Shown piece by piece: positions 1 through 43,319 of a DNA stretch of 43,319 bases. Within the stretch, counting starts at the first letter, position 1. Each line of letters opens with the position of its first letter. This DNA is from an uncultured Pseudomonadota bacterium (GTDB taxonomy: Bacteria; Bdellovibrionota_B; Oligoflexia; Oligoflexales; CAIMVM01). Under the pieces are notes generated by a model that was not told the origin of the DNA, did not search any database, and was given only the letters and a program-made list of their open reading frames with translations. Position numbers and translations under genes: made by a program. The stretch is from assembly GCA_903844895.1 (NCBI GenBank), contig CAIMVM010000015.1, positions 1-43,319 of the forward strand, written 5' to 3'.

Positions 1-190
1 TATAGTTGGCCTTAAAATCCTCATTGTCGGCAGACAAGGAACGAACAATATTCGTCAGTATAGTTGACTTAGAAATCATCATGCCTGCTATAAATTCTCT
101 CACGAACTTTTTTGCAGGACGGTCATAAGATTTAGTCGGAAGAGAATTTACAAAGCAGTTTAATCTATCTACAATACCAGTTGATTTCAT
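1..190 (-). CDS. Probable transposase, N-terminal fragment (runs off left edge)
   Basis: An open minus-strand frame begins at an ATG at 188-190 and continues without a stop to the window edge (63 codons visible). The peptide starts MKSTGIVDRLNCFVNSLPTK, continues with SYDRPAKKFVREF, and has a segment ISKSTILTNIVRSLS. This basic, helical N-terminus with an 'all genes silent, then helix-turn-helix-like' look resembles the leader of DDE transposases of the IS4-like groups. That is recognition by resemblance, not by a catalytic motif, because the DDE core lies outside the window. A purine-rich AAAGGG lies about 10 bases before the ATG. I could not identify a terminal inverted repeat between 191 and 315. 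Alternative: an unrelated DNA-binding protein. Confidence 0.45.
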   Translation of the reverse strand, partial: MKSTGIVDRLNCFVNSLPTKSYDRPAKKFVREFIAGMMISKSTILTNIVRSLSADNEDFKANY

Positions 191-315
191 GAGGGGGAGC
201 CCTTTCATATTTTGCGTGAGATACAAACATGATAGGACTTACTCCTCAGAAATCAACCACTTATGTCAAGTCAAAATTTTGGGGTATTCCCAGCCAAATT
301 AGAGAATTCACTTTA

Positions 316-1071
316 TTACCTGCTGCTCAAAGAAGCAACAAGTATCCCCGCAGCAACGGAAACATTCAAAGAATCCAACTTTCCAGATTTTCTGGGTATG
401 CAAGTGATTTTGTCGCATTTTTCACGTAGGAGCCTGGATATTCCTTTTTCTTCATTTCCGAGAATGAGGCAGTTTTTAGGATAGAAACCGACCAAGTCGA
501 CAACAGATTCCCCCTCCATATCAGCACCGAGGATCCAATACCCTATTTCTTTAAGATCCGCACAAACTCTCGCCAAATTTGGCACTACAAAGACTCTGAT
601 ATGCGCAAAGGCGCCTTGTGAAGTTGATAGCGCAAATTCAGTAACACCAGTCTGCCGGGCATTAGGAATAATAAGCACCGAGACTCCAAAAAAAGCTAAA
701 CTTCTAGCAATTGCGCCTAAATTTCGAGCGTCTTGGATATGATCCAACATGACGACCAAGGGATCATTCTTTGATTTCAAATGATATAGTAAATCAACGC
801 TGTCAAACTCTGGCACTTGAACTAAGGCCGCAATTGGACTTGTTGGCTTACGAAATGGACTCCCATCCGGCTTCTGCCAGTATTCGGCTTTAGAAACTTT
901 CGCTGAAAGCTGGGGGTATCTTAATTCATCTTTTTTATCTTTAAACCAAACTTTTTCAATGAGATGTGGCGCAGAATTTACATACTCTTTTAATACGGAC
1001 TCGCCTTCAACCAGGAAAACTCCGCCTTTTTCTTTGGAATGGCTCTCTTTTTTATGGATTCTCTTATTCAA
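316..1071 (-). CDS. SPOUT-class RNA 2'-O-methyltransferase, TrmH/RlmB-like
   Basis: 251 residues, the usual length for TrmH/RlmB enzymes, which methylate a ribose 2'-OH in rRNA or tRNA using S-adenosylmethionine. Residues ~15-90 match the substrate-binding domain (FLVEGESVLKEY). The SPOUT trefoil-knot domain follows with all three motifs: DHIQDARNLGAIARSL (110-125, with N117 and R123), GNEEKGISRLLREKCD (205-220), and IPRKSGKLDSLNVSVAAGI (225-243, with N236). The only reasonable start is TTG at 1071, behind AAGTAGG, six bases after the stop of the upstream gene; the next ATG would delete the substrate-binding domain. Last gene of the ntrYX operon as seen. RlmB (G2251 of 23S rRNA) is the closest named relative, but a second paralogue at 13872-14672 makes the exact target uncertain. 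Confidence 0.88.
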   Translation of the reverse strand: MNKRIHKKESHSKEKGGVFLVEGESVLKEYVNSAPHLIEKVWFKDKKDELRYPQLSAKVSKAEYWQKPDGSPFRKPTSPIAALVQVPEFDSVDLLYHLKSKNDPLVVMLDHIQDARNLGAIARSLAFFGVSVLIIPNARQTGVTEFALSTSQGAFAHIRVFVVPNLARVCADLKEIGYWILGADMEGESVVDLVGFYPKNCLILGNEEKGISRLLREKCDKITCIPRKSGKLDSLNVSVAAGILVASLSSR

Positions 1072-1077
1072 TTTAGC

Positions 1078-2280
1078 CTACTTAAAAATGGATTTGTAAG
1101 AGGCCTTAAGTTGGCCGACGTGCTCACTCGAGAGGGTATCTATGGCAGATAATATAGTGAAGTAGACAAAATTCATAAGCACCCGCTCCACCCGAATAAT
1201 CCTCTCGGGAAATGCATGTAGCAGCGCAAATAGGTTTTCAGTAGAAGGGGCCGTTATTTCCATTTTTTCATTAATTTCTAAAAAACGGGCGTCACCAGCA
1301 TCAATATTTAGAAGTGCATTCCGTGCATTTTTGATCGGCAATGGCAGGCTCTGAGCCGAATAGCCCTGAGTTAGAACTGGCAAAATCATGGCATACCCAT
1401 CTAATATATTTTTAATGCTGCTTAGGCCCGGCCCAATAGGCCCTCTCTGTGTTAACCCTTGAATATGAACGCCGCCTTGTTGATACAATTTAAACAATTC
1501 AATAGTGGTGTTGACTTCACTTAATCGCGACGCTTTTTTTAAAGCCTCAACTTTCTTTTCATTATTTATCATCGTCATAAAATCATGAAGAAATGTGCCG
1601 GGCTTTACATCGACTCGCTTTAAGTAATCTGGCAAAATACTAATATCGCATTGGTCGCTACAAACCATTTGAAACTCGTTAAACATTGCAGAAAAAGCGG
1701 CTAGATCCTGAACATACTCTTGTCCATCTGCCGTAATTGGCAATTCGATAAATGATGTGGCACCTTCCACAATTTCGTAAGAAATCATACTTTGAATAAA
1801 AAAAGACCTCACAATACATGCCATCTGCCTCGTCAAGGCATTCCAAAGCTGCGTGTGGTTAAAAACGTTATTCTGTATCAGAACTTGACCGAACTTTTTT
1901 TCCTTTGTAACCAAAACAGCGGAGTCTAGCAATTGATCTAAAGTAATGATTCCTTCCCTATAAATTACTTCTCCCAATCGGTCGTCAATTTGATTTGAAG
2001 TTGCAAATACAAATTTACCTTTTGAGAAAAACATTTTTTTAGAAGCGTCTTCCCAATGACCGGAGACAGAGCCACTAAAGTTCATTTCAGATAGCTTTGA
2101 AATCAGAGCCAGAAAAATTTTTGGATCCGCACGTCCTACCGTGCTGCGAGACTTCGAATTAGAGGCTATAACTACGCTTTTCCCAAGCGCTAATGCTTGC
2201 CAATCTGAAGCCCTCGCCTCTTCACCATCTACTTGTAGATTAAATCCTTCGGGCGATTTATTCAGCTTTACGAGCGTCAT
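1078..2280 (-). CDS. PATAN (DUF4388)-domain protein
   Basis: 400 residues, no signal peptide or membrane segment. Residues ~55-180 match a PATAN/DUF4388 domain: a short strand pair (GSVSGHWEDASKKMFFSKGK), FVFATS, then RLGEVIYREGIITLDQL and KKFGQVLIQNNVF, the typical 'low-threshold, delayed start' helices. Such domains occur in bacterial response-regulator and gliding/polarity proteins and are regarded as protein-interaction or signalling modules without a known catalytic activity. The remaining ~220 residues are helical and not recognised. The ATG at 2280 has AAAGGATAG just upstream, and that sequence overlaps the ntrX stop, so the gene is probably translated by coupling to ntrX. The context suggests an accessory or output partner of the NtrYX system, which is an inference. 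Confidence 0.75.
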   Translation of the reverse strand: MTLVKLNKSPEGFNLQVDGEEARASDWQALALGKSVVIASNSKSRSTVGRADPKIFLALISKLSEMNFSGSVSGHWEDASKKMFFSKGKFVFATSNQIDDRLGEVIYREGIITLDQLLDSAVLVTKEKKFGQVLIQNNVFNHTQLWNALTRQMACIVRSFFIQSMISYEIVEGATSFIELPITADGQEYVQDLAAFSAMFNEFQMVCSDQCDISILPDYLKRVDVKPGTFLHDFMTMINNEKKVEALKKASRLSEVNTTIELFKLYQQGGVHIQGLTQRGPIGPGLSSIKNILDGYAMILPVLTQGYSAQSLPLPIKNARNALLNIDAGDARFLEINEKMEITAPSTENLFALLHAFPERIIRVERVLMNFVYFTILSAIDTLSSEHVGQLKASYKSIFK

Positions 2281-2282
2281 TG

Positions 2283-3677
2283 CTATCCTTTCAGCTTTTG
2301 TGGATCAATTTGGTAAGTTCTGAGCTTACGGTGAAGGGAGCTTCTCTCAACCCCAATCGCTTCTGCTGTTTTTGTGACATTCCACCCACACTCTTCTAAT
2401 CTACCAAGAATATAAGCTTTTTCAAACTCTTCGCGGGCTTCTTTTAGCGATTTATTTCCCACTATAGGAAGTTGCCCTGTTTTTGGGGGTGTCGGGTTTG
2501 CCTTTTTTGATTTTACTGAAGGAGGTAGATCATTGATATCTATAACTTGATGATCAACGAGAATACACAATCGCTCACATAAATTACGTAGCTCTCTAAT
2601 ATTTCCTGGCCAGGAATGCCCCTCGAGAGCCATTAACGCCTCTGGACTTAAACTTTTTCTAGGCTCACCGAGATCTTTTGCAATAATTGTAAGAAAATGG
2701 TCAACCAAGATGGACAGGTCGCCCTGTCGATCACGTAGAGGAGGAATGACTAAGGGAATGACATTTAGGCGATAGAAGAGATCTTCTCTAAATGTTCCCG
2801 CAATAATTTCCGCTTCAAGATCTTTGTTCGTCGCGGCAATAACTCGTACATCAACATGAATCGTCTCTTGTCCGCCGACCTTCTCAAAGCTTTGCTCTTG
2901 AAGGATTCTCAGTATTTTCGCTTGGGTTTTCAGGCTCATATCGCCAATTTCATCTAGGAAAAGCGTGCCTTGGTGAGCCAGCTCAAATTTCCCGCGCCTA
3001 TCACTGGTTGCGTTTGTAAAAGCGCCTTTTACAAAACCAAATAGCTCACTTTCTATGAGCTCCTCAGGAATGGCAGCACAATTCACAGCAACAAAAGCCT
3101 TGAGCGATCTCTTTGAAGCAGAGTGAATGTTTCTAGCTAGATTTTCTTTTCCAGTGCCATTTTCCCCAGTGATGAGCACCCAGCTATTCCTTGGCCCAAC
3201 TACTTGCACCTGCCTTCGAATGTTTTCCATCGACGCACTTTGCCCGACCATGGCGTATTTACTTTCAATGGCAAGGCTAGACTTGTCTTCACCTGTTTTA
3301 TGGTCCAGAACATCACTTAAAATCGGCAGTAACTTTTCAAGAGAGAGGGGCTTTTCAAGGAACTGGTAGGCCCCTAGCTTGGTAGCTCTCACAGCTGTTT
3401 CAATGGTTCCATGTCCACTCATAATCACTATGGAGGATTGTCTCCGATGATCCTTCATACGCTGTAAAGTCTCTATGCCATCAATTCCAGACATCCAGAC
3501 ATCCAAAAAAACAAGGTCATAATACTTGTTCATAAATAGTCGAAGGCCGTCAGTGCCAGACAACGCAGTGTCTACTTTCCAACCTTCATCGGCCAAGACG
3601 CCGCTTAATGACTCACAAATACTAGCTTCATCGTCTACAACCAACGCCTGCGGTGCAGGAAGTTCATGAACACTCAT
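2283..3677 (-). CDS. ntrX: NtrX-like sigma-54-dependent response regulator
   Basis: 464 residues in classic NtrC-family order. A receiver domain covers ~10-125 with the acidic pair VVDDE, phospho-acceptor FLDVWMSGIDG, and K in FLEKPLS. A sigma-54 AAA+ domain covers ~140-375 with Walker A GENGTGKENL, Walker B LFLDEIGDM, and arginine-rich FREDLFYRLNVIPL. A Fis-type helix-turn-helix lies at the end (NVTKTAEAIGVERSSLHRKL). The sigma-54 contact loop reads GAFTNA instead of GAFTGA. I prefer the ATG at 3677, which has GAGGGAG 8 bases upstream; an in-frame ATG at 3698 adds 7 residues without a ribosome binding site. It follows ntrY directly, so the cognate kinase is its neighbour. NtrX usually controls nitrogen, envelope or respiratory genes; the target here is unknown. 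Confidence 0.9.
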   Translation of the reverse strand: MSVHELPAPQALVVDDEASICESLSGVLADEGWKVDTALSGTDGLRLFMNKYYDLVFLDVWMSGIDGIETLQRMKDHRRQSSIVIMSGHGTIETAVRATKLGAYQFLEKPLSLEKLLPILSDVLDHKTGEDKSSLAIESKYAMVGQSASMENIRRQVQVVGPRNSWVLITGENGTGKENLARNIHSASKRSLKAFVAVNCAAIPEELIESELFGFVKGAFTNATSDRRGKFELAHQGTLFLDEIGDMSLKTQAKILRILQEQSFEKVGGQETIHVDVRVIAATNKDLEAEIIAGTFREDLFYRLNVIPLVIPPLRDRQGDLSILVDHFLTIIAKDLGEPRKSLSPEALMALEGHSWPGNIRELRNLCERLCILVDHQVIDINDLPPSVKSKKANPTPPKTGQLPIVGNKSLKEAREEFEKAYILGRLEECGWNVTKTAEAIGVERSSLHRKLRTYQIDPQKLKG

Positions 3678-3704
3678 CAAAGTTGCTCCCTCGTGCATTT
3701 CCCA

Positions 3705-5987
3705 TCAAATCGTCTTCGAACTTTCACCATTTGACTTTAAATCATTCAACCTAAGTGGAATATCAAATTCAATAATAGTACCAAAATTAACGTTATCTAG
3801 CACCTTAACACTGCCTCCATGGTCCATGATGACTTGCCGCACAATGGACAATCCAAGCCCAGTCCCATCCGCTTTAGTAGAAACATAAGCCTCAAAGATC
3901 TTCTCCTTCATGGAATCATCAACGCCACATCCATTATCTAACACCTGAAACACGAGTGCTCCATCCCTCGAAAACACTTTAATCCCAATCTCTCCGGAAC
4001 GCTCTGGGGATAATGCTGCGACACTATTTCCGATCAGATTCATCAAGACCCTACCCATTTGATCTCGGTCAAAATAGAAGCGCGGTACTGGCTCTATTTG
4101 ACTCGACCAAGCAATCTGTGGATAACTCTGTTTAAATAGAGTAAAGACTTCTGTAAGTAGCTCCTCAATAGAGTTTTCCTTTAGAGAAATTTCCGGCATC
4201 CTGGAAAAGGTGGAAAACTCATCCACTAAATCACGGAGAGAGTCTACCTGCGCCAAAATAGAGTTAAGAAGCTTCCTAAAAAGCTCTTTATCTTCCCCCT
4301 GAAACTGCCCTTCAAACTTTCTCAGAAGCCTTTGAGCATTTAATTTAATGGGGGTAATGGGATTTTTAATTTCGTGAGCAATGCGTCTCGCTACCTCTTT
4401 CCAAGCTGCAGCTTTTTGTGACCGGACTTGATCTTGAGCGTCATCAAAGACAATGACATAGCCTAGAGGCGCCCCGCGCGAATCCATTAAAGTTCTTGCC
4501 CGAACTATCAAAATCTCAGTACGCCCCAGTTCATCCAAGTGGACTTGGCCGTTGTAATAAGGAGAATGTTCTAAAACACGGAGTATGGGGTCTAAAAACA
4601 AAGTATATAGACTTCGGCCTAGAGCCTCTTCAGGCTTCTTGCCAGTCGCTATGTCTCCTTTAATTTTCAGAAGTCTTTCTGCTGCTCCATTAATGGACCC
4701 TATTATTCCCGACTTATCTATGGATATCACGCCTGCCGAAATACTATCTAATACAATTTCCGTATAGTTCTTTCTTTCAGATATCTCCTGGTTTGATGTC
4801 TCCAAACTAGCTCGCGCTTCTAAATTTTGTAGTTGGTGAAACTCTATGTCTTTTACCATGGTATTGAAGGCGCGAAGCAGTTGACCCGTCTCATCATCGG
4901 AGTGGACCTTAAGATCGACTTTATAGTTGCCCAGAGCTACTTCCCTAGTGGCTTCGGAAAGCTTCTGGAGGGGCCCTGTAATACCTTTTGCTACATAAAA
5001 GCCTAACCAAATGGCAGAAAAAAGTATCAAAAGCAGCATGAGAGCCATCAATATCAGATAATTAATCTGAATCAGCTGTGATTCAGGGCGTAGCCTCGCA
5101 AAACTGCCCAAAACAGCTTCCAATCTAGCTAAAATCTCACCTTCAAAAGCCTCTTCAACGACTACAACACCCAGAAAGATGCCCGACTTAGGGTGAAAGA
5201 TCGGCGCTGAACCCTTGACTATGTCTCTGCCAGCTCTAACCTCTACCGTAGAAAGGGCCGTCAATTCGGGGTTCAATTGAAATTGTTCTGCCGACTCAAT
5301 GGCGAAAACATCTTGCACAAGAGGTACTTGGCTTTGAAAGCCTCGATCGGAGGACCAAAATACGGACCCAGAAGGTTGAAAAATAGTCGCTTTAGAGAGG
5401 CTATACTCGCGAACGAAAAGCCTAAGCCCTTTAGGGGTAAGTGATGGTAATTCTTTGATAATTTGAGAATCAGTATGGAATGTATCGATCTTTTGTAGAG
5501 CGAGTCTTGCGATACTTTTCAACCTCTTCTGATCTTGCTGGTAAGCAGCGGCTCCAGACTCTCGCGCCAATTTTATCGTAGAAGTTACTTGGTCCGAAAA
5601 CCATCCCACCATCGATTTTGAGATAAAGTCGGTCGAAACGTAAGCAAGCGTTAAGCTAGGCGCGATAGCAAAGAAAACCAAAGAAAAAATCAGCTTAGCA
5701 CCAAGCTTTGAACCTAAAACCCCCCTTCGTCTTTCTATAACCAGCCGAGAAATGTTTCTGAATATCAGAAAAGAGAGCACCAAAATTAAAATCACGTTCA
5801 AATTGATCAACGCAAAGTAAAATAGCGACGCGGTAAACTCTCGATTAGCACCAAAACCGCTTGTGAGAAGATAGAGTCGTGTTTCTAGGCGGGTGATCAA
5901 AAGAATCAATATCGTAGAAAGAAGCATAACTACGACTTCAAAAAACCGCTTTTTTTCTTTACGCCTTGAGGTCAAGCTCTGATTCAA
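3705..5987 (-). CDS. ntrY: NtrY-like membrane sensor histidine kinase
   Basis: 760 residues. Predicted membrane helices lie near 16-33, 53-75, 97-117 and 308-332, with a ~190-residue periplasmic sensor between the last two. A HAMP domain (~333-385), a PAS domain (~405-520), a HisKA dimerisation domain with H538 in RRIAHEIKNPITPIKLNAQR, and an HATPase domain follow (N box LMNLIGNSVAAL, G1 DNGCGVDD, G2 GTGLGLSIV). This is the NtrY architecture; the IAHEIKNPLTPI-type H box is characteristic of NtrY. It autophosphorylates and passes phosphate to NtrX, encoded 27 bases downstream of its stop at the preferred start. The start is TTG at 5987, preceded by AGAGG and overlapping the TGA stop of the upstream gene in the tetranucleotide TTGA, which implies translational coupling. 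Signal sensed is not predictable. Confidence 0.92.
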   Translation of the reverse strand: MNQSLTSRRKEKKRFFEVVVMLLSTILILLITRLETRLYLLTSGFGANREFTASLFYFALINLNVILILVLSFLIFRNISRLVIERRRGVLGSKLGAKLIFSLVFFAIAPSLTLAYVSTDFISKSMVGWFSDQVTSTIKLARESGAAAYQQDQKRLKSIARLALQKIDTFHTDSQIIKELPSLTPKGLRLFVREYSLSKATIFQPSGSVFWSSDRGFQSQVPLVQDVFAIESAEQFQLNPELTALSTVEVRAGRDIVKGSAPIFHPKSGIFLGVVVVEEAFEGEILARLEAVLGSFARLRPESQLIQINYLILMALMLLLILFSAIWLGFYVAKGITGPLQKLSEATREVALGNYKVDLKVHSDDETGQLLRAFNTMVKDIEFHQLQNLEARASLETSNQEISERKNYTEIVLDSISAGVISIDKSGIIGSINGAAERLLKIKGDIATGKKPEEALGRSLYTLFLDPILRVLEHSPYYNGQVHLDELGRTEILIVRARTLMDSRGAPLGYVIVFDDAQDQVRSQKAAAWKEVARRIAHEIKNPITPIKLNAQRLLRKFEGQFQGEDKELFRKLLNSILAQVDSLRDLVDEFSTFSRMPEISLKENSIEELLTEVFTLFKQSYPQIAWSSQIEPVPRFYFDRDQMGRVLMNLIGNSVAALSPERSGEIGIKVFSRDGALVFQVLDNGCGVDDSMKEKIFEAYVSTKADGTGLGLSIVRQVIMDHGGSVKVLDNVNFGTIIEFDIPLRLNDLKSNGESSKTI

Positions 5988-6598
5988 AGTTTTCCTCTTT
6001 TTTCAAAAAACAGGCGACCAATCACTTGCCCGCTGTACAAAATTTGAAACTCATCTTGACGGCTTGATAAAGCCACGACTTTAACAGACACACCTTTTTG
6101 CAAATTTGTCTTTAAGTCCTTAATCTCAAAATTAGCCTGAGGCGAAAGGAACGTTTTACTGCCATTTTGAAGCACTCGATCCTTTCCATTGATCCCTATC
6201 ACCGCATAATAAAACTTAGGTTCTACCGTTTTTAAATGTACTGCAAATATAACCTTGCCTTTTTCAATCACAGACAATTCAAAAAAATCTCTATCCTTCG
6301 GCACATCCACAAGATCTCCAAATGAATATGGAGACAAAAGAGTCTTCGATATTTTGTCTTTTTCGATTTGGCTAAATTGGAGAGAAGGGCTTCCAGACTG
6401 TCTAGGGCGTACTCCTACAACTTTAAGAGGCGAACCCTTAGGTAAACTATTAGTGATTCCTGCACTCCAACACTTCTTATCTCCATCTATCAGAACCAAT
6501 AGACAGCGCGCATTACGTGGCTCTATGGCCATACTAATTGTTGCTATCACCAACCAGGAAAATAAAATAAAAAAACAGCTGCTAATTTTTGCTGCCAT
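5984..6598 (-). CDS. Secreted or membrane-anchored protein of unknown function, first gene of ntrYX operon
   Basis: 204 residues, not recognised. The N-terminus (MAAKISSCFFILFSWLVI, then ATISMA) is a hydrophobic segment typical of a Sec signal peptide or single anchor, so the rest is probably periplasmic. The mature part is rich in beta-strand propensity and has two Lys/Val-rich segments that resemble each other in rhythm (LPKGSPLKVVGVRPRQ and LQKGVSVKVVALSSRQ), hinting at a duplicated small beta domain such as an SH3-like or similar fold. Its stop overlaps the TTG start of ntrY, so the two are co-translated. By position it could be a periplasmic partner supplying a signal to the NtrY sensor domain; that is an inference. 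The ATG at 6598 has AGGA about 12 bases upstream, a weak site. Confidence 0.7.
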   Translation of the reverse strand: MAAKISSCFFILFSWLVIATISMAIEPRNARCLLVLIDGDKKCWSAGITNSLPKGSPLKVVGVRPRQSGSPSLQFSQIEKDKISKTLLSPYSFGDLVDVPKDRDFFELSVIEKGKVIFAVHLKTVEPKFYYAVIGINGKDRVLQNGSKTFLSPQANFEIKDLKTNLQKGVSVKVVALSSRQDEFQILYSGQVIGRLFFEKRGKL

Positions 6599-6663
6599 AG
6601 CTACAATGTCCTAAACCCAGGCATTGGGACAAATTCATTCTATCATAGGCAGGCGGCGCAGTC

Positions 6664-7563
6664 ATGCAACTTGGGTATGAACTCCTAAAAGGCTACAAAC
6701 GCCATCTTTTTGACCACGGCAAAAGAGCTGCTACCGTAAACTGCTACGAGTCTGACGCCAAAAGCTTTATAGATTTTTTATTTAAATTAAGACCTGACGG
6801 TTCCCTTGAGGGACTAGAAGACTTGGCAGCATTTCAAGACCAGCTAGAAATTCATCAGTCTGAATCTCAGAACTCGATTCGCCGAAAAATCATCGGCATT
6901 AAGTCCTTTCTGCGCTTTGCAATTCCGCGCGCAACGGGCATGGCTTCAGGCTTTGATGAATACCCGATTCCGGCCAGAATTGACGGACTCCCCGACGGTC
7001 TAGATCCTGAGGATTTAGACGCTCTACTCAATGCAGCCCATAGACAAGTACCGGCACTTAAAGGCTATCGAGATTTGGCGATATTGGCGCTTCTATCGCT
7101 AGAAGGTCTTAAAGTGACCGAGATCATCCATTTAAAAACTTCTGACCTGGTACTATCACCAACTTCTGGCACTCTTTTCATTAAAGGCACTAAGAGCCGG
7201 GTGATCACGCTTTGCCAGGAAACAAGCTCGAGCCTCAGTGAATACCGATCATTTGGAAAGCCCTTTGCTGGTGCCAATCCATCCTTATTTGTGGGATTCA
7301 AAGGTCGAAGTGCAGGCCTAACTTCAGAGGGAATTACCAGGCACGGTATTAAATTTCTCCTCTATGAGCTTGGGGAGCAATGCGGGATCCATCGATTGAA
7401 CAGCGAGTTATTGCGACATTTTGCCATAGACTATCAACTCAAAGTTTTGGGAAAGTCGACAGAGGACGTCATGGCCCACTTCGGCCTTAAACAAGCGGGA
7501 AACATAGGACGCCATAGTATACTAGCTTCTGAAGAACCCTTAAGGACGAGTTCCGATGAATGA
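6664..7563 (+). CDS. Tyrosine-recombinase-fold protein with degraded active site
   Basis: 299 residues, the length of XerC/XerD. Residues ~1-90 match the SAM-like core-binding domain (TVNCYESDAKSFIDFLF; IRRKIIGIKSFLRFA) and ~110-290 the catalytic domain (YRDLAILALLSLEGLKVTEI; LFIKGTKSRVITL). The normal R-K-H-R-H-Y set is incomplete. The first Arg is K150 (GLKVTE instead of GLRxSE), HxxR is E248-L-L-R251, and there is no tyrosine after Y257, where the nucleophile should lie beyond H272 (AHFG). The beta2 lysine (K174/K177 region) and R251 and H272 remain. It therefore probably cannot cleave DNA and may act as a DNA-binding or regulatory paralogue. It overlaps tadA by 8 bases, a stable arrangement rather than a passing pseudogene: the frame is intact over 299 codons. 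Confidence 0.8.
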   Translation: MQLGYELLKGYKRHLFDHGKRAATVNCYESDAKSFIDFLFKLRPDGSLEGLEDLAAFQDQLEIHQSESQNSIRRKIIGIKSFLRFAIPRATGMASGFDEYPIPARIDGLPDGLDPEDLDALLNAAHRQVPALKGYRDLAILALLSLEGLKVTEIIHLKTSDLVLSPTSGTLFIKGTKSRVITLCQETSSSLSEYRSFGKPFAGANPSLFVGFKGRSAGLTSEGITRHGIKFLLYELGEQCGIHRLNSELLRHFAIDYQLKVLGKSTEDVMAHFGLKQAGNIGRHSILASEEPLRTSSDE

Positions 7564-8011
7564 TGATTTCTGGATGTCGCGTGCGATCTCTCTAGCAGAG
7601 ACTGCAAAAAGTTTAGGTGAAGTACCCGTGGGAGCTATAATTGTTAAAGATAATTCCATTATTAGCACAGGATTTAATACCCGCGAATTAGCCTGCGATC
7701 CTTTAGGTCATGCTGAAATGAATGCCATAATAGGTGCCACCCAGAGTCTTAAAACTTGGCGCTTAACTAGCTGTAGCCTCTATGTCACGCTTGAACCTTG
7801 CCTCATGTGTGCCGGAGCCTTATATCAGAGTCGAATCTCAAAGGTCATCTTTGGCGCCTACGACGCCAAAGGCGGAGCTTTGAAATCACTCTACAGTATC
7901 CATAACGATGCGCGACTTAATCATCGCTTTGAAGCTAACGGTGGAATCTTAGAGGGTGAGTGTTCCAGTATGATCTCAGAGTTTTTCCGAAAGAAACGGC
8001 AAAAAGGATAG
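7556..8011 (+). CDS. tadA: tRNA-specific adenosine deaminase TadA
   Basis: 151 residues, close to E. coli TadA. It converts A34 to inosine in the anticodon of tRNA-Arg(ACG), an essential step for decoding CGN arginine codons. The zinc cytidine-deaminase-fold motifs are complete: H52-A-E54 (GHAEMNAI) with E54 as the proton shuttle, and P81-C82-L-M-C85 (LEPCLMCAGALY). The FGAYDAKGGALKSLYSI segment is typical for TadA and separates it from guanine deaminases. The ATG at 7556 has AAGGACGAG upstream and overlaps the end of the recombinase-like gene by 8 bases. Confidence 0.94.
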   Translation: MNDDFWMSRAISLAETAKSLGEVPVGAIIVKDNSIISTGFNTRELACDPLGHAEMNAIIGATQSLKTWRLTSCSLYVTLEPCLMCAGALYQSRISKVIFGAYDAKGGALKSLYSIHNDARLNHRFEANGGILEGECSSMISEFFRKKRQKG

Positions 8012-8116
8012 ATCTAAGAAGAAATACTGCGTGACGTTGACTGCTCCTCTAGGGAAAGACCATTTGGGAATCTGAATTTAAAGATAGATACCTCCGAAAA
8101 CCCATGGAGAAAATAT

Positions 8117-9301
8117 ATGAATCAAGAACTGATTCTTGAACAGATTATTGGAGAAATTTCAAGCAAGTATGATTGCCACACGATCATTCTTTACGGATCT
8201 CGAGCACGCGGAGATGCGAGTGAGGCCAGTGACTATGATATTCTCGCGATTAGGGATGCAGGTCCCTCGTTGCGCGACGCTCGACTTTGGCAAGGAGTTT
8301 ACCTTGACATATTTGTTCACTCAAAATCAGTAATCGACCAACCTCCCGCTGAAATGCTTGAAATGCGCCACGGAAAGATCCTTCGCGAAAAGGAAGATAC
8401 TGCCAAAATTTTCTTCTCAAAACTCGAGGAGATCTATCAAGCTGGACCGAAAAAATTGCCCCCTGACGAAATAAAAGCCATTGTAACTTGGCACGTCAAA
8501 GCCATTGACCGCATCAGGCTTGTTGGAATGCAAGGCTTATTTAGGCGTTCAGAACTCCTACCTGCTTTGCTGGAACATTATTTCACAACCCGCGGACATT
8601 GGTATCGAGGCCCTAAAGCTAGTTTCCATTGGCTAGAAAAAAATCGCCCAGATCTTTTCGAAGCGTTTCAGAATGCGCTGAATCCTTCAGCAGCAAATTC
8701 AACAGTCGAAAAGTTGGTACTCCTCGTTAATCAGGCCATAGAAAAGGAAGCCCAGCCCGAAGTCTCTGCGAATAGTGCCACTTATATTGCAAGACCTGAC
8801 TACATTAAACATTGGACCGAAGTTCAAGATCCAGACAATTCTTCCTACCCCAAAAGTACTGAGTTGTTAAGTATAGGCTCAGCTCTTGGGAAAAAGTTAG
8901 GCTTAACCCGAATAGGAATTCATCATGAATTTTTGCCTCCTGGCCGAAGAACCTCATGGCCACATGCGGAGAGTTCTGAAGAAGAGTTTGGCTTTGTCAT
9001 CGAAGGTCATCCTGATGTTTGGATTGACGGACATCTCCATCGCTTAAGTCCAGGAGATGCCGTCGCTTTTCCTGCTGCAACTGGCATAGCACATACATTT
9101 ATTAATAATTCAGATCAAAATGCCAGACTGATTATCGTTGGGGAGGCGTCAAAGCCTGAGAACAAAGTCTATTATCCGCTCCATCCTGAATTGAAAGAAA
9201 CCAGAAAAGACTGGTGGAACGATGCACCCAAGCACCCCTTGGGGTCCCACGATGGACGACCAGATAGACGCCGCAATGAATCATCCTTAAAAAAGGAATA
9301 A
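8117..9301 (+). CDS. Nucleotidyltransferase (MNT-like) fused to a cupin domain
   Basis: 394 residues joining two recognisable parts. Residues ~5-105 are a polymerase-beta-type nucleotidyltransferase: LYGSRARGDA (25-34) with the metal-binding pair D39 and D41 (SDYDIL) and a third carboxylate at D64 (YLDIFV). Residues ~110-215 are helical and may be a substrate-binding or HEPN-like helical domain. Residues ~225-375 are a cupin: motif 1 WPHAESSEEEFGFVIEG with H283, E285 and E290, motif 2 SPGDAVAFPAATGIAHTF with H326. The cupin resembles the COG3837 group of conserved double-stranded beta-helix proteins. One ATG (8117) with GGAGAAAATAT upstream and no internal stop indicates one polypeptide. Function unknown: it could transfer a nucleotide to a small molecule such as a sugar or antibiotic. 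Confidence 0.75.
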   Translation: MNQELILEQIIGEISSKYDCHTIILYGSRARGDASEASDYDILAIRDAGPSLRDARLWQGVYLDIFVHSKSVIDQPPAEMLEMRHGKILREKEDTAKIFFSKLEEIYQAGPKKLPPDEIKAIVTWHVKAIDRIRLVGMQGLFRRSELLPALLEHYFTTRGHWYRGPKASFHWLEKNRPDLFEAFQNALNPSAANSTVEKLVLLVNQAIEKEAQPEVSANSATYIARPDYIKHWTEVQDPDNSSYPKSTELLSIGSALGKKLGLTRIGIHHEFLPPGRRTSWPHAESSEEEFGFVIEGHPDVWIDGHLHRLSPGDAVAFPAATGIAHTFINNSDQNARLIIVGEASKPENKVYYPLHPELKETRKDWWNDAPKHPLGSHDGRPDRRRNESSLKKE

Positions 9302-9625
9302 GGAATAGCATCTTCCATCCGCAATGTCAGAAGTTTTTAGTCTTAAAATGTACCGAATATTTCAGCATCGTCCGTCTTTCGCGTAAACATCTATTGGAAA
9401 AATAGCGACCTATTGTGACAAACGGCAAAAAAGGCTGTCATTACTTGAACAAAAATGTGGCTACACATGGGCCAGGATAAGAAGCGGAAGGAGCACATGC
9501 CGCGCTCTTAAATCGCAGGCTGCGATTTAAATCTATAATCAAAATGAAAATAGACCTTTAATTCAAGGTAGTCCTTGAAAATAAGGGCCCATTTCTTGCC
9601 TTAAACAAAGGGCACATTTCCTAAG
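9302..9625. other. Intergenic region without a convincing gene, convergent 3' ends
   Basis: About 320 bases between the end of the nucleotidyltransferase-cupin gene and the end of the methyltransferase gene on the other strand. No reading frame with a ribosome binding site is evident. It contains the perfect hairpin at 9508-9530, listed separately, and otherwise AT-rich sequence. Confidence 0.6.
9508..9530. terminator. Perfect 10-bp hairpin between convergent genes
   Basis: TTAAATCGCA and TGCGATTTAA form a 10-bp perfect stem around a GGC loop. It lies between two convergent genes, the usual place for a bidirectional terminator. The stem ends in AT pairs and is not followed by a long T run, so it may instead be a transcript-stabilising hairpin or a protein-binding dyad. 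Confidence 0.45.
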
Positions 9626-10813
9626 CTAGTCAAAATCGCCGACAATAGCTTCCGATTTATTCTTTTTAGATCCTGAATACATTTCATAGATAAAGAGCTT
9701 TGTTTTGATGCTGCCATTCATCAAAGGAATCCTTTTAGAAGGTCTTAAACCGATCATTCTCCAGGGCGCGTCCTCGGAACAAAAAAGAGCCGCTCGCCAT
9801 CCAGTAAAATCTTTCTTAAGTTTGTCGCCAACATGTTCATAAAACGCCTCTAACTCACCTTCAGATCCGGATCCAATGCGGTCACCGTAGGGTAGATTGA
9901 TCACGAGAAGCCCAGTTTCGGCAGGCTTTTCAGCCTTGAAGAAGTCTTTCACTGAAAAATTAATATTTCTTTCTACGCGCGCTCGCAGTGCGTTCTCCCT
10001 AGCAAAACCTACAAATTTAGAGCTAAGGTCAGAGGCATATATGGGCTGAAGAAGAACCTCGACTTTTTCAGATCGAACCTCATCTTGAACCTTACGCCAA
10101 ATATCGTTATTGAACATCTTAAGGCGTTCAAAAGCAAAATTTCCTTTTTTTCTATGGATATTCGGGGCCTTTTTTAAAGCCATCATGGCTGCTTCGATAG
10201 GAATAGTTCCAGACCCGCACATGGGGTCGTAAAGCACTTCAGAGCCATCGTAGCCTGCAAATTCAAGCAAGGCCGAAGCTAGTGTTTCTTTCATGGGAGC
10301 CGGATGATCATCGTCTTTGTAGCCACGCTTATGAAGTGTAAGTCCAGATGTATTGACTGAAATGGTCGCTCGGCCCCCATGGACGTAAGCTACGATGACG
10401 ACATCTGGCTCCTTTAATTCAACTTCCGGAATACTGCCCGTTTCACGGTCGAATACAGTCTGCATAGATAATCTAACTGTTTTAGAAATTTTATTTCCAG
10501 TCATTGCATCTTCGCCACGATCGCCAGCGACGGCATCTACCCTAAAGGTTTTATGGACATCAAACACTTCATGCCATTTAATTCTTTTCGCCTGGGAGTT
10601 AAGCATATGGGCGTCTTTAGCTGCACATTCTCTTAAAACCAAATGAATTTGACTCGCAGTGCGAAGTTTGAGGTGGAGCTTATAAAACGTATGTTCATCC
10701 GCATCAAACTCAACGGCCATATAGCCTTCGCGGACTTCTGTAGCGCCAAGCGCCTTAAGTTCTTTAACTAAAAGTACTTTTGTTTCTTCGGGACATGTTG
10801 CAATAAGTCTCAT
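9626..10813 (-). CDS. rlmL: RlmL-type THUMP rRNA methyltransferase (23S rRNA N2-guanine family)
   Basis: 395 residues, comparable to the RlmL half of E. coli RlmKL (COG0116), which methylates N2 of G2445 in 23S rRNA. An N-terminal ferredoxin-like and THUMP region (~1-155) precedes the family signature HKRGYK (161-166). The Rossmann methyltransferase domain has the SAM-binding loop DPMCGSGTIPIEAAMMA (196-212) and motif IV INLPYGDRI (305-313). The second residue is L where many N2-guanine methylases have NPPYG. The lineage is clear but the exact base is not proven. Start ATG at 10813 has AGGAG 5 bases upstream. No RlmK half is attached. Confidence 0.85.
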   Translation of the reverse strand: MRLIATCPEETKVLLVKELKALGATEVREGYMAVEFDADEHTFYKLHLKLRTASQIHLVLRECAAKDAHMLNSQAKRIKWHEVFDVHKTFRVDAVAGDRGEDAMTGNKISKTVRLSMQTVFDRETGSIPEVELKEPDVVIVAYVHGGRATISVNTSGLTLHKRGYKDDDHPAPMKETLASALLEFAGYDGSEVLYDPMCGSGTIPIEAAMMALKKAPNIHRKKGNFAFERLKMFNNDIWRKVQDEVRSEKVEVLLQPIYASDLSSKFVGFARENALRARVERNINFSVKDFFKAEKPAETGLLVINLPYGDRIGSGSEGELEAFYEHVGDKLKKDFTGWRAALFCSEDAPWRMIGLRPSKRIPLMNGSIKTKLFIYEMYSGSKKNKSEAIVGDFD

Positions 10814-10986
10814 GGAATCTCCTGCAAAGTGGCGGCAGGTGTATCACAAATAGAATTCAATTGGCAACTTTTGCGACGAAATCGTTTAAAAAAGACCCAA
10901 GCGCCCAATTTAACTACTGAAAATAGCATCAAGCAAAGCCAAGCAACAAACCACGGAGACGACTAATTGAGGGTAACCAGCTGAAA

Positions 10987-12096
10987 TCAGTTTGAATTGC
11001 TGTCAAATGTTGGGAACTTAGGAGAACCAAGCTCATAACTTTCCATATCGACCGTAGTTTCTTCATCGTCAGCCACACTAGCTGCATCTTTTTGAGTTCG
11101 GCTTGAGGACTCAGATAGATCCGACTCAGAATCATCTTTGCTGGTGTTTTGAAATGGCATAGCTATCGGAGTAGTTCCTATAGTCATAGAGGCACCTGCA
11201 ACAAATCTCAAGGCAGCTGAGCCTGGCCCGTGAAGCACTTCCGTGCCAATACCACCATATAGTTTCAGCTGATCTCCCAGTAGGTGCCTATAAGTGAATG
11301 TGAGCTCTCCGGCAGAATTGCCGCGATCTGAGCTATCCACCATGCCGCCGGTAGCAGTCGCACCAGTAAGCTCAGTTACTAATGACTGTGACTTTCCATT
11401 AAGATCATACCTTAGCGCCGCACTCCAAATAACTTGAGAAGACATAGGCTCTACCGGAACTTTTCCCGTTTCACTATCTACGACATCAGCTGAACTAGAC
11501 CGGAATTTAAAACCTAAATTGAAGCCTACCGCAAAGTCACTGTATTCAGAGTCTAGAGCCATTAGGGCCGTAACCGTGGACGATCCGTTTTCGCCTTCGT
11601 AAGGATTATCTTTCATAAGTCCTTTACCCATATCTATCATTCCCGCTAGATTTAAATATCCATTGCTTAGAAACGTATATTTCCCACCTAACCGAAAATA
11701 GCTCATTCCAGATTTGGTAATTTCACCGCGGTAATTGGTACTGGAGCTGCTTTGACTCAGCACCATCGGAAATGCCGCGCCAATTTCCAAGTTCTTTAAT
11801 AGTCCATAGCCTACTTGGGCATGGGAAGAGAGAAGGGTATCATCGATTTTGGTGCGCGAGGGTGTCGTATCTCTGATCTCAATGTTTGGTACCACATTGG
11901 TTCCAAGATCTAGAAATCCCCCAAAGACTACCTGCCCAGGATTAAGTGTTCGCGCCGGCTCCACCGACAGAAAGTCTAAGGTAGAATAATTGGGATTAAA
12001 TGTTTGGAAGTCTCCACCAACAGCATTCCCTAAGGCTTCAGCTGCCGAAAGCCCAAGAGGCAGGACAAGCGCAAGTGTGCGGCGAATGTGAGTCAT
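10987..12096 (-). CDS. Probable outer-membrane beta-barrel protein
   Basis: 369 residues with a Sec signal peptide (MTHIRRTLALVLPLGLSAAE, then ALG). The rest shows alternating strand pattern typical of transmembrane beta-barrels: VFGGFLDLGTNV, AQVGYGLLKNLEIGAAFPMV, YFRLGGKYTFLSNGYLNLAG, FAVGFNLGFKFRS, AALRYDLNG, LTFTYRHLLGDQLKLYGGIG, ALRFVAGASMTIG. A Ser/Asp-rich acidic tail follows (~320-369) which lacks the usual C-terminal aromatic, so the barrel ends before the tail. The ATG at 12096 has GGAAGGA upstream; an upstream in-frame TTG at 12123 would push the signal peptide inside. Likely function: porin or transport barrel; no specific family recognised. Confidence 0.7.
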   Translation of the reverse strand: MTHIRRTLALVLPLGLSAAEALGNAVGGDFQTFNPNYSTLDFLSVEPARTLNPGQVVFGGFLDLGTNVVPNIEIRDTTPSRTKIDDTLLSSHAQVGYGLLKNLEIGAAFPMVLSQSSSSTNYRGEITKSGMSYFRLGGKYTFLSNGYLNLAGMIDMGKGLMKDNPYEGENGSSTVTALMALDSEYSDFAVGFNLGFKFRSSSADVVDSETGKVPVEPMSSQVIWSAALRYDLNGKSQSLVTELTGATATGGMVDSSDRGNSAGELTFTYRHLLGDQLKLYGGIGTEVLHGPGSAALRFVAGASMTIGTTPIAMPFQNTSKDDSESDLSESSSRTQKDAASVADDEETTVDMESYELGSPKFPTFDSNSN

Positions 12097-12338
12097 AAAA
12101 ATTCCTTCCAAGCAAGGGGTCAAGTCCCCAAGCCTCAGAGAGCAAGATTAAGGCCAACCGCGGCCATGTTATTATTGTCAATGATTTTAGTTTGTTACAG
12201 AATAGGTGTCAGAATTTCGCCTTCTTTTTTAGCGCAGAAAAAAGACAGCGAATAGAAAGTTGACAGTTTTTTGGCTTTGGAGTTCTGTTGTTTTCAGGTA
12301 TGTTGCGTCCCTTACGAGTACCACCTAAAGGAACGAAC

Positions 12339-12872
12339 ATGACTCCTAAAGCCAAAGAAATCCAAGCATTAATGGAAACATTCGACTTTACAAATAAATC
12401 CTACCAGGTTCTTTTAAACACCAGTATGGGTGACATTCTTCTAAATCTCTTTCCAGATGTCGCTCCAGGTCATTGTCGAAACATTTTAGCCCTGGCCAAA
12501 TCTGGATTTTATAACAACCTTATTTTTCATAGAGTTATCGAAGGCTTCGTGATCCAAGGCGGTTGCCCAACCGGAAACGGCACGGGAGGCCCGGGCTACA
12601 ACATAAAAGCTGAGTTTAATTCGAAGCCCCATAATGCAGGAACTCTTTCTATGGCGCGCGCCATGGACCCAGACAGCGCTGGATCCCAGTTCTTTCTTTG
12701 CCTAGGCCGAGTGACTCACCTTGATAACCAATATACGGTTTTTGGCGAAGCAGCCAACCAAGCAAGCACTGATGTAATCCTTGCCATTGGACAAGTCGAA
12801 ACAACGGCTGGCGATAGACCAAAGACTCCCGTTGTCATTCAGACAGCCTCAGTCTTGGAATCCGCAAAATAA
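12339..12872 (+). CDS. Cyclophilin-type peptidyl-prolyl isomerase
   Basis: 177 residues without a signal peptide, so a cytoplasmic PPIase. It interconverts cis and trans X-Pro bonds. Cyclophilin motifs are intact: FHRVIEGFVIQGG (catalytic Arg plus the F/Q pocket), GPGYNIKAEF, SAGSQFFL, and LDNQYTVFGEAA. The ATG at 12339 has AAAGGAAC 6 bases upstream; a TTG at 12288 in the same frame would add 17 residues with no support. A strong terminator lies just behind the stop, so the gene is probably monocistronic. Confidence 0.92.
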   Translation: MTPKAKEIQALMETFDFTNKSYQVLLNTSMGDILLNLFPDVAPGHCRNILALAKSGFYNNLIFHRVIEGFVIQGGCPTGNGTGGPGYNIKAEFNSKPHNAGTLSMARAMDPDSAGSQFFLCLGRVTHLDNQYTVFGEAANQASTDVILAIGQVETTAGDRPKTPVVIQTASVLESAK

Positions 12873-12890
12873 AACTCTCGGGACAAGTAA

Positions 12891-12921
12891 CCCCAATAGC
12901 CGCCTTGCCTATTGGGGTTTT
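12891..12921 (+). terminator. Rho-independent terminator after the cyclophilin gene
   Basis: CCCCAATAG (12891-12899) pairs with CTATTGGGG (12909-12917) around a 9-nt loop, followed by TTTT. It lies 19 bases past the cyclophilin stop. Confidence 0.9.
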
Positions 12922-13190
12922 CATGAGGGCCCCGAGCAAAAATCACGTCGACACTACCTCCCATTTAAAAACATAAACCTTTCCAAAGACTTAGTAGCTA
13001 CTTTAGGTTTCTAGATAGGCGACTAGAAGCTACGTCAAACTGTCCCTCTATTATTGCGACCTAAGCAAGCTAACCTTCGCTTGTATAATTGCGGCCAAAG
13101 GAGCTATGTTAGCCCTCGAATAGGCCTGGAGTTTGGTTTGACTCGATTCGGGTGTTCTATATTCTTTCAAAAAAATGGGAGAAACCAAAC
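12922..13190. other. Intergenic region, no gene seen
   Basis: After the cyclophilin terminator no reading frame with support is visible. A TATAAT at ~13082-13087 (in TTGTATAATTG) and a TTGACT at ~13137-13142 may be parts of promoters for the secreted protein downstream, but neither has a convincing partner element at the correct spacing. Confidence 0.4.
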
Positions 13191-13820
13191 ATGAAGCTCT
13201 TGATTGCATTATTCGTGCTGTTTGCCTTAGGTGTATCTAAGGCTTCCGACTTTAGCTGTAAGGACGCCCAAAGCTTTATTTTGAATTTCACGCAAGCAGA
13301 CCTTCAAAAGCTCAGGATAAAAGAGGAGCGTTTTTTAGATCTGCAATTGTTTTTGGAGAGCAAGCCCTCAATAGAACAACTCGACATTTCAACCTATTCT
13401 TATATTTTTAAAGACAGTCCTTATGAGCAGCTTTGGTGTAAGCTAAAATCTCAATCTGCCATAGTCAATGAACTAAAAGTTTCAGTATCGGCTCCCGCTA
13501 AATCCTGCGCCGACTTAAACAGACATATATTGTCTCTAGCTCTGCATGAGATCATTTTAGCCCCTGAAAAGGCTCCCACTTTATCTGAATTAGGCATCGT
13601 ATTATTAGACGACAAAAAAGCTTTCGGTGGGGGACAATGGTCGTCCTCAAATGTAACGTTTGATGCGATGAGCAATATGATTGAAATTGAAGCCGTAAGG
13701 TTACTATCACCTTTGTGGTTGAGACGAGTAGGCGGAATGAACTATTGCAAAATCATCTCCCCAAAGGGAGCAAGGTCCCTGATTTCACATCGAATTAAAC
13801 TACTGAAAGGCCCATTTTAG
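13191..13820 (+). CDS. Small secreted protein of unknown function
   Basis: 209 residues from the ATG at 13191, which has GGGAGA 8 bases upstream and opens directly with a Sec signal peptide (MKLLIALFVLFALGVSKAS). The mature protein has four cysteines (FSCKDA, LWCKLK, KSCADL, NYCKII), enough for two disulfides, consistent with a periplasmic location. The terminal region (LSPLWLRRVGGMNYCKIISP) is more conserved-looking than the middle. I recognise no family. A GTG at 13152 in frame would bury the signal peptide. Confidence 0.7.
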   Translation: MKLLIALFVLFALGVSKASDFSCKDAQSFILNFTQADLQKLRIKEERFLDLQLFLESKPSIEQLDISTYSYIFKDSPYEQLWCKLKSQSAIVNELKVSVSAPAKSCADLNRHILSLALHEIILAPEKAPTLSELGIVLLDDKKAFGGGQWSSSNVTFDAMSNMIEIEAVRLLSPLWLRRVGGMNYCKIISPKGARSLISHRIKLLKGPF

Positions 13821-13871
13821 TTTATTAATTTTTGAACTTAAATTTTTTAAGGCCACATATAAATTTATATT

Positions 13872-14672
13872 TCAAATGCCTGTCCTGTGGGATTGTCTTT
13901 TAGCTTCAAATAGGATTAATGACGCCGCCACTGACACATTAAATGAGTCCGCAATACCAAGCATGGGAATCACAAGAGAGACATCCGAATTTTCAACCCA
14001 AAATTCTGACAGGCCTGTATCCTCTGCACCCATCAAAATAGCTGATTTAGACTCAAATTTAGTATCAAAAAGACTTTGAGCCTTCGCATCAAGACGTGCG
14101 GCATAGGTTTTAAATCCTTCCCGCCTTACAAAACTTAAAAAATCTTGGGAACTGGATTCATAGACTGGAATGGAAAAAATCGTACCGAGGCTGGTTCGGA
14201 TGGCTATGGGGCTCCAAATATCTGAGGACGCATCAAGAACAATAACCGCAGTCACCCCTAGTCCATCCGCAGTTCTCAGCATAGCACCAAAATTTCCTGG
14301 CTTCTCAAGCCCTTGAACAACCATCAAAAGGCCACCTTTGGCTTCAGGCTTAAATTCAGTTAGCTGTCTCCTTTGAACAGGAAAAACTGCGATAATTCCA
14401 TCCTTATCTTCTCGTACGGCTAATTTTGAAAATACATTTTGAGACACTTCTATCAAATTAGTGTTTTGAGCTGAATTAATAATGGCTGAACTGGAGGGCG
14501 ATAAAACATCTCTCGAAAACCAGATTTCGCTTGGTATATACCCTGACGCTAAAGCTCTCTCTACCTCCCTGGCGCCTTCCACCAAAAAACGCCTTTGCTC
14601 GCGACGTCCCTTGGAATCTCGCAGTTTAAGGAGATCCTTGACATTCTGGTTTTGAGGGGACGTAATGAACAC
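13872..14672 (-). CDS. SPOUT RNA methyltransferase (TrmH family), second copy
   Basis: 266 residues from a GTG at 14672 that has AAAAGG 7 bases upstream and gives the family-typical start VFITSPQNQNVKDLLKLRDS. A second GTG at 14726 would overlap the preceding gene. Substrate-binding domain: RRFLVEGAREVERALASGYI. Knot motifs: VVQGLEKPGNFGAMLRTADG (N and R conserved), ILMGAEDTGLSEFWVENSD, and IPMLGIADSFNVSVAASLIL. Target is unknown but it is a different subgroup from the copy at 316-1071. It probably methylates rRNA or tRNA ribose. It follows a putative rRNA methyltransferase with 25 bases between stop and start. Confidence 0.86.
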   Translation of the reverse strand: MFITSPQNQNVKDLLKLRDSKGRREQRRFLVEGAREVERALASGYIPSEIWFSRDVLSPSSSAIINSAQNTNLIEVSQNVFSKLAVREDKDGIIAVFPVQRRQLTEFKPEAKGGLLMVVQGLEKPGNFGAMLRTADGLGVTAVIVLDASSDIWSPIAIRTSLGTIFSIPVYESSSQDFLSFVRREGFKTYAARLDAKAQSLFDTKFESKSAILMGAEDTGLSEFWVENSDVSLVIPMLGIADSFNVSVAASLILFEAKRQSHRTGI

Positions 14673-14697
14673 GATAAAACCTTTTAAAGAAGAGGAA

Positions 14698-15540
14698 TCA
14701 AAGAAACCACTGGGCGCACGCTCCACTGGGAAGGTGTCTCATAGTTTCATCTTGCACAGTCATTTCCATTGATGAAAAGCTACCGCCTCGACTTCCCAAA
14801 TAGGAAGCGAGAATATTTTGAATGGCAATAGGCGTATACCCCTGAGAATGGGCAGACAGCTGAAGAAAACCAAAATCGTCATCAAAGAGTTGAGCGAGAT
14901 CGTCCATAAGCGGTATAAGATGGTCTTCAATCTTCCAAATCTCTCCCTTAGCTCCACGCCCGTAAGAAGGAGGATCGAGAACAATTCCTTGATACTTAGA
15001 GCCTCTTTTTATTTCCCGTTGTACAAATTTCTGAACGTCATCAACAATCCAGCGAATGGGCTTATCTCCCAAGGAGGAAGCCTCGGCGTTCTCTCTTGCC
15101 CAAGCCACACTGGTTTTTGAGGCATCGACATGGACGACATGAGCGCCTCCTTGACTGGCACCAAGGGTGACAGTGCCCGTATAGGCGAAAAGGTTAAGGA
15201 GGCGAAAGGGCTTGTCTTTCGCTAACTGCTTTTCTATAGCCCCCTGCATTGCAAACCAGGAATGATGTTCAGGAAAAATCCCAATGTGACCAAAATCAGT
15301 CAGTCGAATAATGGCAGAAATACCATGGATCTGAATCATCCAAGATGCGGGAATTTTGTTTCTAAACTCCCATTTGCCATCACCAAAAGAACCACGTGTA
15401 AACTCAGCATCAGCTTCCCATGTCGACGGATCACGATTCGACCTCCAAACAGCTTGCGCCGAAGGCCGAATGACTCTGTACCCACCGATTTGTTCGTATT
15501 TCTTAAAGTATCCAGAATCTATTAAACGGTAGTCACCCAT
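14698..15540 (-). CDS. SAM-dependent class I methyltransferase, RlmI-like
   Basis: 280 residues. Motif I LLNLFAYTGTVTLGASQGGA is the COG1092 (RlmI/RlmK-like) form, followed by an aspartate HVDASKTSVAWARENAEASS, then DVQKFVQRE and the substrate-binding motif IV VLDPPSYGRG. This DPPS/F signature goes with 5-methylcytosine or N7-guanine rRNA methylation in the RlmI/RlmK families. There is no PUA domain at the N-terminus, so it is shorter than RlmI (~396). It begins with ATG at 15540 behind AGGGAG in the region just upstream. Co-oriented with the SPOUT methyltransferase, so the two probably form a small RNA-modification operon. Confidence 0.85.
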   Translation of the reverse strand: MGDYRLIDSGYFKKYEQIGGYRVIRPSAQAVWRSNRDPSTWEADAEFTRGSFGDGKWEFRNKIPASWMIQIHGISAIIRLTDFGHIGIFPEHHSWFAMQGAIEKQLAKDKPFRLLNLFAYTGTVTLGASQGGAHVVHVDASKTSVAWARENAEASSLGDKPIRWIVDDVQKFVQREIKRGSKYQGIVLDPPSYGRGAKGEIWKIEDHLIPLMDDLAQLFDDDFGFLQLSAHSQGYTPIAIQNILASYLGSRGGSFSSMEMTVQDETMRHLPSGACAQWFL

Positions 15541-15951
15541 GGGTCTCCCTTAGTTTAGGGCCTAAGCCGCGGGAATCTATCCTACTTTCAAGCTTCTCGC
15601 AATATGAGTTAACTTTAATATTTATCGAGGCTTAGGTCGTTTCCGAACGAAGCCATCCTCATCCTCAGGAAGCTGAAACTCAAATTTCAGAGCCAAACTA
15701 ATGACAACAAACCACCTCCCGCAGCCACGGCCCACCTGTCTCTGGAATCCTGCTTTTTGAGTATCTTTGCCAACAAAAGTAAACAGGGAACGACCGGTTA
15801 AATGGAATGCACATGACGTCAATTTCCACATAGAACGAATTTACAATGGTTCCGGACATCGATACACTGCATCCTCTAGGCTGCGCAGGAGAAGCAGCTT
15901 CCATAGAGTGCTTTTTCCATTCTTACCTAATTTTTGAGAAAGACGACTCCC
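15541..15951. other. Divergent intergenic region with at most one weak small frame
   Basis: About 410 bases between the divergent methyltransferase and monooxygenase genes. It has two overlapping minus-strand frames: 15622-15831 (69 codons) and 15698-15904 (68 codons). They overlap in different frames over 134 bases, as could remain from one frameshifted gene. No further feature is evident. Confidence 0.45.
15622..15831 (-). CDS. Possible small protein or gene remnant
   Basis: 69 residues ending in a charged tail (FEFQLPEDEDGFVRKRPKPR). The start ATG at 15831 has no clear ribosome binding site. The overlapping frame 15698-15904 begins with a different Met and could be its original N-terminus if a frameshift separates them. 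I recognise no domain. It may be chance. Confidence 0.25.
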   Translation of the reverse strand: MWKLTSCAFHLTGRSLFTFVGKDTQKAGFQRQVGRGCGRWFVVISLALKFEFQLPEDEDGFVRKRPKPR

Positions 15952-16896
15952 ATGACTCAAAATAAAATTACTGAACTCTTTCAGATTAAGTATCCCATTG
16001 TTCAAGCTGGCATGGTCTGGGTATCTGGCTCTAAATTAGCGGCAGCAGCTGCAAATGCTGGTGCGCTAGGCCTCCTGGGAGGAGGGTCTATGTCGCCGGA
16101 TCTTCTTAGATCCCACATTAGAGCAGCCAAAACTCTTACAAAAAATCCCTTTGGCGTAAATCTGCCTCTGCTATATAGCAAAATAGAGGAACAGATCGAT
16201 GTTTGCCTAGAGGAAGGCATCAAGATTTTTTTTACATCTGCTGGCAGTCCTAAAAAACATACCCCTAGACTTAAAGATCATGGCTGCACGGTGGTGCATG
16301 TAACCAGTAATCCGGATCTCGCCATGAAGTGCGAAGATGCCGGGGTAGATGCTGTGGTTGCCGAGGGATTTGAAGCAGGAGGACATAATGGAAGAGATGA
16401 ACTTACCACCATGGTGCTTATCCCACAAATCGTAAACGCCGTTAAAATTCCTGTGATAGCTGCCGGCGGGATCGCAGATGGGCAGTCCATGGCAGCCGCA
16501 TTTTGCCTAGGCGCTTCCGCTGTCCAGATAGGATCGCGATTTGCAGCTACCCAAGAATCCTCCGCCCATGAAAACTTTAAACAGGCTATTTTGTCTGCGA
16601 ACTATAACTCCACGATGTTATGTATGAAATCTACGGTTCCAGTGAGACTGTTAAAAAATGAATTCTATGTAAAGATCAGCGAATTAGAAAAAAAATGCGC
16701 CCCAAATTCTGAAATTTTAGACTATTTAGGTAGCGGCCGAGCTAAAAAAGGAATGCTTGAAGGAAACCTCGTGGAAGGCGAGCTGGAAATCGGTCAAGTC
16801 GCAGCGCTTATCAAAGACCTTCCAACTTGTCATGATTTAGTCAAACGAATGATCGAAGACTATAATGCCCAACGATTGAAACTAAGCCCGCTTTAA
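15952..16896 (+). CDS. Nitronate monooxygenase (2-nitropropane dioxygenase family) flavoprotein
   Basis: 314 residues from ATG at 15952 (GAGAAAG upstream; the frame also opens at a TTG at 15934). FMN-dependent TIM barrel that oxidises nitronates. Visible: strand 1 YPIVQAGMVWVSGSKLAAA, GALGLLGGGS, the central GFEAGGHNGRDELTT (His-loop typical of class II NMO and of enoyl-ACP reductase FabK relatives), IPVIAAGGIADGQSM, and GASAVQIGSRFAATQES for FMN phosphate. Alternative: a FabK-type enoyl-ACP reductase, which shares the fold; the sequence alone does not separate them with certainty. Located in the cytoplasm. Confidence 0.85.
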   Translation: MTQNKITELFQIKYPIVQAGMVWVSGSKLAAAAANAGALGLLGGGSMSPDLLRSHIRAAKTLTKNPFGVNLPLLYSKIEEQIDVCLEEGIKIFFTSAGSPKKHTPRLKDHGCTVVHVTSNPDLAMKCEDAGVDAVVAEGFEAGGHNGRDELTTMVLIPQIVNAVKIPVIAAGGIADGQSMAAAFCLGASAVQIGSRFAATQESSAHENFKQAILSANYNSTMLCMKSTVPVRLLKNEFYVKISELEKKCAPNSEILDYLGSGRAKKGMLEGNLVEGELEIGQVAALIKDLPTCHDLVKRMIEDYNAQRLKLSPL

Positions 16897-16965
16897 TAGA
16901 GACTTCTACATTATTTTAAAAAAGTTAGATTTCATCTTTGACGTAAGCAGAGAGTTCCAAGACGA

Positions 16966-18006
16966 CTACGCGACCGAGTAAGTGACTTTTTCATCTTTCC
17001 AATAATTTATGGGTTGAGTTAAAAAGTAGTAGTGACCTTCGCGACGAACATCCACTCCCAGGAATGAAGACTCAGCCCTGAGTGACTCAAATCTAGTATG
17101 AGGCACTAATTTCTGAGCCGAGAAATCTAATTTAATGACAACGACTTCCTCTAGACAACTTATAAGCTCAATCCTTGGGGTTTCACTCATGCTTTTAGCA
17201 AAGAGGCTTATGACATAGACCATTGTGCCTTGGTTATAGAGGACCTTTGCTTCACAATCCCCACTTACGGAAACATGTCTAAAATCCCAGCCCATACGAT
17301 ATGCTTTTAAAGTGGCTTCCATAGTCACAGCTGAAAGTGGCACTGCCGCATTAATCGCTAGGTTGGAATGGGCTGCTGTTAAGTATTGAAAAGAAAGGGA
17401 TCCTGCTGACTGCAATACCGCAAGACCTAAAGTTTGTAAGACATTTGCAAGAAGCTTTTGAGGATAGGACAAGTCAAAGGCGTTGAGATGCTTAGAGTTT
17501 AAAAACACAAAACCTACAATATTGCCATAAACTATGAGTGGAATGCATAGACCTGATATTAAGCCCATTTCACCTATTTTCTGAAGGGATCTCTGAACGG
17601 GCGACTGTTTACTATAGAAAGATTTTTTAACGATTTCCACATCTGAATAAATTCTCACGACACCCTGAGTCAAATGAAATAAAGAAGAATCTTCTCTGAC
17701 AAAACAGGTATAGTTTTTCGTCATTAATTCTTCAGATATAGCGGCATCTTTTACGGAACATTCCAGGCGAAGCTGATTCGTAACGCCCAGCCTACGCACA
17801 ATCGCGATTCGGTGAATAACATTCAAGATCGGATGTTCCCTGCAATGCTGCATGACAGCTGCAAGCATGCCTTCTCCGCCAGATTTAGCTAAAGCATGGG
17901 AGGAATCCAGCAATAGATTTGCCGAAAGATAAGCTTCCGTTCCGCTGTTGAATGAGTCTACATAATTAAGGGGGGAAATTAAGAAAGGCATGGTGAGCTC
18001 TGACAT
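16966..18006 (-). CDS. GAF-domain protein of unknown function
   Basis: 346 residues, ATG at 18006 with AGGAGGACTC just upstream, a strong ribosome binding site. Residues ~35-205 look like a GAF sensor domain: IAIVRRLGVTNQLRLECSVK early and ISGLCIPLIVYGNIVGFVFL, NSKHLNAFD late. The C-terminal ~140 residues have a strand-rich pattern and no recognisable catalytic motif; there is no histidine kinase H box, GGDEF or HD signature. It may bind a small ligand and signal through an unknown output. It converges with the monooxygenase gene and stands 69 bases from it. Confidence 0.65.
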   Translation of the reverse strand: MSELTMPFLISPLNYVDSFNSGTEAYLSANLLLDSSHALAKSGGEGMLAAVMQHCREHPILNVIHRIAIVRRLGVTNQLRLECSVKDAAISEELMTKNYTCFVREDSSLFHLTQGVVRIYSDVEIVKKSFYSKQSPVQRSLQKIGEMGLISGLCIPLIVYGNIVGFVFLNSKHLNAFDLSYPQKLLANVLQTLGLAVLQSAGSLSFQYLTAAHSNLAINAAVPLSAVTMEATLKAYRMGWDFRHVSVSGDCEAKVLYNQGTMVYVISLFAKSMSETPRIELISCLEEVVVIKLDFSAQKLVPHTRFESLRAESSFLGVDVRREGHYYFLTQPINYWKDEKVTYSVA

Positions 18007-18228
18007 GAGTCCTCCTGAACTCTTGTACGTTGTATCCTTTTATCATATAGGCGGGTAATAGATACATTATTAATCAGGGCACCAAAGCGCCGGAAGCCAG
18101 CATTAATTCCCTTTGATTACAAGTGCTTAAAAGGTTGATTCCAGCAATTTTAACTTCAAGTCGACCTGTCGGCAAAGTTAGTTTATAAGTCGTCGCCCGC
18201 AATTGTGAAAAAAAGGAGTCTAATTTTC

Positions 18229-18999
18229 ATGAAGCTTGACCCAAATCGACGCATTAAGCGTGGGTGGATGAATTTAAAAATTAAGAGTATCAAAAACGAA
18301 TGCCATGACACGAAGACCCTGTACTTTATCGATGCCGATGAAGGGGGGATACCTTTTGATTATATTGCCGGACAATATATCACGTTTCGGTTTGACGATG
18401 TTTCTGAAAAACCTGTAGTAAGAAGCTACACTATGTCAAGTTCTCCGCGGCAAACAGAGGTCTTAGCGGTAACTGTAAAGGAAGTCGACGACCCCTTTAT
18501 CTCCCGTCTATTGGTAAGAGACACAGCGGTTGATCAAATCTACCGTGCGAGAGGCCCCATAGGTAAATTTGTTTACGAGCCCGAAAGTGATGAGAAACAT
18601 CTCGTCATGATCGCCGGCGGTAGCGGCGTAACTCCTTTTATTTCCATTATGCGAGAATATATGGATCGCCTTGGAACAGAAGGCGCCCCTGAAAAGATGA
18701 CCCTTCTTGTTTCTTATCGGAGCAAAGCAGATTTGATTCTCTGGGATGACATTGAGCAGATAAACAAACACTCCCATTGCCGCATTGTGACGACTCTTTC
18801 CAGGGAAGATGCCACAGGGGAAGGGTTCTGGCATGGCAGAATTGATTCTTCTATGATTTCAAAACTATTAGATGGCAACTTCAAAGGAAAGACTTTCATG
18901 ACATGTGGCCCTGAAGCCATAATGGATACGGCTGTAGCTTGCGCAAAAGCCCATGGAGTTGAAGAACGCCATATCAAGACGGAGTCTTTTTCTTCGTAA
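18229..18999 (+). CDS. FAD/NAD(P)-binding oxidoreductase, ferredoxin-NADP reductase type
   Basis: 256 residues, from ATG at 18229 behind AGGAG; an in-frame GTG at 18205 is less likely. FNR-fold reductase module: RSYTMSSSPRQTEVLAVTVK with the RxYS/T FAD-binding motif, then GPIGKF, the NAD(P) dinucleotide loop MIAGGSGVTPFISIM, and CGPEAIMDTAVA near the end. There is no C-terminal 2Fe-2S domain of the phthalate dioxygenase type and no globin domain, so the electron partner must be a separate protein. It could reduce a ferredoxin or a dioxygenase component. Confidence 0.85.
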   Translation: MKLDPNRRIKRGWMNLKIKSIKNECHDTKTLYFIDADEGGIPFDYIAGQYITFRFDDVSEKPVVRSYTMSSSPRQTEVLAVTVKEVDDPFISRLLVRDTAVDQIYRARGPIGKFVYEPESDEKHLVMIAGGSGVTPFISIMREYMDRLGTEGAPEKMTLLVSYRSKADLILWDDIEQINKHSHCRIVTTLSREDATGEGFWHGRIDSSMISKLLDGNFKGKTFMTCGPEAIMDTAVACAKAHGVEERHIKTESFSS

Positions 19000-19023
19000 T
19001 TAAGTTTTCTTATTTCAATGGAA

Positions 19024-19060
19024 AAGTCCCGCTACCTACGAGCAGCGGGACTTCTTTTTT
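19024..19060. terminator. Bidirectional terminator
   Basis: AAGTCCCGCT (19024-19033) pairs with AGCGGGACTT (19044-19053), followed by TTCTTTTTT on the plus strand. It lies between the convergent reductase and ald genes. AT-rich sequence on both sides allows it to end both transcripts. Confidence 0.9.
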
Positions 19061-19078
19061 AAATCCGTCTTTAGAGCT

Positions 19079-20182
19079 CTACACTCGATATTCGTGATAG
19101 GGAAGATTATGGGCTTCTGCTACGGCTTTATAAGTAATCGCGCCTTCATGGGTATTAAGTCCCTTTCGAAGAGCTTCCGAGTCCTTAAGAGCTGCTAGGC
19201 CTTTATTCGCAATTTGAACCGCATAAGGAAGAGTCACATTCGTCAGTGCGTAAGTTGACGTCAAAGGAACATCACCTGGTATATTAGTCACACCATAGTG
19301 AAGAACACCTTCTTCCGAATACACCGGGTTATCGTGGGTCGTTGGTCGAATGGTTTCAATACAACCACCCTGATCAATGGCCACATCCACAACTACGCTG
19401 CCTGGAGTCATTTGCTTAATCATCTCTCTGGTGATAAGCATAGGAGCTTTAGCACCTGCAACTAATACACCGCCAATAACGAGATCACTTTCCGCAACCG
19501 ACTTTGAAATATTTTCATAATTGGACATTAAGGTTGTGCAGAGGTTGCCGAAGATATCATCTAAGTATGCAAGCCTTTGGCTATTAACATCTAAAATAGT
19601 CACTTCGGCACCAATACCGATTGCCATTTTAGCTGCGTTCACTCCTACAACTCCCCCGCCTACAATGCAAATGCGGCCGCGTCTAACTCCTGGTACACCA
19701 CCCAAGAGTAGGCCTTTTCCGCCATTATGTTTTTCCAGGCAACGGGCACCCACTTGCACGGACATCCGTCCTGCTACTTCTGACATAGGCTTTAGTAGAG
19801 GCAATGAACGGTCTGGGAGCTCAATGGTCTCATAAGCAAGTCCTGTAACTTTGCGCTCTACGAGAACTTCCGTAAGCTTCCTTTCAGCCGCCAGATGAAG
19901 ATAAGTATAGAGAATTTGCCCAGAGCGCATGCGCTTAAACTCAGGTTCTACGGGCTCTTTAACTTTCATGATCATCTCAGCCTGGCCCCAAAGCTCATCT
20001 GCTGAAGAAATAATGGTAGCACCTGCCAGCTTAAAGCGTTCATCCGCAATACCGGCACTTAAGCCTGCGCCACTTTCAATAAGTACTTTGTGGCCATGAT
20101 CGACTAAGGTCTTTACACCACCAGGAACAATGCCCACACGATTTTCTCGGGTTTTGATTTCCTTTGGGACGCCAATAATCAT
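19079..20182 (-). CDS. ald: Alanine dehydrogenase
   Basis: 367 residues, the normal length. NAD-dependent reversible oxidative deamination of L-alanine to pyruvate and ammonium. Seen: [20 protein letters not shown] with R15 for substrate, catalytic K75 in [10 protein letters not shown]96 in YTYLHLAAE, the Rossmann loop [15 protein letters not shown], and catalytic Asp in VDVAIDQGG. All expected residues are present. ATG at 20182 with AGGAATTAAAT upstream. No clear partner gene: it probably forms its own transcript from the ~260-base region before it. Confidence 0.95.
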
Positions 20183-20442
20183 ATTTAATTCCTATTCTAA
20201 GTGCCTTCTATGGCAATAAAATGGCCATAAAATAAGCGTTAAGGGATCTAAATGTTTAAGACGCCTGTTCCAAAAGGTCAATATAATTCGATGATGACAA
20301 AAAGATCATCGGCCATTAAGAGATCCCAGCTTAAGGCCAAACTCCCCCCCTCACACAGTTTTCTTAGGCCTATAGGCACTACCTAGCCATTTGCTGTAAA
20401 AATAAACAATTGAAAATAATATCAAGACTCGGCTAGCTTGAC

Positions 20443-21225
20443 TTAGGATATTTCGAAACTCATGCCGTCATAGCCAAGCTCCATATGGGACGGCAACATT
20501 TTAGAGTCTCTTTCAAACTCTACTTCGTGGGCCATATGAGTGATAATCCCACGCTTCACATCTAGGCGATGAAAAACCTCAATGGTTTCTGGAATTAGGC
20601 TGTGAGTTTTATGGTTTTTAAAACGCAGGCCAGAGGCGATCATGGTCTTTACTTTTCCCCTCCAAAGTTCAAAAACGTGATCTGGAATGACTTTGAAATC
20701 GGTAATATAGGCAAAACTTCCAAATCTAAAGCCAGCAGTTTCCACATGGCCATGAGGAAGTCTCACGACTTCCACTTCAAAATCATCCCATAGGACAAAA
20801 TTGCACTTGAGTTCAAACAGCTCTACTTGCGGGGGATGTCCTTCATAACCTGTCGTTTCAAAAGCATAGGAGAAACGTGACTTCAAATCTCCCAAATGTT
20901 CTTTAGCAATGTAACAGGGCGTAGGTTTATGGGTATGAAAGTAAAATGCCCTTAAATCGTCAAATCCATGACAATGATCCGCGTGAGTATGGGTATAGAG
21001 CACGGCATCAAGAGATTTCACGTTTTCCCGAAGCATCTGCATTCTAAAATCTGGCGTTGTATCAACAACTAAATTTTTATTGTCTTTAAGACGGGTGATC
21101 ATGATTGAAGATCTCAGTCTCTTATTTTTAGGATTTGTACTTGAACAAACCTCGCAATGGCAGCCAATAGTAGGCACCCCAGTTGAGGTCCCACATCCTA
21201 AAATAGTTACTTTGAAAGGTGACAA
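20443..21225 (-). CDS. MBL-fold metallo-hydrolase, PhnP-like
   Basis: 260 residues with the metallo-beta-lactamase motif HTHADHCHG (His/Asp metal ligands) and a Cys-rich N-terminal loop ILGCGTSTGVPTIGCHCEVC that is characteristic of the PhnP/COG1235 group, where cysteines can hold an extra Zn. Later metal ligands HGHVETAGF and YITDFKVIPD are present, as is the ITHMAHE near the end. This family hydrolyses cyclic phosphodiesters or related molecules. The start is a TTG at 21225 with a perfect AGGAGG 6 bases upstream; an in-frame TTG at 21243, overlapping recQ, lacks one. It follows the recQ stop (21236) by 10 bases and is co-transcribed with it. Confidence 0.85.
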   Translation of the reverse strand: MSPFKVTILGCGTSTGVPTIGCHCEVCSSTNPKNKRLRSSIMITRLKDNKNLVVDTTPDFRMQMLRENVKSLDAVLYTHTHADHCHGFDDLRAFYFHTHKPTPCYIAKEHLGDLKSRFSYAFETTGYEGHPPQVELFELKCNFVLWDDFEVEVVRLPHGHVETAGFRFGSFAYITDFKVIPDHVFELWRGKVKTMIASGLRFKNHKTHSLIPETIEVFHRLDVKRGIITHMAHEVEFERDSKMLPSHMELGYDGMSFEIS

Positions 21226-21235
21226 TGAAGACCTC

Positions 21236-22672
21236 CTAATCAATAAAATACGTTTCTACAAATTTAGATCTTTGACTGCCTGATGCGACAAAATGAAACA
21301 TCGTATCCAGTCGATGGAGAGTTGCCGCTCTTCGCTCAAAGTACCCTGAAAAGAAATTCTCTATCCCTTCTTTCTCAACGACTTGAATTCGATAATCGCC
21401 ATGTGCCGTGGGAACTCGGGCCAAATAACCTTCTTTTATGAGCAAATCTAGGGATGTCTCAATATTATCCTTGGAAAGATGGCTCGTCATCATCGCTCTT
21501 TTCAAAAAATCGAAGGAGGAATATTCTTCCATCCCATAGTCGCGCGCCATTTCGTAAGCTTTCTTTAAGATAGCTGGTTCAGGCAGACTCTTTTCAATGA
21601 TAAATTTTTGAATATGATAATCTCTTGTCGTATATACCATGCTGCAATTTGCAAAACCGCCGTCTCGCCCTGCTCGGCCGATTTCTTGAAGATACTGTTC
21701 GAGACTTTGTGTCAATCCTAAGTGGTGTACAAATCTTATATCAGATTTATCGACACCTAACCCAAATGCATTGGTCGCCACAACAACTCGCGCATCTCCT
21801 GATAGAAAATCTCTTTGTGCTAATGACCTTTGTTCTGAGGATAGACCGGCATGATACGCTTTCACTTGAATGCTTTCTTCGCGCAATCTTCTGGTAATAT
21901 TCTCGACGTTTTGACGAGTCCCTGCATAAACGATACCTTGACCTGTACATTCCCAAATCTTTGCCACTAAAAGATCAAGAGCTTGCTCAACCTTTGGGGT
22001 TCTATAAACACCTATTTCAAGATTAGACCTCACTGGATTTCTTAAGATCACAGCAGGATCTTTAAGACGCAAGGTTTCAAGGATATCGCTTCTTACTTTT
22101 TTGGTGGCAGTGGCCGTCAAAGCTAAGCGGGGGATGCGTTTGGGAATCGCATCAAGGTATTCGCCTAATTTGCGATATTCAGGTCTAAAATTGAATCCCC
22201 ATTGGCTGATACAATGGGCTTCATCAATGGCAAATAAGACTATATTTAAAGACTGTAAAAAATCTCGAAATCTAGGATAGGAAAATCTTTCCGGAGATAT
22301 AAATAGAAGCCTAACTCTTCCCGCTCGAAGCGCATCCACAACCTGTTTTTTTTGTTCTGGAGATTGCTGGCTATCAAAAGCAGCTGCTGCAATTCCTATT
22401 TTTCGAAACTTTATAACTTGATCGCGAATCAAAGCTACCAAGGGCGAAATGACGACTACAATACCTGAGCCCATGAGAGCAGGAATCGCAAAAGTTAATG
22501 ACTTTCCGCTACCAGTTGGCAAGACAGCTAATGTATCTCTGCCTGACAGAATTTCCCTTAAGACATCAACCTGGTCTACCCGCAAACCATTAAACCCAAA
22601 AACACGTCGCGCCAAGTCTTGAGCTGCTTCGATAAACTGCTTTGTCTCAACTATTGAGGCCTGGCTTTGCAC
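21236..22672 (-). CDS. recQ: RecQ-type ATP-dependent DNA helicase, short form
   Basis: 478 residues against ~600 for E. coli RecQ. SF2 helicase core is complete: LPTGSGKS (51-58), the DEAH box IDEAHCISQWG (149-159), LALTATAT, and GRAGRDGG. After the core follow a winged-helix-like region (residues ~365-430) and an arginine-rich helix (RAATLHRLDTMFHFVAS), but the sequence ends at KFVETYFID, where other RecQ proteins have CRRxxLLxYF and a zinc-binding Cys cluster. No cysteine occurs in that C-terminal region, and no HRDC domain. Start GTG at 22672 behind GGTGA, a weak site. Role: unwinding DNA in recombination and repair. Confidence 0.88.
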   Translation of the reverse strand: MQSQASIVETKQFIEAAQDLARRVFGFNGLRVDQVDVLREILSGRDTLAVLPTGSGKSLTFAIPALMGSGIVVVISPLVALIRDQVIKFRKIGIAAAAFDSQQSPEQKKQVVDALRAGRVRLLFISPERFSYPRFRDFLQSLNIVLFAIDEAHCISQWGFNFRPEYRKLGEYLDAIPKRIPRLALTATATKKVRSDILETLRLKDPAVILRNPVRSNLEIGVYRTPKVEQALDLLVAKIWECTGQGIVYAGTRQNVENITRRLREESIQVKAYHAGLSSEQRSLAQRDFLSGDARVVVATNAFGLGVDKSDIRFVHHLGLTQSLEQYLQEIGRAGRDGGFANCSMVYTTRDYHIQKFIIEKSLPEPAILKKAYEMARDYGMEEYSSFDFLKRAMMTSHLSKDNIETSLDLLIKEGYLARVPTAHGDYRIQVVEKEGIENFFSGYFERRAATLHRLDTMFHFVASGSQRSKFVETYFID

Positions 22673-22930
22673 TTTTTGTCACCACTTAATGGAATAAGCT
22701 CAAAGGTACACAGCGACAGCCAATCTACAAAGAGAATTCCAATAAAAGGTGCCAGACTCTGTTTGAAAACTGCGATTAGATGAAGATTGATTAATTTTAT
22801 ACCAGACTCGGCCGTTTTTATCGCCATTTCAAGATACTGCTACCTGCTGTATCAAAAAATAAATACCTACCCTTAAAGTTTTACTTTGAGAGAGGTCTTT
22901 TAGGAACGCGCCCAAATCATTGGCTCGATC

Positions 22931-23392
22931 CTATCCAAAATCATCAATAAGCGCTTCTGCCTCTTCACCCTCAAAGACGAGTGTATCTTGCTGCTCAAAG
23001 CCTCCGGCAAAAACCTGCAGTGCTAGCATATAGTTCAAACGATTATGTCTTGATTTCAAACCTCGCAAAATCGGGGCCATGGGTGCCCAAGAGGAGGAAT
23101 CAAAATTTTCCAATTTTTTAAGCACCCCTACATAGAGAGTTGCTTTTTCTCCGTTTGCTAGCTCAATGAATTTGGAAAACTGCTGATAAATATCTATCGC
23201 ACTGCGCAAAGTAACTTCCCCTAAAAATGACTCGGCGCCCTCCATCAGCTGATCATTAATAGGAAGACCCGGCTTAACCTGCAAGAGGAGACCAGGGGCA
23301 AACTGACTCTGTACCGGAAAACGGAGGATGCCGAGATCGTCCTTTATCCCCAACAAAAAAACAGCCTTAGATGTGGTGCAGTATATATGCAT
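22931..23392 (-). CDS. Conserved-looking small protein coupled to mglA, function unknown
   Basis: 153 residues, no signal peptide. Its ATG overlaps the mglA stop by one base (TAATG), so the two are co-translated, and it is the last gene of this unit. Visible: a strand-rich first half (VFLLGIKDDLGILRFPV; GLLLQVKPGLPIND) and an acidic C-terminus ending EGEEAEALIDDFG. I see no Roadblock/LC7 signature typical of MglB, and no Walker motif. Co-translation with an MglA-type GTPase points to a partner or regulator, for example an effector or an MglB substitute; that is inference. Confidence 0.65.
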   Translation of the reverse strand: MHIYCTTSKAVFLLGIKDDLGILRFPVQSQFAPGLLLQVKPGLPINDQLMEGAESFLGEVTLRSAIDIYQQFSKFIELANGEKATLYVGVLKKLENFDSSSWAPMAPILRGLKSRHNRLNYMLALQVFAGGFEQQDTLVFEGEEAEALIDDFG

Positions 23393-23976
23393 TAGCCGGC
23401 TAACCTCCGAATCACCTGAGCAGAAATTTCTTGTAAGCTTTCTAAAACACCCATTCCATGCTTTGCCGACGCTTCAAAATCCACGTGCCTTGAAGGGTTA
23501 AGTTCAGAGCGGAGAACTTCAACTGGCACAGCACCAGGCATGTCGCGCTTATTATACTGAATGACAGAAGGCATATCTGAATGGACCAATCCTTCTTCAG
23601 ACAAAATTTTCCGAACGAGTTGTAGCTCTTCCACATTAGAAGCTAGTTTTTCAGGGGCTGAATCGGCGACGAATACGAATCCATCCACCCCTTTCATAAT
23701 GACACTACGAACCGTCTCATAGAGTGTTTGAGAAGGGATCGTATAAAGATGGAGCTTTAAGTGATAGTTTCTTATGAATCCGAGACTTACAGGCAAAAAT
23801 TCAAAAAAAACAGACTGGCCTACACCATCTTCGGAAAGTTCCAAGAGGCCAGCCTTAACCTCGGGTGAAGTTTGATTGAAAATAGCCCGCAAATTACTCG
23901 ATTTGCCAGCACCAGAAGGCCCCAAATAGAGGATCTTACAATTGATTTCTTTAGTTTCAAAATTAGTAAAGGCCAT
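23392..23976 (-). CDS. mglA: MglA-type small Ras-like GTPase
   Basis: 194 residues from ATG at 23976 (family-typical start MAFTNFETKEINCKILYLGP). P-loop GPSGAGKS with S/T at the Mg site, G3 region TIPSQTLYETVRSVIMKG where MglA proteins carry TVPGQ instead of the Ras DxxG, G4 NKRD, and G5 ASAK. In Myxococcus and Bdellovibrio MglA controls cell polarity, gliding and type IV pili. Alternate ATG at 24006 adds 10 residues. Neither start has a clear ribosome binding site; a TATAAT lies 6 bases upstream of the 23976 ATG, so a leaderless mRNA is possible. Cytoplasmic. Confidence 0.88.
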   Translation of the reverse strand: MAFTNFETKEINCKILYLGPSGAGKSSNLRAIFNQTSPEVKAGLLELSEDGVGQSVFFEFLPVSLGFIRNYHLKLHLYTIPSQTLYETVRSVIMKGVDGFVFVADSAPEKLASNVEELQLVRKILSEEGLVHSDMPSVIQYNKRDMPGAVPVEVLRSELNPSRHVDFEASAKHGMGVLESLQEISAQVIRRLAG

Positions 23977-24006
23977 GCGACGATTATAGCAATAAGATGC
24001 AGCCAT

Positions 24007-24327
24007 AGCTAGAACTCAGTTAACCTCCCGTTTCCTATAGGATAAAATCAAAACCTTCCCCCAAAATCCCCCCCCATTGATACAGGATCATGGATATCTC
24101 TCAGTACCTATCAAGTCTCATAATGAGGGACAACCGTTTGAAATAAATCACAAAAAAGAATCAAAATGGCCGTTTGCAAGTAAAAATGGCTCCTGATGAC
24201 GCAAGATTTACCATTACATTTCTATTTTTCGGTAGTAAGATCCCCGCCATTCGAAAGCAGGGAGTCAAGACCTTCTTTGTTTTGAAAAACCCGACAAACA
24301 GAAATCTTATGATAGGAAGCTGCCTCA
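24007..24327. other. Divergent intergenic region, no gene seen
   Basis: About 320 bases between mglA and the SGNH hydrolase gene. Two short homopolymer runs (CCCCCAAAATCCCCCCCC) stand at ~24059-24077. No convincing promoter pair, RNA or reading frame with a ribosome binding site is visible. Confidence 0.4.
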
Positions 24328-25116
24328 ATGTTCAAGGCACTCATTTTAGCAACATGGCTACTTAACTTCAGTCAAATTTCTTTTAGTCAACAAATTCAAA
24401 GAATATATACTGGAGCATTAGGAGATTCCCTTACTGCAGGCTTGAATGCTGATGCCCCGTTTGATCAACGAAGTCGAAACTGGTCAGATGGCAAGGAAAT
24501 CGATAGCCATGCCGTCCGCTTGGCTAAAAAATTCGGCGTGGAAGTAGTTTCTAAAAATGTTTCTGTGAGCGGCTCGAGAATTGATAGTTTAGCAAGTCAA
24601 ACGGCAAAACTATTAGAAGACAATTACAGACCAGACTATGTAACCATACTTATCGGTGCGAACAATATTTGCGATGGTGATCTCAGGCCAGAAGAGCTTT
24701 CTGCAATAAGTAAAAATCTACTTTTGGATTCTATTCAGGCGCTCATTCGCGCTAACGAAAATGTCAAAATCATTATTGGGGCAATTCCCAAAATAAATTT
24801 TCTCTATGAACTCCTTCATGGAGATACAACATGCCAAGAAAATTGGCGTTCATTCAGTGTTTGCTATAACCTCCTTCAAAGCACAAAGTTTGAACGAGAA
24901 AAAGGAGTTGTCCGATGGACAGCCTACAATAAAATGCAAAAAGAAGTTGCTGCGATGTACCCTAAAAATGTCAAATTTACATCGAGAATAAGCGGCGAAA
25001 TTTTTACTGTAGAAGATATTTCCAGAATTGACTGCTTCCATCCAAATATATCTGGCCAAAGAAAATTGGCTGAGATCACTTGGCAAGAGGGTTGGTATCC
25101 TGATTTGAGAAATTAA
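24328..25116 (+). CDS. Secreted SGNH/GDSL-family hydrolase
   Basis: 262 residues with a Sec signal peptide (MFKALILATWLLNFSQISFS). Catalytic blocks of SGNH esterases: block I GDSLTAG with nucleophile S34, block II SVSGSRID (G82), block III IGANNIC with N at 112/113 for the oxyanion hole, and block V D235-x-x-H238 (DCFHPN). It should hydrolyse an ester: lipid, acetyl group on peptidoglycan or exopolysaccharide; substrate is unknown. ATG at 24328 has AGGAAG about 9 bases upstream. Location is the periplasm or outside the cell. Confidence 0.85.
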   Translation: MFKALILATWLLNFSQISFSQQIQRIYTGALGDSLTAGLNADAPFDQRSRNWSDGKEIDSHAVRLAKKFGVEVVSKNVSVSGSRIDSLASQTAKLLEDNYRPDYVTILIGANNICDGDLRPEELSAISKNLLLDSIQALIRANENVKIIIGAIPKINFLYELLHGDTTCQENWRSFSVCYNLLQSTKFEREKGVVRWTAYNKMQKEVAAMYPKNVKFTSRISGEIFTVEDISRIDCFHPNISGQRKLAEITWQEGWYPDLRN

Positions 25117-25460
25117 TTGTAACGTCTTAATATAGCCCTCGCTATGAAGGCTCCTTGAGCCTTCAAAATTGCCACATAAACCCGTAGTTAGCCTCAAATT
25201 TCATCAACCGTTCTCACACTAAAAGTGAATTCCATATCGCTTTGTGGCAATTCAGGCTCCGCCATATGTGTTAACTCTTCGCTCAGCCTTAATTTGCATC
25301 CGAAATACCGGTCGAAACACTCTAATAACAGTACGGCAGTGACTCAGTAACCGGCCGCTCCAAGCAGGTTGATGAATTGAACGAGCCAATATATACTTCT
25401 TCCTCATAATAGTTCTAAACTAGCTAACTTTATCTACCCAATCTCTTTAGGGGCTCATGT
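25117..25460. other. Intergenic region before the 1129-residue protein gene
   Basis: About 340 bases. A short hairpin stands at 25145-25165, and the remaining sequence carries no supported gene. It presumably holds the promoter of the downstream gene; AATATATACTTC at ~25388-25399 is a possible -10 area, without a convincing -35. Confidence 0.4.
25145..25165. terminator. Short hairpin after the SGNH hydrolase gene
   Basis: TGAAGGCT and AGCCTTCA form an 8-bp stem with a CCTTG loop, 28 bases past the stop, followed by AAAATT. The T run is weak, so the call is tentative. Confidence 0.4.
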
Positions 25461-28400
25461 ATGTCTTTTTTTTACCGCTTGGTACTATTTCTTTCCCTAG
25501 CAACGTCTGCTTTTGCAGATAGTGGCATAAGTCCACGCATGGAAAAGCTACTCGAAGAAACATTCTTTGACCAAGGTAGGGTTTCCATAGCAAAGGTGGA
25601 TGCCTATGAGTTGAAGTCCAAAATGCTTCGTGAGGAAATTATAAGCAACCTTATTCGATATTACGAACAGGTTGGAGGTAAAACCCACGAGCAGGCCGTA
25701 GAAAAAGCAATGGATTCTGATACAGCTGTCGGCTACAGCCGCATGACTGAGTTAACTCATATCATGAAGAAAGCTTCTCCCGAGAATGCAAGAAAAATAG
25801 GCGTATCTGTACTTGAACTAGGATTCGCATTAAGAAGCGACGGAAAATGGATGGACTATGAGGAAATCGGGGGGTATGCAAAAGGCTTTAGCAAGAATTA
25901 CCTTGTTAAAGCTAGAAATTCCCAGCAAGAAGAAGCCCACAATCTTTTTAACTTTGTTGCCAACCGATATTACACACAAGGAGAGCTTAATAAAATGAAG
26001 TCAGCGGGTGGAGATGTTTCCACGCTGCAGCCCATTGGGGATGGAAGATTTTTCACGAATACAAATATAGAAAACTATAAGATCACGGGCACCTATAATA
26101 AATCGTCCAAGTTGTTCGAAGGGGTGGAGATACCGTTTCCAGACGACGGGGTCGAGCTGGAGTATATATCATTAAAAAGAAGCCAATCCAGAATTAAAAT
26201 GGATGTCGAAGCCAAAGTAAATGGTAAAAAAATTAAATATAAATTCAAAATCATATCAGAAAGCCACTCAGAACCAACCGCTGCCGCACTTGCCTCTGCT
26301 ATCGGATACAATACGGACCCTAGTAAAAGCATTAAACTCCCAAAGCTCTACTTCAACAAAGCTAGCAAAGCGGAATTCCTAAGAGATCTTGAATCCTACT
26401 ATGGGTGGTGGGAACCACAATGGAATGTCATTCAGGAAGGCCGTGACGAAAAAGGCGACTTTATCATTTTTCGAGAAGGACTCCTGGAAGCTAAGCCTTC
26501 CGACTACAATCGCATTGGATCTTGGTCATTCAACAAAAATTCAAGCCCTGATTTAAGAGAGGTCAGAGCACTATCTATTTTTATGGGCTGGACTGCAAAT
26601 TCAGACATGAAAGAAGAAGGGCAAACAAAACTTATTTTACGAGGCAATGATACTCCTGAATCAATATATTACTCTCTAAACGATTTAGGCTGGGGATTCG
26701 GCAACTTTTACTATCCTGAAACCATCGGTTTTTTCAAGTGGAACCCGATTAAGCGCGTTGATGAAAAAGGAGTGTCTCTCAATTATATGACATGGCGGTG
26801 GAGCGATCTTTTCGATGGCGTGTCTTATGATGATGCCAGGTGGATCATTAGACGGATGGCTAGGCTCTCGAGAACGCAGATATCTGAAGCAGTGGCTCTC
26901 GGCAAATGGGACCCTAAAGTGGCAGGTATTTTAGTAGAAAAACTCTTAGCCCGAAGAAATTCCTTAATAAAGGCCTTTGGCCTCGAAAATGAAGTTAAAT
27001 CTTCTGCAATCGATTACTCAGTGGCTCCTTCCGACGAAGAGTTTGAAAAAACTCCCGCCAATAAAAAAAATGCACCCATGAGCCTTCCTGACTTCATTAA
27101 AACCCCCCTATCTTCTATCATTGGACCAACTCTTCTCGCCATCGAATCGAGTCTTATAAATTCTGTAATTAAAGAGGCCACCAAACCCCTGGAAAAAGAG
27201 TTTTACTTTAAGGGAGAAGACATCTGGGGAATCGATGCACCTTTTGCATCGGGACTTATTCTAAAGGTCAATCGACATATTACTAAAAATGCTGAACCTC
27301 GAAGCATTATGGAAAGATACCTAGTACACGATGAAATCACTATAGGTTGGGTTTTGGGTGTTGGCTCGATTGATGTTAATGGCAAAGCCATCTATTACCG
27401 GTCATTTAATCTTATCTACCCAGTAAAAGAACAAAGAAGCGGTCTCTATTTGCCACATTACCTTGCAAATCTCTTTTTGCCCTATGCGCCGGGATTCATT
27501 AAGCTGCCTCCAAGATATTCCATGTTTATACAGGACTACATTGAGGGTTCTGGAACCATGCGCGTCAGCACCCAGGGCCCCATAAATATAGGAGCTCAAG
27601 GCACCCTATCTAAAGTGTATCTGCGACGTTTTCTACTGGGCGATCGAGGAAATGGCGTCGTTAATATCATGGAAGACAAAAGTCAATGGACTAAGCTATC
27701 AGCTCAAATAAATGCCGCACTAGCTTTCATTAAATTCCCTATGATGTCTGCTTCTGTAGAAAAAGGCACTATCGACAGGGAAATCTGGAAGATCAACACA
27801 AAGAAGCAAGGATCAAACGAACGTTTCTTCGAATGCGTTAGAAACGTAGTTGGAATGCTTGATATCTCACCTTTTGCTGACATCGCTGAAAAGACTAGAA
27901 TTAAGTCTGACTATATTACCAACCGTTTTGGCATGAATCTATTTAACTTAATATTCTCAAGCAAAACCTACCGAAAAGATGAAATCAGTGAATACGAAGG
28001 CGAAGATGACAAGCTAACCCAAAAATCTCTCCAAATTGAAAGCATTAGTGATGAAGTTTGGAAAGCGCCTCTTGTTAATATAAGCGAAGAAGACGTTGTA
28101 CGAGTATTCTTTTTAGGGGTTAAGAACGATAATGATTCATTTAGCAAGCCAGTTTTAGGCCTTAATGTCAAACTATTCGATACTCAAACATTTTCAAATG
28201 AATTCAAAGATGAGTACCTTGATTTCGTCAATAAGTCTGTCAACGACCGATACTTTATACCATTTTCACCTGAGATGCAGACCAATAAAGATCAATGGGG
28301 AGTGATTTTAACTCAGTTTGACTTTCTATTGTATGAAAATGCTATTCAAAAGCTTCTGACGATTTCAAAGGATAGGCTTTGGCAACTCTTCGCTGAGATT

Positions 28401-28850
28401 ACAGGATATTTGTCGATTGATCTTCCTTCGAGAACTGGCGATCTCAGAAAAGACGCCATGATAAACAACTTTAATGGTGTTGTTGAAAATCTTATGAAGG
28501 CACGTGGCCCCATCCCTCGTGAACGAATGGCTAATAGACTTGTTTTAGCCATCCAAGGTGCGGCAGTAACCACAAGCATGACAACAGCCGTCAAGGGAGA
28601 TCTCATCGGAATTTTAAGACGAGCCGTCAATGACGAAGATATCTTCATTTCAGCAAAAATAGGCCCACCGATTTATGCAGAAAACGTTTTTCCGGAGGGA
28701 AAGCCTTTAGTGAATCGCTTAGGAGTTTTAAAGTATAGAGACCCAAAATTACACAACTTCAGTCTAGGGGGAATCAGCGATATATTTAACTTCTTTGACT
28801 CCATTATCCCCATAGATAGTCAAGCACCGAGTACAGACTACCCGCACTAG
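25461..28850 (+). CDS. Large secreted protein with kinase-like motifs, function unknown
   Basis: 1129 residues with a Sec signal peptide (MSFFYRLVLFLSLATSAFAD). In residues ~255-415 several elements match the pattern of bacterial atypical kinase-like proteins (CotH/HipA/Fam20-like in layout): a basic strand KIKYKFKII (258-265, candidate ATP lysine), ESHSEPTAAALASAIGY (267-283, candidate alpha-C Glu), N380-S-D382-M-K384, and YSLNDLGWGFG (404-414) with D408-L-G410 as a DxG metal motif. The match is by inspection only. The C-terminal ~600 residues are strand-rich, with aromatic-rich repeats resembling outer-membrane or lipid-binding structure; no domain recognised there. Intact long frame in an otherwise ordinary region; ATG at 25461. 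Confidence 0.6.
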   Translation: MSFFYRLVLFLSLATSAFADSGISPRMEKLLEETFFDQGRVSIAKVDAYELKSKMLREEIISNLIRYYEQVGGKTHEQAVEKAMDSDTAVGYSRMTELTHIMKKASPENARKIGVSVLELGFALRSDGKWMDYEEIGGYAKGFSKNYLVKARNSQQEEAHNLFNFVANRYYTQGELNKMKSAGGDVSTLQPIGDGRFFTNTNIENYKITGTYNKSSKLFEGVEIPFPDDGVELEYISLKRSQSRIKMDVEAKVNGKKIKYKFKIISESHSEPTAAALASAIGYNTDPSKSIKLPKLYFNKASKAEFLRDLESYYGWWEPQWNVIQEGRDEKGDFIIFREGLLEAKPSDYNRIGSWSFNKNSSPDLREVRALSIFMGWTANSDMKEEGQTKLILRGNDTPESIYYSLNDLGWGFGNFYYPETIGFFKWNPIKRVDEKGVSLNYMTWRWSDLFDGVSYDDARWIIRRMARLSRTQISEAVALGKWDPKVAGILVEKLLARRNSLIKAFGLENEVKSSAIDYSVAPSDEEFEKTPANKKNAPMSLPDFIKTPLSSIIGPTLLAIESSLINSVIKEATKPLEKEFYFKGEDIWGIDAPFASGLILKVNRHITKNAEPRSIMERYLVHDEITIGWVLGVGSIDVNGKAIYYRSFNLIYPVKEQRSGLYLPHYLANLFLPYAPGFIKLPPRYSMFIQDYIEGSGTMRVSTQGPINIGAQGTLSKVYLRRFLLGDRGNGVVNIMEDKSQWTKLSAQINAALAFIKFPMMSASVEKGTIDREIWKINTKKQGSNERFFECVRNVVGMLDISPFADIAEKTRIKSDYITNRFGMNLFNLIFSSKTYRKDEISEYEGEDDKLTQKSLQIESISDEVWKAPLVNISEEDVVRVFFLGVKNDNDSFSKPVLGLNVKLFDTQTFSNEFKDEYLDFVNKSVNDRYFIPFSPEMQTNKDQWGVILTQFDFLLYENAIQKLLTISKDRLWQLFAEITGYLSIDLPSRTGDLRKDAMINNFNGVVENLMKARGPIPRERMANRLVLAIQGAAVTTSMTTAVKGDLIGILRRAVNDEDIFISAKIGPPIYAENVFPEGKPLVNRLGVLKYRDPKLHNFSLGGISDIFNFFDSIIPIDSQAPSTDYPH

Positions 28851-28918
28851 CGGCCTGAGGACTCCAATCCTAAAGTGCAACGTTCTCCTTCCGCATCTGG
28901 TAGTATCGTATAAAAAAA

Positions 28919-28941
28919 TCAGGCCCTCGAGGCCTGGTTTT
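28919..28941 (+). terminator. Rho-independent terminator after the 1129-residue protein gene
   Basis: TCAGGCC (28919-28925) pairs with GGCCTGG (28931-28937), one T-G pair, around CTCGA, followed by TTTTT. AAAAAAA precedes the stem, so it may also serve the other strand. Confidence 0.85.
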
Positions 28942-28970
28942 TAGTTATTCACTATAAATTAGTGCTGACC

Positions 28971-29051
28971 ATATAGTTCTTATGCCTTTTCAATTGCACT
29001 TCTTCGCGATGATTTCATATCCCGCGCGTCAGTATTCGCAAGCTTTAAAGG
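28971..29051. repeat. 81-bp direct repeat, copy 1
   Basis: An 81-bp stretch beginning ATATAGTTCTTATGCC and ending AAGCTTTAAAGG is repeated without a mismatch 131 bases downstream. It carries a CTTTTCAATT, a TCCCGCG and an ATATCCC, each of which has its reverse complement in or at the edge of the 50-bp spacer between the copies. Confidence 0.95.
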
Positions 29052-29101
29052 TAACTTTAGGGTAATTGAAAAGAGGAACGCTTTTTTCGCGGGAATGTGG
29101 G

Positions 29102-29182
29102 ATATAGTTCTTATGCCTTTTCAATTGCACTTCTTCGCGATGATTTCATATCCCGCGCGTCAGTATTCGCAAGCTTTAAAGG
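29102..29182. repeat. 81-bp direct repeat, copy 2
   Basis: Exact second copy of the 81-bp repeat. The 50-bp spacer (29052-29101) contains AATTGAAAAG (29064-29073) and CGCGGGA (29088-29094). The reverse complement GGGATAT at 29099-29105 bridges the spacer and this copy. The repeat unit of 131 bp therefore looks like a hairpin-forming element followed by a partial second unit. Confidence 0.95.
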
Positions 29183-29268
29183 CAACTACAAAAATCCAGA
29201 AAATACCCCGACAATTGACCAACGATTCCATTTCTTCTTCATCCCATTGGAATAAATAAAAAACAGAG

Positions 29269-30171
29269 CTATGAAGCAGCCTCTAAAAAGTTTCTTGTAA
29301 GCCTAAGAACAAGGCTATAGGCATCACCGCCCTCAAAGAAAAGTTCGTGCTTAGCGTTAGGTATAACTTCATGGCTCACTTTAAAGCTAGACCTTTTTTG
29401 CGCCAAAGACACCCATCGTGAAATGGCCGACTTATCTACTACGGACTCCAATTCTCCCTCTAAAATTAACACGGGACATCTTAACTGGCTTAGTTTGATG
29501 TCATTAAAAACCATATCGCAGGCCTCAAATGTGGCATGAACCCATCCGAAAGTTGGGCCAGGCAAAGAGTAGGGATTGGCACAAATAAGACCCCATTTGC
29601 GCCTATCGGAAGTTAAGCCATTTTTCTCAAAAGCTACCTTGTCATGACTAGCGGCACCGGTCGCTAAACTACCCGCTCCTAAAAAATTGAAAATTGAAGA
29701 AATAGGCCGTGATACTAGGCGCGGGATGGGTAAATTAGGTAGGCCAAATAGAGGCCCTGTACATACAATACGAGTCGGAGAAATAAGTTCGTTTAGTGTC
29801 GCATATAGTCCTATAAGGCTGCCCATCGAATGACACAAAAGATCATAAGGCAATGTATTACAAGTCTTTTGAATCACTTCAGATAGGTCCGCTGCAAAAT
29901 CATCATAGGATCTAACGTGAGCTCTTTGTCCTTCTGAGGCCCCTTGCCCGCGGTGATCCAAAGCTATAACCATGCAATCACTGCCTACATGTAAATCTTC
30001 AAAAAAAAATTCAGAATATTTTTCAATCCATTCCGTTCTGCCATTAGAAAAGACAATTGCTCTTTTAGTATCCGGGGTTTGGTTAAAGACACCATAGCGA
30101 ATCAAAGTTCCGTCTTTTGGGCTAACCAAGTGACTTATCTCCCAAGCCAAGGATGGCAATTTTTCGCTCAT
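29269..30171 (-). CDS. Alpha/beta hydrolase, monoacylglycerol lipase/lysophospholipase-like
   Basis: 300 residues from ATG at 30171 (GAGGA 7 bases upstream; the frame extends to a TTG at 30189). Serine hydrolase of the lysophospholipase type (COG2267): nucleophile elbow LLCHSMGSLIGLYA, oxyanion strand AIVFSNGRTEWIEKYSEFFF, DHRGQGASEG, late Asp in LILEGELESVVDKSAI and His in VIPNAKHELFFEG. It hydrolyses an acyl ester, probably a glycerolipid. Its ATG overlaps the stop of the glycerophosphodiesterase gene by four bases (ATGA), so the two are co-translated and together could degrade phospholipid head and acyl groups. Confidence 0.88.
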   Translation of the reverse strand: MSEKLPSLAWEISHLVSPKDGTLIRYGVFNQTPDTKRAIVFSNGRTEWIEKYSEFFFEDLHVGSDCMVIALDHRGQGASEGQRAHVRSYDDFAADLSEVIQKTCNTLPYDLLCHSMGSLIGLYATLNELISPTRIVCTGPLFGLPNLPIPRLVSRPISSIFNFLGAGSLATGAASHDKVAFEKNGLTSDRRKWGLICANPYSLPGPTFGWVHATFEACDMVFNDIKLSQLRCPVLILEGELESVVDKSAISRWVSLAQKRSSFKVSHEVIPNAKHELFFEGGDAYSLVLRLTRNFLEAAS

Positions 30172-30887
30172 TTTTGTTCCTCGTTCCAAAGTTTAAATTC
30201 TAAGGGAAAATTCGTGCAATGGCCATCAACTCCAAATTGTTTCAGTACTGGCCATCTTTCTTTCGGAATGTCAGCTTTCATTGGGGCCCAAGTATAGGTT
30301 GTCCAACTGTGAAGCTTTACAAAAGCCATAAATGACTCATCGACAAGGGAGCAATCTGGATGAAAGATGGAAGTCTCAATTTTCTCCATCGAACGTTTGA
30401 TTCTATCAAAAAATTTCATTTGAGGAAGTGGGTTCTCCCATAGAAACGCTCTGGATACCGATGGCAAAAGTTTTTTTAAATGAACCAGCATGTCCTCTTC
30501 AAAGGAAGAAACTAAGATTTTAGAAAGTTGTGGGTGATCAGCAATCCTAGACACAAGTGCCTCTACTAACGCTAAATTCGTACCTTTAAGCTCTAAGTTA
30601 AGCTCTATTTGTGGAAGTAGTTCCAGTACCTGTTCTAGCCTCGGAAGCGATTCGAGGTTCTTTAAAGTAATGCCGGCTAATTCACTCGCCGTCATTTTTG
30701 AGATAAACCCCTTGCTCGTAGTTGTGTGACTTAAGGAGTCGTCATGATTGATAAAAATCGCTCCATCGCGAGACAGCTGCAAGTCTAGTTCAATGCGACT
30801 AGCTCCCTCAAAAATGGCGATTTCAAAAGCTTTCATGGAATTTTCCGGGGCCTTTCGGTTGGACCCTCTATGTGCGATGACCTTCAT
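30168..30887 (-). CDS. Glycerophosphodiester phosphodiesterase
   Basis: 239 residues of the UgpQ/cytoplasmic GDPD type: catalytic H6-R7 (AHRGSNRKAPENS), E33 and D35 as metal ligands (IELDLQLSRDG), H48 (INHDD). It hydrolyses glycerophosphodiesters to glycerol-3-phosphate and an alcohol. No signal peptide is present, so it acts in the cytoplasm on imported or turnover products. ATG at 30887 with GGAGG about 4 bases before the start. First gene of the small lipid-turnover operon. Confidence 0.92.
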   Translation of the reverse strand: MKVIAHRGSNRKAPENSMKAFEIAIFEGASRIELDLQLSRDGAIFINHDDSLSHTTTSKGFISKMTASELAGITLKNLESLPRLEQVLELLPQIELNLELKGTNLALVEALVSRIADHPQLSKILVSSFEEDMLVHLKKLLPSVSRAFLWENPLPQMKFFDRIKRSMEKIETSIFHPDCSLVDESFMAFVKLHSWTTYTWAPMKADIPKERWPVLKQFGVDGHCTNFPLEFKLWNEEQK

Positions 30888-30937
30888 TGGGTAAACCTCC
30901 TCGCACTATTTTACTTCGGACTTGCATGTAATTGAAC

Positions 30938-30968
30938 AAAGAACCCGGTTATTACACCTGGGTTCTTT
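30938..30968 (-). terminator. Terminator behind the VWA lipoprotein gene
   Basis: AAAGAACCC (30938-30946) pairs with GGGTTCTTT (30960-30968); read on the minus strand it follows the VWA gene stop by about 20 bases, ends in TTTGTT, and stands before the glycerophosphodiesterase promoter region. Plus-strand use is also possible (TTTGTTTT follows). Confidence 0.85.
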
Positions 30969-30989
30969 GTTTTCTCCTCTTTCTCTAAG

Positions 30990-32414
30990 TTAAGGAGCGG
31001 CAAGGTAAGTCACGGAAATCTGCGAACCAGGCGGAGGCGTTGAATTAGCTAAGAACTTTATACTGTTGCTTCCAGCTATATATTCCCATGTGGTCACTGT
31101 CGCGCCATCTACTTTTATTAGCAAGCTAGGCACATAGGGAGTCTTCTGAAGTGCGATTTGGCTAATCTGAGCCGTTAAATCTTGGCCAATCTCCGCCAAA
31201 GATTGGGACCAGTTGGCCTCACATATCGACTGAACGGAGCCACCAGTTGCCTTAGCAGCATTTATATACTGTGTGCCCTCTTCCGTCGGCCTGCTGTGAG
31301 CGCTTGTGCAGAGATTGCCAGCCTGATCTCGTGTGCCAGTGATCGCTGTTACCGCAAAGTTCCCCTTACCCTTAACCCCATTCACATAAGAAATGAAATC
31401 GTTATGAGTGTATTTGTAATTGGTAAGGCCTTCTGCAGTGAAATTTCTTCCCCTTCCCCCTTCTGGTAGTGACAAACCAATACCATCGTCTTCCTCATCG
31501 GAAATAACAATTATAGAAAGAAATGCATTGGAACGAATCAGCGCTTGATTAGCTCCACTTAATGACTTTTCTATTCCTAAGTGAGCACCTCTAAGTCCAT
31601 GTTCAAAACCAGAACCGCTTACACCCATCTTTGCATACGCGTTAAATTTAGAGACGAGATCAGCATCACTATCTTTAAGCACGGTACGACCGGCGGTACC
31701 GACAAAGCGCCCCTGCAAATGAGTTTCAAACGACCCCCCAAAACTGGCCGGACATTCAGGGGTTAGTGCATTATATGGATCGCAAATATCAGTCGAAGTC
31801 AAAGCTGTCTGAAACTGAATCCCTGTTGACTTCATTTTGTTAATAAAAGAATCGAAATTGGTTGCCAAATAGGCTTGTTCTTCACTCATAGAACCTGATG
31901 TATCCACAATAAACAAGATGTCGACAGGTTTCTTAGCCGGCTGAGTCAAACTTTGTGTGAATGATAGGTAACTAACAGAAGGTACATTTGAAGTTACCGT
32001 TCCTCCAGTTCCTCCAGTTCCTCCAGTTCCTCCAGTTCCTCCAGTTCCTCCAGTTCCTCCAGTTCCTCCAGTTCCGCCATTTTCCGTCGATCCAGTGGGC
32101 ATCCCTTGACTGCCGGGCGTTCCTCCAGTGCCAGCTATAGTACTATCAGTTTTAGTTCCGCCGACGCCCGTTTGGTTGTCATCTGAATTTGCACCGACTT
32201 CACTGTCAGATTTAGCGTGTTCCACATCATCTGGATGTAATACTTCCTTACCAGATTCTTTTGTCGCATCCTCGCTTGCTGGAGAATTGAGTCTTTGAAG
32301 ATTCTCAGTATAGGAGGGGGCCTGTTCTACGCCACATCCGGTTATAGCCCATAGCGGCGCTGCCATTCCTACCAGCAAACACGCATGACCAATTCGAGTC
32401 ATATAAGTTGCCAT
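30990..32414 (-). CDS. Lipoprotein with von Willebrand factor A domain and Gly-Gly-Thr linker
   Basis: 474 residues. A lipoprotein signal peptide ends at lipobox I-T-G-C27. A long low-complexity linker (28-140), rich in Asp/Thr/Ser and with a (Gly-Gly-Thr) repeat at ~113-136, precedes a VWA domain at ~160-410 with MIDAS motif FIVDTSGSMSEEQ (D168, S170, S172). The C-terminal ~50 residues form a small beta domain. The ATG at 32414 has AAGGGG 6 bases upstream; another ATG at 32420 lies only one base behind that site. Likely outer-membrane anchored and surface exposed, with a role in adhesion or protein interaction; specific partner unknown. Two Cys pairs in the VWA (DICDPYNALTPECPAS; NLCTSA ... 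SICEAN) suggest disulfides. Confidence 0.85.
   Translation of the reverse strand: MATYMTRIGHACLLVGMAAPLWAITGCGVEQAPSYTENLQRLNSPASEDATKESGKEVLHPDDVEHAKSDSEVGANSDDNQTGVGGTKTDSTIAGTGGTPGSQGMPTGSTENGGTGGTGGTGGTGGTGGTGGTGGTGGTVTSNVPSVSYLSFTQSLTQPAKKPVDILFIVDTSGSMSEEQAYLATNFDSFINKMKSTGIQFQTALTSTDICDPYNALTPECPASFGGSFETHLQGRFVGTAGRTVLKDSDADLVSKFNAYAKMGVSGSGFEHGLRGAHLGIEKSLSGANQALIRSNAFLSIIVISDEEDDGIGLSLPEGGRGRNFTAEGLTNYKYTHNDFISYVNGVKGKGNFAVTAITGTRDQAGNLCTSAHSRPTEEGTQYINAAKATGGSVQSICEANWSQSLAEIGQDLTAQISQIALQKTPYVPSLLIKVDGATVTTWEYIAGSNSIKFLANSTPPPGSQISVTYLAAP
31999..32079 (-). repeat. 9-bp tandem repeat encoding Gly-Gly-Thr
   Basis: Eight perfect copies of GTTCCTCCA (31999-32070) and a ninth with one change (GTTCCGCCA, to 32079). 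Within the VWA lipoprotein gene this encodes a (Gly-Gly-Thr)n linker. The 9-bp unit keeps the frame if the copy number changes. Confidence 0.95.
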
Positions 32415-32628
32415 ATTCATCCCCTTTTTCTCTAATATTAAGCATCGAGACTTCTCTTTGCTTATATAGATCGCTTTCGTCTTTAGTCATTTCTTCTGTA
32501 GAAAATTTAAATTTGGCCGAAAAAGACATAATATTCGGTGCTTTAGCCTTCTTGGTTAAAAGTCTTTGAACGCTGAAGTAATTCTCGAAGTTAAGATTTT
32601 GATTCCCTATGCGGCTGATTTCATTCAT
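32305..32628 (-). CDS. Possible small protein overlapping the start of the VWA gene
   Basis: 107 codons on the minus strand from ATG at 32628, which has AAAAGAG 5 bases upstream. The first ~70 residues (MNEISRIGNQNLNFENYFSV ...) look protein-like, while the last 35 overlap the VWA gene in another frame and read poorly. It stands divergent from the first glycosyltransferase gene. It might be a real short gene, a remnant, or chance. Confidence 0.25.
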   Translation of the reverse strand: MNEISRIGNQNLNFENYFSVQRLLTKKAKAPNIMSFSAKFKFSTEEMTKDESDLYKQREVSMLNIREKGDEYGNLYDSNWSCVFAGRNGSAAMGYNRMWRRTGPLLY

Positions 32629-32659
32629 GATGCTCTTTTGCCAGGATAGGGATTTTTAC

Positions 32660-33751
32660 TTGAGAATTGCAATAGATGCGAGAATGATTACCAGTGGTTC
32701 CATGCATGGGATTGCTCGGTATGTATTCGAACTTATTATTCGCCTAAGTGAGATTGGCAAGCGTCATTCATTTTTTATTTTTGTTAAGAAGAATAGTCCC
32801 TTATTCTTTGAAACCTGGCCTGCTCACATGCAGCTCGTCGAGATGTCCTCAAAATGGATTAGTTTCGGCGAACAGCTAGAAATCCCGGCCGTGCTTAAAA
32901 GACTAAAGATTGATTTGTTTCATTCGCCTTCCTTTGTCGCGCCCGTGCTATCTTCGGCTAAACTCATCATGACGATTCATGACTTAAATCATATTGTATT
33001 GCCCCAATATTACACGCCTCTGCATCAAATTTACTATAACACCATAGTGCGCTACTCCATCGCCAAGAGTAAATTCATTCTTACGGTATCTCATTTTTCA
33101 AAACAGGAAATTGTTTCGAATCTGGGTCTGAATCCAAATAAGGTTTTTGTAACTTACAACGGTGTGTCGAACTCTTACCGTCGACAAACAGATGTTCAGT
33201 ATATGGACTATATAAGAGAAATCTACGAACTGCCTGAAAGATTTATACTGTGTATTTCGAACAACAAACCGCACAAAAATGTGCTACAACTCGTTAGGGC
33301 GTACTGTCACTCAAATGTAGAAATCCCGTTGGTTTTGGCCTGCCCTATTGATAAGGCAATGATACACCTTGCCGAAATATATGGCAAAAAGCATTTAATC
33401 TATTTCATAAAATATGTCGAAGAAGCCCATCTACCAACTCTCTATTCTATGACAGAGTTATTTGTATATCCTTCGACTTATGAGGGTTTTGGGCTGCCAC
33501 CTTTAGAAGCACTTGCATGTGAATCGCCGGTTATGGTGGCTAGGTCCTCAAGTTTACCAGAAGTCGTCGGACGGCATGCGATGTTCGCCAATCCCCATGA
33601 TTATCAAGAAATGGCTCAAGTACTTGAGGATTCCATTGCAAATCTATCGCAACGCTCAGACATCATGGATGGCGCATTGGCACATGCCCTAAGCTTTAGC
33701 TGGGACAAAATGGCTCATGAAACGTTGGAGGTTTATGAACGCTGTATTTAA
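32660..33751 (+). CDS. Glycosyltransferase, family GT4
   Basis: 363 residues if started at the TTG at 32660 (LRIAIDARMI, the family-typical N-terminus, with AGGATAGGG about 8 bases upstream). An upstream ATG at 32609 would add 17 residues. GT-B fold retaining enzyme: N-terminal GIARYVFELI, C-terminal nucleotide-sugar site FILCISNNKPHKN and YPSTYEGFGLPPLEALACES with the E-x7-E motif. It transfers a sugar from a nucleotide donor, probably in exopolysaccharide or lipopolysaccharide assembly. It overlaps the next GT gene. Confidence 0.85.
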   Translation: MRIAIDARMITSGSMHGIARYVFELIIRLSEIGKRHSFFIFVKKNSPLFFETWPAHMQLVEMSSKWISFGEQLEIPAVLKRLKIDLFHSPSFVAPVLSSAKLIMTIHDLNHIVLPQYYTPLHQIYYNTIVRYSIAKSKFILTVSHFSKQEIVSNLGLNPNKVFVTYNGVSNSYRRQTDVQYMDYIREIYELPERFILCISNNKPHKNVLQLVRAYCHSNVEIPLVLACPIDKAMIHLAEIYGKKHLIYFIKYVEEAHLPTLYSMTELFVYPSTYEGFGLPPLEALACESPVMVARSSSLPEVVGRHAMFANPHDYQEMAQVLEDSIANLSQRSDIMDGALAHALSFSWDKMAHETLEVYERCI

Positions 33752-34991
33752 TAGACCTGTTCATATCCCTGCTCTGCGCATCGGTATCAATGGCCGATTC
33801 CTTGTCGCCAAACAAACAGGTGTACAAAGGGCTGCCTACAATTTATTGATAAGCCTTTTAGAAATCGACAAACAAAACACCTATATTATTTTTACTGGCG
33901 AAGAACAAAGTTCCAATCCGGCATGGAAAAAACCCAATGTTGAGATGGTTTACTCTAATATTAAAAGTGGGGAAAACATTAAAAATCATCTGTGGGAACA
34001 ATTTATTCTTCCTACACTCGCCTTAAATGCGAAAGTAGATTTGCTCCATTCGCCAGCCAATATGGCTCCTCTCATGTTTAAAGGTAGGTCCATAGTTAAT
34101 ATCCATGACTTATGCTTCATAGTTAATCCGCAGTGGTACAGCTTTGCATTTCGAAGTCTTTATAGTCTGCTAATCCCCAAAATCGCCCGCTCGGCAAGTA
34201 GGGTGATTACTAATTCCAATAATTCACGAAATGATATTTTTCAATACTGCGGAATAGATTCTAATAAAGTCAACTTAATCTATTGGGCTGTCGATGAGTC
34301 GTTTCGTGAAGATGATTCTTCGTTTCATGCTGCTTTAGCAAGCGATGATTTTATACTTTACGTAGGCAGTTTGGAGCCCCGAAAAAACATTTCAAATCTA
34401 ATTCTTGCCTATGAGAAATTCCGAGAGCAACACCCCTCAACTCGCACAAAGCTTTGTCTCATTGGCGGTGAGAACCCATTGTTTGCAGCTGTAAAGCTTG
34501 AGGCCAAGCGATTTAAAGACGATATATTCCTACTTGGATATGTCGATGAGACCCTGCTGCGTTACTGCTATAGAAAAGCTCGCTGTGTCGTTTATCCAAG
34601 CCTTTACGAAGGATTTGGCCTGCCGCCCCTTGAGGCTATGGCGTGCGGAGCACCCGTCATCACAAGCTGTACAAGTTCACTGCCCGAGGTTGTTGGAAAA
34701 GCGGCCCTTCTTGTTAATCCCCTTGATATCAACCAAATAGCAGATGCCATGTATCAAGTGATTTCAGACCCTAAATTAGCTGAAAGACTCTCCCAATTAG
34801 GATTGGAAAGAGTCAAGCAATTTAGCTGGTCTACGGTGGCGCGCCACACACTTAGCATCTATTACGAAGTTGCGGGCGTAACCGGCCGAGACGAAAAGAC
34901 AGGTCAAGCAATTTCACCAAGCCTCTGGAAGTACTGGAAGCAAAAAGAACAAAAAAGTATAAAAGTAGTACCAAAAAATGCAAGGAGCTAG
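33735..34991 (+). CDS. Glycosyltransferase, family GT4, second of a pair
   Basis: 418 residues from ATG at 33735 (GGAGG is 3 bases upstream, tight); another ATG at 33717 in frame adds six residues. N-terminal IGINGRFLVAKQTGVQRAAY and C-terminal LYVGSLEPRKNISNL with YPSLYEGFGLPPLEAMACGA, E-x7-E motif, and SLPEVVGKAALLVNP. Same architecture as its neighbour and overlapping it by 17 bases, so the pair is co-translated and may add two consecutive sugars to one glycan. The last ~45 residues form a basic tail beyond the GT-B fold. Confidence 0.86.
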   Translation: MNAVFNRPVHIPALRIGINGRFLVAKQTGVQRAAYNLLISLLEIDKQNTYIIFTGEEQSSNPAWKKPNVEMVYSNIKSGENIKNHLWEQFILPTLALNAKVDLLHSPANMAPLMFKGRSIVNIHDLCFIVNPQWYSFAFRSLYSLLIPKIARSASRVITNSNNSRNDIFQYCGIDSNKVNLIYWAVDESFREDDSSFHAALASDDFILYVGSLEPRKNISNLILAYEKFREQHPSTRTKLCLIGGENPLFAAVKLEAKRFKDDIFLLGYVDETLLRYCYRKARCVVYPSLYEGFGLPPLEAMACGAPVITSCTSSLPEVVGKAALLVNPLDINQIADAMYQVISDPKLAERLSQLGLERVKQFSWSTVARHTLSIYYEVAGVTGRDEKTGQAISPSLWKYWKQKEQKSIKVVPKNARS

Positions 34992-34996
34992 AACCC

Positions 34997-36382
34997 ATGG
35001 GACGAGACCGAATCAAAAGCCTACTAGTAAGTGGAACTCCAGGCCGAGCAGCAGCCATCGGCGGATGGGTCAGATCTAAACGGGTATCGAAATCATGCGC
35101 TTTTTTAGCTGTCAATGACGGTTCCTGTCACGGAACCATTCAAGTGGTTGTGGATGCAAATTCGCCAGAATTTTCTAAGTTAGAACAGGTTGGGACGGGA
35201 ACCTCTCTTCGAATTAGAGGGCAGCTAGTTTCCTCGCCAGCAGAGGGACAAAGCGTAGAACTCAACGCCGAGCATATTGAGGTTTTAGGCCTGGCCGGAC
35301 CCGACTATCCTTTGCAAAAAAAAGGACATACTCTTGAGTTCTTGAGAGATCATGCCCATTTAAGATCTCGAACCACCACCTTTGGTGCGATGTTTAGGCT
35401 AAGAAACGTCTTGTCGAGATCCGTTCACGATTTTTTTCAATCAAGAGGGTTTTTATGGGCCCACTCACCCATTTTGACATCGACCGATGGGGAAGGTGCC
35501 GGCGAAATGTTTACGGTCACCCATTTCGATCTTAACAAGATACCAAAGCTTGAAAATGGCCAGATTGACTTTGCTAAAGATTTTTTTGGAAAGCATGCCC
35601 ACCTCTGCGTGACTGGCCAGCTAGAGGCCGAGTTTATGGCGCTTTCCATGGGTGATGTCTATACTTTTGGACCCACCTTTCGCGCCGAGAACTCAAATAC
35701 CTCGCGCCATTTAGCGGAATTTTGGATGATCGAACCTGAAATGGCCTTTGCGGATCTTAACGATAATATTGAGCTGGCTGGAGATTTCTTTCGTTTTATG
35801 CTTTCTGCGGCCATCAAAGAGTGTCCTGAAGAGCTTCAATTTTTTGAAACCTTCTATAAAAATATTAAAGTAGAAGAGCTGCGGGCAGTAGCCGATAAAA
35901 AGCCGGCACGCGTCACTTATACAGATGCCGTCGACATTCTTCAAAAAAGTGGACAATCATTTGAATACAATGTGAAATGGGGAATGGACCTACAATCTGA
36001 GCACGAACGATTTTTATGTGAAAAAGTTTTCAAAAGCCCAGTATTCGTGACCGACTATCCTAAAGACATCAAAGCCTTCTATATGCGACTCAACCCTGAT
36101 GAAAAAACCGTAGCAGCCACAGATTTTCTCGTGCCGGGCGTTGGAGAGTTGATCGGGGGGAGCCAAAGAGAAGAACGCCTGCCCCAACTTGAAGCCAGAA
36201 TGGCGGAGTTAAAGATCCCTAAAGATGACCTCCAATGGTACTTGGATCTAAGACGCTTCGGCACGGTTCCCCATGCGGGATTTGGACTTGGCTTTGAAAG
36301 AATGCTCCTTTATTGCACTGGGATTGGAAATATTCGGGATACGATTCCTTGCCCAAGGGTCCCAGGCCTGATCTCTTTTTGA
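34997..36382 (+). CDS. asnS: Asparaginyl-tRNA synthetase
   Basis: 461 residues (E. coli 466). It attaches asparagine to tRNA-Asn. N-terminal OB-fold anticodon-binding domain (AIGGWVRSKRVSKSCAFLAV, DGSCHGTIQVVV), class II catalytic domain with motif 2 FRAENSNTSRHLAEFWM and motif 3 GFGLGFERMLLYCTG. Typical AsnS features rather than AspRS: the sequence GEGAGEMFTVT and the SNTSRHLAE motif. ATG at 34997 with AAGGAG about 10 bases upstream, 5 bases beyond the glycosyltransferase stop. Present alone in this window; it implies direct Asn-tRNA formation. Confidence 0.95.
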   Translation: MGRDRIKSLLVSGTPGRAAAIGGWVRSKRVSKSCAFLAVNDGSCHGTIQVVVDANSPEFSKLEQVGTGTSLRIRGQLVSSPAEGQSVELNAEHIEVLGLAGPDYPLQKKGHTLEFLRDHAHLRSRTTTFGAMFRLRNVLSRSVHDFFQSRGFLWAHSPILTSTDGEGAGEMFTVTHFDLNKIPKLENGQIDFAKDFFGKHAHLCVTGQLEAEFMALSMGDVYTFGPTFRAENSNTSRHLAEFWMIEPEMAFADLNDNIELAGDFFRFMLSAAIKECPEELQFFETFYKNIKVEELRAVADKKPARVTYTDAVDILQKSGQSFEYNVKWGMDLQSEHERFLCEKVFKSPVFVTDYPKDIKAFYMRLNPDEKTVAATDFLVPGVGELIGGSQREERLPQLEARMAELKIPKDDLQWYLDLRRFGTVPHAGFGLGFERMLLYCTGIGNIRDTIPCPRVPGLISF

Positions 36383-36432
36383 GCGCCCATCGCTAAGGCC
36401 CTGTAATAGATAAAGTTTTGATTGTGGAGTTG

Positions 36433-36473
36433 GGAGCCCATAGGATGGAGATTTTCAGTAGGTGCTGGGCTCC
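36433..36473 (+). terminator. Hairpin after asnS
   Basis: GGAGCCCA (36433-36440) pairs with TGGGCTCC (36466-36473) around a 25-nt loop. There is no T run behind it, so it may be a weak terminator or a structural element. Confidence 0.4.
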
Positions 36474-36544
36474 TTCGGGCAAGGTTTAGGCTCAACCGTT
36501 CTGTATCTCTTGGGTTTATAATCTGAAAATCAGTTCTTTCTTCA

Positions 36545-36573
36545 TTGACGAGGCGTTGCCTGCTGTGTATATT
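36545..36573 (+). promoter_or_regulatory. Sigma-70-type promoter for rplM-rpsI
   Basis: TTGACG (36545-36550), 17 bases of spacer, then TATATT (36568-36573). Both boxes are close to consensus and the spacing is optimal. Predicted start at about 36580 leaves an untranslated leader of about 145 bases. Confidence 0.8.
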
Positions 36574-36579
36574 CCGAGC

Positions 36580-36723
36580 CTCAAAGAGTAGCCTCTAGAT
36601 ACGGAGGTGCTTAGGTTTCTTAGTTGCCTGCCCGGCTCTTCCACTCCGGCCTTGACGCTTAGAAGCATAGGAATGCTCTTGAGTTTTGCGCTGAGCGCCT
36701 TTTAAAATTGGAGTAAAGAAGAC
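36580..36723 (+). promoter_or_regulatory. Untranslated leader of rplM-rpsI, candidate L13 or autoregulatory RNA
   Basis: A ~145-base GC-richer leader follows the predicted transcription start. It has GCGC and GCGC arms around TGA at ~36690-36700 and then CTTTT, and a GGAGT ribosome binding site before the ATG at 36724. Bacterial L13 and S9 operons are often controlled by leader structures; I did not match this one to a known L13 leader. Confidence 0.35.
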
Positions 36724-37170
36724 ATGAAAACCTGCAAAATCACCGCTGCAGATATTAAGCAGAATTGGGTGGTAGTTGATGCCTCTGGGCAGACGCTTGG
36801 CCGTCTAGCTACAGAAATTGCTCGCGTTCTACGCGGCAAGCATAAGCCCACCTATAGCCCCCACATGGAGTGCGGAGACCACGTCGTTGTGGTAAACGCC
36901 GAAAAAGTACGGTTAACTGGTAAAAAGATGACCGACAAAATCTATTATAACCACTCGACGTACATCGGAGGCTTAAAAGCCACCCGAGCTGAAGAGATGT
37001 TGGCAAAGCACCCTGATAGAGTGATCACATTTGCAGTCAAAGGTATGCTTCCAAAGAATACCTTAGGCCGTGAAATGGCCAAGAATCTTCGCGTCTACGC
37101 TGGAACTGAACACCCACATTCAGGCCAAAAACCAGTAGCTATGGCTGCTCGCACGGCTAAGGGGAATTAA
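36724..37170 (+). CDS. rplM: Ribosomal protein L13 (uL13)
   Basis: 148 residues, as expected for bacterial L13. Family motifs: [44 protein letters not shown]-type segment [35 protein letters not shown], and EHPHSGQKP. It binds 23S rRNA early in 50S assembly. Two bases separate it from rpsI, and the two form the usual L13-S9 operon. Confidence 0.98.
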
Positions 37171-37172
37171 TC

Positions 37173-37565
37173 ATGGCACAAGCAACTACACACGCAGTCG
37201 GTAAACGTAAAACATCCATCGCACGAGTATGGCTAAAGCCAGGAAAAGGCGACGTTGTTATCAATAAGCGCGAGTTGGGCGACTATATGCTTCGCCCAAC
37301 GGCTCGCATGATTATCAATCAGCCTTTTGAATTGACAGGAACTTCAGGAAAGTATGATGTTATCGTGAATGTGATTGGTGGAGGTCTTTCAGGACAAGCC
37401 GAAGCTATTCGCCACGGTATAACCAGAGCACTTTCCGTAATCGACGCTGATTTCCGCCTTGTTCTTAAGAGGGCTGGACTCATCACTCGCGATTCCAGGA
37501 AGAAAGAACGTAAGCTACCAGGACAGCCGTCTTCACGCGCACGCTTCCAGTTTTCCAAGCGTTAA
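37173..37565 (+). CDS. rpsI: Ribosomal protein S9 (uS9)
   Basis: 130 residues, full length. Motifs AVGKRKTSIARVWLKPGKGD, GGGLSGQAEAIRHGITRAL, and the basic C-terminal tail ending FQFSKR whose last arginine contacts tRNA in the ribosomal P site. Part of the 30S head. Confidence 0.98.
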   Translation: MAQATTHAVGKRKTSIARVWLKPGKGDVVINKRELGDYMLRPTARMIINQPFELTGTSGKYDVIVNVIGGGLSGQAEAIRHGITRALSVIDADFRLVLKRAGLITRDSRKKERKLPGQPSSRARFQFSKR

Positions 37566-37592
37566 AAAATGGTTCCGTATCCTTAGTATTTC

Positions 37593-37620
37593 AAAGACCA
37601 CCTGCAAGGGTGGTCTTTTT
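37593..37620 (+). terminator. Terminator after rplM-rpsI
   Basis: GACCACC (37596-37602) pairs with GGTGGTC (37609-37615) and AAA/TTT extend the stem; TTTTT follows. It lies 27 bases behind the rpsI stop. Confidence 0.92.
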
Positions 37621-37695
37621 ACATAGACGTCAATACAAAAAGTCTCCTTTGACTTTTTAAGCTAAACTTGAAAAGACGTCCCACAATCCGAAGCT

Positions 37696-38394
37696 CTAAT
37701 CGGAAATCTTGGGTTTGAAAATTCGAGAGATCAGCGATCTTTTCACTTTTTTAGGTTTTGGATTTTGTAGCTCCATATATCGAGCTCGCCTGATCTTTAG
37801 GTAATTCAGACGTTCTAACCGCAACTTACCCAGAGGGTGGATCTCCCAGGCAGGTAGTGTCAAAGATAGCAAATTCAGCTGATTCAAAGGTTCTTTTCCC
37901 TGTATCTCAAAAAAATCACGGTTATAAGTCCAAACTTGTTTTGCCTGCATCTCGGAGTTGGGTTCAATAAAACTCAGAATATCTCCTTCGGGAATACCGA
38001 CTTCTAAAATATCTGCGCCACTCATTATCAAGACTCCTGTCATCAAGTAGCTTAGGGCTTCAGTGACATCAGTAACTTCAGTCTTAGATTTAAAATGGAC
38101 CATGAGTCGACAGGTGCTTAAGGGCTTATCTTCCGAAATTGCTTCTGCATAGCCCAGAATGACGCCAGCCCGCTGTAAGCTCCAAGCTCCCATAAAATAG
38201 GCCTGTCCAGTCTTTAGTCTTCTTTGGAAAGGAGGATGACGGCAAAGAGAAACCTTAAAAAAAGCGTCAGCCGCCGGGACTGCAGATCTACCAAAACCTT
38301 CGGCTTCGACAATCCAACTTTCATTCCCTGAAATAAAAATCGACTCCACCCAGGGTGTAGAATTTGCCGAGCAAGGAGCGTTAGCAAGAACCAT
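37696..38394 (-). CDS. Protein of unknown function, divergent from bactofilin
   Basis: 232 residues from ATG at 38394 (in-frame GTG at 38430 is possible). No signal peptide or membrane segment is clear; the first ~40 residues carry one Cys and a region VESIFISGNESWIVEAEGFG. The C-terminus is strongly basic (PKPKKVKRSLISRIFKPK), which may bind nucleic acid or membrane. No family recognised. It is divergent from the bactofilin gene across an 87-base gap which contains a repeated TAAYGATTATC sequence. Confidence 0.6.
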   Translation of the reverse strand: MVLANAPCSANSTPWVESIFISGNESWIVEAEGFGRSAVPAADAFFKVSLCRHPPFQRRLKTGQAYFMGAWSLQRAGVILGYAEAISEDKPLSTCRLMVHFKSKTEVTDVTEALSYLMTGVLIMSGADILEVGIPEGDILSFIEPNSEMQAKQVWTYNRDFFEIQGKEPLNQLNLLSLTLPAWEIHPLGKLRLERLNYLKIRRARYMELQNPKPKKVKRSLISRIFKPKISD

Positions 38395-38481
38395 AATGAT
38401 TATCCCATGTTGTACTGTAACGATTATCACACAACCAGAAACTAGATAAAATGGGATAGTGACTTATTTTAGGGGAATAGA

Positions 38482-38928
38482 ATGACCAAAAAAGAATCCA
38501 AATCTTCTAAAAAAAAACAGGACAACCCGGGGGTTAGCATTTTAACCTCTGAGTGCCACTTTCATGGACGGATGATCTGTAAAGGAATCTCGAGAATTGG
38601 CGGGACGATTCATGGAGAGATCGAATCGGAAGGGATCCTTATCATTGAAACCGGAGCCCATGTTGAAGCCGCGATTCAAGCCGATGAAGTGGTCGTTCAA
38701 GGCAGCTTAAAAGGTCGGGTAAGCATTTCCAATAGAATTGAATTTACATCTACAGGTACATTTACAGGCAAGCTAGAAACCCCAAATCTCTATGTCATTG
38801 ACGGCGCTAAACTCAACGGGGAAATTGCTATGCAAAATATTGCAGAAGTTAGGCGCGATGCCAAAGAAATTGAAAAGCTAGAGCTAGAAACCCTAAATTC
38901 CGAACCTAATATCGAATTTGAGAAGTAA
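38482..38928 (+). CDS. Bactofilin
   Basis: 148 residues. Right-handed beta-helix of the bactofilin family (DUF583/PF04519): an N-terminal Lys-rich tail (residues 2-14) and repeated turns such as HFHGRMICKGISRIGGTIHG, IESEGILIIETGAHVEAAIQ, ADEVVVQGSLKGRVS, TGTFTGKLETPNLYV and GAKLNGEIAMQN. Bactofilins polymerise into membrane-associated filaments that set cell shape, position chemoreceptors or shape peptidoglycan. ATG at 38482 has AGGGGAATAGA upstream. No peptidase (LmdC-like M23) partner is adjacent. Confidence 0.9.
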   Translation: MTKKESKSSKKKQDNPGVSILTSECHFHGRMICKGISRIGGTIHGEIESEGILIIETGAHVEAAIQADEVVVQGSLKGRVSISNRIEFTSTGTFTGKLETPNLYVIDGAKLNGEIAMQNIAEVRRDAKEIEKLELETLNSEPNIEFEK

Positions 38929-38996
38929 ACTGAAGATTTCCAACTTTTGAATCAAGAGTATCTCGATTCCTAAAATCCTAAATTTAGCTTCAAAAA

Positions 38997-39617
38997 ATGA
39001 GGAATATGAATACGCCGGCTATTCCTGATTTTCTTAAAAAAGTGAATGTCGCCCCAATGGACTCCTGGGAAGGTTTGCCATTAAAATCAGCTGCGGTTTT
39101 AGTGCTATTTGTCAAGCGTCATCAAACTTGGCATCTCCTATTAACCCGGCGCTCTCCCCACTTAAACCATCACCGCGGTCAAATTGGTTTTCCTGGCGGC
39201 CTGCGGGAAAAAGAAGATGCCTCGCCTGAAGCAACGGCTCTTCGAGAATATGAAGAAGAGTTAGGGGTTTCTCGGGATCGGGTTTGTATTCTTGGCTGTT
39301 TAAAAGGAGAGCAAAACATCGACCACCTCCACGTAGTTCCGGTGGTGGCCTTTGCGAGCGACCCAGGACTTTTTCGTCCTTCAACCCATGAAGTGGCTGA
39401 AGTATGGGAGGTGGATATCGAAGGACTAGCCAATTTTAGTGTCTTTCGTTTTAATTCCTTTGGCCAATGGCGAAGTTCTGACTTATTCCGAACTCATTCC
39501 GTTTGTATCTGGGGGCTTTCTGCACGAATACTGCGCAGCGCCGGGTTTCCTGAACTCTTAAAACCTAGCTGTGAAACACAATCTCTACCTTCAGAAAAGA
39601 TAAGTAGATCTTTCTAG
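38997..39617 (+). CDS. NUDIX hydrolase, coenzyme A pyrophosphatase type
   Basis: 206 residues. Nudix box near 67-91 (GGLREKEDASPEATALREYE, then EELGV) with catalytic glutamates E84, E86, E87 (REYEEELG). The preceding LLTRRSPHLNHHRGQIGF (48-65) is the NuCoA signature of NudL-type CoA pyrophosphatases, which cleave CoA to 3',5'-ADP and 4'-phosphopantetheine. ATG at 38997 is used; a second at 39006 is equally possible. It follows bactofilin by 68 bases on the same strand, but the two need not be linked functionally. Confidence 0.88.
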   Translation: MRNMNTPAIPDFLKKVNVAPMDSWEGLPLKSAAVLVLFVKRHQTWHLLLTRRSPHLNHHRGQIGFPGGLREKEDASPEATALREYEEELGVSRDRVCILGCLKGEQNIDHLHVVPVVAFASDPGLFRPSTHEVAEVWEVDIEGLANFSVFRFNSFGQWRSSDLFRTHSVCIWGLSARILRSAGFPELLKPSCETQSLPSEKISRSF

Positions 39618-39627
39618 CTGCTACTAA

Positions 39628-39798
39628 ATGAACCAGTTTCCTTTTAAGTTCCATTTTAAAACCAGCTTAATATTCCTTTTTTTCCTCCAGGCAGCCCCCT
39701 CGATTTTGCTTATGGGATGCGCTAAGAGGCGGACTTTAAAAAAGTTCAAAAACTCATTTTTTTTTTTTAATCCTCGGAGTAAAACCCTTACTCAATGA
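39628..39798 (+). CDS. Possible small lipoprotein (56 residues)
   Basis: A frame of 57 codons including stop, too short for routine calling. It opens with a basic N-terminus and hydrophobic core (FKTSLIFLFFLQAAPSILLM) and a lipobox ILLMGC with C31. The tail is strongly basic (AKRRTLKKFKN) and contains four Phe from a run of 12 T at 39757-39768. No ribosome binding site is visible before the ATG, which lies 10 bases after the NUDIX stop, so translation by coupling is possible. Could be a short envelope peptide, or a chance frame in AT-rich sequence. Confidence 0.35.
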   Translation: MNQFPFKFHFKTSLIFLFFLQAAPSILLMGCAKRRTLKKFKNSFFFFNPRSKTLTQ

Positions 39799-39890
39799 GG
39801 ACTTATGTAGCAAACATGCAAAATTTGCCGTATGTTTATTTTTTCGTACGCCGAATAAATACAAGATCACTTCCAAACTAAGGAATGTCT

Positions 39891-41144
39891 ATGCCAGTTG
39901 AAGTTAAAGTACCCAGTGTCGGCGAATCTATTAAAGAGGGAATGATAGGCACTTGGCGTAAAGCCTCAGGTGAACTTGTCCAGCGTGATGAGGTATTGCT
40001 AGATCTTGAAACGGATAAAGCGAGTGTCGAAATCGTAGCTGAGGTTTCAGGTAAACTTGAAATTTTAGCAAAAGTAGGCCAAGTGGTAAAAATAGGCGAA
40101 GTGATTGCTCACATTGACTCTTCGGCATCAGCCCCAGTGCAACCATCGACCGCTGCTAAAGACTCAAATGCCGCAACCACAGCTAAAGAAGCTGATAACG
40201 GGCCAGCCGTCAGAAGAATGGCCGCAGAAACAGGGATCAACCCAAGTAATGTAGAAGGTACAGGCAAAGACCACCGCGTCACCAAAGGAGACATGATTCA
40301 CGCTCAGGAAAAGGCGGCGACTTCTCCACAGTCTTCAAAAGCTACTCCCGCGCAAAGCTCAACATCGAGCCCTCAGTCGGCCCCAAAAGTTAAAAATGAG
40401 ACTTCCGCTCCCGTGGAACTACCAAAGCTTTCAGGTACGGCTAGAGAAGATTCCAGAAAGCCCATGTCCATGATGCGTCGACGGATCGCGGAACGTTTAG
40501 TTCAGTCACAAAACACGGCTGCAATTTTGACGACTTTCAATGAACTCGACATGACTGCGGTTACGGAACTGAGAAAGCGCTATGCAGATAAATTTCAAGA
40601 AAAATATAATATTAAATTAGGCTTTATGGGCTTCTTTATTAAAGCCGCAGTTGATGCACTTCAAACCTACCCTGAAATCAATGCGTTTATTGACGGAAAT
40701 GACGTGATTTATCATAACTACTGTGATTTTTCCGTAGCAGTATCCACTGAAAAAGGCCTCCTCACTCCCGTGATTCGCGATTGCGATAAAATGTCGATTG
40801 CTGGCATTGAGTTAGCTATTGCAGCCATGGCAAAGAAAGCCCGAGACAATAAAATCTCTATCGATGATCTTACAGGTGGCACCTTTACGATTTCAAATGG
40901 CGGCATCTTTGGCTCACTCATGTCGACTCCCATAATCAATCCACCACAAACTGCCATATTAGGCATGCATAAAACCATGCTGAGGCCCATCGTCATGCCT
41001 GATGGCAAAATAGAAGCTAGACCTATGATGTACTTAGCTCTTTCCTATGATCACCGTATGGTTGATGGTAAAGAAGCGGTGCAGTTTTTGGTACGCATCA
41101 AAGAGAATTTAGAAGATCCAGCACGTCTGCTATTGGGAGTTTAA
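39891..41144 (+). CDS. sucB: 2-oxoglutarate dehydrogenase E2, dihydrolipoyl succinyltransferase
   Basis: 417 residues from ATG at 39891, which has AAGGA 6 bases upstream; an ATG at 39885 is six bases earlier. Lipoyl domain with lipoylated K43 ([10 protein letters not shown]), an Ala/Pro/Ser-rich linker, a peripheral-subunit-binding domain (~100-140: [20 protein letters not shown]), a second linker, and the acyltransferase domain with H388-x-x-x-D392-G ([13 protein letters not shown]). [14 protein letters not shown] is typical for the succinyl class (sucB) rather than acetyl. It passes succinyl groups from E1 to CoA in the TCA cycle. First gene of the operon. Confidence 0.96.
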
Positions 41145-41147
41145 CGA

Positions 41148-42548
41148 ATGAGCGATACCTACGATCTCATAGTCATCGGTGGCGGCCCAGGTGGGTATGT
41201 AGCTGCCATTAGAGGCGCCCAACTTGGCCTCAAGACAGCTTGCATTGAAATGCGTGAAACCCTTGGAGGAACGTGCCTCAATGTGGGATGCATTCCCTCA
41301 AAGGCCTTGTTAGAATCCTCCCACCATTACTTCAGAGCTAAGCATGAATTTGCAGGTCATGGGATTTCTTTTTCTGATCTATCATTCAACTTAGCAGATA
41401 TGATCAAGCGCAAAAACGAAGTGGTTTCAGGCATGACGGGCGGAGTGGAATTTCTTTTCAAAAAGAATAAAGTGACCTGGCTCAAAGGGATTGGCTCCCT
41501 TGTAAAGCCAGGCCTCGTTAAGGTCACTGCAAAAGACGGCACGGCAGTAGACTACGTCGGTAAAAACATAATGATTGCCACGGGCTCTGAACCCATTGCG
41601 ATCCCCGCAGCACCATTCGATCATGAATTGATTTGTGACTCGACGGATGCTCTCAATTGGAGTTCTGTACCTAAGCATTTGGTTGTCGTAGGTGGTGGCG
41701 TGATTGGGCTAGAAATGGCTTCCATATGGTCACGACTTGGAGCCAAGGTCACGGTCTTGGAAGCCTTAGATAAAATTTTAGGCCCCATGGACCGTGGTAT
41801 TAGCACCGCCCTTCAGAAGATATTAGAAAAAGAAGGCATCACCTTTGAACTTTCCACTCTCTTAGAATCCACAAAAATTAAGGGAGCCTCGGTTGGACTT
41901 ACCGCCAAAAAAGACGGAAAAACAGTCGAATTTGAAGCCGACAAGGTCCTGGTTGCTGTCGGTCGACGCCCCTATACGGAACGCTTAGGTCTACTTGATG
42001 CGGGCGTAGAGTTGGATGCGCGTGGGCGCGTAAAAATCGACACTCATTTTAAAACAAATGTTCCTGGCATCTATGCCATCGGTGATGCCGTGCAAGGCCC
42101 AATGCTTGCCCATAAAGCAGAAGAAGAAGGAATTGCCGCCTCCGAAGGAATTGCGGGTAAAGCAGGACATGTAAACTATGAGGCGATTCCTGGAGTCGTT
42201 TACACTTGGCCTGAAGTCGCTAGCGTGGGTGCTACAGAAGAAGATCTGAAAGCTAAAGATGTGAAATATAAAAAAGGTCAATTTAATTTCCGGGCCAACG
42301 GCCGCGCTAAAGCGATGGGCGACAGCGAAGGATTTGTAAAAGTCCTTGCGGATGAAAAAACAGATCGACTTCTTGGAGTACATATTATTGGCCCTAATGC
42401 CTCAGAACTTATCGGGGAAGTTGCTATCGCGTTTGAATTTGGAGCCAGTGCTGAAGATCTTGCCCGGGCGGTACATGCCCACCCTACCCTTACAGAAGCC
42501 ATTAAGGAAGCTTCGCTTGGTGTAGACGGCAGAATGATACATTCATAA
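41148..42548 (+). CDS. lpdA: Dihydrolipoyl dehydrogenase (E3)
   Basis: 466 residues. FAD loop IGGGPGGYVAAIRGAQLGLK, redox disulfide C43-LNVG-C48 in GGTCLNVGCIPSK, NAD-binding loop VVGGGVIGLEMASIWSRLGA, and catalytic H445/E450 (HAHPTLTEA). It reoxidises dihydrolipoamide on E2 with NAD. Three bases separate it from sucB and 30 from sucA, so it is a complex-specific E3 within the operon. Confidence 0.97.
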   Translation: MSDTYDLIVIGGGPGGYVAAIRGAQLGLKTACIEMRETLGGTCLNVGCIPSKALLESSHHYFRAKHEFAGHGISFSDLSFNLADMIKRKNEVVSGMTGGVEFLFKKNKVTWLKGIGSLVKPGLVKVTAKDGTAVDYVGKNIMIATGSEPIAIPAAPFDHELICDSTDALNWSSVPKHLVVVGGGVIGLEMASIWSRLGAKVTVLEALDKILGPMDRGISTALQKILEKEGITFELSTLLESTKIKGASVGLTAKKDGKTVEFEADKVLVAVGRRPYTERLGLLDAGVELDARGRVKIDTHFKTNVPGIYAIGDAVQGPMLAHKAEEEGIAASEGIAGKAGHVNYEAIPGVVYTWPEVASVGATEEDLKAKDVKYKKGQFNFRANGRAKAMGDSEGFVKVLADEKTDRLLGVHIIGPNASELIGEVAIAFEFGASAEDLARAVHAHPTLTEAIKEASLGVDGRMIHS

Positions 42549-42578
42549 TTTGTGGGATGACAAAAGGAGAGCGGATTC

Positions 42579-43319
42579 ATGTCGAATAGGTTCAGTTTTG
42601 CTGCTGGTTCCAACGCTGATTTTTTAGATACTTTATATCTGAATTTTCAAAAGGACCCTGCTAGTGTCGATGAAACTTGGCGAAAGTTTTTTGAAGGCTT
42701 TGAATTCGGCTCAAATCGCTCTGATTCGGATGTATCTTCTGATAAGGCACTGGGACTCTTTAAAGTTCAAAAACTCATTGATGCCTACCGACGGCTAGGT
42801 CATCGATCTGCAAACCTCAATCCCTTAGCCCCAAAGCCAAGCTTGAAACCTGAACTATCACTTAAGTCTTTTGGACTCGATACTTTAGACAAAAATACCA
42901 CCTTTTCTCCTCTCGACTTTGGCAACGCCGAGATGTCTCTTGAAGAGATCGAAGCTAGGCTTCAAAGAACCTATACGGGCTCCATCGGCGTTGAATTTAC
43001 TGCCATAGAAAACCCAGAAGCACTTTCTTGGCTCACTCAAAAAATGGAATCTCTCGAAGGACGCCCGAAGCTGTCGGCAAAACAGAGGACTTGGGCCTTA
43101 GGGAAAGTGGCGAATGCTGAAGGTTTTGAAAAGTTTTTACACACACGATTTGTCGGACAAAAACGCTTCTCAGTCGAAGGCTTGGAAGCTCTTCTCCCCC
43201 TCATCGACGCGCTTTGTGATGCTACTGCCCGTGAAGGTGCCGAAGAAGTCGCTATTGGCATGGCACACCGTGGACGCCTTAATGTTTTGATCAACATTAT
43301 GGGCAAGCCCTTTGAAAAA
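42579..43319 (+). CDS. sucA: 2-oxoglutarate dehydrogenase E1, N-terminal part (runs off right edge)
   Basis: 247 of about 900-930 residues are visible. It begins with ATG at 42579 behind AAAGGAGAG. The N-terminus DFLDTLYLNFQKDPASVDET is the E1o motif that binds the E2 core. DAYRRLGHRSANLNPL and GMAHRGRLNVLINIMGKPFE (HRGR at 230-233, substrate-binding region) confirm the 2-oxoglutarate rather than pyruvate dehydrogenase. TPP-dependent decarboxylation of 2-oxoglutarate. Truncated by the window edge, not damaged. Confidence 0.96.
   Translation, partial: MSNRFSFAAGSNADFLDTLYLNFQKDPASVDETWRKFFEGFEFGSNRSDSDVSSDKALGLFKVQKLIDAYRRLGHRSANLNPLAPKPSLKPELSLKSFGLDTLDKNTTFSPLDFGNAEMSLEEIEARLQRTYTGSIGVEFTAIENPEALSWLTQKMESLEGRPKLSAKQRTWALGKVANAEGFEKFLHTRFVGQKRFSVEGLEALLPLIDALCDATAREGAEEVAIGMAHRGRLNVLINIMGKPFEK

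Follow-up and report, generated by a model that had tools for sequence, protein, structure and literature searches.

A probable insertion-sequence footprint between convergent genes: a solo IS end flanked by two copies of neighbouring DNA

Results

The window, ie the whole stretch of 43,319 nucleotides analysed here, contains a direct repeat whose two copies lie between convergent genes, as had been described originally (Table 1). The copies are 86 bp long and identical at 85 of the 86 positions. The sole mismatch, at 29051, is near the end of the repeat, within a short TTTAAAGG(T/C)AACT stretch, and exact identity spans 80-81 bp. The exact 81-bp duplication of the original prediction is thus real, if slightly longer when the mismatch is admitted. 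The distance of 131 bases given there is correct as the spacing from start to start of the copies, but the true spacer is only 45 bp. A duplication of 86 bp is far beyond chance, and there is no other direct repeat of such a kind in the 43-kb window. Besides it there is one 9-bp coding microsatellite (GTTCCTCCA, 31981-32100), which encodes a GGT repeat in a predicted protein of 476 amino acids (30990-32420, - strand) and is possibly a tract of variable length. A small Arf/Ras-like GTPase, MglA-like by size, is encoded at 23392-24006 on the - strand (Pfam Arf, E = 3e-6).

Table 1. Features of the repeat locus and its neighbouring genes, in order of position in the window.
Feature	Position	Strand	Remarks
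Upstream gene, 1129 aa	25461-28850	+	No Pfam match
Terminator-like hairpin in the stretch separating the convergent genes, not part of the repeat locus	28920-28936	-	Predicted
Copy 1 of the 86-bp repeat	28971-29056	.	First 6 bp, ATATAG, are the proposed left target duplication
Probable solo left end of an insertion sequence, approximately 45 bp	29057-29101	-	Tip CCCACATTCCCGCG on the - strand, last base 29101; by alignment, 40 bp match the ends in contigs C116 and C119 and the 18-bp tip is common to six other loci
Copy 2 of the 86-bp repeat, probably the native target flank	29102-29187	.	Begins directly after the IS tip; the opening ATATAG (6 bp) is the proposed right target duplication
Downstream convergent gene, alpha/beta hydrolase (Hydrolase_4)	29269-30189	-	Pfam

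A count of copies in the full genome had been proposed as a check on the repeat. A blastn search of its own genome, an assembly of 372 contigs totalling 4.23 Mb, placed the 86-bp unit at a single locus, and the unit was absent from the order-level relatives and from the plasmids that were searched. The spacer recurs elsewhere: when the locus was compared with its own genome, contigs C116 and C119 were matched over the spacer only (85% and 81%, E = 1e-5 and 1e-4, respectively). The assembly is fragmented, with contig ends falling in insertion sequences (IS), which could point to an artefact that doubled the stretch. However, contig ends in this genome have about 141 bp of sequence in common, which suggests an assembly k-mer of about that length, and both the 86-bp repeat and the 131-bp unit are shorter than this. 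In addition, the copies differ at one base and both adjoin unique sequence on their outer sides. An artefact is therefore extremely unlikely.

The last 40 bp of the spacer (29062-29101) terminate in the 18-bp sequence TTTTCGCGGGAATGTGGG. Allowing up to one mismatch, this tip occurs at seven places in its own genome, ie in the window and at six others. The same search of 42 other genomes of the order found no occurrence, and its reversed-pattern controls gave no matches. The exact tip had five matches in 84,980 species together with one viral match, all in unrelated sequence, as chance predicts. Short-read assemblies break at repeats, and five of the six other tip places are within approximately 150 bp of contig ends. 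The sequence beyond the terminal GGG or GTGGG differs at every tip place.

C116 and C119 have one common subterminal sequence over 141 bp, and C214 and C352 have another over 139 bp, so that these pairs represent two different ends with the same tip. At the tips, the flanks of C116 (...TTGGAG) and C214 (TTGGAG...) share exactly 6 bp, as do those of C119 and C352 (TTTTAA). Two matched 6-bp pairings of a left-type end (C116, C119) with a right-type end (C214, C352) were thus observed among 12 pairings, against about 0.003 expected; none of the remaining ten pairings among all ends shares three or more bases. C116/C214 and C119/C352 each represent one insertion of a common element that duplicated 6 bp of its target, and because its ends pair in this way the motif can be identified as the terminal inverted repeat (CCCACATTCCCGCG...) of an IS. 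The body of the IS and its transposase are missing from the assembly.

The ends in C269 and C223 are relics, with no long direct repeats at the IS end. Two of the seven IS ends adjoin predicted AAA ATPase genes, DUF4143-like by eye (C269, 1021-2169; C223, approximately 5100-6200), and there is a long palindrome before each gene. The association is possibly a coincidence, or the genes may be passengers or a preferred target.

IS1634-family elements have ends of the form C-----YT and generate target duplications of 5-6 bp (PMC2266710). The window tip, CCCACATT, has this terminal pattern when set against Table 1 of that paper, and TTTTAA and TTGGAG agree with the usually AT-rich, 5-6-bp duplications of the family. 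In C108 there is a complete IS1634-family element, both ends of which have the tip CCTACATTCC-GCG, with ATATAG as its target duplication; in an alignment, its tip and that of the window agree in 12 of the first 14 columns. The sequence of the tip and the length of the duplications make it likely that the parent IS belongs to the IS1634 family, an assignment which is provisional because the parent transposase itself is unreadable in the assembly. Its 3'-end peptide gave no family match, no convincing plasmid match and no class-level relative, and when the left end of the IS was compared with plasmids, one match (Priestia, E = 9e-3) was taken as chance.

The genome as a whole gave 17 matches to the IS1634-family transposase model (NF033559). 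These are located in C290, C108, C255, C247, C192, C127, C260 and other contigs, and are associated with several different tips. The abundance of this family is a likely cause of the fragmentation of the genome.

The inverted segments from which a large folded structure had been proposed are real but short, namely CTTTTCAATT/AATTGAAAAG, TCCCGCG/CGCGGGA and ATATCCC/GGGATAT. Their sources include the IS tip, which contains CGCGGGA, and the point at which the tip meets ATAT; the last pair exists only through the terminal GGG abutting ATAT at 29101/29102. The fold itself is unremarkable, the + strand RNA being little better than its shuffles (z = -1.74) and the - strand RNA no better than them (z = 0.16). 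The short segments and the foldable + strand could still be taken for a REP/BIME-like element or a small RNA gene, both of which were put forward in the original prediction. REP/BIME elements exist as many dispersed palindromic copies in a genome, whereas the 86-bp unit occupies one locus and is absent from relatives. As for a small RNA, the Rfam covariance models gave no match to the locus, one promoter-like site was found compared to 1.2 expected by chance, and the unit is not conserved in the order-level relatives. Neither suggestion was borne out, and we give them very little credence.

Discussion

Copy 2 opens with ATATAG immediately after the last base of the IS tip; copy 1 opens with the same ATATAG and is preceded by unrelated sequence. 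The repeat boundary thus coincides with the IS tip, which is what would be predicted for an insertion into ATATAG with the repeat derived from the flank to the right of that target. The locus is best explained as an IS footprint, ie a solo IS end between two copies of neighbouring DNA, the IS being probably of the IS1634 family, and we put the probability of this at about 0.8. In place of the interior and right end of the IS, 80 bp of the right flank are present for a second time. The original suggestion of a mobile-element remnant was correct in kind, but it applies to the spacer and not to the 81-bp copies. A striking exact duplication with folded segments is in this way explained by the IS tip in the spacer. 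The locus is a relic without an expected function, and none is needed to explain it.

ATATAG flanks the solo left tip in the window and is consistent with a target duplication of the IS1634 type, but sits inside the 86-bp repeat. Its presence on both sides of 28977-29101, together with one canonical tip, would be consistent with a MITE of about 125 bp that was mobilised by the IS and has an aberrant right end. A MITE is defined by two terminal inverted repeats, a short core and several copies, and here there is one tip, with no inverted copy of it at 28977, and a single copy in the genome. Moreover, the interior has the same sequence as the native flank on its right side, which would not be expected of a MITE. 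We regard this explanation as very unlikely.

For the IS footprint, we infer that the order of events was insertion, loss and then duplication. The IS would have inserted into the intergenic stretch at ATATAG. Subsequent repair, for instance by template switching, or unequal exchange with an IS-free sister chromosome would then have linked two positions, one in the target DNA, 86 bp downstream from where the target site starts, and one about 45 bp into the left end of the IS. All else of the element would thereby have been lost, leaving the 45-bp solo tip with flank on either side. A plausible site for the switch is the stretch that holds the sole mismatch. The relatives for comparison were related at the level of the order only, and there was no empty site among them.

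The 86 bp (or more) could instead be a long target-site duplication of the IS1634/IS1549 type, made at insertion, with a later deletion from the left duplicate into the IS having spared the 45-bp left tip. The IS footprint is common to this and to the preferred explanation, which differ only in the time at which the flank was duplicated. One insertion and one deletion would suffice, and the tip both fits C-----YT and resembles the local IS1634-family element. Long duplications, variable and copy-dependent (8-514 bp), are documented for two members of the family, IS1634 and IS1549, and according to a 2008 review no mechanism had been proposed for them (PMC2266710). However, both insertions of this IS that could be resolved, and also the complete C108 element, have 6-bp duplications, and the 86 bp in the window is unlike them. 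No long direct repeats were present around the other IS1634-family copies examined. For these reasons a 6-bp insertion followed by later repair is favoured, and duplication of the flank at insertion, although possible, appears rather unlikely. If this is right, the locus would be a further example of the family's unexplained target duplications of variable length. We consider it improbable that an IS1634-type insertion was aborted after one end, ie that joining succeeded at one tip but not at the other, with 86 bp of the target being copied during gap repair. If true, the locus would capture in nature the way in which IS1634 and IS1549 make their long variable duplications.

The explanation favoured here is an ordinary one, in which the slightly unusual detail is the length, 86 bp, of the duplicated flank. 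Compared to known systems, two IS1380-family copies in this genome (C150 and C24) likewise have ends that begin CCCA, but these ends (CCCAAATAATGCATTTG) part from the window tip after a few bases; IS1380 was rejected as the parent on this difference, although its transposases are present. The IS1634 family resembles the window element in the C-----YT start of the tip, in the 6-bp duplications at clean insertions and in the near-identical tip in C108, whereas the window locus retains no more than about 45 bp of the left tip and has no transposase. Solo IS ends and IS excision footprints have a truncated end beside a target duplication, as in the window, with the difference that the flanking duplication here is 86 bp and not 6 bp.
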